A stretch of 64,000 bases of DNA from Streptomyces sp. NA04227. Its GTDB lineage: Bacteria > Actinomycetota > Actinomycetes > Streptomycetales > Streptomycetaceae. The translations under genes and the position numbers were made by a program. The DNA lies in assembly GCF_013364195.1 (NCBI RefSeq), contig NZ_CP054918.1, positions 6,003,001 through 6,067,000 on the forward strand, given 5' to 3'. Shown here in pieces: positions 1 to 64,000 of this stretch. How positions within the stretch are numbered: the stretch's first letter is position 1; the number at the start of each line of letters is the position of its first letter. The notes under the pieces are model-generated. The model was not told the origin of the DNA, did not search any database, and was given only the letters and a program-made list of their open reading frames with translations.

Positions 1-1641
1 GCCACCTGTGTCGCCGTCTGCCCGGTCAACTGCATCCACCCGACGCCCGAGGAGCGGGCGTTCGGCAGCACCGAGATGCTCTACATCGACCCGAAGTCGT
101 GCATCGACTGCGGTGCCTGCGCGGACGCCTGCCCGGTGGACGCCGTCTTCCCGGTGGAGTCCCTGCTCCCGTCGCAGAAGGAGTACGCCCGGATCAACGC
201 GGCGTACTACGACGACGTCGCCCGCGAGCGCGAGACCTCGCCGGTCGACGACCACGGGCCCAACTTCCATGCCTGGGGCGCGCCTTCGTTCGACCGCGTG
301 CTGCCGCCCGACTTCCGCAAGCTGCGGGTCGCGGTGGTGGGCACCGGGCCGGCCGGTATGTACGCCGCCGAGGACCTGCTGCTGCACACCAGTGCCGAGG
401 TGACCCTGATCGACCGGCTGCCGGTGGCGGGCGGGCTCCTGCGGTACGGCGTGGCGCCGGACCACCCGGACACCAAGAAGGTCGGGGAGACCTTCTCCCG
501 CTTCCACGGGCACCCGCGGGTGCGGATGCACCTGGGCATCGAGGTGGGCAAGGAGATCAGCGCCCAGGAACTGGCCGCGCACCACGACGCGGTGATCTAC
601 GCGGTGGGCGCCTCCACCGACCGCAGGCTCGGCATACCGGGCGAGGACCTGCCCGGCAGCATCTCGGCGACCTCCTTCGTCGCCTGGTACAACGCCCACC
701 CGGAGGTCGCGCCGGACGCCATCGACCTGTCCGCGGAGAGGGTCGTGGTGGTCGGCAACGGCAATGTGGCCCTGGACGTCGCCCGGATCCTGGTCGCGGA
801 CCCGGCGGACCTGGCCGGGACGGACATCGCCGACCACGCCCTGGCCGCACTGCGTACCAGCAAGGTCCGCGAGGTGGTCGTCCTCGGCCGCCGCGGGCCC
901 GAGGACGCGGCGTACACCCGGTCCGAACTGCTCGCGCTCAAGCACCTGAAGGACGTCGACCTGGTCGTGGACGACCACGATCCGCGGATCGCGGCCGCGA
1001 TCGACGCGGCGGAGTCGAAGTCCAAGGCGGCCGTGCTGCGCGGCGTCACCCGCGAGGCGCTCGACCACTCGGGGGCGCCCGCGCCGGGCAAGCGGATCGT
1101 CTTCCGCTTCCACTCCACCTCCGTGGAGGTGCTCGGCGGCGACGGCGGGGGCGTCCGCGCGGTACGGGTCACCGGCGGCGACGGCGAGGACGGACTCGAC
1201 ATCCCGGTGGGCCTGATGCTGCGGGCGATCGGTTACCGGGGTGTGCCGGTGGCCGGGCTGCCCTTCGACGAGGCCGCAGGCGTCGTGCCCAACGAGGCGG
1301 GGCGGGTGGCCGGTTCGACGGGTACGTACGTGGTCGGCTGGATCAAGCGTGGTCCCTCCGGCGGCATCGGGGCCAACCGGTCCTGTGCCGATGAGACGGT
1401 CGGCTCGCTGCTCGCCGACGCCATCGAGGGACGGCTGACCGCCCCGGCCGAGGGGCCGAAGTCCTTCCAGCGGCTCGCGCGCAGCCGTAACCGCAAGGTG
1501 GTCGACGCGCGCGGTCTGGCGGCGATCAACCGGACCGAGATCGGCAACGGGCAGCGTGCGGGCCGCCCGAGGGCCAAGCTCGCCACGGTCGGGGAACTTC
1601 TCGACGCGGCGCGCAGCCGTCGGCGGTGGCTCGTCGGCTGA
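1..1641 (+). CDS. Ferredoxin / ferredoxin-NADP+ reductase fusion (FprA/FprB type), 5' end missing
   Basis: The reading frame is open at the left edge, so the start lies outside the window; 546 residues are visible. Visible residues 1-45 are iron-sulfur ferredoxin: C3 and C7-P end a first cluster motif, and C34-x2-C37-x2-C40-x3-C44-P forms a complete 4Fe-4S motif. An adrenodoxin-reductase-like flavoprotein follows, with an FAD dinucleotide fold VVGTGPAG at about 112-119, an NADP site GNGNVALDVARI, and the family C-terminal motif GWIKRGPSGGIG. Known enzymes of this build move electrons between NADPH, FAD and the ferredoxin, and can feed cytochromes P450. The gene is convergent with the ABC importer and ends at a strong hairpin. 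Which P450 or other partner it serves cannot be told from here. Confidence 0.9.
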   Translation, partial: ATCVAVCPVNCIHPTPEERAFGSTEMLYIDPKSCIDCGACADACPVDAVFPVESLLPSQKEYARINAAYYDDVARERETSPVDDHGPNFHAWGAPSFDRVLPPDFRKLRVAVVGTGPAGMYAAEDLLLHTSAEVTLIDRLPVAGGLLRYGVAPDHPDTKKVGETFSRFHGHPRVRMHLGIEVGKEISAQELAAHHDAVIYAVGASTDRRLGIPGEDLPGSISATSFVAWYNAHPEVAPDAIDLSAERVVVVGNGNVALDVARILVADPADLAGTDIADHALAALRTSKVREVVVLGRRGPEDAAYTRSELLALKHLKDVDLVVDDHDPRIAAAIDAAESKSKAAVLRGVTREALDHSGAPAPGKRIVFRFHSTSVEVLGGDGGGVRAVRVTGGDGEDGLDIPVGLMLRAIGYRGVPVAGLPFDEAAGVVPNEAGRVAGSTGTYVVGWIKRGPSGGIGANRSCADETVGSLLADAIEGRLTAPAEGPKSFQRLARSRNRKVVDARGLAAINRTEIGNGQRAGRPRAKLATVGELLDAARSRRRWLVG

Positions 1642-1658
1642 CCGGGGCCCTCGCGCGG

Positions 1659-1700
1659 AGGCCGGGTTCGGACACAGTGTGTGGTGTCCGGGCCCGGCCT
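1659..1700. terminator. Bidirectional terminator between ferredoxin reductase and ABC permease
   Basis: A 17-base stem (1659-1675 with 1684-1700; two G-T wobble pairs) and an 8-base loop lie between convergent genes. CTTTG follows on the plus strand. Confidence 0.8.
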
Positions 1701-1745
1701 CTTTGCGTGCTCCTCAAGTCCGGGGCCGTACAAGGCCGTTGGCGG

Positions 1746-2666
1746 TCATCCCTTGACCGCCGCGCCCAGCGCGAAGCCGCCGCCGAGCCTGCGTGCGATC
1801 AGTACGTACAGCAGGATCACCGGCGTCGAGTACAGGATCGAGAAGGCCGCCAACTGGCCGTAGACCACCGTCCCGTAGTTCCCGAAGAAGCTGAAGACCG
1901 AGACCGAGGCGGGGAGTTGGTCGGGGGAGAGCAGCAGCATGAAGGGGACGAAGAAGTTGCCCCACATCATGACGAAGCAGTAGACGGTGACCACGGTCAG
2001 GCCCGGGCCCATCAGGGGCAGTACGACCCGTACCAGTGACTGGAAGGCGGAGGCCCCGTCGGTCCAGGCGGCCTCCTCCAGGACCACCGGGACGCCGTCC
2101 ATGAAGTTCTTCATCAGCCAGATGGCGAACGGGAGTTGGGAGGCGGCGAGGAACAGCGCGGTGCCGTACATGGTGTCGACCAGGTTGATCCGCACGAAGA
2201 GTCCGTACACCGGGACCATGATCGCGGTGATCGGCAGGCTGGTGCTGAACAGGACGGTCAGCAGGTACGGGCGGGTCAGGCGGGAGCGCAGCCGGGACAG
2301 GGGGTAGGCGGCGAGCGCGGCGCAGGCCACGGTGATCAGCGTGGCGCCGCCGCACAGCAGCAGGCTGTTGCGCATCGGGGTGAAGGTGATCTCCTCGGTC
2401 CACACCGCCGAGAAGTTGTCGCCGGTGGGCGAGTCGGGCGCCCGTACCCGCAAGGTCGCGGCGCTGTCCACGGAGGCGAGCAGCAGCCAAAGCAGCGGCA
2501 GCGCGAAGGCGGCGGCCAGCGCGAGCAGGGCGGCGTTCGCGGCGAGGCGCTGGCGGGTGCCCCGGCGCAGCCGGGCGCGGGACGGACGGCTCCGGGACCC
2601 GGGCAGCGGCGGTCGCGGCCCGGGCTCCTTCGGCGGTGCGTCGGTCTGGGTCCGGGCCACGCTCAC
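1746..2666 (-). CDS. Carbohydrate ABC transporter permease (MalG-like, CUT1 family)
   Basis: 306-residue inner-membrane permease with about six hydrophobic segments; the first is near residues 45-65. The loop that contacts the ATPase is visible as EEAAWTDGASAF from about residue 197 (EAA-x3-G motif). The start ATG overlaps the stop of the upstream permease by four bases (2663-2666), so the two are translationally coupled. The N-terminal 40 residues are proline- and arginine-rich. It is the last gene of a three-gene set of binding protein and two permeases. No ATPase gene is nearby; in streptomycetes such importers commonly share the ATPase MsiK, which is inference here. The substrate is unknown. 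Confidence 0.9.
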   Translation of the reverse strand: MSVARTQTDAPPKEPGPRPPLPGSRSRPSRARLRRGTRQRLAANAALLALAAAFALPLLWLLLASVDSAATLRVRAPDSPTGDNFSAVWTEEITFTPMRNSLLLCGGATLITVACAALAAYPLSRLRSRLTRPYLLTVLFSTSLPITAIMVPVYGLFVRINLVDTMYGTALFLAASQLPFAIWLMKNFMDGVPVVLEEAAWTDGASAFQSLVRVVLPLMGPGLTVVTVYCFVMMWGNFFVPFMLLLSPDQLPASVSVFSFFGNYGTVVYGQLAAFSILYSTPVILLYVLIARRLGGGFALGAAVKG

Positions 2667-3619
2667 ACCTCATCCCTGACGAGCCGCAGATACACGGCCG
2701 AGAACAGCGCGCCGACCAGCAGAAGCAGCAGCGCCACCGCCGTGCCGTAGCCGATCAGGCTCTTGGTGAAGGCCTGGTCGTACATGAAGACCGGCAGGGT
2801 GGTGGAGCGGTCGCCGGGGCCGCCGCGGGTCATCGCCCAGATGAGGCCGAACACCGAGAGCGTCTGCAGGGTGTTGAGCATCAGATTGGTGGCGATGGAG
2901 CGGCGGATCAGCGGCAGCGTGACGTGCACCAGACGGCGCCAGCCGCGGGCGCCGTCCACCTCCGCGGCCTCGTTGATCTCCTGCGGGATCTCGGCGAGCG
3001 CCGCCGAGTAGACGAGCATCGAGAAGGCCGTGCCGCGCCAGACGTTGGCGAACGACACCGCCAGGATCGGCAGGGTGAACAGCCAGTTCTGGTCGGGCAG
3101 TCGAAGGAAGTCCAGGACGGCGTTGAGGGTGCCCTCGCGGCGGAAGAAGGCGTACAGGAGGAAGGCGGCCACGATCTCGGGCAGCACCCAGGCCGCGATG
3201 ACCACCGCCCCGGTCACGGTCCGCACCGGACGGGAGGCCCGGCGCATCAGGCCCGCGAGCGCGAGGCCGAGGGTGTTCTGTCCGACCAGCGAGGACAGGA
3301 AGGTGAACACCAGTGTCAGCCACACCGCGTTGCGGAACTTCTCGTCGCCGAACGCGCGGCGGAAGTTGTCGAAGCCGACGAAGTTGGTCCGGTCGGAACC
3401 CGTCAACTGCATGTCGGTGAAGGAGATCCACACGCAGTACGCGATCGGACCGGCCAGGAACAGCAGCATCAAAACGGTCGCGGGGGCGAGCGGAAGCCAG
3501 CGCAGGAAGGCGAGCCGGCGGCGGGGGCGGGCGGGCCTCGGACTCTTCCCGAGGGCGCTCCCGCCGGAGTGACCCGGCTCGCCCGCCCCTGTCGTGTCCG
3601 TCTCGGCGGTGGTGGCCAT
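2663..3619 (-). CDS. Carbohydrate ABC transporter permease (MalF-like, CUT1 family)
   Basis: 318-residue integral membrane protein. A basic N-terminal stretch precedes the first membrane segment at about residues 44-66. The EAA loop NEAAEVDGARGW begins near residue 216. It forms the translocation pore with the MalG-like partner, whose start overlaps its stop. It starts 12 bases after the binding-protein gene ends, so the three genes are one transcription unit. A G-rich stretch before the ATG serves as ribosome binding site. Substrate is not evident. Confidence 0.9.
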   Translation of the reverse strand: MATTAETDTTGAGEPGHSGGSALGKSPRPARPRRRLAFLRWLPLAPATVLMLLFLAGPIAYCVWISFTDMQLTGSDRTNFVGFDNFRRAFGDEKFRNAVWLTLVFTFLSSLVGQNTLGLALAGLMRRASRPVRTVTGAVVIAAWVLPEIVAAFLLYAFFRREGTLNAVLDFLRLPDQNWLFTLPILAVSFANVWRGTAFSMLVYSAALAEIPQEINEAAEVDGARGWRRLVHVTLPLIRRSIATNLMLNTLQTLSVFGLIWAMTRGGPGDRSTTLPVFMYDQAFTKSLIGYGTAVALLLLLVGALFSAVYLRLVRDEV

Positions 3620-3631
3620 CGTCGGCCCCCG

Positions 3632-4987
3632 CTACCTGTTCACCACCGCGCCGGAGACGATGTCCTTCAGGCGTGAGTCGTACTCCTTCGCCGCCTCCTT
3701 CGGGCTCGCGTCACCCGTGGTCACCGCCTCCATCGCCTCGCCCACCGCCGTGGACACCTGGGGATAGACCGGCAGCGCGGGCCGGTAGTGGGTGTGCTCC
3801 ACGAGGGAAGTGAAGAAGGCGATCCCGGGCATCGACTTCAGGTACGCGGGGTCGCTCGCCACGTCCTCACGGACCGCGATCTGCGCGTCGGCGACGGCCC
3901 AGCGCACCGCGTTCTTCTTCTGCTGCATCGTCTTGATGAACTCGAAGGCGAGTTCCGGGTTGGCCGCCTTCTGCGGCACCGACCACGCCCAGCCGCCCGA
4001 CATCGAGACCGTGCCGGGGGCCTTGCCGTGCTGGGTGGGCATCGGGGTCTGCCCCAACTCCCTCGACCACTCGGGCCATTCACGCCCGCCGCCCTTGGTC
4101 CAGTGCTGGCCGAGCCAGGAACCGTCCAGGGCGATGGCGAGCTTGCCTTCGGGCAGCCACTCGGTGCCCACGCTGGTGGGGACGTTCGCGTCCAGCGCGT
4201 CCGAGACCTCGGGGCCGAGCTTCTCGCCGTAGACGGTGCGCAGGAAGTCGAGCGAGTCCTCGAAGCCCTTGCCGCCCGCGACCCACTTATGGGCACCCGG
4301 GTCGTACAGCGGGTCCTCGCCGGTGCCGTAGAGCAGCATCTCGAAGCCCTGCATCACGGCCGCCTCACCGGGGGCCTTGCCGGTGTAGACGTTCAGCGGG
4401 ACGACGCCGGGGACCTTCTTCTTGACGGTGCGGGCGGCGTCCAGGACCTCGTTCCAGTTCTTCGGTTTCCAGTTCTCGGGGAGCCCCGCCTTCTTGAAGA
4501 CGCTCTTGTTGAACCACAGGGCGCGGGTGTCGGTGCCGACCGGCACTCCGTACGTCTTGCCGTCCTCCGCCTTCGCCGCGGCCTTGGCGGTGTCGGCGAA
4601 CTTGTTCCAGTCGTCCCACTGCGCCAACTGCTCGTCCAGCGGCCGCAGATAGCCCGCCTTGATGTCGGCGTTGATCCGGAAGGTGTCCTCGAAGACGAGG
4701 TCGGGTGCGGTGCGCGGGGAGCGCATCATCTGCTGCGCCTTGGTGGCGTAGTCGTTGTCGGGCGCCTGGATCGGCACCAACTCGACCTTCTTGCCCGGGT
4801 GTTCCTTCTCGAACTGCTTCTTCATGTCCGCCAGATAGCGGTCCTTGTACCGGGTCTTGTTGTCGGTGCTGCGGTTGTAGGCGACCCGGACGGTGTCCGG
4901 ATCGCTGCCCGAACCGCCGCCGCAGGCGCTCAGTGTGGCGGCGGTGAGGAGCAGAGTGCCGAGGAGTACGGGGGCGGTGGGGCGCAC
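3632..4987 (-). CDS. Extracellular carbohydrate-binding lipoprotein (ABC importer)
   Basis: 451-residue solute-binding protein of the MalE/UgpB type. The first 20 or so residues are a lipoprotein signal ending in the lipobox L-S-A-C followed by GGGSGS, so it should be anchored to the outer face of the membrane. The mature part has typical family features, such as the early hinge region and a C-terminal segment with SGGWAWSVP. I chose the GTG at 4987 because GGAGG sits 7 bases upstream; an open frame also allows a TTG at 5002, which overlaps that site. First gene of the importer operon, preceded by a good promoter and a LacI-type palindrome. The ligand cannot be predicted. Confidence 0.9.
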   Translation of the reverse strand: MRPTAPVLLGTLLLTAATLSACGGGSGSDPDTVRVAYNRSTDNKTRYKDRYLADMKKQFEKEHPGKKVELVPIQAPDNDYATKAQQMMRSPRTAPDLVFEDTFRINADIKAGYLRPLDEQLAQWDDWNKFADTAKAAAKAEDGKTYGVPVGTDTRALWFNKSVFKKAGLPENWKPKNWNEVLDAARTVKKKVPGVVPLNVYTGKAPGEAAVMQGFEMLLYGTGEDPLYDPGAHKWVAGGKGFEDSLDFLRTVYGEKLGPEVSDALDANVPTSVGTEWLPEGKLAIALDGSWLGQHWTKGGGREWPEWSRELGQTPMPTQHGKAPGTVSMSGGWAWSVPQKAANPELAFEFIKTMQQKKNAVRWAVADAQIAVREDVASDPAYLKSMPGIAFFTSLVEHTHYRPALPVYPQVSTAVGEAMEAVTTGDASPKEAAKEYDSRLKDIVSGAVVNR

Positions 4988-5058
4988 GGCGCGACCTCCC
5001 AAGTGACCGACAGTGGCCGGTGCGGTGCGCCACGTGAGGTGGCGCGCTCTGACCGGTG

Positions 5059-5087
5059 AACCTAAGGGCCACGTCGTACGGGGTCAA
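5059..5087 (-). promoter_or_regulatory. Probable housekeeping promoter for the sugar importer operon
   Basis: On the minus strand TTGACC (5087-5082) and TAGGTT (5064-5059) are separated by exactly 17 bases. This fits a sigma-70/HrdB promoter and would give a leader of about 65 bases before the GTG at 4987. Confidence 0.65.
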
Positions 5088-5118
5088 TGGTCGTGCAGAG
5101 GTGTGCGGGGGGCGCCCG

Positions 5119-5128
5119 ACAACGTTGT
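5119..5128. promoter_or_regulatory. Candidate LacI-family operator
   Basis: Perfect 10-base palindrome ACAACGTTGT with the central CG typical of LacI-family operators. It lies about 30 bases upstream of the importer promoter, in the gap between the response regulator and the binding-protein gene. No LacI-type gene is in the window, so the regulator would be encoded elsewhere. Confidence 0.45.
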
Positions 5129-5157
5129 TGCCGTCCCGGATGCGATGTAACGCCCCG

Positions 5158-5847
5158 TCACGACCCCTTGGTCCACTGGTACTTCAGCTCGGGGCGGCCC
5201 ACCTGGCCGTACTGCGGGCAGCGTTCGGCGCGGCCCGCGGTCACCAGGTGTTCCAGATACCGGCGCGCGGTGATCCGCGAGATCCCGGCCGCGGCGGCCG
5301 TCTCGGTGGCCGTCACCCCTTCGCCGGACTCGCGCAGGATCCGGGTGACCCGCTCCAGGGTCGGCGCGCTCAGGCCCTTCGGCAGCTGGGCCGGGCCGGG
5401 GGCGCGCAGCGCGGCGAGGGTACGGTCGACCTCGTCCTGGCCGCTCGCCTCGCCCGCCGCGGTGCGGAACTGGGCGTAGCGCTCCAGGCGTTCGCGCAGT
5501 GTGGCGAAGGTGAACGGCTTGAGCACGTACTGCACCACGCCCAGCGAGACGCCCTCCCGCACCACCGTCAGATCGCGCGCCGAGGTCACCGCGATCACAT
5601 CCGCCCGGTGCCCGGCCGCCCGTAGCGCGCGCAGCAGCTGGAGCCCGTGCCCGTCGGGCAGATGCAGATCGAGCAGGACCAGATCGGCCCCGGTCCGCTC
5701 CAGGGCGCGCCGCGCCTCGGCCGCCGTGTACGCCGTGCCCACCACGGTGAACCCGGGCACCCGCTGGGTGTACAGGACGTGCGCGTCGGCCGCGACCGGG
5801 TCGTCCTCGACGACCAGGACCCGTACCGGCGAACGGGCCGCGCTCAT
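5158..5847 (-). CDS. Response regulator, CitB/DcuR family
   Basis: 229-residue two-component regulator. The N-terminal receiver domain has the acidic pocket E14-D15-D16, the phospho-acceptor D60 in LLDLHLPDG, T88 and K110. The C-terminal part (about 165-215) contains a helix-turn-helix of the type seen in regulators of C4-dicarboxylate and citrate uptake. The start ATG overlaps the kinase stop by four bases, so the pair is coupled. The neighbouring divergent dctA-type gene is the likely target. It is convergent with nothing: the downstream importer runs in the same direction but has its own promoter. Confidence 0.9.
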   Translation of the reverse strand: MSAARSPVRVLVVEDDPVAADAHVLYTQRVPGFTVVGTAYTAAEARRALERTGADLVLLDLHLPDGHGLQLLRALRAAGHRADVIAVTSARDLTVVREGVSLGVVQYVLKPFTFATLRERLERYAQFRTAAGEASGQDEVDRTLAALRAPGPAQLPKGLSAPTLERVTRILRESGEGVTATETAAAAGISRITARRYLEHLVTAGRAERCPQYGQVGRPELKYQWTKGS

Positions 5848-7490
5848 CGGCGCACCGCCCCGGCGTCCGCCGCGCCCGCCGGGGACAGCGGCAGCCGTAC
5901 GGTGAACTCGGCGCCGCCGTCGGCCGATTCGGCCAGCTCCAGGGTGCCGTTGTTGCGGTGCAGGGCCTGCTGGACCAGGGCGAGACCGAGCCCCCGGCCA
6001 CCGGGCCCGGCGGGTTTGGTCGACCAGCCGCGCCGGAACAGCGCGCTGCGGTGCGCGGGTTCCACCCCGGGGCCGCTGTCCGCGACCCGCAGCAGCAGTG
6101 CCCCCTCGTCGGTACGGGCGGTGACCGTGACCCGGCCGAGCGGGGAGCCCTGCGCCGCGTCCAGGGCGTTGTCGAGCAAGTTGCCGAGGACGGTGACCAG
6201 GTCGCGGGCGGGCAGCGCGGCCGGGAGCAGCCCGTCGTCGAGACGGCTGTCGGGGGAGATGCGCAGCTCGACGCCGCGCTCGTTGGCCTGCGCTGCCTTG
6301 CCGAGAAGCAGCGCGGCGAGCACCGGCTCGGCGACCGCCGCCACCACCTGGTCGGTCAGCGCCTGGGCGAGTTCGAGTTCGGCGGTGGCGAAGTCCACGG
6401 CGTCCTGGGCGCGGCCCAGTTCGATCAGGGAGACCACCGTGTGCAGCCGGTTCGCGGCCTCGTGCGCCTGTGAGCGCAGCGCCTGGGTGAAGCCGCGCTC
6501 GGAGTCCAACTCGCCCATCAGCGACTGGAGTTCGGTGTGGTCGCGCAGGGTCACCACGGTGCCGCGCTGCTCCCCGCCGAGTACCGGCGAGGTGTTCACG
6601 ACCAGTACCCGGTCCTCGGTCAGATGCAGCTCGTCGACGCGCGGCTCGGAGGCGAGCAGCGCCCCGGTGAGCCGGGTCGGCAGCCCCAGTTCGGCCACCG
6701 GGGTGCCCACGGCGGTCGCCTCCAGGCCGAGCAGCTCCCGCGCGCCGTCGTTGATCAGGGCGATCCTGCGCCGTCCGTCCAGCATCAGCAGGCCTTCCCG
6801 TACCGCGTGCAGGGTCGCCTGATGGTAGTCGTGCATCCGGCTCAGCTCGGCCGCGTTCATGCCGTGCGTATGGCGGCGCAGCCGGGCGTTGATCCAGTAC
6901 GTGCCGAGGCCGCCGATCACCAGCGCGCCCGCCGCGACGAGCAGCACCAGCGCGACCTGCCCGCGCACCTGGGCGCTGATCGACTCGACCGTGATGCCCG
7001 CGCTGACCAGGCCCACGATCTCCTCGCCGTCCCGGATCGGGGTGACCACCCGCACCGAGGGCCCCAGGGTGCCGGTGTACGTCTCGGGGAACGTCTCGCC
7101 CTTCAGCGCCGGGCCGATGTGACCGAGGAAACGCTCGCCTATGCGCCGCTCGTCGGGGTGCGTCCAGCGGATCCCGCGGGTGTCCATGATCGTCACGAAG
7201 TCGACCGCGGTGTGCCTGCGCACCTGCTCCGCGTACGGCTGGAGCGCCGCCGAGGGGTTCTCCGTACGGGCCGCCTCGCGCACCGACGGCGAGTCGGCCA
7301 CCGCGCGGGCCGCGGCCGTGGCCTGGCGGCGGGCCGCCTGCTCCGCCTGCCTGCTGTCGCTGAGGTACGCGAACAGCGCGCAGCCCGCGACCACCAGGGC
7401 CACGAGCACGACCTGCATCGCGAAGAGCTGGCCCGCCAGGGAACGCGAGCGCAGGAGGCGGAACGGCGAGGACGGCGAGAAATCAGCCAT
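5844..7490 (-). CDS. Sensor histidine kinase, CitA/DcuS family
   Basis: About 548 residues. Membrane segments at about 21-43 and 179-200 flank an extracytoplasmic sensor domain of about 130 residues of the PDC/sCache type that binds carboxylates in this family. A cytoplasmic PAS-like region (about 225-320) follows. The phospho-acceptor lies in SQAHEAANRLH (H343), and the ATPase domain has the N-box NLLDNALDAA and glycine-rich GRGLGLALV. The open frame reaches 7571, but residues before MADFSP do not look like protein; ATG at 7490 or 7496 are both possible and neither has a clear ribosome binding site. Divergent from the dicarboxylate carrier, which it probably controls. Confidence 0.88.
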   Translation of the reverse strand: MADFSPSSPFRLLRSRSLAGQLFAMQVVLVALVVAGCALFAYLSDSRQAEQAARRQATAAARAVADSPSVREAARTENPSAALQPYAEQVRRHTAVDFVTIMDTRGIRWTHPDERRIGERFLGHIGPALKGETFPETYTGTLGPSVRVVTPIRDGEEIVGLVSAGITVESISAQVRGQVALVLLVAAGALVIGGLGTYWINARLRRHTHGMNAAELSRMHDYHQATLHAVREGLLMLDGRRRIALINDGARELLGLEATAVGTPVAELGLPTRLTGALLASEPRVDELHLTEDRVLVVNTSPVLGGEQRGTVVTLRDHTELQSLMGELDSERGFTQALRSQAHEAANRLHTVVSLIELGRAQDAVDFATAELELAQALTDQVVAAVAEPVLAALLLGKAAQANERGVELRISPDSRLDDGLLPAALPARDLVTVLGNLLDNALDAAQGSPLGRVTVTARTDEGALLLRVADSGPGVEPAHRSALFRRGWSTKPAGPGGRGLGLALVQQALHRNNGTLELAESADGGAEFTVRLPLSPAGAADAGAVRR

Positions 7491-7496
7491 GCGCAT

Positions 7497-7779
7497 CAGT
7501 GTGCGCCGGGTGCCTGCGTGAACGTAATGAACACAAGGGTGACCCAGCTCACGGGGGCCAGGCATAGTCACCGCAGTCGCCGGGCGTGACCGGACCGAGC
7601 CGCGTTCCGTACCGCCCCTGCCGGGGCGTCACCCCGCGTACCGCACTCGTGACGGGGTACACGCGGCCCGTACACCGCTCGTACGGAGATGTCCGGTACC
7701 TCGGACGGACAACGCACCGCCCGCACCGCTCGCGCGACCCCGCCCCGAAGCCGACCCACGCCGATCAAGGAGGCACCTC
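7497..7779. promoter_or_regulatory. Divergent intergenic region between sensor kinase and dctA-type gene
   Basis: No gene is supported here. It must hold both divergent promoters. Two direct GTACAC copies 13 bases apart (7657 and 7670) and a GTCCG/CGGAC inverted pair (7691-7706) are candidate binding sites for the response regulator; this is inference. A good AAGGAGG site (7767-7773) precedes the dctA start. Confidence 0.4.
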
Positions 7780-9204
7780 ATGGCCGAGCCGCACACGGCC
7801 CCGACGAAGGTCGCACCCGGCGCCAAGCGCGCCCGTACCCACTACCTGTACCTGGCCGTGATCGTCGCCGTGGTGGCGGGCATCGCGGTCGGCTTCCTCG
7901 CGCCGGACACCGCGGTCGAGCTGAAGCCCATCGGCACCGGCTTCGTGAACCTGATCAAGATGATGATCTCCCCGATCATCTTCTGCACGATCGTGCTCGG
8001 TGTGGGCTCCGTACGGAAGGCCGCCAAGGTCGGCGCCGTCGGCGGACTGGCCCTGCTCTACTTCATGGCGATGTCGACGGTCGCCCTGGCCATCGGCCTG
8101 ATCGTCGGCAACATCCTGGAGCCCGGCAGCGGCCTGCACGTCACCGAGGCGGTACGCGGCGCGGGCGAGGCCCAGGCCGAGGGCGCCAGCGAGTCGACCA
8201 CCGAGTTCCTGCTCGGCATCATCCCGACCACGCTGGTCTCGGCGCTCACCGAGGGCGAGGTGCTCCAGACCCTGCTCGTGGCCCTGCTCGTCGGCTTCGG
8301 ACTCCAGGCGCTCGGCGACGCGGGACGGCCGGTCCTCACCGGCATCGAGCACATCCAGCGGCTCGTCTTCCGGGTCCTGTCGATGGTCATGTGGGCGGCG
8401 CCGATCGGTGCCTTCGGCGCGATCGCGGCCGTCGTCGGCGAGACCGGCATCGACGCCCTCAAGTCGCTCGCGGTGATCATGGTCGGCTTCTACATCACCT
8501 GCGTCCTGTTCGTGGTGGTGATCCTCGGCACGCTCCTCAAGCTGTTCACCGGCGTCAACATCTTCCGGCTGCTCGGCTACCTCGGCCGCGAGTTCCTGCT
8601 GATCCTGTCGACCTCCTCCTCGGAGTCCGCGCTGCCGCAGCTCATCGCGAAGATGGAACACCTCGGCGTCAGCAAGCCGGTGGTGGGCATCACGGTGCCG
8701 ACGGGCTACTCGTTCAACCTCGACGGCACGGCGATCTACCTCACGATGGCCTCGCTGTTCGTCGCCAACGCCATGGACGACCCGCTGACCGCGGGCGAGC
8801 AGATCTCCCTGCTCCTGTTCATGATCATCGCCTCCAAGGGTGCGGCGGGCGTCACCGGCGCCGGTCTGGCCACGCTCGCGGGCGGCCTCCAGTCGCACCG
8901 GCCCGAACTCCTCGACGGCGTCGGCCTGATCGTCGGCATCGACCGCTTCATGAGCGAGGCCCGCGCCCTCACCAACTTCGCGGGCAACGCGGTCGCCACG
9001 CTGCTCGTCGGCACCTGGACCGGCGAGGTCGACAAGGAGCGCGTGAGGTACGTGCTCGCGGGCCACGCGCCCTTCGACTACGCCAGGCTCGACCGGGCCG
9101 AGGACGGGTCGCACGCGGGCGGCCCGTCCGGCGGTGAGCCCGAGGACGCCCCGCTGCCGGGCGCTCGTGGCGGGGAGCAGGAGCCGGCCGGGAAGGTCCT
9201 GTAG
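7780..9204 (+). CDS. dctA: Cation:C4-dicarboxylate symporter (DctA/DAACS family)
   Basis: 474-residue membrane carrier that imports succinate, fumarate or malate with protons or sodium. Family signatures are clear: the serine-rich LSTSSSESALPQL, GYSFNLDGTAIYLTMA, and KGAAGVTGAGLATLA before the last helices. About eight membrane segments are spaced along the chain, and the tail after residue 435 is polar and probably cytoplasmic. AAGGAGG lies 6 bases before the ATG. Divergent from a CitA/DcuS-type two-component pair, the usual regulators of such carriers. Citrate or another carboxylate cannot be excluded as substrate. Confidence 0.92.
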   Translation: MAEPHTAPTKVAPGAKRARTHYLYLAVIVAVVAGIAVGFLAPDTAVELKPIGTGFVNLIKMMISPIIFCTIVLGVGSVRKAAKVGAVGGLALLYFMAMSTVALAIGLIVGNILEPGSGLHVTEAVRGAGEAQAEGASESTTEFLLGIIPTTLVSALTEGEVLQTLLVALLVGFGLQALGDAGRPVLTGIEHIQRLVFRVLSMVMWAAPIGAFGAIAAVVGETGIDALKSLAVIMVGFYITCVLFVVVILGTLLKLFTGVNIFRLLGYLGREFLLILSTSSSESALPQLIAKMEHLGVSKPVVGITVPTGYSFNLDGTAIYLTMASLFVANAMDDPLTAGEQISLLLFMIIASKGAAGVTGAGLATLAGGLQSHRPELLDGVGLIVGIDRFMSEARALTNFAGNAVATLLVGTWTGEVDKERVRYVLAGHAPFDYARLDRAEDGSHAGGPSGGEPEDAPLPGARGGEQEPAGKVL

Positions 9205-9243
9205 CGGCCATGCGGTCGGCGGCGGCGACCGCGCTGCCAACAC

Positions 9244-9287
9244 CGGGGCGGGCCAGGGGAGTTGCAAGTGCTCCCCGGCCCGCCCCG
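9244..9287. terminator. Terminator downstream of dctA
   Basis: A stem of 17 pairs with one bulged A (9244-9261 with 9271-9287) and a 9-base loop. It lies 40 bases after the dctA stop. The rest of the gap to 9475 shows no gene. Confidence 0.8.
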
Positions 9288-9475
9288 AGTGCGTGCGCGG
9301 GCCATCGAGTTCGGTGCTCTGACCTGGGGCGGGAGCGCCAATGTCCGCGTTCCGCAACAGCCGTAACAGCTCCGCACGGAGCTCAACCGTCCGGCGGGCA
9401 CCGGCATCTCACCAGCCGAACCAAGCCGGTTCCTGGTCACGCCCGCCCACGGGCATGGGGGAAGAGAGAGTCACC

Positions 9476-10216
9476 ATGAGCACGCTGCACGACAAGCGAT
9501 CCCGCCGTACGCGCGCGGTCCGCCGCACCACCCGGGCCGCCGCGGGGCTGCTCGCCGTGTCCGCGATCGCGCTCGGCGCCACCGCCTGCGACGGCGACGA
9601 CGCCGACTCCGGGAAGAAGCCCACCCCCGCCCAGTCCTCGGCCGCGTCCGACGGCGACAAGGGGGACGGCAAGCCGAGCCCCGACGCCTCGGAGCCCGCG
9701 GGCGGCGACAGCGGTTCGGACGACGGCGACAAGGGCACCGACAAGGACAAGCCGAGCCCGGCCCCCGAGCCGAGCAAGACCGAGGACGGCGAGAGCCCGG
9801 ACCAGGCCGGGTACACCTGCGAGAAGCTGCCGCACGAGAGCAAGATCCCGACGATGGAGCGGGCGGTCCTCGGCTTCCTGCAGAACTACAAGGACGCGAA
9901 GCTCGACGGCAGCAGCGGTGCCGGCCGCAGCGCGGACCAGGTCCGCGAGGACCACATCATGCCCGACTACCTGAAGAAGCTCGAGGACTGGGAGAAGAGC
10001 AACCACGCGGACGGCGTCTTCCGCGCGCAGAACGTCCCGAACTGCTGGGACACCGAGGTCCTGGAGGAACTCCCGGACAGCGGCGGCAAGAAGGGCCAGG
10101 TGCAGGCCACCTTCAAGTACGGCAACGACGGCAAGCAGAAGACCGTCGTGGTCTACGAGATCTCGTACTGGGAGAAGGGCGACGGCCACGCCATCTCGGA
10201 CATCACCGAGAAGTAG
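9476..10216 (+). CDS. Lipoprotein of unknown function
   Basis: 246 residues. A basic N-terminus, a hydrophobic stretch and the lipobox G-A-T-A-C (C38) show export and lipid attachment. Residues 39-105 are a low-complexity linker rich in D, G, S, P and K. The folded part (about 108-246) is predicted soluble and has two cysteines that may pair (in YTCEKLP and PNCWDTE). It also contains an AVLGFLQNYKDAKLDG segment and a charged C-terminal beta-like region. The start is ATG 9476, since GGGGAAGAGAG lies just upstream; the longer frame from 9341 reads as non-coding. I do not recognise a family. It stands between two terminators as a single transcription unit. Confidence 0.8.
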   Translation: MSTLHDKRSRRTRAVRRTTRAAAGLLAVSAIALGATACDGDDADSGKKPTPAQSSAASDGDKGDGKPSPDASEPAGGDSGSDDGDKGTDKDKPSPAPEPSKTEDGESPDQAGYTCEKLPHESKIPTMERAVLGFLQNYKDAKLDGSSGAGRSADQVREDHIMPDYLKKLEDWEKSNHADGVFRAQNVPNCWDTEVLEELPDSGGKKGQVQATFKYGNDGKQKTVVVYEISYWEKGDGHAISDITEK

Positions 10217-10264
10217 GCCCTGGTGAGCCGACCCGCCGGGGTCGGCTGACGCCCTCGGGCAGCG

Positions 10265-10302
10265 CGGTGGGCCGGACGGAACCTCTTCCGTCCGGCCCAC
10301 CG
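10265..10302. terminator. Terminator after the lipoprotein gene
   Basis: Perfect 17-base inverted repeat (10265-10281 with 10286-10302) with a 4-base loop CCTC, followed by CCGTTTCG. Confidence 0.85.
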
Positions 10303-10405
10303 CCGTTTCGTCGTGGTCGGGTCGGTGCTCCTCGGAACGGCGGCGCGAGGCGGTCCGTGCCACAGTGGCAAGTGGGGGCGAGGAACGCATGCCCGGAGGT
10401 GGCAC

Positions 10406-11191
10406 ATGCCCGAGATCACAGAGCCCTACCTCCCCGGTACCCCCTGCTGGGTCGATCTGATGGCCGACGACCAGCGCGCCGCGATCGACTTCTACGGCGA
10501 ACTGTTCGGCTGGAGCGGCGAGTTGGGCCCCGAGGAGTTCAAGGGCTACGCCGTGATGGAGAAGGACGGCCGAGCGGTCTGCGGGATCGGGCCGAAGATG
10601 AGCCCCGAGGGCGCGCCCGAACCGCCGCACGTCTGGACGACCTATCTGGCCACCGAGGACTCGGACGAGTCGCTGCGTCGTGCCCGTAGTGCCGGGGGCA
10701 CGGTATTGGTCGAGAGCATGGATGTCGGAAATCGCGGCAGGATGGCCGTTCTGGCCGATTCGGTCGGCGCGATTTTCGGCCTCTGGCAGGCCGGTGAATT
10801 CGCGGGAGCGGCACTGGTGAACGAACCGGGATCATTGCTGTGGAACAGCTGCGAGACCCGCGATCCGAAGACCGCCGGGGAATTCTACGAGCAGGTCTTC
10901 GGCCTGGAGAGCCGGAGGATTCCGGGCTCCGAGGGCGCCCTCGCCCTGGTGCCGAGCGGCACCGACCGGCCCGTCGGCAGTATCGACGACCTGGGCGAGC
11001 ACGCTCCGCATGTGCCGCCGTTCTGGATGACCACCTTCGCCTGTGACGATGTCGAAGCCCTGGTCACGGCCGCGAGCCGGCGGGGCGGCGAGGTCCTCGG
11101 CCCGCCCGAGGACACGCCCTACGGCCGGGCGGCGGGGCTGCACGATCCCTGGGGCGGCATGTTCGGCGTCATGCAGGTCGCGGAGGGCTGA
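10406..11191 (+). CDS. VOC (glyoxalase/dioxygenase) superfamily protein with two domains
   Basis: 261 residues formed by two VOC modules, about 1-125 and 132-258. Each starts with a typical strand-helix (GTPCWVDLMADDQRAAIDFY and LLWNSCETRDPKTAGEFY) and ends with a DPWGG/DSVGAIF-type strand. Such proteins act as metal-dependent isomerases, lyases or resistance proteins; many streptomycete members of this two-domain type are annotated as hydroxylases without proof. GGAGG lies 6 bases before the ATG. Single gene between two terminators. The substrate is unknown and I see no reason to link it to neighbours. Confidence 0.85.
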   Translation: MPEITEPYLPGTPCWVDLMADDQRAAIDFYGELFGWSGELGPEEFKGYAVMEKDGRAVCGIGPKMSPEGAPEPPHVWTTYLATEDSDESLRRARSAGGTVLVESMDVGNRGRMAVLADSVGAIFGLWQAGEFAGAALVNEPGSLLWNSCETRDPKTAGEFYEQVFGLESRRIPGSEGALALVPSGTDRPVGSIDDLGEHAPHVPPFWMTTFACDDVEALVTAASRRGGEVLGPPEDTPYGRAAGLHDPWGGMFGVMQVAEG

Positions 11192-11250
11192 GCGCTCACG
11201 CGCCGGCGCCATCGGACCGGGGACCGCGGCCGGACCGCGCGCACAAAAAG

Positions 11251-11283
11251 AAATCCCCCGGCGAATTGACAGCCGGGGGATTT
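11251..11283. terminator. Terminator after the VOC gene
   Basis: Perfect 12-base inverted repeat AAATCCCCCGGC / GCCGGGGGATTT with a 9-base loop. The A- and T-ends give it a U-run in either direction. Its loop contains TTGACA, part of a possible promoter for the next gene. Confidence 0.85.
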
Positions 11284-11296
11284 CTCTGCGTACATT
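11266..11296 (+). promoter_or_regulatory. Possible promoter for the HelD-type gene, overlapping the terminator
   Basis: TTGACA (11266-11271), a 19-base spacer and TACATT (11291-11296) resemble a sigma-70 promoter with a slightly long spacer. It would give a leader of about 75-80 bases before the GTG at 11381. The -35 box lies in the loop of the preceding terminator. Confidence 0.45.
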
Positions 11297-11380
11297 GAGT
11301 CTTTCGCGAACGTGCGGCTCTCATCTGGGCGGCATATTCGGGAAGTTGACTGCGGTCAGTATATGTGGGCGGGAGTGAAT

Positions 11381-13699
11381 GTGTCAAACAGAGAATGTCC
11401 GGATGTCGAATTGCGGCAGGAACAGCAATTCGTCGACCGGCTCTATGCGCGGGTGGACGCCCTGCGCGGCGAGGCGGAGCGGTCCGTGGACGGTGCTCTG
11501 ACCGATGTCGGCAAGGGGCTTCAGGCCCGGCTGGAACGCGACGTTCTGGTGGCCGAGCGCTCCGGGCTGCTCGCGGCGCTGAACGCGGTGGACGGTTCCC
11601 TGTGCTTCGGCCGGGTCGACCTGGCCGCGGGGGAGGACGGCAGCACCCCGGGGCCGAGCCACCACATCGGCCGGATCGGAATCCGGGAGGACGACGAGGA
11701 GCACACCCCGATCCTCATCGACTGGCGCGCCCCGGTCGCCCGCCCCTTCTACCTGGCCACCGGGCACACCCCGATGGGGCTGCGCCGCAGGCGTCATCTG
11801 ACCACCGAGGGCCGTACCGTCACCGCCCTGCACGACGAGATCCTCGACCTCGGGGACCACACCCGCACCGGCCACGAGGACCCCACCGGCGACGCGGTCC
11901 TGCTCGCCGCCCTCGACTCGGCGCGCACCGGACGGATGGGCGACATCGTGCGCACCATCCAGGCCGACCAGGACCGCATCATCCGCGCCCCGCACCGCGG
12001 TGTGCTGGTGGTGGAGGGCGGCCCCGGTACCGGCAAGACGGCGGTCGCGCTGCACCGGGCCGCGTATCTCCTGTACGAGCACCGGGAGTTGCTGGCCCGC
12101 CGTGCCGTGCTGATCGTCGGACCCAACCCCGCCTTCCTCGGCTACATCGGCGAGGTGCTGCCCTCGCTCGGTGAGACGGGAGTGCTGCTCGCCAGCCTCG
12201 GCGAACTGTTCCCGGGGCTGCGCGCGCGGGGCACCGAGAGCCCGTACACCGCCGCCGTGAAGGGCCGCACCGAGATGGCCGAGGCCCTGGCCCTCGCGGT
12301 GCGCGACCGGCAGCACATCCCCGAGCCGGGGCAGCCGCTGGTGATCGCCCATGAGGACGGCGACCTGATCCTGGACTGGGAGACCGCCTACGAGGCACGG
12401 CAGGCGGCCCGCGACACCCTGCTCCCGCACAACCTCGCCCGCCCGCACTTCGCCTTCCGGATCATCGACTCACTGACCGACCAACTCGTCGAACGCATCG
12501 GCGCCGACCCCTACGGCGGCCCGAACTTCCTCGGCCTGGACGACCGCGCCCAGCTCGGCAAGGGCATCGCGGCCAGCGCCGAAGTCCACGCCGCCATCGA
12601 CGAGTTGTGGCCCGAGCTGTCCCCGCGGCAGTTCGTGTCCGACTTCCTCGCCGACCCCGTGTACCTCCCCGAGCAGGACACCGAGGCGCTGCGCCGCGCA
12701 CCCGGCTCGCCCTGGACACCGGCCGACGTACCGCTGCTCGACGAGGCCGCGGAACTGCTCGGGCACGACGACAGCGCCGCCCTCGCTGCCGCCGAGGCGG
12801 AGCGCCAGGAACGGATCGCCTACGCGCAGGGCGTCCTCGAACTCTCGCGCGGCTCGGAGAGCTACGAGTTCGAGGACGAGGAGTCCGAGCTGCTGTCCGC
12901 GCACGACATCATCGACGCCGAGCGGATGGCCGAGCGCCACGAGGAGGACGACCACCGCAGCGCGGCCGAACGCGCCGCCGCCGACCGGACCTGGGCCTTC
13001 GGGCACATCATCGTCGACGAGGCGCAGGACCTGTCGCCGATGGCGTGGAGGTTGCTCATGCGGCGCTGCCCGACCCGGTCCATGACCCTGGTCGGCGATC
13101 CGGCACAGACCGCCGAGACGACCGGGGCGGGTGCGGCGCCCCCGCGGGGCGCGGCCGCCGAGGGGGCACGTACCTGGCAGGAGATCCTGGAGCCGTACGT
13201 GGGCGACCGCTGGGAGCACACCCGGCTCGGCGTCAACTACCGCACGCCCGCCGAGATCATGGCACTCGCGGCCGCCGTACTGCGGGCCGAGCACCCCGCC
13301 TTCGAACCGCCGGTCTCGGTCCGCGCGACCGGCACCCGGCCCTGGGCGAAGGCGAGTTCGGACCTCGCGGCCACCGTGGCCGAGGCGGCGGCCGGGGAGA
13401 TTCCCGAGGAGGGCCGCCTCGCGGTGATCGCCCCGCGCGCCCTGCACGAGGAGATCGCCGCCCGGCTGCCGGACGTACGCGCGGGCGAGGAGCCCGACCT
13501 CACCCGGCATCTGGTGCTGCTCGACCCGCGCCAGGCCAAGGGCCTCGAATTCGACCGGGTGATCGTGGTCGAGCCGGGGACCCTGCCGACCAGCGATCTG
13601 TACGTGGCGCTGACCCGGGCCACCCAGTCGCTCGGTCTGGTCCACAGCGGGGAGTTGCCCGAGCCGCTGCGCGCCGCGCTGGCCGAGGTACCGGTGTGA
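11381..13699 (+). CDS. HelD/HelR-type UvrD-like ATPase associated with RNA polymerase
   Basis: 772 residues, the usual length for HelD-type proteins. The N-terminal 80 residues (EQQFVDRLYARVDALR and on) are the predicted coiled-coil arm that enters RNA polymerase. Then come Walker A GGPGTGKTAVAL (about 213-224), Walker B IIVDEAQDLSP (about 543), GDPAQTAE, NYRTPAEIM, KGLEFDRVIVVEP and YVALTRATQ, all superfamily-1 helicase motifs. Known members release stalled RNA polymerase from DNA; the HelR class also protects it from rifamycins. I chose GTG 11381, with GGGCGGGAG 5 bases upstream; ATG 11363 and a start at 11312 are alternatives. I did not find the rifamycin-associated element upstream, so an antibiotic-resistance role is open. 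Confidence 0.88.
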   Translation: MSNRECPDVELRQEQQFVDRLYARVDALRGEAERSVDGALTDVGKGLQARLERDVLVAERSGLLAALNAVDGSLCFGRVDLAAGEDGSTPGPSHHIGRIGIREDDEEHTPILIDWRAPVARPFYLATGHTPMGLRRRRHLTTEGRTVTALHDEILDLGDHTRTGHEDPTGDAVLLAALDSARTGRMGDIVRTIQADQDRIIRAPHRGVLVVEGGPGTGKTAVALHRAAYLLYEHRELLARRAVLIVGPNPAFLGYIGEVLPSLGETGVLLASLGELFPGLRARGTESPYTAAVKGRTEMAEALALAVRDRQHIPEPGQPLVIAHEDGDLILDWETAYEARQAARDTLLPHNLARPHFAFRIIDSLTDQLVERIGADPYGGPNFLGLDDRAQLGKGIAASAEVHAAIDELWPELSPRQFVSDFLADPVYLPEQDTEALRRAPGSPWTPADVPLLDEAAELLGHDDSAALAAAEAERQERIAYAQGVLELSRGSESYEFEDEESELLSAHDIIDAERMAERHEEDDHRSAAERAAADRTWAFGHIIVDEAQDLSPMAWRLLMRRCPTRSMTLVGDPAQTAETTGAGAAPPRGAAAEGARTWQEILEPYVGDRWEHTRLGVNYRTPAEIMALAAAVLRAEHPAFEPPVSVRATGTRPWAKASSDLAATVAEAAAGEIPEEGRLAVIAPRALHEEIAARLPDVRAGEEPDLTRHLVLLDPRQAKGLEFDRVIVVEPGTLPTSDLYVALTRATQSLGLVHSGELPEPLRAALAEVPV

Positions 13700-13703
13700 G
13701 GGA

Positions 13704-13732
13704 CGGTGGGCCCGCCGGGAGCGGGCCCACCG
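13704..13732. terminator. Bidirectional terminator between the HelD-type gene and glgB
   Basis: Perfect 12-base stem (13704-13715 with 13721-13732), 5-base loop, followed by GTTTTGG. It lies in a 43-base gap between convergent genes. Confidence 0.85.
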
Positions 13733-13742
13733 GTTTTGGTGT

Positions 13743-16324
<2,582 letters not shown>

Positions 16325-16328
<4 letters not shown>

Positions 16329-17830
16329 GGGGTTGCCTCCTCGGGGGCGGGCAGGTCGGCGGCTTGCTCGCCTGCGGCTGCGAGGCGGCGGACGGCGGCC
16401 AGGGGTACGGAGACCCAGTCGGGCCTGTTGCGGGATTCGTAGACGACCTCGTAGACCGCCTTGTCGGTCTCGTAGGCGCGCAGCAGTACGGCGTCGGCAC
16501 GCGGATCGCGGCCACAGACCTCGGCGTACCCGGCGCAGTACGCGGCCCGGCAGTCGGTCGCCCAGTCGGGGGACCAGGGCCGGTTGGTGCGGGCCGCGTA
16601 GTCGAAGGACCGGAGTATCCCGGCGACGTCGCGCAACGGGGGCTGGGGCAGGCGGCGTTCGGCCAGCGGGCGGGCGGGTTCGCCCTCGAAGTCGATCACC
16701 GCCCACTCGCCGGAGGGCAGGCGCAGACACTGCCCGAGGTGCAGATCGCCGTGCACCCGCTGCACCGTTCCGTGCACCCGGTGCGGATCGAGTGCGGTCA
16801 GGGAGGTGAACGCGCGGCGCAGCCGGGGTGCGAACTCCCGTAGTTCGGGGACCACTTGGGCCGAGGCTTCCAGGCGGTCGGTCATGGCGCGGGCCAGTAC
16901 CGCGAGCTGCGGGCGGCCGAGGGCGACGGTCGGCAGGGACCGGCCGAGCGAGGCGTGCACCGCGGCGGTGGCCCGGCCGAGCGCGTACGCCTCCTCGGTG
17001 AACGGGCGCCGCGCGGCGAGCGAGTCGAGTGCCAGCCGCCAGCCGTCCTCGGCGCCGCTGAGGTACGGGGTGAGCACCCCGAGGACCGAGGTGTCGGCGG
17101 CGCGGCCGTGGCCGTGGCCCGCCGTCGCGTCGGCGAGGAACCAGGCGGCCGGGGCGGGGACCTGGCGGCAGCCGTCCCGGGCGAGCACCAGCGGCAGTTC
17201 CAGGTCCGGGTTGACGCCCGGGACCACTCTGCGCAGCAGCTTGAGGATGAACGTATCTCCATAGACCAGCGAGGAGTTGGACTGCTCGGCGCCGAGTACG
17301 CGCGAGGGCAGACCGGCCGGGATCGTCACGTCCCGATCGTGCTCGAAGCGCAGGTGGCCGATCCGGGCCCGGGTGCGCAGCGCCTCCAGGAGCACCCGCG
17401 CGAGCCGCGGATCGTGCAGCGCCTCGTACACGCTCTGGCCGCGCAGCGGACCCCGGGTGGCGCGGCCGATGAGGGCGGGGGCGAGGTGGCGGGGGAGCAC
17501 CCGGTGCGTACCGAGCAGGAGTTGGTAGCAGTCCGCCGTGGGCGGGGCGGCCGGTTCGGTGGAGCCCGGGGGCTGTTCGACGCGGACCAGGAGATGGATC
17601 AGGCGCTGCGCGGCCGAGGGCGGCAGCAGGTCGGTGGCCGTGACCAGGGCGAAGCCGGTGAGGGGGCGGCCCTTTCCGGCGAACCATCGCTGGCGGGGCA
17701 GCCACTCGTGCAGCAGCGGGGCGAGCGATTCGATGAGGCCGTGGCCATGGCCGTTGCCCTGGGTGTCGCTGTGGTCGCGGCCCGGGTGCCGGAGGGGGGC
17801 GGTTCCCGTACGGGCAACGGCTTCCGGCAT
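16325..17830 (-). CDS. pep2: Maltokinase Pep2 (ATP: maltose 1-phosphotransferase)
   Basis: 501 residues. It phosphorylates maltose from TreS to alpha-maltose 1-phosphate, the substrate of GlgE. The N-terminal part carries [17 protein letters not shown], diagnostic of maltokinases. The aminoglycoside-kinase-like catalytic loop is [10 protein letters not shown] (H360, D362), followed by AVIDFEGEP, the metal-binding segment. A start at ATG 17830 is supported by GGAAAGGA 8 bases upstream; about 30 residues before it in the open frame look non-coding. The first 30 residues of the chosen protein are histidine- and glycine-rich. Its stop overlaps the glgB start. The 221-base gap to treS holds a hairpin, so pep2-glgB may also have its own promoter. 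Confidence 0.93.
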
Positions 17831-18004
17831 GGCTCGCGTCCTTTCCGGGGCGCGCATGGGCGAGGAACGAATGCGGCCCGATCCGATGAAATCCTCATCA
17901 GTCTCTCGAAAGAGTGTGATGAGCACATGTCGACGCGGTGGGAGTACCCCCGGACGGAGTCCGGGGTCACACCGGCCCGCGCCGCGCCGCCCGCGCCGGA
18001 CGCC

Positions 18005-18036
18005 GGCCCGCGCGGGCTCACCTCCCCGCGCGGGCC
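18005..18036. terminator. Hairpin downstream of treS
   Basis: Perfect 12-base stem GGCCCGCGCGGG / CCCGCGCGGGCC with an 8-base loop, 16 bases after the treS stop on the minus strand. There is no U-run, so it may be an attenuating or RNA-stabilising structure within the operon rather than a full terminator. Confidence 0.6.
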
Positions 18037-18051
18037 GCTCCGCCCGACTCG

Positions 18052-19776
18052 CTACGCCGTCGTCACCGGCTCGCGCCGCAGCCGGAACCAGTAGAAGCCG
18101 TGGCCCGCCAGCGTCAGCAGATACGGCAGTTCACCGATGGCGGGGAAGCGCACCCCGCCGATCAGTTCGACCGGGTGCCGCCCGTTGAACTCGCGCAGGT
18201 CCAGCTCGGTGGGCTGCGGGAAGCGCGAGAAGTTGTTCACGCACAGCACCAGGTCGTCGTCGTCCGCGGCCGAAGGCGCCTCGCGCAGAAAGGCCAGAAC
18301 TGCCGGGTTGGAGGAGGGCAGTTCGGTGTACGTGCCGAGGCCGAAGGCCGGGTTCTGCTTGCGGATCTCGATCATCCGGCGCGTCCAGTGCAGCAGCGAG
18401 GACGGCGAGGACATCGAGGCCTCGACATTGGTGACCTGGTAGCCGTAGACCGGGTCCATGATCGTCGGCAGGAAGAGCCGCCCGGGATCGCTGGAGGAGA
18501 AGCCCGCGTTGCGGTCCGGCGTCCACTGCATCGGGGTGCGCACCGCGTCCCGGTCGCCGAGCCAGATGTTGTCGCCCATCCCGATCTCGTCGCCGTAGTA
18601 GAGGATCGGCGAGCCGGGCAGCGAGAGCAGCAGCGCGGTGAACAGTTCGATCTGGTTGCGGTCGTTGTCGAGCAGCGGGGCGAGCCGCCTGCGGATGCCG
18701 ATGTTGGCGCGCATCCGCGGGTCCTTGGCGTACTCCGCGTACATGTAGTCGCGCTCCTCGTCGGTGACCATCTCCAGGGTCAGCTCGTCGTGGTTGCGCA
18801 GGAAGATGCCCCACTGGCAGCCGGACGGGATCGCCGGGGTCTTGGCCAGGATCTCCGAGACCGGGTAGCGCGACTCGCGCCGTACGGCCATGAAGATCCG
18901 CGGCATCACCGGGAAGTGGAACGCCATGTGGCACTCGTCGCCGCCCTTGGCGTAGTCGCCGAAGTAGTCGACGACGTCCTCGGGCCACTGGTTGGCCTCG
19001 GCGAGCAGCACCGTGTCCGGGTAGTGCTGGTCGATTTCGGCGCGTACCCGGCGCAGCATCTCGTGGGTGGCGGGCAGGTTCTCGCAGTTGGTGCCCTCCT
19101 CGGCGTACAGGTAGGGCACCGCGTCCAGGCGGAAGCCGTCGATGCCGAGGTCGAGCCAGAACTTCAGGGCGGCCAGGATCTCCTCCTGCACGGCCGGGTT
19201 CTCGTAGTTGAGGTCGGGCTGGTGCGAGAAGAAGCGGTGCCAGTAGTACTGCTTGCGGACCGGGTCGAAGGTCCAGTTGGAGGCCTCGGTGTCGACGAAG
19301 ATGATCCGCGCGTCCGCGTACTGCTTGTCGTCGTCGGCCCAGACGTAGTAGTCGCCGTAAGGCCCGTCCGGATCCTTGCGGGACTCCTGGAACCAGTGGT
19401 GCTGGTCGCTGGTGTGGTTCATGACGAAGTCGATGATCACGCGCATGCCCCGCTGGTGGGCACCGTCGACGAACTCCACGAAGTCGGCGAGGTCGCCGAA
19501 CTCGGGCAGTACCGAAGTGTAGTCGGCGACGTCGTAACCCCCGTCGCGCAGCGGCGACTTGAAGAACGGCGGCAGCCACAGGCAGTCGACGCCGAGCCAC
19601 TGGAGGTAGTCCAGTTTGGAGGTGATGCCCTTGAGGTCGCCGATGCCGTCACCGTTGCTGTCCTGGAAGGAACGGACCAGGACCTCGTAGAAGACGGCGC
19701 GTTTGAACCAGTCCGGGTCCCGGTCCCGGTCCGGGGTGTCCTCGAACTTGTCCGGTACGGGCTCGTTGACGATCAT
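18052..19776 (-). CDS. treS: Trehalose synthase / maltose alpha-D-glucosyltransferase TreS (GH13)
   Basis: 574 residues, the normal TreS length. It interconverts trehalose and maltose. GH13 catalytic residues are visible: nucleophile D218 ([11 protein letters not shown]), acid/base E260 (LLAEANQW) and D330 (FLRNHDEL). The N-terminus [18 protein letters not shown] is typical. ATG 19776 is preceded by AGGAGGA and overlaps the glgE stop by four bases. In this operon it supplies maltose to Pep2. No second fused kinase domain is present, as expected when pep2 is separate. Confidence 0.95.
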
Positions 19777-21842
19777 GATGCGGCTGATCCTCCTGACCTG
19801 GTCGGTGCGGACCGTCGGCAGCCCTCGCCCCGCTCCGCGTGCCCGGCGGGCGGCGCGTCGGCGTGGGCGGGCTGGCGGTCCGCGGTGCGGCGGACGAGAA
19901 CGTGCGCGGGCCGCGTACCGGGATCGAGCCGTACGTAGTTGGACCGCCCCCACCGGTAGGTCTCACCGGTGAGTTCGTCGCGCACGAGCAGCGGTTCGTG
20001 CCAGTCGAGGCCGAGCCGCGGCAGGTCCAGGTCGACGGTGGCCTCCTGGACGTGGTGGGGATCGAGGTTGACCACCACGAGCACGGTGTTGGTGCCGCTC
20101 CGCTTGGAGTACGCGAGCACGGCCTCCTTGTCCGTCTCGTGGAAGTGCAGGTCGCGCAGCTGCTGAAGGGCCGGGTTCAGTCGCCGGATCCGGTTCAGGG
20201 CGGTGATCAGCGGGGCGATGCTGCGGCCCTCGCGTTCGGCCGACTCCCAGTCGCGCGGCCGGAGTTGGTACTTCTCCGAGTCCAGGTACTCCTCGCTGCC
20301 CGGCCCGGCCGGCGTCGCCTCGCACAGCTCGTAGCCGCTGTACACACCCCAGCTCGGGGAGAGCGTCGCGGCGAGCACGGCGCGCGTCTCGAAGGCGGAA
20401 CGGCCGCCGTTTTGCAGGTACGCGGGCAGGATGTCGGGGGTGTTCACGAAGAAGTTGGGCCGCATGTACGAGGCGGTCTCACCGGACAGCTCGGTGAGGT
20501 AATCGGTCAGCTCCCGCTTGGAGTTGCGCCAGGTGAAGTACGTGTACGACTGCTGGAAGCCGACCGCGGCGAGGGTGCGCATCATCGCGGGCCGGGTGAA
20601 GGCCTCGGCCAGGAAGATCACGTCCGGGTCGCGGCCGTTGACCTCCGCGATCACCCGCTCCCAGAACACCACCGGCTTGGTGTGCGGATTGTCGACCCTG
20701 AAGACGCGCACCCCGTGGTCCATCCAGAAGCGCAGCACCCGCACCGTCTCGCGGACCAGGCCCGCCATGTCCTTGTCGAAGGCGATCGGGTAGATGTCCT
20801 GGTACTTCTTCGGCGGGTTCTCGGCGTACGCGATCGTTCCGTCCGGCCGGTGGTGGAACCACTGAGGGTGCTCGGTGACCCAGGGGTGGTCCGGCGAGCA
20901 CTGGAGCGCGAAGTCCAGGGCCACCTCCAGACGCAGATCGGTGGCCCGCCGCACGAAGTCGTCGAAGTCCGCCAGGGTGCCGAGGTCCGGGTGCACCGCG
21001 TCGTGGCCGCCGTCGGCCGAGCCGATCGCCCAGGGCACCCCGACGTCCTCGGGGCCCGCCGACAGGGAGTTGCCCGGGCCCTTGCGGAAGGTGGTGCCGA
21101 TCGGGTGCACCGGCGGCAGGTACACCACGTCGAAGCCCATCGCCGCGATCGCCGGGAGCCGCTCGGCGGCGGTGCGGAAGGTGCCGCTCACCGGGGGCCT
21201 GCCCGGCTCGAGAACGGCCCCCTCCGAGCGCGGGAAGAACTCGTACCAGGAACCGAACAGCGCCCGCCTGCGCTCGACGAGCAGCGGATGTTCGCCCGAG
21301 GAGGTGACCAGCTCGCGCAGCGGATACCGGGCCAGCACCCGGTCCACCTCGGGGGTCAGGGCCGCGGCCAGCCGGGCGGAGGCCGGGCGGCCGCGGTCGC
21401 GCAGGGCGTCGGCCGCGCCGAGTACCGCATCGCGCTGACCGTCCGTCTTCGGCACGCCCTCGGCGGCGCGTTCGTGCAGCAGGGCGCCCTCCTCCAGGAC
21501 CAGCTCGGTGTCCGTCCCCGCCGGGATCTTGACCTGCGCGTGAGCGCGCCAGGTGGTCACCGGATCGCTCCACGCCTCGATCTCGTACGTCCAGCGGCCC
21601 TCCTCGGCCGGGGCGACCAGGGCGCCCCACCGGTCGGTGCCGGGCGCGAGTTCGCGCAGGGGGGTCCACGGTCCGCCGCGGCCGTCCGGGTCGCGCAGGA
21701 CCACGTTGGCGGCGACCGCGTCGTGACCCTCCCGGAAGACGGTCGCGCTGATCTCGAAGACCTCGCCGGCGACGCACTTGGCCGGACTGGTGCCGCAGGC
21801 GACCAGAGGGCGGACGTCGAGGACGGGGATGCGGCCGATCAT
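19773..21842 (-). CDS. glgE: Alpha-1,4-glucan:maltose-1-phosphate maltosyltransferase GlgE (GH13_3)
   Basis: 689 residues. It transfers maltosyl units from alpha-maltose 1-phosphate to the non-reducing end of alpha-glucan. The N-terminal beta-rich domain (about 1-120) is followed by the catalytic barrel with nucleophile D384 ([10 protein letters not shown]) and acid/base E413 (FLAEAFTRP); this spacing of 29 matches characterised GlgE enzymes. The family motifs [12 protein letters not shown] and [18 protein letters not shown] are present. The last 35 residues are a low-complexity tail. ATG 21842 is chosen with AGGTGA upstream. First gene of the operon, divergent from glgP across 655 bases. Confidence 0.95.
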
Positions 21843-22497
21843 GTGATCACCTGAGGTTGTGCGGGGCGGGCGGTTGACGGGGGAGGGCTTGCGCCCTTTG
21901 TAGCCCTGACAGGGAGCTCTCACGAGTTGCGGCCCTCACCACTCCAGTGCGCGTTCACTCCTACGGAGCCGCCCGCGTCACGCCCGGACGGGTGACGGAC
22001 CGGCGCGGGCGTTGACGCCCGTTGGTGCTGTCGGGGGTGCTCGACGGGTGCTCGTTGACCGGGGTCGTGAGGTGCTCGGGGGTGTTCCTGGCGTCGCGGG
22101 TACGGACCTCGTGCGCGACCCGGGGTGTCGTCCCCGGCCCGGCCCTCGGCCCGTACCGCAGGAGCCTTCCCCCCGCTTTTCTCGCGGCAATCCGCCGCCC
22201 CGCCCGCTACTCGCGCGTACCGGGCGCACGCCCCGCCCGCCGGCCGCTGGTGCCTGACTGGAGGATCTTCCGCGCGCCCTGTCCGCGCCCTGTGCGTCCG
22301 CGCCGTGCGCGTGGACCGGTCCGCCGGGCACGCGTGACGCTTCCGCCCGGCGTCCGTCCCGCGTCGGTCCGGGCGTCCGTCCCGCGTCGGTCCGGGCGTC
22401 CGTCCCGCCTCGGTCCGGCGTCCGTCCCGCTTCCGCCCCGCGACGCACCGGCCACGGGTTCCCCGGCGCCGTCCGCTTCGGGCGCGAAGGTGGGCTC
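21843..22497. other. Long intergenic region between glgE and glgP
   Basis: 655 bases between divergent glycogen genes. Open frames here are compositionally biased and show no protein character, so I call no gene. It must hold the promoters of both units. Its right part contains a four-copy 23-base tandem repeat listed separately. I could not identify clear -35/-10 boxes. Confidence 0.6.
22349..22433. repeat. Tandem repeat, 23-base unit, about 3.7 copies, upstream of glgP
   Basis: Units begin at 22349, 22372, 22395 and 22417 with GGCGTCCGTCCCGC and continue GTCGGTCCG; the third unit is one base shorter and the last is partial. Each unit spans about two helical turns. It ends about 65 bases before the glgP GTG. 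Confidence 0.9.
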
Positions 22498-25107
22498 GTG
22501 AAGGCAATCCGTAGGTTCACCGTCCGTCCCGTCCTGCCCGAGCCGCTGGCCCCGCTCAGCGAACTCGCCCGCAACCTGCGCTGGTCCTGGCACCCGGGAA
22601 CACGCGCCCTGTTCCGCTCCGTCGACCCGGAGACCTGGGAGGCCGTCGCGGGCGACCCGGTGCGCCTGCTCGGCGGGGTCCCGCCCGCGCGGCTCGCCGA
22701 ACTCGCCGCCGACCCCGGATTCCTCAGCGCCCTGCGCACCGAGCACGACGGGCTGCGGGACTACGTCGAGGGCCCGCGCTGGTACCAGGGCCAGAGCGGC
22801 GAACTGCCCGTCGCCGTCGCGTACTTCTCGCCCGAGTTCGGCATCACCGCGGCCCTGCCGCAGTACTCGGGCGGGCTCGGCATCCTCGCGGGCGACCACC
22901 TCAAGGCCGCCAGCGACCTCGGTGTCCCGCTGATCGGCGTCGGGCTGCTCTACCGGCACGGCTACTTCCGCCAGTCGCTCTCCCGCGAGGGCTGGCAGCA
23001 GGAGCACTATCCGGTACTCGACCCGCACGAACTCCCGCTGACCCTGCTGCGCGAGCACGACGGCGGCCCGTCACTGATCGGGCTCGCCCTGCCCGGCGGG
23101 CGGGTGCTGCGGGCCCGGGTCTGGCAGGCCCAGGTGGGCAGGGTGCCACTGCTGCTGCTCGACTCCTCGGTCGAGGACAACGACCGCGCCGGACGCGATG
23201 TCACCGACCGGCTCTACGGCGGCGGCAGCGAGCACCGGCTGCTCCAGGAGATGCTGCTCGGCATCGGCGGGGTGCGCGCCGTGCGCCGCTACTGCCGCCT
23301 CACCGGCCACCCGGAGCCCGAGGTCTTCCACACCAACGAGGGCCACGCGGGCTTCCTCGGCGTCGAGCGCATCCACGAACTCGTCGCCCGGGACATGGAC
23401 TTCGGCGCCGCCCTCGAACGCGTCGCCGCCGGGACGGTGTTCACCACCCACACCCCGGTCCCGGCCGGGATCGACCGCTTCGACCGGCACCTGGTCGCCC
23501 GTCACTTCGGGGCGGACGGCGAGGTACCGGGCCTGGACGTGGACCGGATCCTCGACCTCGGCTCCGAGCGCGGGCAGGGCGGCGACCCGCAGGTCTTCAA
23601 CATGGCCGTGATGGGACTGCGGCTCGCCCGCCGCGCCAACGGTGTCTCGCTGCTGCACGGCGGCGTCAGCCGGGAGATGTTCGCGGGGCTGTGGCCCGGC
23701 TTCGACGTGGGCGAGGTGCCGATCACCTCCCTCACCAACGGCGTCCACGCACCGACCTGGGTCGCCCCCGAGGTCCGCGCCCTCGGCGCCCGGCAGATCG
23801 GCGAGGAACGCGCCGAGGAGGCACTGACCGTCGGCGGCACCGCACCCTGGGACACGGTCGCCGACCGGGACATCTTCGAGCTGCGCCGGGTCCTGCGCGG
23901 CCAGCTCGTCGGCGAGGTACGGCGGCGGCTGTACGACTCCTGGCGCCAGCGCGGTGCCGGAGCGGCCGAACTCGGCTGGATCGACAGGGCACTCGACCCC
24001 GACGTCCTCACCATCGGCTTCGCCCGACGGGTCCCCTCGTACAAGCGGCTCACCCTCATGCTGCGCGACCGCGACCGGCTGCGGGAGCTGCTGCTGCACC
24101 CCGAACGCCCGGTGCAGATCGTGGTCGCGGGCAAGGCGCACCCGGCCGACGACGGCGGCAAGCGCCTGGTCCAGGAACTCGTCCGCTTCACCGACGAACC
24201 TCGGGTACGCGAACACATCGTCTTCCTGCCCGACTACGGGATGGGCCTGGCCGAGAAGCTCTACCCCGGCTGCGACGTCTGGCTGAACAACCCGCTGCGC
24301 CCGCTGGAGGCCTGCGGCACCTCCGGGATGAAGGCGGCGCTCAACGGCTGCCTCAACCTCTCGGTCCTGGACGGCTGGTGGGACGAGTGGTACGAGCCGG
24401 ACTTCGGCTGGGCCATTCCCACCGCCGACGGCGCCACCACCGACGAGGAGCGCCGCGACGACCTGGAGGCGCAGGCGCTGTACGAGCTCCTGGAACAGCG
24501 CGTCGCCCCCCGCTTCTACGAGCGCGGCGAGGACCAACTGCCCACCCGCTGGATCGAGATGGTCCGCCGTACGCTCACCCGCCTCGGTCCCAAGCTGCTC
24601 GCCGGACGCATGGTGCGCGAGTACGTGGAGCTGCTCTACGCGCCCGCGGCCCGCGCCCAGCGCCTGATGGACGAGCCCGCCGCCCGCGAACTCGCCTGGT
24701 ACAAGGGCCGGTTGCGGGCGGCCTGGCCGCAGGTGGCGGTCGAGCACGTGGAGGCCTCCACCGGTGCGGCCACCGCCGAACTGGGCACCGAGGTGAGCCT
24801 GCGGGTGGGCGTACGTCTCGGTGAACTCACCCCCGACGACGTGGAGGTACAGGCGGTCACCGGCCGTGTGGACTCCGCCGACCGCATCTCCGGGGCCGCC
24901 ACCACCGCACTCAAACCGGCCAAGGGCCCCGACCTGGACGGGCGTTGGGTGTACGAGGGCCCGCTCACCCTGGACCGCACCGGGCCGTTCGGCTACACGG
25001 TCCGCGTCCTGCCCGCGCACCGGCTGCTCGGCTCACCTGCCGAAATGGGGCTGGTGGCCTGGCCGTTGGAGGGTGCGGGGGAGTCGTCAGGGGTGCTGAT
25101 GCGCTGA
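22498..25107 (+). CDS. glgP: Alpha-glucan (glycogen/maltodextrin) phosphorylase GlgP
   Basis: 869 residues. It releases glucose 1-phosphate from the non-reducing ends of alpha-glucan. The N-terminus PEPLAPLSELARNLRWSWHP is typical of the short actinobacterial phosphorylase family. The pyridoxal-phosphate lysine is K612 in CGTSGMKAALNG, and EGHAGF, YSGGLGILAGDHLK and THTPVPAG are conserved. Start is GTG 22498; the protein begins exactly where the family begins. No strong ribosome binding site is seen. Divergent from the glgE operon, so synthesis and breakdown of the same polymer can be balanced here. Confidence 0.94.
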   Translation: MKAIRRFTVRPVLPEPLAPLSELARNLRWSWHPGTRALFRSVDPETWEAVAGDPVRLLGGVPPARLAELAADPGFLSALRTEHDGLRDYVEGPRWYQGQSGELPVAVAYFSPEFGITAALPQYSGGLGILAGDHLKAASDLGVPLIGVGLLYRHGYFRQSLSREGWQQEHYPVLDPHELPLTLLREHDGGPSLIGLALPGGRVLRARVWQAQVGRVPLLLLDSSVEDNDRAGRDVTDRLYGGGSEHRLLQEMLLGIGGVRAVRRYCRLTGHPEPEVFHTNEGHAGFLGVERIHELVARDMDFGAALERVAAGTVFTTHTPVPAGIDRFDRHLVARHFGADGEVPGLDVDRILDLGSERGQGGDPQVFNMAVMGLRLARRANGVSLLHGGVSREMFAGLWPGFDVGEVPITSLTNGVHAPTWVAPEVRALGARQIGEERAEEALTVGGTAPWDTVADRDIFELRRVLRGQLVGEVRRRLYDSWRQRGAGAAELGWIDRALDPDVLTIGFARRVPSYKRLTLMLRDRDRLRELLLHPERPVQIVVAGKAHPADDGGKRLVQELVRFTDEPRVREHIVFLPDYGMGLAEKLYPGCDVWLNNPLRPLEACGTSGMKAALNGCLNLSVLDGWWDEWYEPDFGWAIPTADGATTDEERRDDLEAQALYELLEQRVAPRFYERGEDQLPTRWIEMVRRTLTRLGPKLLAGRMVREYVELLYAPAARAQRLMDEPAARELAWYKGRLRAAWPQVAVEHVEASTGAATAELGTEVSLRVGVRLGELTPDDVEVQAVTGRVDSADRISGAATTALKPAKGPDLDGRWVYEGPLTLDRTGPFGYTVRVLPAHRLLGSPAEMGLVAWPLEGAGESSGVLMR

Positions 25108-25190
25108 GCGGGGCGCGGCGGGAGCCGCCAACACGTGTGCTGTGGTGCCGAGTTGCGAGCCGCGCGACGCACCTGGCCGGAAAATGGTGC

Positions 25191-25231
25191 GGGCGACGCC
25201 CGGGGACCTGTTTCGTCCCCGGGCGTCGCCC
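25191..25231. terminator. Bidirectional terminator between glgP and the M4 protease
   Basis: Perfect 17-base stem (25191-25207 with 25215-25231) and a 7-base loop, between convergent genes. Confidence 0.85.
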
Positions 25232-25281
25232 GGTCATACGAGGGTGCGGCCCCAACCGGCCTGCACCCAGAGGGTGTTACC

Positions 25282-26889
25282 TCACTTCACGTCCACACCG
25301 GTCCAGGCGGCCTCGACGCCCTTGACCTCGGCGCCGTCGGCACCGTAGAGGTCGGTGGCGGCCTTGACCGTGGCCTCGCGGGCGCCCTTGTAGTCGGTGG
25401 TGGAGGTCATGTACTCGGTGAGGGCCTTGAACCAGATCTTCTCGGCCTTGTCGCGGCCGATGCCCTCGACCTTCTCGCCGTTCTTGGTGGGCGAGTTGTA
25501 CTTCACACCGTCGATCTCCTTCTCACCGCTGCCCTCGGACAGCAGGTAGAAGAAGTGGTTGGCGATACCCGAGGAGTGGTGCACGTCCTCGTTGCCCGCC
25601 TCGGCGGTCCAGTAGTCCAGGGACTTGCCGTCCTTGCTGGGCTCGTCCATGTAACGGAGCGGCGTGCCGTCACCGTTGATGTCGATCATCTCGCCGACCA
25701 TGTAGTCGCCCTTGTCCTTCTCGTTCTTGGCGCCGAACTCGACGGCAGCCGCGAAGATGTCGGACGTGGCCTCGTTCAGGCCGCCGGACTCACCGCTGTA
25801 CTCCAGGTTGGCGGTGGCCGAGGTGACACCGTGCGTCATCTCGTGGGCGGCCACGTCGATCGAGGTGAGCGGCTTCTTGTTGCCCTCACCGTCGCCGTAG
25901 GTCATGCAGAAGCAGCTGTCGTCCCAGAAGGCGTTGACGTAGTTGTCGCCGTAGTGGACGCGGGTGGTCGCACCCTTGCCGTCGCCCTTGATGCCCTCGC
26001 GGCCGTGGACGGTCTTGTAGTAGTCCCAGGTCAGCTGGGCGCCGAACGCGGCGTCGACGGCGGCGGTGTTCGGGTCGTCGGCGGCGCCGTTGCCCCACTT
26101 GTCGTCGTCGTCGGAGGCGAGCTTGCCTTCGCCGCCCTCCTGGTTCTCCAGGGTGAAGGTGGAGTGGCCGCCGCGGCTGTCGTCGGTCAGGACGAAGCCG
26201 TTGTCGCCCTTCTTGGAGCCGACCTCGACGCTGCCGGAGTACTGGCCCTCACCGGTGCCGGTGTGGATGTCGTTCCACGAGAACAGCTTCTTGCCGGAGG
26301 CGGCGTCGGTGATGACGTGCACGCGGGTCGGCGTGCCGTCCTTCGCGGTGCCCTCGGTGATCTTCTCGAAGGCGAGCTTCGGGGTGCCGGAGGCGGCCCA
26401 GACGACCTTGCGGGCGTCCTTGGGAGCCTTGGCGGCCGACAGCGCCTTGCTGGAGACGGCGATCCGCTTCTCGGTCGCCTTGGTCACGCTCTTGGTCTTG
26501 CCCGACTTGGCCTTGTGCACGACCAGGTCGCCGCCGAGGACCGGCATGCCGGCGAAGGTGCGCTCGTAGCGGGTGTGGACGGTGCCGTCGGCGTCCTTGA
26601 TGACGTCCTTGACGAGAAGCTTCTCCTGCGAACCCAGGTTCAGCTCCTGCGCGGTGGCCGCGCTGGACTCCTGCGCCGACTTGATCATCGCGGTACGGGC
26701 CGACTGCGCCAGCGCGATCGGGTACGCCGAGGTGGCCTTGTCCTGAGCCGGGGCCGGGGAGGCCGAGGCGCCGCCCGCGAGGCTGGTGGCGAGCAGGGCC
26801 GAACCGGCGGCGAGCGCCGTGCCGATGGCGATCGCGGAACGCTTGTGGTTGGCGATGTAGCCCTTGCGGTGGGTGTTGTGGGGGGTCAC
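25282..26889 (-). CDS. Secreted M4 (thermolysin-like) metalloprotease
   Basis: 535 residues. A signal peptide (basic start, hydrophobic 19-37, ASA before SPAPAQDK) is followed by an FTP/PepSY propeptide (about 50-200) and the catalytic domain. Zinc ligands are H349 and H353 of HEMTH and E373 of GLNEATSD, with the exact M4 spacing. The YGDGEGNKKPLTSIDVAAHEM segment is typical of streptomycete neutral proteases. GTG 26889 has AAGGAG 7 bases upstream; the open frame extends to 26994. It lacks the C-terminal P domain of its neighbour and ends at TGVDVK. Both probably arose by duplication. Confidence 0.92.
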   Translation of the reverse strand: MTPHNTHRKGYIANHKRSAIAIGTALAAGSALLATSLAGGASASPAPAQDKATSAYPIALAQSARTAMIKSAQESSAATAQELNLGSQEKLLVKDVIKDADGTVHTRYERTFAGMPVLGGDLVVHKAKSGKTKSVTKATEKRIAVSSKALSAAKAPKDARKVVWAASGTPKLAFEKITEGTAKDGTPTRVHVITDAASGKKLFSWNDIHTGTGEGQYSGSVEVGSKKGDNGFVLTDDSRGGHSTFTLENQEGGEGKLASDDDDKWGNGAADDPNTAAVDAAFGAQLTWDYYKTVHGREGIKGDGKGATTRVHYGDNYVNAFWDDSCFCMTYGDGEGNKKPLTSIDVAAHEMTHGVTSATANLEYSGESGGLNEATSDIFAAAVEFGAKNEKDKGDYMVGEMIDINGDGTPLRYMDEPSKDGKSLDYWTAEAGNEDVHHSSGIANHFFYLLSEGSGEKEIDGVKYNSPTKNGEKVEGIGRDKAEKIWFKALTEYMTSTTDYKGAREATVKAATDLYGADGAEVKGVEAAWTGVDVK

Positions 26890-27084
26890 GCAATGCTCCT
26901 TCGTGGGGGTTCGGACAGCGTGGGGCTGCCCGAAAGGTGCGGTGCGGGTGTTTCTTGCGAGGAGACAGTGCCAGATGCGATGCGGACATGTCACTCATCG
27001 GCTCAACTCTTGACCAGAACTTGTCCGTTGCGTAGCGGCGTACGCCCGGTAATCGAACGGAAAGCGTGCGCAAACGGAAAAAAG

Positions 27085-27119
27085 GGGCGCCGCCCCGGTC
27101 AACGACCGGAGCGGCGCCC
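27085..27119 (-). terminator. Intrinsic terminator of the upstream M4/P-domain protease
   Basis: A 16-base stem (27085-27100 with 27104-27119, one mismatch), 3-base loop. Read on the minus strand it is followed by CCTTTTTTCC, a classic U-run. It separates the two protease genes. The rest of the gap to the start at 26889 contains the promoter of the smaller protease, not clearly identified. Confidence 0.9.
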
Positions 27120-27176
27120 TGAGTTCATCCCGACCCGTACACCTTTCGGCCACGGGGTCGGACTACCTCAACTCGC

Positions 27177-29219
27177 TTACGGGAAGGTCACCTTGAAGCT
27201 GTTGATCCGACCCGTGTCCTGCGCGGCGACGTCCTGGACCTTGAGCTTCCAGGTGCCGTTGGCGTCCTCGGTGGAGGCGTTGACCGTGTAGGTCTCCTGC
27301 ACGTTGTCCGCCGAGTCGTTGCCGCTGGAGTTCTTCAGGCGGTAGGCGGTGCCGTCCGGCGCCACCAGGTCGACGACCAGGTCACCGCGCCAGGTGTGCG
27401 AGATGTCCACGCCGACCTGGAGGTTGGTGGGCGCCTTGCCGGTGATGCCGGTGACGCTGACCGAGGAGGTCACGGCCGCACCGTTGTCCGGGATGGACAC
27501 CGGGTTGGTGTTCTCGAAGGTCTTGCCGCCCGGCGTGCCCCCACGGCTGCCGACCGCCACGCCCGCCCAGGCGTCCTGAACGGCCTTGTACTCGGTGCTC
27601 GTGGTGCCGTACAGCTCACCGGCCACCGCGAGGGTGCCGGTACGGGCGCCCGCGTAGTTGGTGGTGGAGGTGAACTTCGTGGTGAGCGCCTTGTACCAGA
27701 TCAGCGCGGCCTTCTCCCGGCCGATGCCGGTGACCGGAAGGCCGTCGGCGGTCGGGGAGTCGTAGCTGACACCGTTGACGACCTTCTGGCCGCTGCCCTC
27801 GGAGAGCAGGTAGAACCAGTGGTTCGCCGGGCCCGAGGAGTAGTGGACGTCGACGTTGCCGATGCCCGAGTACCACGAGTCCTTGGACGAGCCGTCCCTG
27901 CTCGGCTTGTCCATGTACCGCAGCGGGGTGCCGTTGCCGCGGATGTCGATCTTCTCGCCGACCAGGTAGTCGCCGACGTCCTGCGGGTTGTTCGCGTTGA
28001 ACTCCACCGCGGCCGCGAAGATGTCCGAGGTGGCCTCGTTGAGGCCGCCGGACTCGCCGCTGTAGACCAGGCCCGCGGTGTTGGAGGTGACGCCGTGCGT
28101 CATCTCGTGGGCGGCCACGTCGATCGAGGTGAGCGGCTTGGCGTTGCCCTCACCGTCGCCGTAGGTCATGCAGAAGCAGCTGTCCGACCAGAAGGCGTTG
28201 ACGTAGTTGTTGCCGTAGTGCACACGCGTGTACGCGCCGACACCGTCACCGCGGATGCCGCTGCGGCCGTGCACGTTCTTGTAGTAGTCCCAGGTGAGCT
28301 GGGCGCCGTAGGCGGCGTCCGCGCCCGCGGTCTCCAGGTTGCTCGGCGAGCCGTTGCCCCAGACGTCGTCCGAACCGGAGAACAGCGTGCCGGTGCCGGA
28401 GGTGCCGCGGTTGAGGTTGTACGTCTTGTGGCCGCCGCGGGCGCCGTCGGTCAGGTTGTACGAGGAGCCCGACTGCGTCGAGCCGACCGTCACCTGGCCG
28501 CTGTACTGGGTGTTGCCGGTGCCGGTCTCGATGGCCTGCCACTCGTAGAGCTTCTTGCCGGTGGCGGCGTCGGTCACGACGTGCAGCTCGTTGGGGGTGC
28601 CGTCGTGCTGGAGGCCGCCGACGACGGTCTCGTAGGCCAGGGTCGGCTTGCCCTGGGCCATCCACACGACCTTGCGCGGCTCGCGCTTGGCGTCGGCCTT
28701 CTTCGAGCCCTCTTCCTTGGCGAGGCTCAGGGCCTGCTTCTCGGCGGTCGCCGGGGCGACCTTCGCCTCGGTCGCGATGCCCTTGAGCTGCGACTTGGAG
28801 GCACGCGTCACGCCCTCGGTGGCGCCCGACTTCGCGGTCTCGACGACCATGTCGCCGCCGAGCACCGGCATGCCGGCGTAGGTGCGCTCGTAGCGCGTGT
28901 GAAGCGTGCCGTCGCGGTCCTTGACCACGTCACGGACGACCAGCTTCTCCTTCGCGCCGAGGCCGAGCCGCTTGGCGGCGTCGCCGGTGTGCGCGGAGGC
29001 CTCGCGGATCAGCTCGGCCCGCTGGGCGGGGGACAGGTTCGCGGCGAGCGAGCCCTTGTCCGCCCCGGCGGTGGCCGACTTGGCCGAGGACGCGTCCTCG
29101 GCGGTGGCCGCGCCCGACTGCACCGCTACGGAGAGCAGCGCCGCCACGGCGACGAGGGCTCCGGCGGCTGCCTTGCGCTGAGTGTGGGAGGTGCGTCTGT
29201 GGGGAGTGTTTTTCAACAC
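27177..29219 (-). CDS. Secreted M4 metalloprotease with C-terminal P domain
   Basis: About 680 residues. The signal peptide contains AGALVAVAALLSVAVQSGAATA. A PepSY-type propeptide (about 45-215) precedes the M4 catalytic domain with H371, H375 (HEMTH) and E395 (GLNEATSD). After about residue 555 comes a proprotein-convertase P domain (FENTNPVSIPDNGAAV ... SFKVTFP), a beta-sandwich found on some secreted peptidases and thought to aid folding or substrate binding. The start is uncertain: GTG 29219 has AAGGAG only 3 bases away, while TTG 29216 has 6. It is about half identical by eye to the neighbouring protease across the catalytic part. Confidence 0.9.
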   Translation of the reverse strand: MLKNTPHRRTSHTQRKAAAGALVAVAALLSVAVQSGAATAEDASSAKSATAGADKGSLAANLSPAQRAELIREASAHTGDAAKRLGLGAKEKLVVRDVVKDRDGTLHTRYERTYAGMPVLGGDMVVETAKSGATEGVTRASKSQLKGIATEAKVAPATAEKQALSLAKEEGSKKADAKREPRKVVWMAQGKPTLAYETVVGGLQHDGTPNELHVVTDAATGKKLYEWQAIETGTGNTQYSGQVTVGSTQSGSSYNLTDGARGGHKTYNLNRGTSGTGTLFSGSDDVWGNGSPSNLETAGADAAYGAQLTWDYYKNVHGRSGIRGDGVGAYTRVHYGNNYVNAFWSDSCFCMTYGDGEGNAKPLTSIDVAAHEMTHGVTSNTAGLVYSGESGGLNEATSDIFAAAVEFNANNPQDVGDYLVGEKIDIRGNGTPLRYMDKPSRDGSSKDSWYSGIGNVDVHYSSGPANHWFYLLSEGSGQKVVNGVSYDSPTADGLPVTGIGREKAALIWYKALTTKFTSTTNYAGARTGTLAVAGELYGTTSTEYKAVQDAWAGVAVGSRGGTPGGKTFENTNPVSIPDNGAAVTSSVSVTGITGKAPTNLQVGVDISHTWRGDLVVDLVAPDGTAYRLKNSSGNDSADNVQETYTVNASTEDANGTWKLKVQDVAAQDTGRINSFKVTFP

Positions 29220-29915
29220 CGACTCCTTCTGCGTGGCCGCGATCGGCGACCGGGAGAGCCCGGAGGTTGGGTTGCCGCCCGGGTATGAACTTCGGTGGAA
29301 CTGACGCAGAACAAGCACCACTTGAGGCCCGTGCGGGAAGCACACAAGTGGGACCGTCAGGTGACCGGATGGTGAATGCCCGGACGACTGTGCGGCGGTC
29401 GAGGGAAGAGTGACAGGACGCGGCCGGTCCTGTCAGGAGCCCGTCAAGAGGTTGGCCGGAATGAGTTCGTTGCCCGGAGGGTCGCGTTCGGAAAGCGGAC
29501 GACGGGTGGGGCGGCTGAGTCCGGTGAGGCGTGGTGTGGGCCGTTAACTCCCTTGTGGTGCTGGGTTTTTGTTGCTGCCGGGGTGTCCGATGTCGTCGTT
29601 GATCCACTGGGGTGCGCGCGTCGGGCGGTTCGATTGCTACGAATGTTTTCAGCCATCGCGCGCGAAATTTTTCGCCGGTGCGGCATGCCGGGAGTGGGTG
29701 TGCGGGGTGTGGGAGGTGTGGCGGTGGCGTGCTCGGAATGGCACATTCCGGTTGTGCCGCTCAGTGCAATTGCAAGCATTGCTCCGGGGTGGGGTCTGGG
29801 TGCGGCGCGGGTGGAAGCGGTCGGGCGGTGGGTGGCGATGCTCGGGCGGTGAGGTCGCTCCTGTGGCCGCCGTCGTTCTCCGGCCGTGTCGGCGCCGCGG
29901 CCTAGGATCCGCGCC
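29220..29915. other. Intergenic region with palindromes, no supported gene
   Basis: About 700 bases between the divergent protease and VOC genes. Open frames on both strands look non-coding. I note two palindromes: GCGAAA-TT-TTTCGC (29662-29675) and TGCAATTGCA (29765-29774), in a stretch less GC-rich than the surroundings. They could be operators or remnants of a lost gene. Confidence 0.5.
29903..29908 (+). promoter_or_regulatory. -10 box for a leaderless VOC transcript
   Basis: TAGGAT fits TAnnnT and ends 7 bases before the ATG. No clear -35 box is seen. Confidence 0.5.
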
Positions 29916-30377
29916 ATGAACGTGCAACTTCAGTGTGTGGTGCTCGACTGCCCCGACCCGGCCCTGCTCGCCCGTTTCTACGGGGAGTTGCTCGGCGGCG
30001 AGGTCGACCGGCCCGACCGTCGCTGGTCCCTGGACGCGGACTGGTCCACGGTGCATCCGCCCTCCGGGCCGGTGCTCGCCTTCCAGCGGGTGCCCGACCA
30101 CCGCCCGCCCTCCTGGCCCGACCCGGCGCGACCCCAGCAGTTCCATCTCGACTTCGGCGTACCGGACCCGGCCGCGGCGGGCCGGCGGGTCCTGGCCCTC
30201 GGTGCCCGCCTGCTCAGCGCGGACGAGGAGGAGCGTGGGTGGGCCGTGTACGCGGACCCGGCCGGGCATCCGTTCTGCCTGGTGCGCGAGGGGGTGGGCG
30301 GTGCAGAGGGGGCGGGCGGAGCCGAAGGTGCCGCGGTCGGCGAGGGAGCGAACGCCGGGACTGCGCAAGGGGGTTGA
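29916..30377 (+). CDS. Small VOC (glyoxalase-like) protein
   Basis: 153 residues. A single VOC-type domain: VQLQCVVLDCPDPALLARFYGEL at the start, QQFHLDFGVPD in the middle and WAVYADPAGHPFCLV at the end, the typical beta-alpha-beta-beta-beta pattern. Function in this subgroup is mostly unknown. The last 25 residues are G-, A- and E-rich and low in complexity. ATG 29916 is chosen because the domain starts there; TAGGAT ends 7 bases upstream and there is no ribosome binding site, which suggests a leaderless mRNA. Confidence 0.8.
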   Translation: MNVQLQCVVLDCPDPALLARFYGELLGGEVDRPDRRWSLDADWSTVHPPSGPVLAFQRVPDHRPPSWPDPARPQQFHLDFGVPDPAAAGRRVLALGARLLSADEEERGWAVYADPAGHPFCLVREGVGGAEGAGGAEGAAVGEGANAGTAQGG

Positions 30378-30749
30378 GGTGCCCGGCGTGTGTGGATCTG
30401 GTGGGTTCATGGTCGGTCCGTCGTCCTGAGGTGCCGGGCGGGGTAGGGATCCTCGGTCGACGCTTTCAGGGCCGGTCCGTGTCGAGAGGCCGCGGGTCGT
30501 GCGCGAATGCAACGTGCAACCCGTTTGCCGTCGGGCACGTGGAGGCACGGACTCGTACGCGAATCGCCCCGCCGCGGCCCCGCTCGCCGTAGTGGCGCTC
30601 GATGTCCGAGAGGCCGGGATGTGGGTGCGCGCTATCACCAACCGGTATCACCTGCGGGGCGTTCGGAGGGGCGCCACAGGCTCGTACCGCCGGTCCGCGG
30701 GAGGCCCGTGCTGTGTTCAGGCCGCCGCTCTGAGGTGCGTGCGCCGTGT
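30378..30749. other. Intergenic region without a supported gene
   Basis: 372 bases between convergent genes. Short frames on both strands (for example minus 30651-30466) have no recognisable protein character. GTGTTCAGGC occurs at about 30712 and again at about 30748, the second copy at the end of the regulator gene. No clear terminator hairpin was found. Confidence 0.45.
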
Positions 30750-31721
30750 TCAGGCGGAGCCGCGCCGGAAGGCCGCGCGGTAGTCCCCGGGGCGTCGTCC
30801 GGTGTGCCGGGCGAAGAGTGCGGCGAAGGTTCCGGGGTCGCGGTAGCCGACCGTGGCGGAGATCGCGGCGACCGTGCTATCCGTGGTCTCCAGAAGGTGG
30901 CGGGCGCGGCGGACGCGCGCCGACTGGAGGTAGGCGAGCGGGCTCTGGCCGGTCTCTTCCGCGAAGCGCCTCAGCAGGGTGCGCGTGCTGACCCGACAGG
31001 AATCGGCCAGTGCCGCGAGGTCGTACCGGGCGTCGAGGCTCTGGTCGAGACGGCGCATCACCCTGCGGGAGAACGTGTTCCCGGGCTGCGGCAGCAGTCG
31101 TGCGTCCACGTAAGGGGTCTGGGACGCGCGCGCGTCGTCGACGAGCGCCACCCGCGCCGTGGTCCGTGCCACCTCCGCGCCGCTGTGCTCGCGGATCAGT
31201 TCCAGCGCGAAGTCGTACATGGCGCTGAACGCCGCCGTCGTGGTCACTCCCCGGTCGGTGACGACCAGGTGTTCCGGACGGATCTCGGCGTCCGGGCAGC
31301 GCCGGGCCAGCGCGTCCGCGAAGAGCCATGCGGTGGTGGCGCGGCGCCCGTCGAGCAGCCTCGCCTCGGCGAGCAGGAACGCACCGACACAGATCGAGAC
31401 GACGGCACGGCCCGCGGCGGCGTGCGCGCGGATCGCCCCGGTCTCGGCTGCGAGCGGCGCGAGCCGCGCGTCCAGGTCCAGGTCCGGCGTGAGCTCGAAC
31501 CCCGGCACCACGAGGACGTCCGCCTCGCGCAGCGCCGAGACGTGCACCACCGTGCCCCCCGAGGCGACGACGCGACGGCGCGGCGAGATGACCGACACCT
31601 CGTACCCGGCGTGGCCCGGCCCCGCGATGTGTGTGGCCATCGTCAACAGGTCGGGTACACCGAAGACTTCGGACGCGAAACAGCCCGGATAGGCGAGCAC
31701 TCCGACGCGCAGCGCACTCAT
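30750..31721 (-). CDS. GlxA-type transcriptional regulator (DJ-1/PfpI-like domain plus AraC HTH)
   Basis: 323 residues. Residues 1-185 form an amidase-like DJ-1/PfpI domain (VGVLAYPGCFASEVFGVPDLL; elbow ICVGAFLLAEA). Residues 220-318 form the AraC-type double helix-turn-helix (LAALADSCRVSTRTLLRRFAEETGQSP ... ISATVGYRDPGTFAALFARHTGRRPGDYR). ATG 31721 has GGGAGGGGG upstream; the frame continues to 31799 without protein character. Divergent, with a 113-base gap, from a dienelactone-hydrolase-like gene, which is the likely target. The small-molecule signal is unknown. Confidence 0.9.
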   Translation of the reverse strand: MSALRVGVLAYPGCFASEVFGVPDLLTMATHIAGPGHAGYEVSVISPRRRVVASGGTVVHVSALREADVLVVPGFELTPDLDLDARLAPLAAETGAIRAHAAAGRAVVSICVGAFLLAEARLLDGRRATTAWLFADALARRCPDAEIRPEHLVVTDRGVTTTAAFSAMYDFALELIREHSGAEVARTTARVALVDDARASQTPYVDARLLPQPGNTFSRRVMRRLDQSLDARYDLAALADSCRVSTRTLLRRFAEETGQSPLAYLQSARVRRARHLLETTDSTVAAISATVGYRDPGTFAALFARHTGRRPGDYRAAFRRGSA

Positions 31722-31834
31722 GCCCGTTTCCCCCTCCCGCACCTCGGTCGCCTTCACGACCGTGGCGAGATTACCCCTGAGCATGGCGATCCGGCCCATC
31801 GCCCGGAACGGGCCGGATCGCGCACGCTCTCGGC

Positions 31835-32782
31835 ATGAGCGATGTCAACGAACGTCCGGGCGATGGCCGCGGACGGCGGAGTGGTGCCCACGAACGTCGG
31901 GGCGACGGCCACGGACGGCAGAGTGGTGCCCGCGCACGTCGGAGTGGTGCCCCCGCACGTCACAGCAGTGCCGCCGACAGCCGTCCCGACGACCCGATCA
32001 CGGACTTCTCCCACCGGTCCGTGGCGGTGGACGGCGTGACGAAGACCGTCTACGTCGCGGGGCGCGGCCCGGCCGTCGTCCTGATGCCCGAGATGCCCGG
32101 CATCAGCCCCGATGTGCTGCGGCTCGCGCGCTGGATACGGGACGCCGGGTTCACCGTGTACGTCCCCTCCCTCTTCGGGACCGACGGCGCCCACCCCACC
32201 GTCGAGGACGGTGAGCGAGTGGTCCGTCGCGCCTGCGTGAGCGCCGAGTTCCGGGCGTTCGCCGGGGGCGGCACCAGCCCCGTCACGGCGTGGCTGCGCG
32301 GGCTCGCGCGCCGTGCGCACGCGGAGTGCGGCGGCCCGGGTGTCGGCGCGATCGGCCTGTGCTTCACCGGCAACTTCGCCCTGACCATGGCGCTCGAACC
32401 GGCCGTCGTCGCCCCGGTCGTCAACCACCCCTCACTGCCACTGGACGACCCGGCCGGACTGGAACTCGACGACGAGGACGCCCGGACGGTCGCCGAGCGC
32501 CTCTCCCGCGACCGACTGACCGTCCTCGCCTACCGCTTCGACAACGACCGCTGGTGCACCGGCCAACGCTTCGCCGCCTACCGCGCCCTGCTCGGCGACG
32601 CCTTCGACGGCCGCGTCCTGCCGGGCACCTCCGCCCGCACCGACCCGCCCCCGTTCTTCCGCGACTCGGTCCGGACCCCGCACAGCGTCGTCACGGCCCA
32701 CCTCGTGGACGAGGAAGGGCATCCGACGGTACGGGCGCGGGACGAGATCCTCGCGTTCCTGGTGGAGCGGCTGATTCGGTAG
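31835..32782 (+). CDS. Dienelactone hydrolase family alpha/beta hydrolase
   Basis: 315 residues. Conserved features are VVLMPEMPGISPDVLRLARW, the nucleophile elbow GLCFTGN with C176, and a histidine in DEEGHPTVR near the end. Family members hydrolyse dienelactones or related esters. Residues 1-50 are R-, G-, S- and H-rich and come from an imperfect DNA repeat (about 31860-31970) containing copies of GAGTGGTGCCC; the real start may lie further in, before the domain at about residue 55. The stop is only 10 bases from the convergent ABC gene, with no terminator between. Probably regulated by the divergent GlxA-type protein. Confidence 0.82.
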   Translation: MSDVNERPGDGRGRRSGAHERRGDGHGRQSGARARRSGAPARHSSAADSRPDDPITDFSHRSVAVDGVTKTVYVAGRGPAVVLMPEMPGISPDVLRLARWIRDAGFTVYVPSLFGTDGAHPTVEDGERVVRRACVSAEFRAFAGGGTSPVTAWLRGLARRAHAECGGPGVGAIGLCFTGNFALTMALEPAVVAPVVNHPSLPLDDPAGLELDDEDARTVAERLSRDRLTVLAYRFDNDRWCTGQRFAAYRALLGDAFDGRVLPGTSARTDPPPFFRDSVRTPHSVVTAHLVDEEGHPTVRARDEILAFLVERLIR

Positions 32783-32792
32783 CTCCGCCGCC

Positions 32793-34853
32793 TCACCCCG
32801 CCAGACTGTCCCGCCAAGCCCGGTGCAGATGCGCGAACGCGCCCGTACCCGCGATGAGTTCGGCCGGTGGGCCGTCCTCGACGACCCGGCCCTTCTCCAT
32901 CACCAGGACCCGGTCGGCGATCTCCACGGTGGACAGGCGGTGGGCGATCACCACGGCGGTACGTCCGCGCAGCACGGTGTGCATGGCGTGCTGCACCGCG
33001 CGCTCGCCGGGGACGTCCAGCGAACTGGTCGCCTCGTCCAGGATCAGCACCCCGGGGTCGGCGAGCAGGGCGCGGGCGAACGCTACCAACTGGCGCTGCC
33101 CGGCCGAGATACGTCCACCCCGTTTGCGTACGTCGGTGTCGTACCCGTCGGGAAGGGCGCTGATGAAGTCGTGGGCGCCGATCGCCTTCGCCGCCCGTTC
33201 GATGTCCTCCCGGCTCGCCTCCGGCCGCCCGATGGCGATGTTCTCCGCGACGGTGCCGGAGAACAGGAAGGACTCCTGGGTCACCATCACCACGCCGCGC
33301 CGCAGTTCGGGCACCGAGAGGTGGCGCAGGTCGACCCCGTCGAGCAGGACCCGGCCCTCGGTCGGGTCGTAGAAGCGGGCGAGCAGTTTGGCGAGGGTGG
33401 ACTTGCCCGCGCCGGTCGAGCCGACCACGGCGACGGTCTGGCCCGCCGGGATCGTCAGACCGAAGCGCGGCAGCACCTCGCCGCCGGTGCGGTAGGCGAA
33501 GCGCACCTGCGCGAACTCGACCTGGCGGCCCGGCTGTTCACTGCCGCGCTCGGGCAGCGGCTCCGGTTTGTCGGTCTCCGGTACGGACGGCGTCTGGGCC
33601 AGCAGACCGGCGATCTTCTCCAGCGAAGCGGCGGCCGACTGGTAGGAGTTGAGGAACATGCCGAGCCGGTCGATCGGGTCGTAGAGCCGTCGCAGGTACA
33701 GCACCGAGGCGGCGAGCACGCCGAGAGCGAGCGTGCCGTCGGCCACCCGGTAGGCGCCCCAGAGCACGATCCCGGCCACCGTCGTGTTCGCGACCAGCCG
33801 CGAGCCGACCACATAGCGGGCCATCTCCAGAAGAGCGTCGCCGTTGGTCCGCTCGTGACGGTGGTTGAGCGCGCCGAACCGCTCGTCGTTGGCACGCTCC
33901 CGGCGGAACGTGCGCACCGGCCGGATGCCGTTCATCGTCTCGGCGAACTTCACGATGACCGAGGCGACCGCCGTCGACCTGTCGCCGAAGACCCGTCCGG
34001 CGCGGCGCCGGTAGATCCGCACCAACTGGTACAGCGGCACGAACGAGGCGACGGCCACCGCGCCGAGGCCGAGGTCGAGCCAGAGCAGCATCGCCGAGAT
34101 GAAGACGAACGACAGGACCACGGTGATCAGTTCCTGTAGGCCCTCGCTGAGCAGTTCGCGCAGCGACTCGACGTCGGAGGACGAACGCGAGATCAGCCGG
34201 CCCGAGGTGTACCGCTCGTGGAAGTCCACGCTCAGGGCCTGTGCGTGACGGAAGATCCGGCCGCGCAGATCGAGCAGCACACTCTGGTTCACCTGCGTCG
34301 AGGCGTCGATGAACACGTACTGCAGGACTCCGGCCACCAGGGCGCACAGCAGATAGGCCGCCCCCACCGCGATCAGCGGCCCGTGGTCGCCCTTGCGCTC
34401 GGCCGGAACCGCGTGGTCGATGGCGTACGCGACCAGCATCGGCCCCGCCTGCACCGCCGCCTGCTGAAGCAGCAGCAGGACCGCCGCCCACGCCACCCGC
34501 GCACGCAGCGGGGCGAGCAGCGAACGCAGCAGTACGCCAGTGGCGTTCTTCGGCGCGGGCAGCATGTCCCGGTCGAAGGGGTCGCCGGGGGAGTCCGCGG
34601 TGCTGGAGTCGGCGGCGCGGGAATCGGCAAGGGCTTCCGGGGTGCTGACAGCGCCGGAGGGTTCCGAAGTACCGGAAGTACCCGAAGTCCCCGAAGTGCC
34701 AGCGCCCTTGGGGGAGTTGGACTCTTTGGCGGCACCGGGGGCACCAGGGCCGCTGGGGGCGTTCGGGTCGTCGGCCGCCGCCGGGTCGACTTCCGCGGGG
34801 TCCGGTATCCGGCCGGAACCCGTGCCCGGGCCCGTCCCCGTGTCCGTACTCAT
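32793..34853 (-). CDS. ABC exporter half-transporter (permease-ATPase), subunit 2
   Basis: 686 residues. A 105-residue low-complexity N-terminus containing a GTSGTSGTSGTS repeat precedes six membrane helices (about 115-405). The ATPase domain has Walker A VGSTGAGKST, Q-loop MVTQES, Walker B VLILDEATSSLD and switch histidine AHRLS. The ABC signature is changed to RISAGQRQL instead of LSGGQ. Its ATG overlaps the stop of the partner gene (34850-34853), so the two are made together and probably form a heterodimer with one weak ATP site. Such pairs export drugs, lipids or peptides; the cargo is unknown. Confidence 0.92.
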   Translation of the reverse strand: MSTDTGTGPGTGSGRIPDPAEVDPAAADDPNAPSGPGAPGAAKESNSPKGAGTSGTSGTSGTSEPSGAVSTPEALADSRAADSSTADSPGDPFDRDMLPAPKNATGVLLRSLLAPLRARVAWAAVLLLLQQAAVQAGPMLVAYAIDHAVPAERKGDHGPLIAVGAAYLLCALVAGVLQYVFIDASTQVNQSVLLDLRGRIFRHAQALSVDFHERYTSGRLISRSSSDVESLRELLSEGLQELITVVLSFVFISAMLLWLDLGLGAVAVASFVPLYQLVRIYRRRAGRVFGDRSTAVASVIVKFAETMNGIRPVRTFRRERANDERFGALNHRHERTNGDALLEMARYVVGSRLVANTTVAGIVLWGAYRVADGTLALGVLAASVLYLRRLYDPIDRLGMFLNSYQSAAASLEKIAGLLAQTPSVPETDKPEPLPERGSEQPGRQVEFAQVRFAYRTGGEVLPRFGLTIPAGQTVAVVGSTGAGKSTLAKLLARFYDPTEGRVLLDGVDLRHLSVPELRRGVVMVTQESFLFSGTVAENIAIGRPEASREDIERAAKAIGAHDFISALPDGYDTDVRKRGGRISAGQRQLVAFARALLADPGVLILDEATSSLDVPGERAVQHAMHTVLRGRTAVVIAHRLSTVEIADRVLVMEKGRVVEDGPPAELIAGTGAFAHLHRAWRDSLAG

Positions 34854-36796
34854 CTCCGGCCTTCCGTCGTCGCGGGTTCCCGCCGGTCGCCGGCCGTCTC
34901 GGCGCCGGACATGAGCCAGGCGTACTCCGGGCTCGTACGCAGGAGTTCGTGGTGGGTGCCGACGGCGGCTATGCGGCCGCCGGACAGGAGGGCGACCCGG
35001 TCGGCGAGCTGGACGGTGGACGGGCGGTGCGCGACCACCAGTGCCGTCGTCCCGGCGAGTACTTCGCGCAGGGCGGCCTCCACCAGTGCCTCGGTGTGCA
35101 CGTCGAGCGCGGACAGCGGGTCGTCCAGAACCAGGAAGCGGGGGCTGCCCACCACCGCGCGCGCCAGCGCGAGCCGTTGCCGCTGACCTCCCGACAGGCT
35201 CAGCCCCTGCTCGCCGACCTGGGTGCCGGTGCCCTCGGGCAGTGCGTACACGAAGTCGGCCTGGGCGATGGACAGGGCGCGCCGCAGCGGCTCCCCGGCC
35301 CGGTCGTCCGCGCCGTCGGTGCCCGCGATCCCTGCCGTCTCCTCGGTGGCCGTCTGCTCGGTCATGCCCATCAGGACGTTCTCGCCGACCGTGGCCGAGA
35401 ACAGGGTGGGTTCCTCGAAGGCCACCGAGACCAGGGTGCGCAACTCCTCGCGCGGCATGGCGGCGATGTCCCGGCCGTCGAGGCTGATGCGGCCGCCGGT
35501 GATCTCGTGCAGGCGGGGGACCAGCGCGGTGAGCGTGGTCTTGCCGCTGCCGGTGGCGCCGACCAGGGCCATGGTCTCGCCTGGGCGTATGTGCAGGTCG
35601 ATGCCGTCGAGTACGGGCGTGGAGTCCGGGGCCGCGTCGGGGAAGCGGAACACGACGTTCTCGAACCGCAGTCCGCCGCCCTCCGGTTCGGCCGCCGTGC
35701 TCTTCGCGACCCCCGCGACCGCGTCAGCCCCCGGCTTTGTCCCCGTCCCCGTCCCCGACTCCGACTCCGACTGCGACTCCGTCTTCTCGTCGAGGACTTC
35801 GAAGTACCGCTGGGTGGCCGTGGCCGCCTCCTGGCTCATCGCGATCAGGAAGCCGATCGAGTCGACCGGCCAGCGCAGGGCGAGCGCGGTCGACAGGAAG
35901 GCGACCAGGGTGCCCGCGGACAGGTCCCCGTCCGCGACCTGCATGGTGCCGACCACCAAGGCGGAGCCGATGGCCAGTTCGGGCAGGGTGACGATGACGC
36001 CCCAGATGCCCGCGAGCATCCGGCCCTTGCGCAGCTCGGTCGTCCGCAGCTTCAGGGACATCTCGCGGAAGGCGGACTCCTGGCGGCGGTGGCGGCCGAA
36101 CCCCTTGATGATCCGGATGCCGAGCACACTCTCCTCGACGACCGTGGTCAGGTCGCCGACCTGGTCCTGGGCCCGTCGCGCGACGGCCGAGTACCGCGTC
36201 TCGAACTGCCAGCAGACCACGATCATCGGCAGCACGGGCACCAGGATGATCAGGCCGAGCGTCCACTCCTGGACCAGGAGCATGATCACGCCGACCAGGA
36301 TGGTGACGCCATTGACCAGCAGGAAGGTCATCGGGAAGGCCAGGAACATCCGCACCATCATCAGGTCGCCGGTGGCCCGCGATATCAACTGGCCCGAGGG
36401 CCAGCGGTCGTGGAAGGAGACCGGCAGCCGTTGCAGGTGCCGGTACAGGTCGGCCCGCATCGCGGCCTCCACGCCCGCCAGCGGCCGCGCCACCAGCCAG
36501 CGCCGGAATCCGAAGAGCACCGCCTCGGCGATACCGAGCAGCAGCAGGTACAGCGCGCCGAGCCACACCCCGCGCGGGTCGCGGTCGGCGACCGGGCCGT
36601 CCACGATCCACTTGAGTACGAGGGGGATCACCAGTCCCACGCACGAGGCCACGATCGCCACGAACGCGGCGGTGAACACCCTTAGGCGCACCGGCCGTAC
36701 ATAAGGCCACAGACGCAGCAGCGTGCGCACGGTCGACGGTTGGTCCGGCCGTCCCCCGTGCTCCGTCTCCGTGGGTTTCTCACTCGTCTCAGACAT
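34850..36796 (-). CDS. ABC exporter half-transporter (permease-ATPase), subunit 1
   Basis: 648 residues with six membrane helices (about 40-330), a low-complexity linker (ESQSESESGTGTGTKPG) and an ATPase domain. Walker A VGATGSGKTT and signature LSLSGGQRQRL are canonical, but the Walker B end is LVLDDPLSALD with D instead of the catalytic E, and the Q-loop position reads AFEEP with E instead of Q. These are the marks of the degenerate half of a heterodimeric exporter, complementing the changed signature in the partner. ATG 36796 is chosen at MSETSEKP. No ribosome binding site is visible, but TAGTCT ends 8 bases upstream. Confidence 0.92.
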   Translation of the reverse strand: MSETSEKPTETEHGGRPDQPSTVRTLLRLWPYVRPVRLRVFTAAFVAIVASCVGLVIPLVLKWIVDGPVADRDPRGVWLGALYLLLLGIAEAVLFGFRRWLVARPLAGVEAAMRADLYRHLQRLPVSFHDRWPSGQLISRATGDLMMVRMFLAFPMTFLLVNGVTILVGVIMLLVQEWTLGLIILVPVLPMIVVCWQFETRYSAVARRAQDQVGDLTTVVEESVLGIRIIKGFGRHRRQESAFREMSLKLRTTELRKGRMLAGIWGVIVTLPELAIGSALVVGTMQVADGDLSAGTLVAFLSTALALRWPVDSIGFLIAMSQEAATATQRYFEVLDEKTESQSESESGTGTGTKPGADAVAGVAKSTAAEPEGGGLRFENVVFRFPDAAPDSTPVLDGIDLHIRPGETMALVGATGSGKTTLTALVPRLHEITGGRISLDGRDIAAMPREELRTLVSVAFEEPTLFSATVGENVLMGMTEQTATEETAGIAGTDGADDRAGEPLRRALSIAQADFVYALPEGTGTQVGEQGLSLSGGQRQRLALARAVVGSPRFLVLDDPLSALDVHTEALVEAALREVLAGTTALVVAHRPSTVQLADRVALLSGGRIAAVGTHHELLRTSPEYAWLMSGAETAGDRREPATTEGRR

Positions 36797-36804
36797 CAGG
36801 AGCG

Positions 36805-36810
36805 AGACTA
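36805..36810 (-). promoter_or_regulatory. -10 box for a possible leaderless ABC exporter transcript
   Basis: Minus-strand TAGTCT (TAnnnT) ends 8 bases before the ATG at 36796. No ribosome binding site is present. The -35 region is unclear. Confidence 0.4.
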
Positions 36811-37112
36811 CGGATTGCCACTGACAGAGCCCACCGACTTTTTGCCCGGTCCGGCTCCGCCTGAAGTCCCCGTCCCGACGACGGTCCCGGGAGGTGCCGC
36901 GGGCGCTGAACGCATGGCCGACGGACGGTGGTTGAGGCGGAGTCCCACATTCCACGCGGCCCTGTCACCGGGCCCGCCGACTTGGGACTGAACAGTGACA
37001 ATCGCGGGGAGTCATCAGGATCGGGCCTGTGGTTAATTAACACCGGTGCGTGCGGAATGCGCCAACGCGGAAGCGGTCGGACCAGGCCGCTCGCGAGGGG
37101 AGGGGTGACATC
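36811..37112. promoter_or_regulatory. Divergent intergenic region with an AT-rich palindrome
   Basis: About 300 bases between the ABC exporter and the L,D-transpeptidase genes; no gene is supported. GTTAATTAAC (37032-37041) is a perfect palindrome, unusual in this GC-rich setting, 72 bases before the transpeptidase start. It may be an operator or part of a promoter. Confidence 0.4.
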
Positions 37113-38351
37113 GTGGAAGCCGGAACGGCAGCGGGGGAAATGTCGGTTGTGCGGGGGCGCAAGCGGCATCGCAGGAGGACGATCGGCGCGGTGCTCGCGG
37201 GCGCGGCACTGCTGTTCGTCACCGCCTGCGGCGGCGGGGACGAGCCGGACGACGGCAAGGGCGGCGGCTCGGACAAGGCGGACACCGCGCCCTCCAAGGC
37301 CGTCGTGACCATCTCGCCGGAGGACGGCACCGGGGACGTGGCCACCAACGGCGCGCTCAAGGTCGGTGCCGAGAACGGCAAGCTGTCCGAGGTCACCGTG
37401 CAGGACACCAAGGGCAACAAGGTCGACGGCAAGATCGCGGCCGACGGGGCCAGTTGGACCCCGGCCCGCCACCTCGCGGCCTCGACCAAGTACAAGGTGC
37501 ACGCGGTCGCCAAGGACGCCGAGGGCCGTCAGTCGGCGAAGGAGGCCTCCTTCACCACGCTGAGCCCGAAGAACACCTTCGTCGGCATCTTCACGCCCGA
37601 GGACGGCTCGACGGTCGGCGTCGGCATGCCCTTCTCGCTCCACTTCACGCGCGGCATCACCGACCCGGCGGCCGTCGAGAAGGGCATCGAGATCAAGACG
37701 GTCCCGGCGGTCCCGGTCGAGGGCCACTGGTTCGGCAACGACCGTCTCGACTTCCGCCCGGAGAAGTACTGGAAGGCCGGTACCAAGGTCACCGTCAAGC
37801 TCAACCTGGACGGCGTCGAGGGACGCCCGGGTGTGTACGGCGAGCAGGTCAAGACCGTGAGTTTCACGATAGGCCGCAGCCAGGTCTCGGTCGTCGACGC
37901 CAAGTCGCACAAGATGAAGGTCGTCCGCGACGGCAAGGAGATAAAGACCCTGCCGATCACCGCGGGCGCCCCGGCCACCACCACGTACAACGGTCAGATG
38001 GTCATCAGCGAGAAGCACCGGGTGACCCGGATGAACGGTGACACCGTCGGCTTCGGCGGCGAGTACGACATCAAGGACGTGCCGCACGCGATGCGCCTGT
38101 CCACCTCCGGCACCTTCATCCACGGCAACTACTGGGCGCCGGGCGCACCCGGCAAGGAGAACGTCAGCCACGGCTGCGTGGGCCTGCGGGACGTGCGCGG
38201 CGGCTACGACAAGAAGCAGCCCGCGGCCTGGTTCTACGACAACTCGCTGATCGGTGACGTGGTCGTGGTGAAGAACTCCAAGGACAAGCAGATACAGCCG
38301 GACAACGGGCTCAACGGCTGGAACATGTCCTGGCAGGAATGGAAGTCCTGA
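37113..38351 (+). CDS. L,D-transpeptidase lipoprotein (YkuD domain with Ig-like domains)
   Basis: 412 residues. The signal peptide ends in a lipobox F-V-T-A-C with C39. Two Ig-like domains follow (about 60-150 and 150-265), then the YkuD catalytic domain with FIHGNYW (H337) and SHGCVGLRD (nucleophile C355). Such enzymes form 3-3 cross-links in peptidoglycan outside the membrane. The build matches the mycobacterial LdtMt2/LppS type. GTG 37113 has GGGAGGGGTGAC just upstream; ATG 37140 is a possible alternative. Single gene followed by two hairpins. Confidence 0.92.
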   Translation: MEAGTAAGEMSVVRGRKRHRRRTIGAVLAGAALLFVTACGGGDEPDDGKGGGSDKADTAPSKAVVTISPEDGTGDVATNGALKVGAENGKLSEVTVQDTKGNKVDGKIAADGASWTPARHLAASTKYKVHAVAKDAEGRQSAKEASFTTLSPKNTFVGIFTPEDGSTVGVGMPFSLHFTRGITDPAAVEKGIEIKTVPAVPVEGHWFGNDRLDFRPEKYWKAGTKVTVKLNLDGVEGRPGVYGEQVKTVSFTIGRSQVSVVDAKSHKMKVVRDGKEIKTLPITAGAPATTTYNGQMVISEKHRVTRMNGDTVGFGGEYDIKDVPHAMRLSTSGTFIHGNYWAPGAPGKENVSHGCVGLRDVRGGYDKKQPAAWFYDNSLIGDVVVVKNSKDKQIQPDNGLNGWNMSWQEWKS

Positions 38352-38409
38352 GTCGCTGAATCTCTGAATCTCCGAGTCGTCATACGGCTCCGGGTTCGGC
38401 TGGAACGCC

Positions 38410-38441
38410 CGGCCGCCGCCGGGGAGTCGGGGCGGCGGCCG
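38410..38441. terminator. First hairpin after the L,D-transpeptidase gene
   Basis: Perfect 11-base stem CGGCCGCCGCC / GGCGGCGGCCG with a 10-base loop. Confidence 0.65.
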
Positions 38442-38448
38442 ATGCCCG

Positions 38449-38482
38449 GACCCGGTGTGCTTGTGACCAAGCGCACCGGGTC
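38449..38482. terminator. Second hairpin after the L,D-transpeptidase gene
   Basis: A 15-base stem (38449-38463 with 38468-38482, one T-G wobble) and 4-base loop, followed by TTGTG. Confidence 0.8.
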
Positions 38483-38532
38483 TTGTGCGTCCCTGGGACC
38501 GGTGGTCCCTGTATGCCGCGGCGAAGCCCCAG

Positions 38533-38538
38533 TAACGT
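38533..38538 (+). promoter_or_regulatory. -10 box for a leaderless enoyl-CoA hydratase transcript
   Basis: TAACGT ends 7 bases before the ATG at 38546. No ribosome binding site is seen. Confidence 0.4.
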
Positions 38539-38545
38539 GCCCTTC

Positions 38546-39313
38546 ATGACTGTGCATCTCGAGGTCGACGAGGGCGTCGGCACCATCCGTCTGGACCGTC
38601 CGCCGATGAACGCGCTGGATGTAGCCACCCAGGACCGGCTCAAGGAACTCGCCGAAGAGGCCACCGCCCGCGACGACGTGCGTGCGGTGATCCTGTACGG
38701 CGGGGAGAAGGTGTTCGCGGCGGGCGCGGACATCAAGGAGATGCAGGAGATGGACCACACCGCGATGGTCCTGCGCTCGCGCGCCCTGCAGGACTCCTTC
38801 ACCGCGGTGGCCCGTATCCCCAAGCCGGTCGTCGCCGCCATCACGGGGTACGCGCTCGGCGGCGGGTGCGAGCTGGCCCTCTGCGCCGACTACCGCATCG
38901 CGGGCGAGCGGGCCAAGCTCGGCCAGCCCGAGATCCTGCTCGGCCTCATCCCCGGGGCCGGTGGCACCCAGCGCCTGTCCCGTCTGGTCGGCCCGTCCAA
39001 GGCCAAGGACCTGATCTTCACCGGCCGCCATGTGAAGTCGGACGAGGCCCTGACCATCGGCCTGGTCGACCGCGTCGTACCGGACGCGGAGGTCTACGAG
39101 CAGGCGCACGCCTGGGCCGCCAAGCTCGCCCAGGGTCCCGCGCTCGCGCTGCGTGCGGCCAAGGAGTCCGTGGACGTCGGCCTGGAGAGCGACATCGACA
39201 CCGGCCTCGCCGTCGAACGCACCTGGTTCGCAGGCCTGTTCGCCACCGAGGACCGCGAGCGCGGCATGCGCAGCTTCGTCGAGGAAGGCCCCGGCAAGGC
39301 GAAGTTCCTCTGA
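38546..39313 (+). CDS. Enoyl-CoA hydratase/isomerase family protein
   Basis: 255 residues, the usual crotonase length. It probably adds water to trans-2-enoyl-CoA in fatty-acid or amino-acid breakdown. Conserved parts: FAAGADIKEM (oxyanion and CoA pocket), GYALGGGCELALCADYRIA with the first catalytic Glu, and GQPEILLGLIPGAGGTQRL with the second. The C-terminus GPGKAKF is typical. ATG 38546 is where the family begins; a TAACGT box 7 bases upstream points to a leaderless mRNA. Single gene, with an ECH-type hairpin downstream. Confidence 0.92.
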   Translation: MTVHLEVDEGVGTIRLDRPPMNALDVATQDRLKELAEEATARDDVRAVILYGGEKVFAAGADIKEMQEMDHTAMVLRSRALQDSFTAVARIPKPVVAAITGYALGGGCELALCADYRIAGERAKLGQPEILLGLIPGAGGTQRLSRLVGPSKAKDLIFTGRHVKSDEALTIGLVDRVVPDAEVYEQAHAWAAKLAQGPALALRAAKESVDVGLESDIDTGLAVERTWFAGLFATEDRERGMRSFVEEGPGKAKFL

Positions 39314-39326
39314 GAAACGGTGAGTT

Positions 39327-39381
39327 GCCGAGGGGCGGCGTCGGATGTGAAGCACCTTTCACAAGCGACCCGCCCCTCGGC
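39327..39381. terminator. Large hairpin after the enoyl-CoA hydratase gene
   Basis: Outer 12-base stem GCCGAGGGGCGG / CCGCCCCTCGGC (39327-39338 with 39370-39381). Inside it lies a smaller GTGAAG/CTTTCAC hairpin. Confidence 0.7.
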
Positions 39382-39557
39382 GGCGGGTCCCTCCTGAGGG
39401 CGGATTGAACTCTTTGAGCCCGGTTCACGTTCTTGGTTCCCGTCCGCCCCCGTGCCGAAGGATCATGCATAAGCGCAGGTCAGAGGGGTTGTGCGCGGTT
39501 GCACTCTGCCACTGGCATATGACTCTGTGATACCGCGGAGTGCTGTGGAGCGCCGGG

Positions 39558-40103
39558 GTGAATACCGGAGAACGCCCACGAACCGCGTCGGTGGCGGTCA
39601 TGATGGTGGTCATGGCGGGCCTGGAAGGTGTCGAGCAGCCGCGAGGCGCCGCGGCGAGATGGTCGCCTGCGGTCGAGGACGAACAGGCGCTCAAGGCGCT
39701 GGAGTTGTTCGGCAATCCGACGGAGGCGGAAGTCCCGTTGCCGTCCCGCCCCGAATCGGCCGCCACCGCCCGTCGGCTCGCCCAGATCGTCGTCCTGCGC
39801 CACTGGGGACTCTCACCCCGGCACACCGAGGACACGGTCCTCCTCGTCTCCGAGCTGGTCGGCAACGCCGTACGCCACACCGGAGCCCGCACCTTCGGCC
39901 TGCGGATGCTGCGTCGCCGCGGCTGGCTGCGCGTAGAAGTCCGCGACCCCTCGCGCGGCCTCCCGTGCCTGATGCCGGTCCAGGACCTCGACATCTCGGG
40001 CCGCGGCCTCTTCCTCGTCGACCGCCTCAGTGACCGCTGGGGCGTAGACCTCCTGCCGCGTGGCAAGACGACCTGGTTCGAAATGCGCGTCATGGAACGC
40101 TGA
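39558..40103 (+). CDS. ATP-binding protein, anti-sigma-factor kinase type (HATPase_c, RsbW-like)
   Basis: 181 residues. The GHKL ATPase fold is shown by ELVGNAVRHTGA (N-box, Mg-ATP binding) and GRGLFLVDRLSDRWG (G-box). Single-domain proteins of this kind are numerous in streptomycetes and act as anti-sigma factors or phosphorylate anti-anti-sigma partners; no partner gene is adjacent. GTG 39558 has GGAG 7 bases upstream; GTG 39540 and ATG 39612 (MAGLEGVEQ) are alternatives, and the last may be where conserved sequence begins. Confidence 0.85.
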   Translation: MNTGERPRTASVAVMMVVMAGLEGVEQPRGAAARWSPAVEDEQALKALELFGNPTEAEVPLPSRPESAATARRLAQIVVLRHWGLSPRHTEDTVLLVSELVGNAVRHTGARTFGLRMLRRRGWLRVEVRDPSRGLPCLMPVQDLDISGRGLFLVDRLSDRWGVDLLPRGKTTWFEMRVMER

Positions 40104-40155
40104 ACGTCCGCGTCGAGCACGGGCCGCACCGCTGGGCCGGCGACCGGGTACACGA

Positions 40156-40191
40156 AAGCCCCCGGTGCCGAGGGGCGGCTCACGGGGGCTT
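40156..40191. terminator. Terminator after the anti-sigma-type gene
   Basis: Stem AAGCCCCC / GGGGGCTT (40156-40163 with 40184-40191) with a long loop that can pair further. Confidence 0.65.
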
Positions 40192-40239
40192 CCGCGGAGC
40201 GCCGCGGATCCTCGGGGGTGGAGATCCGCGGGCTACGTC

Positions 40240-40523
40240 GACGACCTGGCCCGGGTCAATGGGGGTCGTTTCCTCGACTATGGCAGGGAGTCCACCCGAT
40301 GCCAAAGGGTCAAATGGATCAAAGGTAAAAAATCCGGCATTTCAATCTCATATCTATGGTGATGTGCGACACTTTCCTCTGTTTCAATGGCGAAACTTGA
40401 GCTACATCAGAGGATTCGCAGGACGATCTATGGCACCCTCCCGCTCTCCCTCCATCCTCAACTGTGCGCCGATCAAGGGAGAACCGGATGCAATCAACTG
40501 AATTCTTACTGAACCGTCCTTAA
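40240..40523. promoter_or_regulatory. AT-rich leader/promoter region of the YVTN lipoprotein gene
   Basis: About 280 bases with far more A and T than the rest of the window (near half, and more in 40310-40380). It contains GGATC-N9-ATCC (40315-40336 area), several A-runs and TTAAAT just before the start. No gene is supported. Such islands in streptomycetes are often bound by Lsr2 or carry strongly regulated promoters; that is inference. Confidence 0.5.
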
Positions 40524-41759
40524 ATGGGTCGCGTGACCAGCACTGAGCGCCGCCGCTCCGCCCCGCGTCCTCGATTCCCCCGCCTCGGCCGCACCCGGCG
40601 CACCGGCACCCTGCTCGTCGGCGCCGCGCTCGTCCTGCTCCCCGGCTGCGGCGGCGGTCCGGACAAGGAACCGAAGAAGTCCCACGGCACCCACGACGCG
40701 GCCCGCGCGGCCGAGGCGCGAGCAGCCAAGGCACTGCCGGGCATGCCGCCGGTGACCGACCCCAAGGACCTCTACGCCGCCGACCGCCCGAACCGGCTCT
40801 CCCCGGTGGTCAAGGACTTCCCCTCCCGCGTGTACGTCCCCAACACCAACTCCAACACGGTCTCCGTCATCGATCCCAAGACGTACAAGGTGATCGAGAC
40901 CATCCCGGTGGGCGCCCAGCCGCAGCACGTCGTCCCGTCCTGGGACCTCAAGACCCTCTGGGTGAACAACGACAAGGGCAATACGCTCACGCCGCTCGAC
41001 CCGAAGACCGGCAAGGCGGGCAAGCCGGTGGACGTGCACGACCCCTACAACCTGTACTTCACCCCGAACGGCAAGTACGCCGTGGTGATGGCCTCCCTCG
41101 ACCGCGAACTGGTCTTCCGCGACGCGCACACCATGAAGCGCGAGCACACCGAGCCGGTCTCCTGCTACGGCGTCAACCACGCCGACTTCTCCATGGACGG
41201 CCGCTACTTCATCGTCTCCTGCGAGTTCTCCGGCGAACTCCTCAAGGTCGACACCGAGCGGATGAAGGTCGTCGGCCAGCAGAAGTTGCCCTTCGGCGGT
41301 GCGATGCCGCAGGACGTGAAGATCTCGCCCGACGGCAAGACCTTCTACATCGCCGACATGATGGCCGACGGCATCTGGATCCTCGACGGCGCGAAATTCA
41401 CCCAGCCCCGCCTCCTGAAGACCGGCAAGGGCGCCCACGGCCTGTACGTCAGCAGGGACTCGAAGCAGATGTACATCTCCAACCGCGGCGAAGGCACCAT
41501 CTCCGTGTTCGAGTTCGCCAAGGGCAAGGTCGCCAAGAAATGGCGCCTGCCGGACGGCGGCAGCCCCGACATGGGCGGCGTCTCCGCGGACGGCAAGGTC
41601 CTCTGGCTCTCCGGCCGCTACGACGAAGAGGTCTACGCGATCGACACCCGCACCGGAAAGCAACTGGCCCGTATCCCGGTCGGCAGCGGGCCCCACGGCC
41701 TCGCGGTGTATCCGCAGCCGGGGCGGTATTCGTTGGGGCATACGGGGGTGTTTCGGTGA
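40524..41759 (+). CDS. YVTN-family beta-propeller lipoprotein
   Basis: 411 residues. Signal peptide with lipobox LLPGC (C near residue 34) and GGG after it. Residues 95-400 are repeats of the YVTN type: RVYVPNTNSNTVSVIDPKTYKVIETIPVGAQPQHV, KTLWVNNDKGNTLTPLDPKTG, GRYFIVSCEFSGELLKVDTE, QMYISNRGEGTISVFEF, so a seven-bladed propeller outside the membrane is likely. Function is unknown; such proteins bind surfaces, metals or polysaccharides. ATG 40524 and GTG 40533 are both possible: neither has a ribosome binding site, and TTAAAT lies 7 bases before 40533. The AT-rich upstream region suggests special regulation. Confidence 0.87.
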   Translation: MGRVTSTERRRSAPRPRFPRLGRTRRTGTLLVGAALVLLPGCGGGPDKEPKKSHGTHDAARAAEARAAKALPGMPPVTDPKDLYAADRPNRLSPVVKDFPSRVYVPNTNSNTVSVIDPKTYKVIETIPVGAQPQHVVPSWDLKTLWVNNDKGNTLTPLDPKTGKAGKPVDVHDPYNLYFTPNGKYAVVMASLDRELVFRDAHTMKREHTEPVSCYGVNHADFSMDGRYFIVSCEFSGELLKVDTERMKVVGQQKLPFGGAMPQDVKISPDGKTFYIADMMADGIWILDGAKFTQPRLLKTGKGAHGLYVSRDSKQMYISNRGEGTISVFEFAKGKVAKKWRLPDGGSPDMGGVSADGKVLWLSGRYDEEVYAIDTRTGKQLARIPVGSGPHGLAVYPQPGRYSLGHTGVFR

Positions 41760-41823
41760 GGGGGCGCTCCGCACCCGGTGCCGTCTGAGCACGCCCGTGC
41801 GCGGCCCCCGCCGGGGCCGCCGC

Positions 41824-41829
41824 TAGCCT
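41824..41829 (+). promoter_or_regulatory. -10 box for a leaderless ADP-ribosylglycohydrolase transcript
   Basis: TAGCCT ends 6 bases before the GTG at 41836. There is no ribosome binding site. Confidence 0.45.
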
Positions 41830-41835
41830 CCGGGT

Positions 41836-42765
41836 GTGAAGCGTGTGGAGCGAGTCGTCGGTGCCGTCGTGGGTTCCGCGGTGGGTGACGCGTTGGGCGC
41901 CCCTTTCGAGTTCGGTCCCGAGGGCGCCTTCTCCGCCCGCTTTTCCGGTCCGGGTCACGGCGGCGAGATGTGCGGTGGCGGCGGTTGGGAGCCGGGCGAG
42001 GCAACGGACGACACCCAGATGGCAGTTCTGGTCGCGGAGTCGCTCCTGGAGCGCGGCGGCCTGGATCTGCCCGACATGTTCGGTCGCTTCCGGCGCTGGG
42101 CGGCGGCCGACCCCAAGGACATCGGCCTGCAGACCGAGGATGTCCTGACCAGCGGGATGCCCTGGGACCGGGCCGCTTCGGCCCATTTCGAGGTCAACCA
42201 ACGCGCGGCGGGCAACGGAGCCTTGATGAGGGCGTCCACGTCCGCCGTGCACTTCGCACGCGCCGGACAGGCGGCCACTCTGGACGCCGCACGGCGGATC
42301 GCCGCCCTCACCCACGGCGACCGCGCCGCCTGGGAAGGCACCGCCGTGTTTCACGAACTCATCCGCGTAGCCCTGGCGGACGAGAATCCTCTCCAAGCGC
42401 TTCCGGATACGCTCGCCCTCGTTCATCCCGACCATTGGCAGCGGTTCGGCACCGTACTCGCCGCCGACTGGCACCCCGACCTCGCGACCGAGTTCAACGG
42501 TGCCGTGTGGCCCTGCCTGGGCTCGGCGGTCTGGGCCGTACGCACCACGGACAGCTTCGAGGGCGCGCTGCGCGCGGCGGTCGACCTCGGCGGAGACACG
42601 GACACCGTGGCCGCGGTCACCGGCGGGCTCGCGGGTGCCCGCTACGGACCGGACGCGATCCCCGTCCGGTGGACGGAGCCCCTGCACGTTCCGCTTCCCG
42701 GTTTCGGTGGGCGGGTGCTGCGACTGGCCGAGCTGGTCGATCTCGCTCAGCGGCTGGGGAGTTGA
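41836..42765 (+). CDS. ADP-ribosylglycohydrolase family protein
   Basis: 309 residues. The family removes ADP-ribose from proteins or hydrolyses related bonds with two magnesium ions. Metal-binding motifs are present: GSAVGDALGAPFEF at the start, TDDTQM (about 58-63) and GGDTDTVAAVTGG (about 253-265). The GTG start at 41836 is where the family begins. TAGCCT lies 6 bases upstream with no ribosome binding site. Upstream neighbour is the YVTN lipoprotein, 76 bases away in the same direction; a separate promoter seems likely. The substrate protein, or whether it acts on a free nucleotide, is unknown. Confidence 0.9.
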   Translation: MKRVERVVGAVVGSAVGDALGAPFEFGPEGAFSARFSGPGHGGEMCGGGGWEPGEATDDTQMAVLVAESLLERGGLDLPDMFGRFRRWAAADPKDIGLQTEDVLTSGMPWDRAASAHFEVNQRAAGNGALMRASTSAVHFARAGQAATLDAARRIAALTHGDRAAWEGTAVFHELIRVALADENPLQALPDTLALVHPDHWQRFGTVLAADWHPDLATEFNGAVWPCLGSAVWAVRTTDSFEGALRAAVDLGGDTDTVAAVTGGLAGARYGPDAIPVRWTEPLHVPLPGFGGRVLRLAELVDLAQRLGS

Positions 42766-43007
42766 CGGGCGGCGAGGAGAGCCGGTGGACGACCGCGCGG
42801 CTTTGGGACACCGGTCCCTCATCTCCTCGCAAGCATCGCCTCCGTCCCAGCGGCCGATACGCCGCTGCCTGGACAGCGCTGGATGCTGTGGTCGGTTCGG
42901 CCGCCCAACCCTCCCACCGGAGCAGGTGCACCGGTCCGCGGGTAACGGCCCGGTGGCATGCCGATAATCTGACCTCATCATCAATGCGGCAAGAAGGGGC
43001 GGATTCG

Positions 43008-43220
43008 GTGGCGAGCATCGAGGAAGCACGCAAGGCGTTCGAGCGGTACGACGTGGACGGCGACGGTTACATCACCTCCGCCGAGTACAAGAGCGTCATG
43101 GCGCAGCTCGGGGACTTCCACGTCACCGAGGCCGTGGCGGACAGCATCATCGCCGCCAAGGACGGCAACGGCGACAAGAAGCTGTCCTTCGACGAGTTCT
43201 GGGCCAGCCTGAACAAGTAG
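43008..43220 (+). CDS. Small EF-hand calcium-binding protein (CabB/CabC/CabD-like)
   Basis: 70 residues with two canonical EF-hands. Loop 1 is D15-V-D17-G-D19-G-Y21 ending in E26; loop 2 is D52-G-N54-G-D56-K-K58 ending in E63. It is the size of the small streptomycete calmodulin-like proteins that are linked to calcium control of aerial growth and spores. GTG 43008 has GAAGGGG 8 bases upstream; ATG 42984 in frame would add 8 residues. A GATAAT/TAATCT box at 42963-42970 is a plausible -10. Downstream is a GC hairpin at 43270-43297. Confidence 0.9.
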   Translation: MASIEEARKAFERYDVDGDGYITSAEYKSVMAQLGDFHVTEAVADSIIAAKDGNGDKKLSFDEFWASLNK

Positions 43221-43269
43221 GCCGGCGGGCGCCGGCGGGGCCGTGGGCCGGCAGGTCGAGTACGTCCTG

Positions 43270-43297
43270 GCGGCGCCGGAGTCGCAGTCGGCGCCGC
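43270..43297. terminator. Hairpin between EF-hand gene and AraC regulator
   Basis: Stem GCGGCGCCG / CGGCGCCGC (43270-43278 with 43289-43297), 10-base loop, between convergent genes. Confidence 0.6.
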
Positions 43298-43346
43298 GAA
43301 TGTCGTGGGCGAGGGCGGTCGGGATCCGTAGGGGTCCGGGCCGCCC

Positions 43347-44315
43347 TCACCACGTGTCCAGTGCGGGCGCCTGGGTCCGGTAGTGGCCCGGGGCCATTCC
43401 GTACTCGCGCTTGAAGGCCTTGGCGAAGGCGAACTCCGAGGCGTAGCCGGTGCGTTCGGCCACCGCGCGGAGCGGGAGGTCGCCGTCGCGCAGGAGGCTT
43501 CCGGCGGACGTCATCCGCCACCAGGTCAGGTAGGCCATCGGCGGCCTGCCCACGAGGAGCTGGAACCGGCGCGCGAACGCGGCCCGGGACAGGCCCACTC
43601 GGCGTCCGAGTTCCTCCACCGTCCAGGGGCGGGCCGGATCGGAGTGGATCGCGCGCAGCGCCTCGGCCACCGGAGGGTCGGCCAGCGCGGCGGCCCACCC
43701 GGCGGGCTTCCCGCGCTCGGCGTCCTCGTGCAGCCACCAGGCGCGCAGGATGTACAGCAGCAGCGTGTCCAGGAGCGAGGACACCACCGTGTACGACCCC
43801 GGCTGCGGATCGGCGAGTTCGGCGCCGAGGAGCTCGACCGCGCTGCGCAGGCCGGAGTGCGCGCCCACGCGGGCGGGCAGGTGGACGACGTCGGGCAGTT
43901 CGGCGAGCAGCGGATGGCTGCGGGTGCGGTCGAGTTGATAGGCGCCGCAGAGCAGGCCGGTGCGCGGGCCACGTCGCTCGGCGGGCGGCGGCTCCTGCGG
44001 GGCGGGGCTCGCCCAGTAGCCGTCGGGCCCCGGGGCGAAGTCCTCCAGGGGTGCGGAGGGTTCGCTCGCGAGGGCGTGTCCGCGGCCGTGCGCGAGGAAG
44101 ACCACGTCTCCGGCGCCGAGTTGGACCGGTTCGGCCGCTGCCTGTGCCGCGGTCCCGGCCGGTGGCAGAAGCCAGGCCGAGCCCTGGAGCACCACATGGA
44201 AACCCGAGCCGGGCGAGGGCGCGAACCGGGTGCCCCAGGGCGCGTAGTAGTCCGAGCGGCTGGAGTGCGAACGCCCGGTCCGCATCACGGCGATGGCATC
44301 GCTGAGTACGTCCAT
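43347..44315 (-). CDS. AraC-family regulator with cupin_6-type N-terminal domain
   Basis: 322 residues. The N-terminal cupin-like half (FHVVLQGSAWLLPP, LGAGDVVFLAHGRGHAL) senses a small molecule; the C-terminal half has the AraC double HTH (TVEELGRRVGLSRAAFARRFQLLVGRPPMAYL and RAVAERTGYASEFAFAKAFKREYGMAPGHYR). Divergent, with a 135-base gap, from an MDR oxidoreductase; this regulator-oxidoreductase pairing is common and suggests direct control. TACCGT on the minus strand ends 6 bases before the ATG without a ribosome binding site, so a leaderless mRNA is likely. Confidence 0.92.
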   Translation of the reverse strand: MDVLSDAIAVMRTGRSHSSRSDYYAPWGTRFAPSPGSGFHVVLQGSAWLLPPAGTAAQAAAEPVQLGAGDVVFLAHGRGHALASEPSAPLEDFAPGPDGYWASPAPQEPPPAERRGPRTGLLCGAYQLDRTRSHPLLAELPDVVHLPARVGAHSGLRSAVELLGAELADPQPGSYTVVSSLLDTLLLYILRAWWLHEDAERGKPAGWAAALADPPVAEALRAIHSDPARPWTVEELGRRVGLSRAAFARRFQLLVGRPPMAYLTWWRMTSAGSLLRDGDLPLRAVAERTGYASEFAFAKAFKREYGMAPGHYRTQAPALDTW

Positions 44316-44321
44316 GCCCTC

Positions 44322-44327
44322 ACGGTA
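44322..44327 (-). promoter_or_regulatory. -10 box for a leaderless AraC regulator transcript
   Basis: Minus-strand TACCGT (TAnnnT) ends 6 bases before the ATG at 44315. Confidence 0.45.
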
Positions 44328-44437
44328 GGCGTGTTGGGGAGCGGGTGAAGCCGTAAGCGCTCAACGCGCCCTCGCGGGCGAGACGATCGGATATGGCGGC
44401 GAGCGAATGAGGCATGTTCCGTCTCGCCGGAGCTGCC

Positions 44438-44443
44438 TAGCGT
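44438..44443 (+). promoter_or_regulatory. -10 box for a leaderless MDR oxidoreductase transcript
   Basis: TAGCGT ends 7 bases before the ATG at 44451. No ribosome binding site is present. Both divergent genes of this pair thus show the same arrangement. Confidence 0.5.
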
Positions 44444-44450
44444 TCCTGGC

Positions 44451-45695
44451 ATGACGATTCATTCCACCCGCCGGGACACCCCGGTCGTGGTCCCCGCCGC
44501 GCTCTCAACTCCCGTATTCGACAAAGCCTTTACCCCGACTCCCGCTCCCATTCCCGCTCCCGTTCTCGCCTCGGCGGATTCGTCTTCCGGGTCGCAGCGG
44601 AAGCCGACGTATGGAACCCGAGGAGCCATCCCGGCCGACACCGGCGATGAGGTTCAACTCCCCGCTCCGGGCACCGCGTTGAGCCCCGAGCTCCCGCAGT
44701 CCCCGCCCGACCGCGCCCGTGCTGTCCTCTTCCACGAGACCGGCGGCCCCGAGGTGCTGCGTATCGAGCAGGTGCCGTTGCCCGCGCCAGGGCCCGGTGA
44801 GGCGCTGCTCCGGGTGGAGGCGCTGGGACTCAACCGTGCCGAGGCCCTGTTCCGGGCCGGTACCTACTACTACCCGCCGAGCCTGCCCGGTTCGAGGCTC
44901 GGCTACGAGGCGGCCGCGACGGTGGCGGCAGTGGGCGAGGGCGTCGGCCAACTGGCCGTAGGTGACGGGGTGTTGACCGGACCCGGCATCGAGATGAGCG
45001 CCCAGGGGGTCTACGGGGACTGGCTGCTGCTGCCTGCCGACGGACTCGTACGGCGCCCCGTGGAGCTGGACCCCGTTACGGCGGCGGCGACCTGGCTCAC
45101 GTACTCGACCGCCTACGGCGCCCTCGTCGGCACCGCCGGTCTGCAGGCGGGCGACCACGTCCTGATCACCGCAGCCTCCAGCGGGGTCGGCATCGCCGCG
45201 CTTCAGACGGCCGCCCGGATCGGCGCGATTCCCATCGCGGTCACCAGGACCGCCGCCAAACGCGGTCGGCTGCTCGACAACGGTGCCGCCCACGTCCTCG
45301 TCTCCGAGGTGCAGGATGTGCCCGCCGAGGCTCGCCGGATCACCGGCGGCACCGGTGTGGACGTCGTCTTCGACGCCATCGCCGGACCGGGCCTGGCCGA
45401 GCTCGCGGGCGCCGCGCGGATGGGCGGCACGGTCGTGGTGTACGGCTGGCTTGACGGCCGCCCCATGAGCATGCCGCTCAACTGGCCGCTGACCGTGCAC
45501 GGTTACGCGAACCAGGCGGTGGCCGACTTCGGCGAGGGACGGCGACGCGCGGAGCACTTCATCGCGTCCGGGTTGAGTGACGGCAGCCTGAGGCCCGTCG
45601 TCGGAGAGGTCTTCGAGGGGTTGGAGAGCATGCCCGAGGCCCATCGTGCGATGGAGCGCAATGAGCACGTAGGGAAGATCGTGGTGACGGTCTGA
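44451..45695 (+). CDS. Medium-chain dehydrogenase/reductase, quinone-oxidoreductase type
   Basis: 414 residues. From about residue 88 it is a standard MDR protein: ARAVLFHETGGPEVLRIEQVPLPAPGPGEALLRV, GYEAAATVAAVGEGV, the nucleotide fold AASSGVGIAALQTA and the C-terminal EGLESMPEAHRAMERNEHVGKIVV. Zinc ligands are absent, as in NADPH:quinone reductases. The first 87 residues are unusual: low-complexity, rich in P, A and T, with no membrane or signal character. If the ATG at 44451 is real this is an extension; an internal start near residue 87 is the alternative. Its promoter and the divergent AraC gene suggest induction by an electrophile or quinone-like compound. Confidence 0.88.
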   Translation: MTIHSTRRDTPVVVPAALSTPVFDKAFTPTPAPIPAPVLASADSSSGSQRKPTYGTRGAIPADTGDEVQLPAPGTALSPELPQSPPDRARAVLFHETGGPEVLRIEQVPLPAPGPGEALLRVEALGLNRAEALFRAGTYYYPPSLPGSRLGYEAAATVAAVGEGVGQLAVGDGVLTGPGIEMSAQGVYGDWLLLPADGLVRRPVELDPVTAAATWLTYSTAYGALVGTAGLQAGDHVLITAASSGVGIAALQTAARIGAIPIAVTRTAAKRGRLLDNGAAHVLVSEVQDVPAEARRITGGTGVDVVFDAIAGPGLAELAGAARMGGTVVVYGWLDGRPMSMPLNWPLTVHGYANQAVADFGEGRRRAEHFIASGLSDGSLRPVVGEVFEGLESMPEAHRAMERNEHVGKIVVTV

Positions 45696-45862
45696 GCCCG
45701 GGATACCGGCGGCCGGACGGGCGGCGGAACAAGCGAGGGAACAGGGGAGGGAGCAGGCGGGGGTGCAGGAGGGGGAACAGGCGCGCGGGGCGCCCGGCCG
45801 GGTGAAAGCGCGTCGCGGAGATCATTTTCCGCCCGTCGGGAATGAACTCCGGAGCGAAAGAG

Positions 45863-45874
45863 TTGGTCGACCAA
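45863..45874. promoter_or_regulatory. Candidate operator palindrome upstream of the F420/NADP-type reductase
   Basis: Perfect 12-base palindrome TTGGTCGACCAA, 47 bases before the ATG at 45922. This is where a repressor would block transcription. No regulator gene lies next to it on the same side. Confidence 0.5.
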
Positions 45875-45921
45875 TGAAAGCAGTCGCACGCACTCCTACG
45901 CACTCTTCGAAGGACGGCACC

Positions 45922-46584
45922 ATGAAGATCGGCATCATCGGCGCGGGGAACATCGGCGGAAACCTCGCCCGGCGGTTCACGGCGGTCGGCCACGAGGTGG
46001 CGATCGCCAACTCCCGTGGCCCGCAGACCCTGACGGCCCTCGCCGAGGAGACCGGGGCCACCCCGGTCACCACGGCCGAGGCGGCACAAGGCGCTCAGGT
46101 GGTCGTGGTGACCGTCCCGCTCAAGGCGGTGCCGGACCTGCCCGAGGGTCTGCTCGACGGTGCCGCGGAGGGCTTCGCCCTCATCGACACCAACAACTAC
46201 TACCCGCAGCAGCGCGACGGCCGGATCGCCGCCATCGAGGACGAGGGCCGTACGGAGAGCCGCTGGGTCGCCGAGCAGCTCGGCCACACCGTGGTCAAGG
46301 TCTTCAACGGCACCTACGCCCAGGACATCATCGACAAGCCCCGCCCCAAGGGTGACCCTGACCGGGTGGCCCTGCCGGTCGCCGGTGACGACGAGGCGGC
46401 CAAGGCGCTCGTACGCTCGCTGCTCGACGAGATCGGCTTCGACTCCGTGGACGCGGGGAGCATCGACGAGTCCTGGCGCCAGCAGCCCGACACACCCGTC
46501 TACGGTCTCGCGGCCGGAGCGGACAAGGTGACCGAGGCCCTCGCCGCCGCCTCCCCGGAACGCCCCGCGAGCTTCAAGGGCTGA
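45922..46584 (+). CDS. NADPH-dependent F420 reductase-like oxidoreductase
   Basis: 220 residues. The N-terminal Rossmann fold MKIGIIGAGNIGGNLARRF and ANSRGPQTL (NADP 2'-phosphate contact) are typical of the F420:NADP oxidoreductase family (NAD_binding_F420). Later, VVKVFNGTYA and IDTNNYYPQRDG-type segments are conserved in a subgroup of unknown substrate. ATG 45922 has AAGGA 7 bases upstream. The frame continues to 45763 without protein character. A perfect 12-base palindrome upstream suggests repressor control. A true role with F420 is not proved: many relatives use other substrates. Confidence 0.87.
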   Translation: MKIGIIGAGNIGGNLARRFTAVGHEVAIANSRGPQTLTALAEETGATPVTTAEAAQGAQVVVVTVPLKAVPDLPEGLLDGAAEGFALIDTNNYYPQQRDGRIAAIEDEGRTESRWVAEQLGHTVVKVFNGTYAQDIIDKPRPKGDPDRVALPVAGDDEAAKALVRSLLDEIGFDSVDAGSIDESWRQQPDTPVYGLAAGADKVTEALAAASPERPASFKG

Positions 46585-46621
46585 GTTCTCCAAGGGAGTT
46601 CGCTCCGCTGCCGCTTCCCCG

Positions 46622-46664
46622 CTGTCCGGCCCCGGCGCCTCCCGCCCGCGTCGGCGCCGGACAG
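46622..46664. terminator. Terminator between the reductase and the GH25-like gene
   Basis: CTGTCCGGC (46622-46630) pairs with GCCGGACAG (46656-46664), and inner GGCGCC sequences extend the stem. It lies between convergent genes. Confidence 0.65.
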
Positions 46665-46718
46665 TGCGGGGGCGGCGGCCGCGGCGGGCCGGGCGCCGCG
46701 TGGCGGCAGCGCGCAACC

Positions 46719-47273
46719 TCAGCGCTTGGCCCAGGCCCGCAGCGTCTCCTTGCTCCGGAAGTCCCCGACGTTCTTGTCCAGCGGGGTGCTGGCGTACTGG
46801 TGGAAGGCCCAGTCGGCCCTGATGCGCGGCTTGCCGGCCGTCACATGGTCGGCGATCCACAGGCCGTCGCCCGCGTACGAGGTGGTGTCGCGGTTGAGCC
46901 AGAAGTCGCGGTTGCAGTAGAGCAGCACCTTGTTGTGCGGGCGCAGTCGTCGGACTTCCTTGATGAATCGGTCCTTCTCGGCGTTGGTGGCCGCGGTGCC
47001 GCTGCCCGTCCACTCCCAGTCGCAGGCGAGGAAGTCGTACTGCCGCTCCGGTGCCTTGCTCACGAAGTACTCGGCCTGCGCGGTGATGTTGCCCGGCCAC
47101 AGGAAGTGGTAGAAGCCGACCAGGCAGCCGGCGTCGCGGGCGGTCTTCGTCTGTCCGGCCAGTCTTGGGTTGACGTACGAACGGCCCTCGGAGGCCTTGA
47201 TGAAGACGAACGAGAGGCCCTTGGTGCTGTAGTCGATCGGCTGATAACTGCTGACGTCGACCCCGTAGATCAT
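46719..47273 (-). CDS. Glycoside hydrolase family 25-like protein (lysozyme type)
   Basis: 184 residues, about the size of a single GH25 barrel. Conserved parts are YGVDVSSYQPIDY at the start, FVFIKASEG, VGFYHFLWPGN, the acidic DWEW, and LWIADHV. The catalytic acids of GH25 (D in VDVSSYQ, D and E in DWEW) are all present. No signal peptide is visible, so secretion, if any, would be by another route, or it acts inside or after lysis, as phage-type endolysins do. GGAGG lies 6 bases before the ATG. Isolated gene; a phage origin is possible, but no other phage gene is near. Confidence 0.85.
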   Translation of the reverse strand: MIYGVDVSSYQPIDYSTKGLSFVFIKASEGRSYVNPRLAGQTKTARDAGCLVGFYHFLWPGNITAQAEYFVSKAPERQYDFLACDWEWTGSGTAATNAEKDRFIKEVRRLRPHNKVLLYCNRDFWLNRDTTSYAGDGLWIADHVTAGKPRIRADWAFHQYASTPLDKNVGDFRSKETLRAWAKR

Positions 47274-47638
47274 GCGATTCCTCCGCGAATTCGACTGTGT
47301 GGCCCGTCACTTGGGGTGTTCCCGGTGGCGCACGGGCTCACCCTCGGTGAGTGGTAACCGTGCCGTCACAGTGGTCGCGCACGGCTCGTCCGCCCCAGCC
47401 GCTCCGGGAAGCCGCGGGCGAGGCACCCGAAATGAAAAGGGTTGTCGCTTCGGCGACGCGACGGGGATGGGGGGCTGCTTTGCCGGGGGAGGGTGCTGTG
47501 TCAGCCTCTCCGAAACGGGCAAAGCAGGCGAAACGGTTCGTGCGGGATGGTGAATCTCCCGTGCGCTCGGCCTGCCTCCGAGAAGCCCCCGAGCCCGTCG
47601 CCGGAGTGAGCGGCGGTGCCAGAACGCGGAGTTGAGCA
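47274..47638. other. Intergenic region, no supported gene
   Basis: 365 bases between divergent genes. Frames on both strands look non-coding. I notice two CGAAACGG copies (47511 and 47528) and a GTCGCTTCGGCGAC inverted repeat near 47446-47459. I looked for a Zur box (TGAAAATGATTTTCA type) because the downstream protein is histidine-rich, and saw none. Confidence 0.45.
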
Positions 47639-47941
47639 ATGACAGCAGCGGCGGACCACCGCACGCACCCCGGACACGGCCACGCCCACGGTGAGGGCTG
47701 CGGCCATGTTGCCGTCCCGCACGGTGACCACGTGGACTACGCCCACGACGGGCACCTGCACCGCGCCCACGACGGTCACGTCGACGAGTGCGAACGCGGC
47801 GCCCACCAGGAGCACGGCGGCCATTCCCATCAGCACGGCGAGGGCTGCGGTCACGTCGCGGTCCCGCACGGGGATCACGTGGACTATGTGCACGACGGTC
47901 ACCGGCACGCGGCGCATGAGGGGCATTGGGACGACCACTAG
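47639..47941 (+). CDS. Histidine-rich repeat protein, probable metal binder
   Basis: 100 residues, of which more than a quarter are histidine. It consists of two copies of a 31-residue unit, HGEGCGHVAVPHGDHVDY followed by HDGHxHxAHxGH (residues 17-47 and 66-96), joined by an acidic spacer. Each unit carries one cysteine and about ten histidines, so it probably binds zinc, nickel or copper. There is no signal peptide or membrane segment, so it is likely cytoplasmic. GGAG lies 7 bases before the ATG, and a strong terminator follows. I do not know a characterised relative; a metal store or chaperone is the simplest guess. Confidence 0.82.
   Translation: MTAAADHRTHPGHGHAHGEGCGHVAVPHGDHVDYAHDGHLHRAHDGHVDECERGAHQEHGGHSHQHGEGCGHVAVPHGDHVDYVHDGHRHAAHEGHWDDH
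47687..47926 (+). repeat. Internal duplication in the histidine-rich gene
   Basis: Copies at 47687-47779 and 47834-47926 encode the same 31-residue unit. The DNA differs mostly at third codon positions, so the duplication is old and the protein sequence is kept by selection. Confidence 0.85.
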
Positions 47942-47959
47942 ATTCCGTTGGATTCCGTC

Positions 47960-47999
47960 AGGCCCCATCAGGTTCGCTCGGCCGAGCCTGATGGGGCCT
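47960..47999. terminator. Terminator after the histidine-rich gene
   Basis: Perfect 13-base stem AGGCCCCATCAGG / CCTGATGGGGCCT with a 14-base loop that holds its own CTCGGCCGAG palindrome; followed by TTCG. Confidence 0.85.
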
Positions 48000-48083
48000 T
48001 CGCGTGGGCTCAACCAGCCGTCTGGGCACGCCTGTTGCGTCGCGGTCCGCAGCCTCACCCGAGGGTGTCGTCTCTCTCGACAT

Positions 48084-48117
48084 TCACATGTGACATTGCA
48101 CTGTGATACACATCGTT
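48084..48117. promoter_or_regulatory. Possible regulatory site upstream of aminopeptidase P
   Basis: TCACATGTGA (48084-48093) is a perfect palindrome, followed by TTGCAC and a second TGTGA (48102-48106) before GATACA. TGTGA half-sites resemble CRP/FNR-family operators. It lies about 80 bases before the start. Confidence 0.35.
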
Positions 48118-48174
48118 CTCGCCAGTGTCGGTACCGTGCCCGCCCCCGGGGTGGCCCATGCAAGGAGGCATGAC

Positions 48175-49659
48175 GTGACGGACGAGCAGATACAGCAGGG
48201 TGCGGCGGGCGAGGGAGAGGCCGCGGCGCAAGGGCGGCCCGATGTGCCGCGGCGCAAGAACGGTCTGTATCCCCAAGTGTCCGACGCGCTGCACGAGTTG
48301 ATGGCCTCGGGATGGGCCGATACGGAGTTGCGTGGGCTGGAGCCCGTCGCGCAGGCGCCGTATGCCGCGCGTCGCAGGGCCGCGTTGTCGGCACGGTTCC
48401 CGGGGGAGCGGCTGGTGGTTCCGGCGGGGAACCGCAAGGTGCGGGCGAACGATACGGACTACCCGTTCCGTGCGGCGACCGAGTACGTCCACCTCACCGG
48501 TGACCAGACCTTCGACGCCGTGCTCGTCCTGGAACCGCTGGCGGACGGCGGGCACGAGGCGGTGCTGTATCTGCCGGAGCGGTCCAGCAGGAGCAACGGG
48601 GAGTTCTGGCTCGACGGGGACAAGGGCGAGCTGTGGACCGGGCGCAGGCACAGCCTGGCCGAGGCCGAGCAGCTGTACGGGATGCCCTGCCGCGATATCC
48701 GTACGGCGCCCGACGCGCTGGAGCAGGCCACGGGGCCGGTCCGTGTCGTGCGCGGCTACGACGAGTCCGTCGAGGCGGCACTGCACGACAAGGTGACCGC
48801 CGAGCGGGACGAGGAGTTGACCGTCTTCCTCTCCGAACTGCGCCTGGTCAAGGACGAGTTCGAGATCGGGGAGCTGCAGAAGGCCTGTGATGCCACCGCG
48901 CGCGGCTTCGAGGACGTCGTGAAGGTGCTCGACAAGGCGCAGGCCACCTCGGAGCGTTACCTGGAGGGGACGTTCTTCCTGCGGGCCCGGGTGGAGGGCA
49001 ACGACGTGGGCTACGGCTCCATCTGTGCCGCGGGTGAGCACGCCACGATCATGCACTGGGTGCGCAACGACGGACCGGTGCGCGACGGCGAGTTGCTGCT
49101 GCTCGACGCCGGTGTCGAGACCGAGACGCTGTACACCGCCGACGTCACCCGCACCCTGCCGATCAACGGACGGTTCACCCCGCTCCAGCGGCGGATCTAC
49201 GACGCGGTCCACGAAGCGCAGGAGGCGGGGATCCGGGCCGTGAAGCCGGGCGCCGCCTACCGCGACTTCCACGACGTCGCCCAGCGCGTACTCGCCGAGA
49301 GGCTGGTCGAATGGGGGCTGCTCGAAGGGCCCGTGGACCGGGTGGTCGAACTGGGGCTGCAGCGGCGCTTCTCGCTCGCCGGTACCGGCCACATGCTCGG
49401 GCTCGACGTGCACGACTGCGCCAAGGCGCGCACCGAGGCCTACGTGGACTGTGTGCTGGAGCCCGGCATGGTCCTCACCGTCGAGCCGGGGCTGTACTTC
49501 CAGGCGGACGATCTGCTGGTGCCCGCGGAGTACCGCGGTATCGGGGTCCGTATCGAGGACGACATCCTGGTGACCGAGGACGGCAACCGGAACCTCTCGG
49601 CCGCACTGCCGCGTACCTCGCGGGACGTGGAGGCGTGGATGGCCGAGTTGCGGGGCTGA
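48175..49659 (+). CDS. pepP: Xaa-Pro aminopeptidase (aminopeptidase P, M24B)
   Basis: 494 residues. It removes the N-terminal residue from peptides with proline in second place, using two metal ions. The N-terminal domain contains AGNRKVRANDTDYPFRAATEYVHLTG. The C-terminal pita-bread domain has the metal ligands: D and D in LLDAGVETETLYTADVTRT, H in GTGHMLGLDVHD, E in LTVEPGLYF and E in GVRIEDDILV. GTG 48175 has AAGGAGG 6 bases upstream; the frame extends to 48103. Convergent with the GntR gene; the 150-base gap holds several TTCTTCCGGG copies but no clear hairpin. Confidence 0.94.
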   Translation: MTDEQIQQGAAGEGEAAAQGRPDVPRRKNGLYPQVSDALHELMASGWADTELRGLEPVAQAPYAARRRAALSARFPGERLVVPAGNRKVRANDTDYPFRAATEYVHLTGDQTFDAVLVLEPLADGGHEAVLYLPERSSRSNGEFWLDGDKGELWTGRRHSLAEAEQLYGMPCRDIRTAPDALEQATGPVRVVRGYDESVEAALHDKVTAERDEELTVFLSELRLVKDEFEIGELQKACDATARGFEDVVKVLDKAQATSERYLEGTFFLRARVEGNDVGYGSICAAGEHATIMHWVRNDGPVRDGELLLLDAGVETETLYTADVTRTLPINGRFTPLQRRIYDAVHEAQEAGIRAVKPGAAYRDFHDVAQRVLAERLVEWGLLEGPVDRVVELGLQRRFSLAGTGHMLGLDVHDCAKARTEAYVDCVLEPGMVLTVEPGLYFQADDLLVPAEYRGIGVRIEDDILVTEDGNRNLSAALPRTSRDVEAWMAELRG

Positions 49660-49812
49660 ACTCCCGCACGACCGGCTTCCCGCTCTTCCGAGTTCTTCCG
49701 GGTTCTTCCGGGTTCACCCTGTTCGTCCTGCTCTTCCCGTCCGTCCTCTCCTCCTCGTCGAAGCGCCGCGGGCTGCGGCCGCTGGCGAGGGGAGAGAGGG
49801 GCGGGCCTGGGC

Positions 49813-50499
49813 TCAGCCCGTCGAGTCCCCGCCCCGGCTCGCGGCCCACAGGGAGCGGACATGGCCGAGGTGGCGGGCCATGCACCGCTCGGTTCCCTCG
49901 ATGTCGCCGCGCAGCATCAGGTCGAGGAGTTCGAGGTGCTCCTCGGCCGAGGGGAGCAGTTCGCCCCGCTCGTCGAGGACGGTGAGGCCGTACAGGCGTG
50001 AGCGTTTGCGCAGTTCGCCGACCGTCTCGACGAGGCGGTCGTTGCCGGAGAGCGCGAGCAGCGAGAGGTGGAAGCGGCGGTCCGCCTCCAGGTAGCGGAT
50101 CAGGTCGTGGTCGCGGGCGGCGGCCACGATCTCCTCGGCCACCGGGCGCAGCGCCTCCAGGCTCTCGCGGGGTGCGGTCGCGGCGATCCGGCCCGCCATC
50201 GGCACCTCGATCAGTAGGCGGATCTCGGTGTACTGGTCGAGGTCGCGCTCGTTGACCTCGGTGACCCGGAACCCCTTGTTGCGCACCGGCTCGACGAGCC
50301 CTTCGCGGGCGAGGTCGAGCATGGCCTCGCGTACGGGGGTGGCGGAGATGCCGAAGTCCTCGGCGAGTACGGGCGCGGAGTACACCTGGCCGGGGCGGAG
50401 TTCACCGGAGATGAGCGCGGCGCGCAGGGCGTGGGCGACCTGGTCGCGCAGCCGCTCCCGGGTGGAGCCGAGGTCGCGCTGCTGCTTCAGGTGCCCCAT
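49813..50499 (-). CDS. GntR-family regulator (FadR/FCD subfamily)
   Basis: 228 residues. The winged HTH (LRDQVAHALRAALISGELRPGQVYSAPVLAEDFGISATPVREAMLDLAREGLV) is followed by a helical FCD ligand domain with the metal-binding pattern D..R...H (EADRRFHLSLL) and EHLELLDLMLRGD ... RHLGHVRSL. ATG 50499 has AAGGGAA about 10 bases upstream; the frame extends to 50649 without protein character. It follows the FMN reductase by 146 bases in the same direction and may be the last gene of the biosynthetic operon, or its separate regulator. FCD proteins sense carboxylic acids, which would fit a fatty-acid pathway; this is inference. Confidence 0.9.
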   Translation of the reverse strand: MGHLKQQRDLGSTRERLRDQVAHALRAALISGELRPGQVYSAPVLAEDFGISATPVREAMLDLAREGLVEPVRNKGFRVTEVNERDLDQYTEIRLLIEVPMAGRIAATAPRESLEALRPVAEEIVAAARDHDLIRYLEADRRFHLSLLALSGNDRLVETVGELRKRSRLYGLTVLDERGELLPSAEEHLELLDLMLRGDIEGTERCMARHLGHVRSLWAASRGGDSTG

Positions 50500-50645
50500 C
50501 GCCGTAGCGTTCCCTTCGTGCCCGTGAGGTGGAACAGCGTACCGTCCGGGCTGGTGAGCGCCGCCGGGCGCGGGGGAGACGCAGGGGCCGGGGCCGCCCG
50601 CCGCCGGACAGGGCGGCGCGGGCGGGCGGGCGCCCGGCGCTCGGG

Positions 50646-51203
50646 TCACTGCGCGAGGACGCCGTTCTCCGCGCGGCGTTCGGCGACCGTACGGGCCAGC
50701 GTGTCGAGCAGCTCCCGCATCTCGGCCAGGGTCGGCTCGTCGGTGAGGCGGCCGTCGGTCACCTTGCGGGTGGCCATCGGGACGCGCAGGCTCTCGGTGA
50801 GCACGCTCGCGCCCATCACGGTGAGGGTCTCGGTCAGCCAGGCGCGGGCCCGGTCGCCGCCGGTGACCGCGGGGGAGGCGCTCATCAGGGCCACCGGCTT
50901 CTCGGCGATCTCACCGCCGCCGACCAGCCACTCCAGCGCGTTCTTCAGGACGCCCGAGGTGCCGTGCGCGTACTCGGGACTGGAGATCAGCAGGCCGTCC
51001 GAGGCGCCGACCTTGGCCCGCAGCTCGGCCACGACGGCGGGGAGGTCGTTCATCTCGACGTCCGCGTTGAAGAACGGCAGCCGGCTCAGGTCCGGCTCGA
51101 CGGTGATCTCCCACGGCGGTACGAAGAGGTCGGCTGCCGAGCGCAGCACCGCCGCGTTCAGCGACCCCGACCGCAAACTCCCGCACAGTGCAAGGATTTT
51201 CAT
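50646..51203 (-). CDS. NADPH-dependent FMN reductase (flavodoxin-fold)
   Basis: 185 residues. LCGSLRSGSLNAAVLRSAADL binds FMN phosphate, and SSPEYAHGTSGVLKNALEW is the family signature. Such enzymes reduce FMN or quinones with NADPH. The ATG at 51203 lies five bases after the stop of the upstream P450 gene, so they are co-transcribed and probably co-translated. In this operon it could supply electrons or reduced flavin to the pathway; it could also be a protective enzyme. The frame continues upstream inside the P450 gene, but the family begins at MKILALCG. Confidence 0.9.
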   Translation of the reverse strand: MKILALCGSLRSGSLNAAVLRSAADLFVPPWEITVEPDLSRLPFFNADVEMNDLPAVVAELRAKVGASDGLLISSPEYAHGTSGVLKNALEWLVGGGEIAEKPVALMSASPAVTGGDRARAWLTETLTVMGASVLTESLRVPMATRKVTDGRLTDEPTLAEMRELLDTLARTVAERRAENGVLAQ

Positions 51204-51208
51204 GTCGC

Positions 51209-52441
51209 TCAGCCTACGTTCTCGAAGGTCACCGGGAGGGAGGAAAGCGCACGGGAGACGGTGGACGGACGGTAGGAGGGAGCGCCGTCCAGGGCCAGGC
51301 CCGGCAGCTTCGCGAAGATCAGCGGGACCGCGATGCGGGCCTCCAGACGGGCCAGCGGGGCGCCCAGGCAGTGGTGGATGCCGTGGCCGAAGGCCAGGTG
51401 GGTGCGGTCGCCGCGGGTGACGTCGAAGTCCTCGCCGTTCAGGAAGCGCGCCGGGTCGCGGTCGGCGGCGGCCACGCTCAGCGCGACGGCCTCGCCCGCC
51501 GGGATGGTGATGTCGCCGACCGTGACCGGCTTGCGGGTGAAGCGCCAAATGGCGTTCTGGATCGGGCCGTCCCAGCGCAGCGCCTCTTCGACGGCGTCCG
51601 GCCAGCGCTCCGGTTCCCGGGTGACGAGCGCGAGCTGGTCGGGGTGGCGCAGCAGCGCGAGGACGGTGCTGCCGAGCAGGTTCACGGTCGTCTCGTGACC
51701 GGCCGAGAGCAGCAGTGCGAGCATCGAGACCAGCTCGTCCTCGCTCAGCCGGTCGGACTGGTCACGGGCGTCGATGAGCGCGGAGGTCAGGTCGTCGCCG
51801 CCCTCGACCCGCTTGCGCTTGACCAACTCGGCCAGATAGCCGTGGACTTCCTGGAAGGCGGCCATCGCCGCGTCCCGGCTGTCCTCGTCGTTGCTCATCA
51901 CCGCTTCGACGGCGCGCCGCAGCCGCTCGCCGTCCTCGGCGGGCACGTCGAGCATGTGCCGGATGACTTCCATCGGCAGCAGCGCCGCGAACTCGGTGGT
52001 CAGGTCCGCCCGGCCGGACAGCTCGCCGCCCCGGGCGAGCAGGCCGTCGAGCAGCCGGGTCGCGGTCGCCTCGATGCTGGGGGCCAGGGCCTCGATACGG
52101 CGGGGCGTGAACGCCTTGGAGACCAGCGCGCGCAGCCGGGTGTGCCGGGGCGGGTCGGAGACCAGCATGGAGTCGCCCATCCCGATCACCACGTCGCCGG
52201 TGATCGGCACCCGCTGCTCCTGGAAGGCGGTCCAGGTGCCCGCCATGTCCTTGGAGTACGAGTCGTTGTCGAGGAAGGCGCGGCGGCAGTCCTCGTACCG
52301 GGTGAGCATCCACGCCTCGACCCCGCCGGGCAGGGTGATGCGGTGCGCACGGGCGTCCTGGCGCAGGCCCGCGTACGCCGGATACGGGTCGGCGACGAAC
52401 TCGGGGGTGAACAGGGCGGCGGCGTACGGGCATTGGGTCAC
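51209..52441 (-). CDS. Cytochrome P450 (bacterial class I type), second in operon
   Basis: 410 residues. Motifs: I-helix LLSAGHETTVNLLG with canonical AGHETT, K-helix EEALRW (ExxR), and heme loop FGHGIHHCLGAPLAR with the axial cysteine. The type is common in tailoring of streptomycete natural products. GTG 52441 or TTG 52453 can serve as start; neither has a strong ribosome binding site. It follows the other P450 by about 100 bases and is tightly joined to the FMN reductase gene. No ferredoxin gene lies near, so electrons must come from elsewhere. Its substrate could be the free or carrier-bound acyl chain or the peptide. Confidence 0.93.
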   Translation of the reverse strand: MTQCPYAAALFTPEFVADPYPAYAGLRQDARAHRITLPGGVEAWMLTRYEDCRRAFLDNDSYSKDMAGTWTAFQEQRVPITGDVVIGMGDSMLVSDPPRHTRLRALVSKAFTPRRIEALAPSIEATATRLLDGLLARGGELSGRADLTTEFAALLPMEVIRHMLDVPAEDGERLRRAVEAVMSNDEDSRDAAMAAFQEVHGYLAELVKRKRVEGGDDLTSALIDARDQSDRLSEDELVSMLALLLSAGHETTVNLLGSTVLALLRHPDQLALVTREPERWPDAVEEALRWDGPIQNAIWRFTRKPVTVGDITIPAGEAVALSVAAADRDPARFLNGEDFDVTRGDRTHLAFGHGIHHCLGAPLARLEARIAVPLIFAKLPGLALDGAPSYRPSTVSRALSSLPVTFENVG

Positions 52442-52550
52442 TGCGGGGTCCAATCCGGTGGCGGGATTTCGGTGGGGGAGCGGTCGGAGAACCGACGGGG
52501 CGAGGCGGCGGGCGGGCCGGGCGAGGATGGTGCCCGGCCCGCGCGGCCTT

Positions 52551-53744
52551 TCACCAGGCGACGGGCAGTTCCCGCACGCCGTACAGCACCATGTCGTGGC
52601 GGAAGGGGAGTTCGCCCATCGGCTTCAGCGGGCGCAGCCCCGGCAGCCGCTCGAAGAGACCGGCGAACACCTCGGTCAGCTCGACCCGGGCCAGGGTGGC
52701 GCCGACGCACTTGTGGAAACCGTGGCCGAAGGCGACGTGGCGGCCGGTGTTCTCGCGGTGGATGTCGAAGGAGTCCGCGTTCTCGAAGACATCCTCGTCG
52801 CGGTTGGCGGCGTTCAGCATCACCAGAACGCCCTCGCCGGCGCGCAGTTGCCGGCCACCGACCTCGACGTCCTCGGTGACGGCGCGCGGCAGTCCGGCGT
52901 GGTTGATGGACAGATAGCGCAGCATTTCCTCGACGGCGCCGGGGACCAGGGCCGTGTCCGCCTTCAACTCGGCGAGCTGGTCGGGGTGTTCGAAGAGGGT
53001 GACGGTGCCGATGCCGATCATCTGGGCCATCGTGTCGTAGCCGCCGAGCAGCAACAGGGCGGCCATGCCCACGAGTTCCTGATGGTTGAGGCCGCCGTCC
53101 GCGGCGCGGGTCACCATCCGCCCGAAGAGGTCCTCTGAGGGCTGCGCCTCCTTCGCGGTCACCAACCGGTCGAAGTACCCCATCAGTTCGCCCGCCGCCT
53201 GTACCGCCTGCTCGGGCGTGCTCCTGCGGTCCAGGACCGTGTCGGTGAGTCTGACGAACAGGACGTGGTCCTCGAAGGGGACGCCGAGGATCTCGCAGAT
53301 GGTCATGGCGGCCATCGGCAGCGCGAACTGCCGTACCAGATCGCCGGATTCGTTGCCGTCCGCGGTCATGTCGTCGATCAGACCGTCGAGGATCCGGCGC
53401 ATCGTGGGCCGCAGCGCCTCCATCTGGTTGATCAGGAACTCGCGGGTCACGGTGCGCCGCAGCCGCCCGTGGTCCGGTGCGTCGGCCTGCATGAAGAAGC
53501 CGGGCGGGGGCGGCACGTCGCCGGTGACATACGTCGGGAAGCCCGGGGTGCGCGGGTCCGAGGAGAAGGCGCGGTGGGTGAGGACGGCGCGTACGTCCTC
53601 GTGGCGGGTGACGATCCAGGCGGTGTCGCCGCGCGGGGTGCGCACCTGGAACACCGGGCGCTCGGCGCCGAGTTCGCGGTACTGGGGCGGCGGGTCGAGG
53701 GGGTGGGTGCGCGGCATCGGGAACTCGGGCAGGGTGGCGGTCAT
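52551..53744 (-). CDS. Cytochrome P450, first in operon, with altered I-helix
   Basis: 397 residues. The heme loop FGHGFHKCVGATLARVEL and K-helix EEMLRYL are normal. The I-helix reads LLLGGYDTMAQMIG: the usual A/G-G-x-E/D-T is kept as GGYDT, with D for E. ATG 53744 has GGAG 8 bases upstream. It lies 51 bases after the acyl carrier protein, in the same operon; this neighbourhood makes hydroxylation or epoxidation of a carrier-bound acyl chain plausible. The KCVG heme segment is of the type seen in P450s from NRPS/PKS clusters. Exact reaction unknown. Confidence 0.92.
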   Translation of the reverse strand: MTATLPEFPMPRTHPLDPPPQYRELGAERPVFQVRTPRGDTAWIVTRHEDVRAVLTHRAFSSDPRTPGFPTYVTGDVPPPPGFFMQADAPDHGRLRRTVTREFLINQMEALRPTMRRILDGLIDDMTADGNESGDLVRQFALPMAAMTICEILGVPFEDHVLFVRLTDTVLDRRSTPEQAVQAAGELMGYFDRLVTAKEAQPSEDLFGRMVTRAADGGLNHQELVGMAALLLLGGYDTMAQMIGIGTVTLFEHPDQLAELKADTALVPGAVEEMLRYLSINHAGLPRAVTEDVEVGGRQLRAGEGVLVMLNAANRDEDVFENADSFDIHRENTGRHVAFGHGFHKCVGATLARVELTEVFAGLFERLPGLRPLKPMGELPFRHDMVLYGVRELPVAW

Positions 53745-53795
53745 CGCGTCGACTCCGGGCTCGGTGAGGGCGGTACTGGGGCGGGTACGGGCGGG

Positions 53796-54071
53796 TCAGG
53801 CGGCGGCGATCAGCGGGACGAGGGCCTCGGCGAGCGGGTTGAGCGAGGGGTTGTCCCACATCAGCGTGGGCTCGACCTCGATGCCGTAGTGGTCCTCGAT
53901 CTCGGCGCACAGGCCGAGTACGTACACCGAGTCGAGGCCGTACTCGTTCAGCGGCAGGTCCACCCGGATCTCCTCGGCCGGGCTGCCGGTGTGGGCGGCC
54001 ACGCGTGCGCGCAGCCACTCCCGCACCTCGTCCGCGGACACCGTCTCGGGCTGGGTGGTGAGTTCGGACAT
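53796..54071 (-). CDS. Stand-alone acyl carrier protein
   Basis: 91 residues. The phosphopantetheine site is EYGLDSVYVLGL with the serine of GLDS. ATG 54071 has GGAGG 5 bases upstream. It sits 19 bases after an acyl-CoA dehydrogenase-like gene, and a fatty acyl-AMP ligase is encoded further upstream in the operon, so it is the probable acceptor of the activated fatty acid and the platform on which the chain is desaturated. Family members of this size serve the same role in lipopeptide pathways. Confidence 0.92.
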   Translation of the reverse strand: MSELTTQPETVSADEVREWLRARVAAHTGSPAEEIRVDLPLNEYGLDSVYVLGLCAEIEDHYGIEVEPTLMWDNPSLNPLAEALVPLIAAA

Positions 54072-54090
54072 GAGGTCCTCCGGATGGTGA

Positions 54091-55899
54091 TCAGGCCCCG
54101 GTGGGGCGGCAGTCGATGTCGAAGGTCAGGCCCGCGTCGAAGCGCCGGACCAGCTCGGCGTGGAGCGGTTCGGCGAGCCGGGCGGGCAGCGGGTCGCGGT
54201 GGCGGTCGAGGTGGGCGCCGAGCCGGTGCAGCGCGGCCAGCGTCGCCGTCGGCCCTGCGGCGTCGGGACGCTGCCACCAGGTGCCGAGGCAGGCGGCGGC
54301 CGCGAGGACACCGGTCCAGCGGGTGGTGAGTCCGAAGGCGTACGGCGAGGCGGCGGGACCGGCCTCGGCGGGGCCGAGCCCGGCCGCGTCGGCGGCCAGC
54401 GCGTCGAGTTCGTCGCACCAGAGGCGGGCCTGCGCCGTGACCGCCTCGTCGTCCCGCGAGGCGGCGGCCTGTGCCGCGCCGAGGACGAGCGAGCGGGAGA
54501 GCGGGTCGCGTCCGCCGCCCGTCACGGTCAGGTCCGTGAAGCACGGGGCGGGCAGCGGCTCTCCGAGGTGGAAGGTCTCCTCGGGCAGTGCGGCGGCCCC
54601 GTCCTTGCGCCAGGTGCGACGGGCGGTCAGCGGCAGCTGGGGCAGCAGCGCCGACTGGCAGGAGACCCGGGAGGCGTGCCCGAAGGCCGAGGGCTGGACA
54701 TCGCGCAACAGCTTCTGGAACAGGGGCTGTTCGGCGCTGCGGAGGTAGAACTGCGAGCCGAGCAGTTCGGAGAGCCGGTATACCGCGTGCATCAGGAGTC
54801 GTGGGACGAAGGCCTTGACGGCGGCGGCGTAGACCCCGGCCTGCGCGGGCGCCGTGTGGGTCGTACGGGCCGCGACCGCGGTGAAGGTGTCGGCGAGGAG
54901 CAGATCGGCGAAGGCCTCGGCGAGGATCGACCGGGACAGCGGCAGGTCGGTGACGGTGCCGCCGTACAGCCTGCGGCCGCGGGCTCCGCGCAGTGCGGTC
55001 CGCAGAGCGGTGTCGAGCAGGCCGATGGTCATGCCGGGCAGCGCGATCCGGGTCGCCTGGAAGGAGCGCAGGGCCGTTTCGACTCCCTGGCCGGGGTTGC
55101 CCACCACACTGTCGGCCGGTACGGCGCAGTCGGTGAACTCGACGCCGCCGAGCTGTACGCCGCGCATCCCGACGGTGCCGAACCGCTCCAGGTGGCGTAC
55201 CGCACCCGTAGGCAAGTCCGCGCTGTCGAGCAGGAGTTGGGAGTGGCTGCGACTGCCCTGCGCCGGGTCCGTACGGGCGAACAGGACCATCGCCTCCGCG
55301 CGCCGCAGATTGGCCACGACCTCCTTGCGGCCGTTCAGGCGCAGCCGCCCGTCCGGCCCGGGTAGCGCGGTGAGTCCCGCGCGCGAGAAGTCGTTGCCGT
55401 GCGCCAGCTCGTGGTACGCGCACGCCGCCCGGCCGCCGGAGAGCAACAGCTCGGCCAGCCACGCCTGTTGGGCCTCACTGCCCGCGGTCCAGACGTTGGC
55501 CCCGGCCATGAAGGAGCCCGCGCCGTAGCCGAGGCCGAGGCAGGGGTCGCGCCGGTACACGGCGCGCATGACGCCGATCAGCCCCTCCAGACCGGTGAAC
55601 CGGCCGCCGAGCGCCGCGGGCACGAAGTGCGCGTTGAGGCCGAAGCCGGTCAGCGACTCTTCGCCCGCGGGGAGCATGTGGCCCTGCTCGTCGGCGGATA
55701 CGACGGCGGCGGTGCCCACCGGATTCGCCCGGTCGGCGGCGTCGCCGAACAGGTCCTCCAGGGCGTCGATCTCCTTGCCGTGCGGGGAGTGCCGGGTGTG
55801 CGCGGAGTACCGGGCGGCAGGGTCCGGTACGCCATGCCGGGCGCCCTCCGAGTCGGTGGGCTCAGCACCGGTCGGCGCGGCGGGGGTCGCGGGAGTCAT
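54091..55899 (-). CDS. Acyl-CoA dehydrogenase-like protein, diverged (subunit 1)
   Basis: 602 residues. The acyl-CoA dehydrogenase fold is recognisable (GSFMAGANVWTAGSEAQQAW, NGRKEVVANLRRAEAMVLFARTD, VETALRSFQATRIALPG, LSELLGSQFYLRSAEQPLFQKLLRD). At the usual position of the catalytic glutamate before the C-terminal helix it has H408 (SAFGHASRV), while its partner has D378 at the aligned site. A C-terminal extension of about 170 residues follows. The ATG overlaps the stop of the partner gene by four bases, so the two are produced together. It may be a non-catalytic or specialised partner, or act on a carrier-bound chain with a different base. Confidence 0.85.
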   Translation of the reverse strand: MTPATPAAPTGAEPTDSEGARHGVPDPAARYSAHTRHSPHGKEIDALEDLFGDAADRANPVGTAAVVSADEQGHMLPAGEESLTGFGLNAHFVPAALGGRFTGLEGLIGVMRAVYRRDPCLGLGYGAGSFMAGANVWTAGSEAQQAWLAELLLSGGRAACAYHELAHGNDFSRAGLTALPGPDGRLRLNGRKEVVANLRRAEAMVLFARTDPAQGSRSHSQLLLDSADLPTGAVRHLERFGTVGMRGVQLGGVEFTDCAVPADSVVGNPGQGVETALRSFQATRIALPGMTIGLLDTALRTALRGARGRRLYGGTVTDLPLSRSILAEAFADLLLADTFTAVAARTTHTAPAQAGVYAAAVKAFVPRLLMHAVYRLSELLGSQFYLRSAEQPLFQKLLRDVQPSAFGHASRVSCQSALLPQLPLTARRTWRKDGAAALPEETFHLGEPLPAPCFTDLTVTGGGRDPLSRSLVLGAAQAAASRDDEAVTAQARLWCDELDALAADAAGLGPAEAGPAASPYAFGLTTRWTGVLAAAACLGTWWQRPDAAGPTATLAALHRLGAHLDRHRDPLPARLAEPLHAELVRRFDAGLTFDIDCRPTGA

Positions 55900-57620
55900 G
55901 CGATCAGCTCCTTCGCGGAGTTCGCCTCGTTCGGGCCGACCGGGTCGTCAGGCACCGTCGGCAGGGAGAGCAGTTCCTCGTACGCGTCCTGTGGTGCCTC
56001 GTGGCCGGGCCTGAGCAGTTCGAGGGAGCGTTCCAGGGCGGCGGTCAGCCGTATCGCGTGAGGTGTGCCGGCGGGTGCGGTGAGCAGCAGGTGGGCGGCG
56101 CTGGCGCCCGCGAAGCACCGTTCGTAGCGGCGGGCGAGCGCGAAGGCCTGAGGGGGTGTGTCGCGGGAGGCCGGGGGCAGTGCCGCCATGGCGTCCGCGA
56201 CCGTGGCGATCTCCTCGGCCAGGGCGGTCGCCGCCTCGTACGCGCGGCGCGGTACGGTGCCGTCCGCCGCGAGGTGGGCGAGCCGGTCGACGGCCGTGGG
56301 CAGCCCCTGCACCACGCTGCACCCGGTGCGGCTCATCAGCCGCAGCGCGCCATGGTCCAGCGGCGGCACCGGGCCGTCGCCGACGAGTACGGCGAGGCCC
56401 TCGGCGTCGTGTGCGCCGGTGCGGGCCCTGCGGGCCAGGACCGGGAACTGGGCGATCAGCGCGGAGCGGTTGACGGCCGTGCTGCCGTCGAAGATCGCCA
56501 CGATGCGATGGTCGCGCTCCAGCTTCTGGAACATCCCGTCGGCGTGCTGCTCGGTCAAGTAGCCACGGGCGCCCAGAAGTTCGGCGAGCTCGTCGATCGT
56601 CTGCTGGACGAGGTCCGGCACACCCGCCTTGACCAGGGCCGATACCACGCTCATCTCGCCGGGGAGGCAGTGCGCCGAGCGGGCGGCGAGCAGCGCGGCG
56701 GCCTCGGCCAGCGCCAGGGAGGCGGCGGCCCGCCCCAACGTGCGGCGAGCAAGGGGAAGTTGGAGCAGTGTCGTGCCGTACAGGGCGCGCCGCTCCGCGA
56801 AGTCGTGGGCGAGTGCGAGGGCGTGCTCGCCCGCGCCGAGGGACAGCGAGGTGCAGACGGTCCTGGTGAGTTGCAGGGCCCGCAGCACGATCTCCAGGCC
56901 CTCGCCGACCCCGCCGATGAGTGCCTCGGCGGGGATCTCGGCGCTGTCGAAGGCGATACCGCTGATGTCCGCGCCCCGGATGCCGTGCGTCGGTTCCTTG
57001 GGCAGCGGACGCCAACTCCCCGCAGCCAGGCGCTCCTTGTCGACGAGGAACAGGCTGAAGCCGCGCGCGCCGCCCTCGGTCGAGGTGCGGGCGAGCACCG
57101 AGATCAGACGGCCGCGGGTCGCGTTGTTGATCGGCCACTTCGCGCCGTCGAGCCGCCAGCCGCCGGTCGCCGTGGGCACCGCGGTGAGCTGCCCGGCCAG
57201 CAGGTCGCTGCCCCGGCCGGGCTCGGTCAGGCCCCAGGACACCACCGCGTGCTCGTCGAGAACCATCCGGGCGAGCGCGCGTCGCTGCGCGTAGGAGCCC
57301 GCGACCCAGGCCGACACCGACCCGAGGTACGTCTTGCCGTGCGCGACCGCCACCGTCACATCGCGGCGTGCCACCGTCCGCAGGGACGCGACGAGTTCGG
57401 GCAACCCGCCCTGCGCGCCGCCTAGTTCGGGGGGTACGTAGGCGTGCGCGATGCCACAGCCGTCGAGTACCGCACAGGCCTCGCCCGGGAACTCCTCGCG
57501 CGCGTCGAGCCGGGCACCGACGGCGGGGTCGAACGGCCCGCCCGGCTCGGCGGCGCGGCGCAGTGCGGTGTCCAGCGTGGCGGGCAGTCCGTCCGCCCAC
57601 TGCGGGAGGTGTCCGGTCAC
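55896..57620 (-). CDS. Acyl-CoA dehydrogenase (subunit 2)
   Basis: 574 residues. FAD- and substrate-binding segments are conserved: WGLTEPGRGSDLLAGQL, GAKWPINNATRGRLISVLAR, RRALYGTTLLQLPLARRTLG and LLGARGYLTEQHADGMFQKL. The catalytic region reads VAIFDGSTAVNRSAL with D378 where short-chain enzymes have IYEGT. Starts with GTG at 57620, overlapping the stop of the fatty acyl-AMP ligase (GTGA). In lipopeptide pathways such as ramoplanin and enduracidin, two dehydrogenases, an AMP ligase and a carrier protein make a 2,4-dienoyl group; by analogy this one introduces a double bond into the carrier-bound acyl chain. Confidence 0.9.
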   Translation of the reverse strand: MTGHLPQWADGLPATLDTALRRAAEPGGPFDPAVGARLDAREEFPGEACAVLDGCGIAHAYVPPELGGAQGGLPELVASLRTVARRDVTVAVAHGKTYLGSVSAWVAGSYAQRRALARMVLDEHAVVSWGLTEPGRGSDLLAGQLTAVPTATGGWRLDGAKWPINNATRGRLISVLARTSTEGGARGFSLFLVDKERLAAGSWRPLPKEPTHGIRGADISGIAFDSAEIPAEALIGGVGEGLEIVLRALQLTRTVCTSLSLGAGEHALALAHDFAERRALYGTTLLQLPLARRTLGRAAASLALAEAAALLAARSAHCLPGEMSVVSALVKAGVPDLVQQTIDELAELLGARGYLTEQHADGMFQKLERDHRIVAIFDGSTAVNRSALIAQFPVLARRARTGAHDAEGLAVLVGDGPVPPLDHGALRLMSRTGCSVVQGLPTAVDRLAHLAADGTVPRRAYEAATALAEEIATVADAMAALPPASRDTPPQAFALARRYERCFAGASAAHLLLTAPAGTPHAIRLTAALERSLELLRPGHEAPQDAYEELLSLPTVPDDPVGPNEANSAKELIA

Positions 57621-59374
57621 GGGGCGGCCTCCGTCAGCAGGGCGCGCACCGCAGGGTCGATCTCCTCGTGCACGGGGGTGAGCGCGCCCTGGAGGAACAG
57701 GGCGCGCATCTCGGAGCGCTGCACCTTGCCGCTCGTCGTCCGGCGGACCGTGCCCGGCCTGAGCAGGGCGAGACCGGCCGTACGCACCCCGAACTCGCGG
57801 AAGACCGTGGCGCGCATCGCCACCGCGAGATCGCGCAGCTCCTCCTCGCCGAACCGGCCGCGGATCTCGTGCAGGACGACGACCTCCTCCTGCGGCACCG
57901 GCACGGTGAACGCGGTGCCCACCAGGGTCGCCAACTGCGGGTGCTGGAGGCGCAGTTCGTGCTCGATGTCGTGCGGGTAGAGATTGCGGCCGTGCACGAT
58001 CAGAAGGTCCTTGCTGCGGCCGGTCACAAAGATCTCGCCGTCGAGCACGGTGCCGAGGTCGCCGGTGCGCAGGAACGGGCCCTCGCCGTCGGCGGTGCGG
58101 GCGCCGAAGGTGGCCTCGGTCGCCTCGGGGCGCCCCCAGTAACCGGCCGCCACGCTGGGACCGCGCAGCCAGATCTCGCCGGTCGTCCCGTCGGGCAGCA
58201 CCCGGTGCCCGTCCGCGTCGACGATCCGTACGTCAAAGTCCGGCACGTCGCCGCAGCCGACCAGCTCGCGGACCGGGCCGCCGGGCCGAGGCTGCTCCAG
58301 GGAGTGCTTCTCCAGGGCCTCGGGGTCCACCGGTTCGATCTTCGGCGGGCGGCTCGCCAGGCCGGAGACGAAGACGGTGGCCTCGGCCATGCCGTAGCAG
58401 GGGGCCAGCGCCTCGGCGCGGAACCCGGCCGGGGCGAAGCGCTCCGCGAAGTCGCGCAGGGTGGACGCCTGGATCGGCTCCGAGCCGTTGGCGGCGAACT
58501 GCCAGCGGGACAGGTCGAGTTGCCCGAGCTGGGCGTCGGTGACCCGGCGCACGCACAGCTCGTAGGCGAAGTTGGGCGCGGCCGAGTAGCCGACGTCGTA
58601 CCGGTCGAGCAGGGCCAGCCACTGGTGCGGGCGCTTGAGGAAGGCCATCGGGGACATCAGCGCGCAGCTGCTGCCGAGGAAGAGGCTGGGCAGCAGCTGC
58701 CCCATCAGGCCCATGTCGTGGTAAAGCGGTATCCAGCCACCGAAGTTGGTGTCCTCGGTGAGGCCGAGGGCGCGGCGCAGGCTGTCCGCGTTGTGCAGCA
58801 GATTGCCGTGGTCGACCATGACGCCCTTGGGGTCGCCGGTCGAGCCGGAGGTGTACTGGAGCAGCACCAGCGTGTCCGGGCCGACGTCCGGGTCGCGCCA
58901 CCGGTCCGCGTCACCGAAGTCCGGCGCGTCACTGGCGGCGACCGCGATGTCCAGGCTCTCGTTCTCGATCCACTGACGAGCCTCCGCCAGCTGCCCGGTG
59001 TCGGTGAGGGCGACCCGTACGCCCGCGTCGGCGGCCATGCCGGTGACCCGGCGCTGCTGGTACTGGAACTGGCCCGGCATCGGCGAGGGCACCGCGACGA
59101 CGCCCGCGTACAGACAGCCGAGGAAGGCCGTGACGAAGGGCAGGCCCGGCGGGTGCAGCAGCATGACGCGCTCGCCGGGGGCGCAGCGCTCCTGGAGCCA
59201 GGAGGCGACCCGGCGGGCCTCGGCGTCCAGGGCGGCGTAGTCGAGGGTGCGGGCGCCGTCGGGCGCGTCGTGGTCGTGGACGAAGGTGACGGCCGCGCGC
59301 CCGGCCCGCTCCGCGGCGTGGCGGCGCAGCAGGTGCAGGGCGCTGGGCTCGCCCAGGAGCAGGGAGTCGGTCAC
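57617..59374 (-). CDS. Fatty acyl-AMP ligase (FAAL)
   Basis: 585 residues. It activates a fatty acid with ATP and passes it to a carrier protein. The adenylating motif is LLQYTSGSTGDPKGVMV; GWIPLYHDMGLMGQLL and KRPHQWLALLDRYDV are typical of FAALs rather than CoA ligases, and the C-terminal domain has RSKDLLIVHGRNLYPHDIE and a terminal RTTSGKVQRSEMR. GTG 59374 overlaps the stop of the upstream reductase (GTGA). The frame remains open upstream inside that gene, but the protein character begins at this start. It should load the stand-alone carrier protein of this operon. Confidence 0.93.
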   Translation of the reverse strand: MTDSLLLGEPSALHLLRRHAAERAGRAAVTFVHDHDAPDGARTLDYAALDAEARRVASWLQERCAPGERVMLLHPPGLPFVTAFLGCLYAGVVAVPSPMPGQFQYQQRRVTGMAADAGVRVALTDTGQLAEARQWIENESLDIAVAASDAPDFGDADRWRDPDVGPDTLVLLQYTSGSTGDPKGVMVDHGNLLHNADSLRRALGLTEDTNFGGWIPLYHDMGLMGQLLPSLFLGSSCALMSPMAFLKRPHQWLALLDRYDVGYSAAPNFAYELCVRRVTDAQLGQLDLSRWQFAANGSEPIQASTLRDFAERFAPAGFRAEALAPCYGMAEATVFVSGLASRPPKIEPVDPEALEKHSLEQPRPGGPVRELVGCGDVPDFDVRIVDADGHRVLPDGTTGEIWLRGPSVAAGYWGRPEATEATFGARTADGEGPFLRTGDLGTVLDGEIFVTGRSKDLLIVHGRNLYPHDIEHELRLQHPQLATLVGTAFTVPVPQEEVVVLHEIRGRFGEEELRDLAVAMRATVFREFGVRTAGLALLRPGTVRRTTSGKVQRSEMRALFLQGALTPVHEEIDPAVRALLTEAAP

Positions 59375-61086
59375 GGGGCAGTCCTCTCGGCACGCGCGGG
59401 CAGGAAGTGGGTGGCCTCGAAGTACGCGAGGTAGCGGCTGATCAGCTCGCGCTCGGGCGGCAGGCACGCGATGCCCGAACCGGTCAGCGCCGCTTGGAGG
59501 TTGGTGGTCCCGAAGACGGGCCTGCTGCCCCGGTAGCCGAGGTCCTCGGCGGGCAGTTCGGGGCCGAACAGCGGGAGGAAACGGGTGAGTTCGTTCTCCT
59601 CGCCGCGTTCGGCTGCGGCGGTGAGTTCGGCGTACCAGTCGGCGTACGAGAGGCGGCGCAGCGGATAGCCGCACTCGGCGAGCAGTGCGACGAACCGGTC
59701 CCAGGCCAGCGGATGCCCGCCCGGCAGGTTGAACGAGGTGCCGTGCCACTGCCCGCCGAGCGCCACATGGGCCACGGCCGCGGCGCAGAAGTCGACCGGG
59801 GTCATCTCCAGGAAGACGTCGAACTCCAGGGCGGCGCCGAGCTGGACGCAGCCCTTCATGGTCGCGTTGAGGAAGGTGTCCGTGGCGCAGGCGCCGGTGG
59901 TCTGCGCGCCCGCGATCTGGCCGGGGCGGTAGACGCAGGTGGGCAGCCCCCGCTCGTGGGCCTGCGCCATCATGCGGTCGCCCACCCACTTGGTCTGCCG
60001 GTAGCCGCCCACCACGCCCTCGGGGTCGGTGGCCGCGTCCTCCGCCCAGCGGTGGTCACCGGGGCGGCCGGGGTAGACGGCGAGCGAGGAGATGTAGTGC
60101 ACCGGCTTGACCCGGTGCCGGGCGGCCAGGCGAAGCACCTCCTGGGTGCCGAGGACGTTGACCGGCTTGAGCCGCCGGTAGGGCAGCGCGTAGCTGGACC
60201 AGGCGCCGTTGTGGACGATCATCTCGACGTCGCGGGCCAGGGCCAGATAGGTCCGGCGGTCAAGGCCGAAGTACGGCCGGGCCAGATCGCCGGGCACGCC
60301 GGTGAACCGTGCCTCGTCGCCGTCGCGCCACACGCCGTACCGTTCCATCGCCGCCCGGACGCGCGCCGCCGCCTGCGCGGGCGTGTCCGCCCGTACCAGG
60401 ACGTGGAGTCGGGCCGTGGAACGGTCGAGGAGTTCACGCATCAGGAAGGCGCCGGTGTAGCCGGTGCCGCCGGTCAGCAGGATCGTGTCGTACGGGCCGG
60501 TCGACGGCGGCAGCGCGTCGGCGGCCGGGACGATGTCGGCGGGCAGGACCGCCTCGGCCGTCAGGTCCTCGCTGGCGAGGGAACGCGGGTGCGCGGAGGG
60601 ACCACCGGACTCGGCCCCGCTGCCTCGCGTGTCGAGGTGGCGTACGAGGCGTTCCACGGTCGGGTGGTCGAACAGCTTGCGCAGACTGATCTGGACGCCG
60701 GTGGCCTCCCGCAGCCGGGCCGCCATCTGCGCGGCCGCCAGCGAATCGCCGCCCAGCTCGAAGAAGTTGTCCTTGAGTCCGACCCGGCCGAGGCCCAGGA
60801 CATCGGCCCAGATCTCGGTGATCCGGATCTCCTCGGGCGTCTGCGGCGCCACATAGGCGGCGGCGCCCGAGGTCTCGTCCTCCGCGAGGGCGGGCAGGCT
60901 GCCCCGGTCGACCTTTCCGTTGGGCAGCTTGGGCAGTTCGGGCAGTACGACGAAGCGGGACGGGATCATCGGGTCGGGCAGCTGCCCGGCGGCGAATTCC
61001 CGCAGGCGGGTGCGGAAGGCGGCCCAAGTCGCTTGTGCGAGAGGGTTGTTGGCCGTCGGGGTGACGGGTGCGTTCACGGTGCTCAC
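59371..61086 (-). CDS. Adenylation-domain tail (A9-A10), PCP and thioester reductase
   Basis: 571 residues. Residues 1-65 are the end of an NRPS adenylation domain: A9 LPDPMIPSRFV (36-46) and A10 LPNGKVDR with the catalytic K58. Then a peptidyl carrier domain with S115 in ELGGDSLAAAQM, and an NAD(P)H-dependent thioester reductase (about 195-571) with GGTGYTG (206-212) and Y362/K366 in GYRQTKW. The protein therefore completes the interrupted adenylation domain encoded by the upstream gene and releases the product as an aldehyde or alcohol. GTG 61086 overlaps that gene's stop (GTGA), so the two are coupled. The N-terminal 20 residues form the junction. Confidence 0.9.
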   Translation of the reverse strand: MSTVNAPVTPTANNPLAQATWAAFRTRLREFAAGQLPDPMIPSRFVVLPELPKLPNGKVDRGSLPALAEDETSGAAAYVAPQTPEEIRITEIWADVLGLGRVGLKDNFFELGGDSLAAAQMAARLREATGVQISLRKLFDHPTVERLVRHLDTRGSGAESGGPSAHPRSLASEDLTAEAVLPADIVPAADALPPSTGPYDTILLTGGTGYTGAFLMRELLDRSTARLHVLVRADTPAQAAARVRAAMERYGVWRDGDEARFTGVPGDLARPYFGLDRRTYLALARDVEMIVHNGAWSSYALPYRRLKPVNVLGTQEVLRLAARHRVKPVHYISSLAVYPGRPGDHRWAEDAATDPEGVVGGYRQTKWVGDRMMAQAHERGLPTCVYRPGQIAGAQTTGACATDTFLNATMKGCVQLGAALEFDVFLEMTPVDFCAAAVAHVALGGQWHGTSFNLPGGHPLAWDRFVALLAECGYPLRRLSYADWYAELTAAAERGEENELTRFLPLFGPELPAEDLGYRGSRPVFGTTNLQAALTGSGIACLPPERELISRYLAYFEATHFLPARAERTAP

Positions 61087-64000
61087 TGCTCCCTCGGCGC
61101 GGTGGCCGCCTGATCGAAAGCCGCCTGATCGAAAGCTGCTTGGTCGAAAGCTGCCTGGTCGAAGGCCGCTTGGCCGGAACCTGCCGCATCGGAGTCCGTC
61201 GTCCCGGGACCGGCGGGCGGGGCGCCCACCGGCTCGAAGACGGCGTCGAACTCGCCCACCCGGCCCGGCTCCGGGGGGATCAGCCGTACCGGCCGCCCGT
61301 GGCGCTCACCGAGGGCGGCGATGTCCTCCGGGTCGAGCGCGCCGTCGCCCTGCGCCTCCCAGACGGCCCGTTCCAGGTCCCAGCCGGTCGCCTCGGCGCT
61401 GTGCTGGCCGTGCAGCAACTCCAGTGCGGCCAGGGGGCGTTCGAGGCGTGCGTCCGGGAGGCCGGTGACCGTCAGCGTCAACTCCGGTGCGGTACCGGCG
61501 AGAAGTTCGGCCAGGGTGCCGGTCCCCTTCAGCTCGTCCCAGGTGACCCGCTTGCCGTCGGCGACCGCGTGCGGCGCGCGGTCGCGCCCCAGGAGGGTCA
61601 CGTCCCAGCGGAACCGGGTCAGTTCGTTGGCGTGGTGGCCGCGCTTGAGCTCGACCCGCAGACCGGCTCCGGCCGAGGCCGCGAACTCCTCGAAGAACGC
61701 GGCGGTCAGGCAGAGTTCGCGTTCCTCGGCGAGGGCGCGGGACGCGGCAGCCGCCACCTCGCGGGCCGGGGCCAGTGCGGGCGCCCGGCGGATCTGGGTG
61801 TCCGCGTGGAAGGCGGGCAGCAGCGACAGATCCCGTACGTCACCGACGAAGACCGCGCCCTGAGGCCCGGCCACCCGCAGTGCCTCGGTGAGCGCCCGGC
61901 GCAGGTAGTCGGCGCCCGGGAAGTACTGGACGACCGAGTTGAAGAGCACCAAGTCGGCCGAGGAGTCCGGGAGTTCGGTCAGGGTGAGCGCGTCGCCCTG
62001 GCGCAGGGTGAGGTGGTCGGGCAGCTTGCCGTCGATGGCGATCGAGGCGGCGGTGGCCAGGGCGGCGGGGGAGAGGTCGATGCCCAGGTAGGAATCGGCG
62101 GCCGGGGCCAGCTCCCGCAGGTAGAGACCGACGCCGACTCCGACGTCCACGATCCGGCGGGCCCCGGTCGCCCGGATCCGTTCGACGGTGTTGCCCAGCC
62201 ACTCGCGCATCTCGTGCGCGGGGATGGGCCGCTTGGTGTAGCTGCTCGCCCACCCCGCGAAGTCCCGTTCGTCGTCGCCGAGTTGGGCGGTCTGCGTCGC
62301 GACGGCGGGCGTGTACGCGCCCTCCCAGACGTCCCGCCAGCGGTCCACGTGGCCGCGCTCGCCGCCCGCGGCCCCCTCCTCGCCGTTCTCGGCGACCGGC
62401 GCGACATAGGCGAGGAGCTCGGCCGCCCCGCCCGTGCGGCGCGCGGCGACGACCGCGACCGAGGCGACCTCCGGGTGCCGCGAGAGCACGCTCTCCACCT
62501 CGTCAGGCTCGATGCGGTGGCCCAGGATCTTCACCTGCCGGTCGATCCGGCCGAGGAACTCCAGCGTGCCGTCGGCCCGCCACCGCACCCGGTCGCCCGT
62601 ACGGTAGAAGCGGCCGCCCGGCACGTCGGTGAACCGCTCGGCGGTCAACTCCGGCCTGTCCAGATAGCCTTCCGCGACTCCCTCGCCGCCGATCCACAGC
62701 TCACCGGCGACGCCCACCGGGGTCTCGCGCCCGTCGTCCGCCGTGACGCGGACCAGGGTGTTGGCGACGGGGCGGCCGATCGGCAGCGCGGCCGCGTGGA
62801 CGTCGCGCTCGCGGTCGAGTTCGTGGACCGTCGACCAGATCGTGGTCTCGGTCGGCCCGTACATGTTGAACACTCGGACCGACGGCAGCGCGCCGAGCAG
62901 CTTCTGGGCGAGCCCGGACGGGAAGGCCTCGCCGCCCACGAGCAGCGCCCGCAGCCCTCGCAGTGCGTCCAGCGCCTCCGGCTGCGCGGCCACCGCCGCC
63001 AGGAACGAGGGGGTGGCCTGGAGCAGGGTGGCGCCGTGGCGGGCCAGGAGCGCGCACAGGCCGTCCTCGCCGTCGGCCGGGGTGAGCCGCTCGATCATGC
63101 GCTCCCCGGCCACCACGACGCTCGCGCCGCGGGTCAGCGGCCACAGCAGTTCCAGTACGGAGATGTCGAACGAGACGCTGGTCAGGGCGAGCACGACGTC
63201 GTCGGCGGCCAGGCCGATCCGCTCGTCCATGGCGGCGGTGAAGTTGACCACGTTGCGGTGCAGCAGGACCGTGCCCTTGGGGCGGCCGGTCGAGCCGGAG
63301 GTGTAGATGACGTACACCGGGTCGCCGGGCCGGGCCTGCTCGTCGAGTGGGTCGGTGGACCGCGCGGCGATCTCGGCCGCGTCCCGGTCGAGCCGTACGT
63401 ACCCGCCCGCGGGCAGCTCCTCGGGACCGCCGGGCCCGGTGACCAGGCAGTCGAGGGCGGCGTCCTCGGCGATGTAGCGCAGCCGGTCGGCGGGGAAGTC
63501 CGGGTCCATGGGGACGTACGCGGCGCCGGCGCGGGCGACCGCGAGCAGGGTGACGACCAGGTCCGCGCCGCGCCGCACGCTCACCCCGACCCGGCGGCCG
63601 CGCCCGGCGCCGCGCTCGCGGAGCAGCCGGGCAAGGCGGGCCGCCCGCTCGTCCAACTCGGCGTAGGACAGGCGCACTTGACCGTCGACGAGGGCGAGGG
63701 CGTCCGGTGTCGCGGCGATCTGGCGGGCGATGAGCCCGGGCAGGGTGGCAGTGGTGCCGAAGTCCGTCGCGGTGGCGTTCCAGGTGTCCAGACGGGCCCG
63801 CTCGTCCGCGCCGCGCAGCTCGGTGGGGGGCGCCGCCTGCGGGTCGGCGGCCAGGGCCGCGAGGGCGCGCGCGTAGTAACCGGCGAGGCGGTCGCAGAAC
63901 TCGGGGTCCAGGGACGCGGTGTCGCAGTCCAGCCAGAGGCCGAGACGGCCGCCCGCCGGGTCGACGAGAAAGTTCGCGGCGAGCGGGAAGTTGGTCTCGG
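61083..64000 (-). CDS. NRPS: condensation (end) - adenylation - N-methyltransferase; continues beyond the window
   Basis: Open to the right edge; about 972 codons are visible. From the edge: the end of a condensation domain (63800-64000), a C-A linker WNATATDFG, then adenylation motifs A3 YTSGSTGRPKG, A4 SFDISVLELLWPL, A5 NMYGPTETTIW, A7 YRTGDRVRW and A8 GRIDRQVKILGHRIE. Next comes an inserted N-methyltransferase (about 61300-62350) with FAGWASSYTKRPIPAHEMREW and the SAM site VDVGVGVGLYLREL, as in microcystin-type modules. It stops before A9 and A10, which lie in the next gene. By-eye specificity residues D-I-L-Q-L-G-M-I-W resemble glycine codes. The last 23 residues are four QAAFD repeats. 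Confidence 0.93.
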   Translation of the reverse strand, partial: ETNFPLAANFLVDPAGGRLGLWLDCDTASLDPEFCDRLAGYYARALAALAADPQAAPPTELRGADERARLDTWNATATDFGTTATLPGLIARQIAATPDALALVDGQVRLSYAELDERAARLARLLRERGAGRGRRVGVSVRRGADLVVTLLAVARAGAAYVPMDPDFPADRLRYIAEDAALDCLVTGPGGPEELPAGGYVRLDRDAAEIAARSTDPLDEQARPGDPVYVIYTSGSTGRPKGTVLLHRNVVNFTAAMDERIGLAADDVVLALTSVSFDISVLELLWPLTRGASVVVAGERMIERLTPADGEDGLCALLARHGATLLQATPSFLAAVAAQPEALDALRGLRALLVGGEAFPSGLAQKLLGALPSVRVFNMYGPTETTIWSTVHELDRERDVHAAALPIGRPVANTLVRVTADDGRETPVGVAGELWIGGEGVAEGYLDRPELTAERFTDVPGGRFYRTGDRVRWRADGTLEFLGRIDRQVKILGHRIEPDEVESVLSRHPEVASVAVVAARRTGGAAELLAYVAPVAENGEEGAAGGERGHVDRWRDVWEGAYTPAVATQTAQLGDDERDFAGWASSYTKRPIPAHEMREWLGNTVERIRATGARRIVDVGVGVGLYLRELAPAADSYLGIDLSPAALATAASIAIDGKLPDHLTLRQGDALTLTELPDSSADLVLFNSVVQYFPGADYLRRALTEALRVAGPQGAVFVGDVRDLSLLPAFHADTQIRRAPALAPAREVAAAASRALAEERELCLTAAFFEEFAASAGAGLRVELKRGHHANELTRFRWDVTLLGRDRAPHAVADGKRVTWDELKGTGTLAELLAGTAPELTLTVTGLPDARLERPLAALELLHGQHSAEATGWDLERAVWEAQGDGALDPEDIAALGERHGRPVRLIPPEPGRVGEFDAVFEPVGAPPAGPGTTDSDAAGSGQAAFDQAAFDQAAFDQAAFDQAATAPREQ
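61104..61172 (-). repeat. 15-base tandem repeat at the 3' end of the NRPS gene
   Basis: Four full units and one degenerate unit of 15 bases (CTGATCGAAAGCCGC and variants on the plus strand) encode (QAAFD)n at the extreme C-terminus, immediately before the split point of the adenylation domain. The unit differences are mostly silent. Confidence 0.85.

Follow-up and report, generated by a model that had tools for sequence, protein, structure and literature searches.

A methyltransferase-interrupted adenylation domain divided between two overlapping genes of a corallorazine-type cluster in Streptomyces sp. NA04227

The gene pair and its cluster

The window analyzed here is the whole 64,000-nucleotide stretch of Streptomyces sp. 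NA04227 (NZ_CP054918.1, positions 6,003,001 to 6,067,000), in which the 3' part of a nonribosomal peptide synthetase (NRPS) gene and a smaller carrier-reductase gene are joined by a four-base overlap and followed by a set of tailoring genes (Table 1).

Table 1. Features of the crz-type cluster in the window
Feature	Position	Strand	Description
crz1-like NRPS gene, 3' part	61083..64000	-	971 aa in window (ORF 61083-63998), 5' end outside window
15-bp tandem repeat, 4.3 copies	61105..61169	-	AAFDQ repeats, variable tail of upstream protein
GTGA stop/start overlap	61083..61086	-	common to both genes; GAGG/GGAG just upstream
crz2-like gene	59371..61086	-	571 aa: A9/A10 half-subdomain, carrier (T), thioester reductase (R)
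crz3-like acyl-activating ligase	57617..59371	-	AMP-binding; best NCBIfam resemblance incl. fatty-acyl-AMP ligases, all below curated cut-offs
Acyl-CoA dehydrogenase, crz4/5-like	55896..57620	-	
Second acyl-CoA dehydrogenase, crz4/5-like	54091..55899	-	
Acyl carrier protein, crz6-like	53796..54071	-	91 aa
Cytochrome P450, crz7-like	52551..53744	-	
Second cytochrome P450, crz7 duplicate	51209..52453	-	
crz8-like FMN reductase ORF	50646..51548	-	FMN_red at residues 116-254; true start inside ORF

The full crz1-like ORF (G000:C1:6064083-6071480 of the 7.89-Mb genome) begins with TTG, encodes 2465 aa versus 2440 aa in the database copy, which leaves its start unsettled, and ends with ...APREQ before the stop codon. 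Pfam finds two Condensation domains, two AMP-binding domains, one PP-binding domain and a methyltransferase (MT) in it, and their order, C-A-T-C-A-MT, is that of Crz1. The 971 aa inside the window comprise the end of C2, A2 from its core to A8, the MT and a variable tail, with AMP-binding at residues 91-446, then a partial PF13193 and then methyltransferase families (Pfam). The match of A2 to PF13193 (AMP-binding_C) covers only profile positions 1-37 of 76, at 22.6 bits and below the cut-off of 24.5, and the corresponding match of A1 is complete (1-76 of 76). The downstream protein has PP-binding and NAD_binding_4 (Pfam) and ends as a thioester reductase (TIGR01746 of NCBIfam, 284 bits versus a cut-off of 213).

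As the sequence-only reading had proposed, the upstream NRPS ends after a methyltransferase inserted behind A8 (GRIDRQVKILGHRIE), and LPDPMIP (A9) and PNGKVDR (A10, with the lysine) lie inside the first 61 residues of the second polypeptide, ahead of T and the reductase. The labels A8 to A10 follow the usual nomenclature, in line with the papers cited below. The MT is inserted between A8 and A9, as in canonical interrupted A domains, and the succession of MT, stop, A9/A10 at the opening of the next gene, T and reductase is that of the crz genes; the A core, MT and A9/A10 do not share one polypeptide here as they do in the TioS/McyA type. The catalytic motifs are retained in both proteins (A3-A5, A7 and A8 in A2, the A10 lysine in the Crz2-like protein).

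The crz2-like ORF opens with GTG at 61086, in a frame different from that of the crz1-like ORF. An alternative GTG start lies three codons downstream at 61077, in which case crz2 would begin right behind the crz1 stop without overlap; the database copy of the protein (P0003) has 568 aa. Eighteen loci were read in DNA and 17 were clear (our own and 16 others), several of them mutually close (L141/L144/L017, L142/L143, L165/L166). At all 17 the crz1 and crz2 parts are in different frames, and at 16 they share an NTGA overlap (11 ATGA, 3 GTGA, 2 TTGA), the single exception being L140, which ends with TAG without overlap. GAGG-, GGAG- or AGGA-like bases are present within 25 bases upstream at 16 of the 17 junctions, which is compatible with coupled re-initiation. 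Since the two parts are in different frames at every readable locus, the border is due neither to chance nor to a single base error, and the sequence-only reading, which took the GTGA overlap for a natural gene border, was right on this point. The eighteenth locus, L164 (G1562:C1:7378001-7398000), has a crz pair whose two genes shift frame several times, through assembly indels or as a decaying copy. It was considered as a fused homologue, with the R domain in the crz1 frame, and rejected, as the border keeps the usual frame order and the changes lie inside crz1 and crz2, so L164 was counted neither way. The AAFDQ tail of the upstream protein is replaced by different or shorter tails in close relatives.

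Relatives of all eight crz genes are present, with those of crz3-8 adjoining the pair, and crz7 is duplicated in most Streptomyces of clade I (PMC11342130). Across 2413 columns the upstream protein has 55% identity to P0146 of Corallococcus coralloides, whose 2376 aa equal the product length of the 7,131-bp Corallococcus crz1 described in PMC11342130, and the downstream protein is 60-62% identical to three Corallococcus Crz2-type proteins. The A2 strings FDISVLELLWPL and NMYGPTETT are identical to those of P0146, and the pocket-region strings of the A domains agree in part with P0146. These pocket strings may be codes for Ser (A1) and Gly (A2). Membership of the cluster in the corallorazine (crz) system is well supported by the domain order, the gene set, the two P450s and the identity to P0146, all read from sequence. 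The crz3-like ligase scores highly with fatty-acyl-AMP ligase models, below their curated cut-offs; its Burkholderia counterpart is annotated as a fatty acyl-AMP ligase, and Crz3 is termed an acyl-CoA ligase in PMC11342130.

Two plasmid loci were also observed. Burkholderia glumae plasmid p48s3p, typed conjugative, has a complete crz-like gene order (L158, 1734-20709: NRPS, reductase, acyl-AMP ligase, two acyl-CoA dehydrogenases, ACP, P450, FMN reductase, MFS transporter) with an IS21 transposase nearby, and the 2.35-Mb linear plasmid of Streptomyces sp. NBC_01450 (L157) has a crz pair with 78% identity and an ATGA overlap.

Spread of the split and position of the cut

Searching with the MT part scored 521 proteins, of which the best 120 were listed, in a length window (1356-4314 aa) that admits fused forms; searching with the downstream protein listed the best 120 of 1238 at 314-999 aa, a range that cannot show fused forms. 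Sixty-two of the 120 listed MT proteins (of 521) stop 7-171 aa (median 17) behind the MT and have no A10, and the remaining ones run on or are partial. In all 43 uncut proteins that were measured the chain reaches the NxP re-entry motif. The same split was found at all 17 readable loci, and no fused Crz1-Crz2 occurred either there or among the 120 listed MT matches (of 521), so that a family made as one polypeptide throughout, which would speak against the sequence-only reading, is not what these relatives show.

Rule-based sorting of the 120 listed rows gave 61 'split', 39 'intact' and 20 'noA10'. P0126 (171-aa tail) was afterwards reassigned to the split group, 14 'noA10' rows were counted intact in the tree after their sequences had been read (among them P0153, disturbed after A9), and 14 of the 120 rows with a short MT match were left out, which resulted in 62 split and 44 uncut proteins (106 in total). 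In the maximum-likelihood tree of these 106 MT domains a single branch (100/100) parts the 62 split from the 44 uncut proteins, and it was recovered in all 200 bootstrap trees examined. The tree was midpoint-rooted for drawing only and is in effect unrooted, so it gives no direction of change. As uncut chains are the usual form, we infer that the split is the derived state and arose by fission, not fusion.

By their listed source names, the 62 split proteins span actinobacteria, myxobacteria and proteobacteria, and the downstream-type names among the matches listed (120 of 1238) include Streptomyces, Kitasatospora, Nocardia, Corallococcus, Hyalangium, Massilia, Pseudomonas and others. With at least 55% identity over most of the length as the criterion of presence, the downstream-type protein was found in 8 of 392 sampled genomes of the genus (our own included), in our own and 3 of 200 genomes of the family sample (one being that of L164, matched only from residue 161), in our own genome only among 396 of the phylum, and in 2 of 249 genomes of the genus of G781 (Pseudomonas). 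The groups of G782 (235 genomes), G783 (230) and G784 (118) gave no match at E <= 1e-120, and these empty results show nothing. Beyond the crz group, a search that scored 428 proteins (120 listed) yielded many short proteins of A9/A10-T type, most of which look like contig-end or mis-started fragments. P0243, the only listed one with an ANN/ANDP-type start, lies on a contig equal in length to that of P0177, a crz1-type match, and is probably a piece of crz2.

A second insertion was observed in part of the family. Among the 120 listed of 521, 29 of the 62 split Crz1-type proteins (P0158-P0211) also carry PF00296 (luciferase-like monooxygenase), with Streptomyces, Kitasatospora, Nocardia and Umezawaea among the named hosts, and such an A domain is interrupted twice in addition to being split. 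The alignments of L141-L144, L158, L162, L163, L165, L166 and L017 are interrupted between A4 and A5, near residue 307 of P0001, by a gap of about 1 kb. For clade I, PMC11342130 names Serratia and Pseudomonas as monooxygenase cases. P0144, P0151, P0156, P0157 and P0162, which are split Crz1-type proteins with a length near 2600 aa and no PF00296 listed, exceed the short form by about 220-250 aa in the stretch that separates their two A8 motifs, perhaps through a different insertion.

In uncut relatives a variable linker leads from the MT to (Y)ANDPL...LRRFLESELPEYMVP...NGKVDR, and the distance from the end of the MT model to the NxP motif has a median of 30 aa (43 uncut proteins; the values 8 and 15 are possibly spurious pattern matches). 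The tail behind the MT has a median of 17 aa in the split clade, and the downstream proteins have a median of 8 aa ahead of the NxP motif (113 of the 120 listed were measured; 1238 scored). These lengths indicate that a stop and a start took the place of the middle of the linker with no obvious gain or loss, and the cut falls in this variable linker ahead of the conserved 'ANDPL' re-entry motif. All 26 downstream proteins that were aligned have N13 and P15 of the motif, and a pattern search places the A10 lysine close to the N-terminus of 109 of the 120 listed downstream proteins (of 1238), to which inspection by eye adds 9. 'ANDPL' thus belongs to the ordinary re-entry segment and does not represent a new docking element. 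The idea that the upstream protein ends in a docking domain was likewise rejected, because the tails (7 to 171 aa) look unrelated between subgroups, and with some tails of only 7 aa no added docking domain is apparent.

The C-terminal subdomain itself is cut in two, the AMP-binding_C match ending at position 37 of 76. In the models the A8 half (a helix and two strands) remains on the upstream protein, and the downstream one is predicted to contribute just the A9 helix and the A10 segment; neither protein has a full C-terminal subdomain, because the cut follows the A8 half. The sequence-only reading had placed the whole C-terminal subdomain in trans, which holds for the A9 helix and A10 segment but not for the A8 half, so that the subdomain itself is completed from two chains. 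In the AlphaFold model of the upstream protein, residues 481-540 have block pLDDT values of 41-57 and are flanked by a well-predicted A core and a well-predicted MT. In that of the downstream protein, residues 1-60 have pLDDT 35-76 with one helix (15-35) and no strand of at least 3 residues; values mostly exceed 80 in the A core, MT and R, and 90 over most of the reductase. The two models were made singly from shallow alignments (21 and 26 rows), and the low values, which agree with incomplete subdomain halves and may equally come from the shallow alignments or normal flexibility, are supportive only. In the PDB the upstream model matches 5wmm best (E 8e-66), the structure of an A domain that carries an inserted methylation domain; with TM 0.39/0.43 and an rmsd of 23 A across 866 columns, the two agree in domain content but not in arrangement.

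Proposed mechanism and alternative explanations

We consider it very probable that this is a crz-type lipodipeptide cluster in which the MT-interrupted A2 is cut by a gene border and completed in trans by the N-terminus of the Crz2-like protein. In the homologous Corallococcus system Crz1.2 with glycine gave no turnover in vitro, and addition of Crz2 at 1:1 gave almost quantitative turnover (PMC11342130). By analogy, the Streptomyces pair would be expected to act on glycine, as the homologue does when both proteins are present. We propose that translation of the two proteins is probably coupled and that the first approximately 60 residues of Crz2 (ANDPL motif, A9 helix, A10 lysine segment) would bind the A8 half on Crz1, completing the C-terminal subdomain of A2 and letting the A10 lysine of Crz2 serve the adenylation site on Crz1. 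The joint A domain would then adenylate glycine and load it onto the carrier of Crz2, a few dozen residues further on, where the Crz1 methyltransferase would N-methylate it; Crz1-C2 would join the N-methylated glycine to the acylated, dehydrated serine, and the Crz2 reductase would release the product, which judging by gene content would be of the acyl-Dha-N-methyl-Gly kind. Loading on the Crz2 carrier would bring substrate, methyltransferase and reductase into one complex. Translational coupling, docking geometry, the direction of fission, and the substrate and product in the Streptomyces strain are thus what we infer.

A base error in one real gene, or a split that is the decaying remnant of a broken gene, has a practically negligible probability: breaks do occur in this family, as in L164 (G1562), where indels shift crz1 and crz2 parts between frames, and in P0022, disturbed after A9, but the same split is found at 17 of 17 readable loci in several genera, 16 of them with the same four-base overlap, the catalytic motifs are kept in both proteins, and an independent plasmid record is annotated as two separate genes with a four-base overlap. 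Nor do we expect A2 of the Streptomyces strain to be inactive and its carrier loaded by another A domain; many other NRPS genes exist in the genome (40 matches to the T/R query region), but with the motifs of A2 and the A10 lysine intact and the homologous pair active (PMC11342130) this is extremely improbable. Ribosomal -1 frameshifting at the overlap could yield some fused Crz1-Crz2 as the working form, and relative to the crz1 frame crz2 is indeed displaced by -1, as such a shift would require. However, the X XXY YYZ heptamer, the sole signal type searched, is absent from the last 20 crz1 codons of the 17 junctions, and separately expressed homologues regain activity (PMC11342130), which makes frameshifting very improbable.

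The split may also be kept by selection as a gate, glycine being activated only when the carrier-reductase is bound, which would prevent idle adenylation or premature methylation. No fused member occurs among the 62 split proteins of actinobacteria, myxobacteria and proteobacteria (120 of 521 listed), the four-base overlap is kept across junctions, and A2 of the homologue is off without Crz2 (PMC11342130). An irreversible old fission accounts for the same facts, however, as re-fusion needs more than one change, and the split may instead leak shunt products, as suggested in PMC11342130, so we regard the gate as rather unlikely. The same low chance applies to its extended form, a selected two-chain switch dating from one old fission, in which the bisected subdomain forms on carrier-reductase binding and activation, methylation and release are licensed together; if true, the switch would represent a naturally split enzyme whose interface lacks a dedicated docking domain.

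Returning to the preferred reading, an A2 completed in trans, the 62 proteins on one branch and the near-constant four-base overlap suggest that the split is an old and stable solution. NRPS engineers seek sites to cut and rejoin assembly lines, and the Corallococcus case is a natural, working cut within an A domain (PMC11342130). A cut is tolerated in the linker just ahead of ANDPL, and the half-subdomain pair is a candidate split site for other MT-interrupted A domains.

Comparison with known systems

Biosynthesis of the antibiotic corallorazine with a split adenylation domain was described by Dreckmann et al. 2024 (PMC11342130), in whose accessible text Crz1 is C1-A1-T1-C2-A2-nMT, Crz2 opens with A9 and A10, and 146 related clusters are counted (Table S3). 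Our literature search, the coverage of which mostly lay outside subscription journals, found a split of this kind only there. The split A domain is already known and published, and the Streptomyces pair is a further conserved example. The accessible main text is silent on the generality of the split and its structural place within the subdomain; new here are the split state on one branch, the NTGA overlap, the cut position and the bisected subdomain.

Among uncut systems, TioS A4-M4 (PDB 5wmm, which spans A and MT by sequence), McyA, KtzH and ColG have the MT inserted at the same place, according to the accessible text of PMC11355689, but in the TioS type the chain continues into A9/A10, whereas the Streptomyces chain ends before these motifs, which come from a second protein. 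The closest uncut relatives of the crz MT among the 120 listed of 521, P0218-P0237 and others (some named Thermoanaerobaculia), have the same (Y)ANDPL-A9-A10 re-entry segment, but their chain is continuous and a linker of some 30 aa takes the place of the stop and start of the crz pair. The nearest counterpart is the pair of Corallococcus coralloides B035 (PMC11342130), in which Crz1 has the same C-A-T-C-A-MT ending behind an A8-inserted MT, Crz2 the same A9/A10-T-reductase, and the functions of crz3-8 adjoin as they do here; the Streptomyces cluster differs in organism, in sequence (55% and about 60-62% identity) and in its doubled P450.
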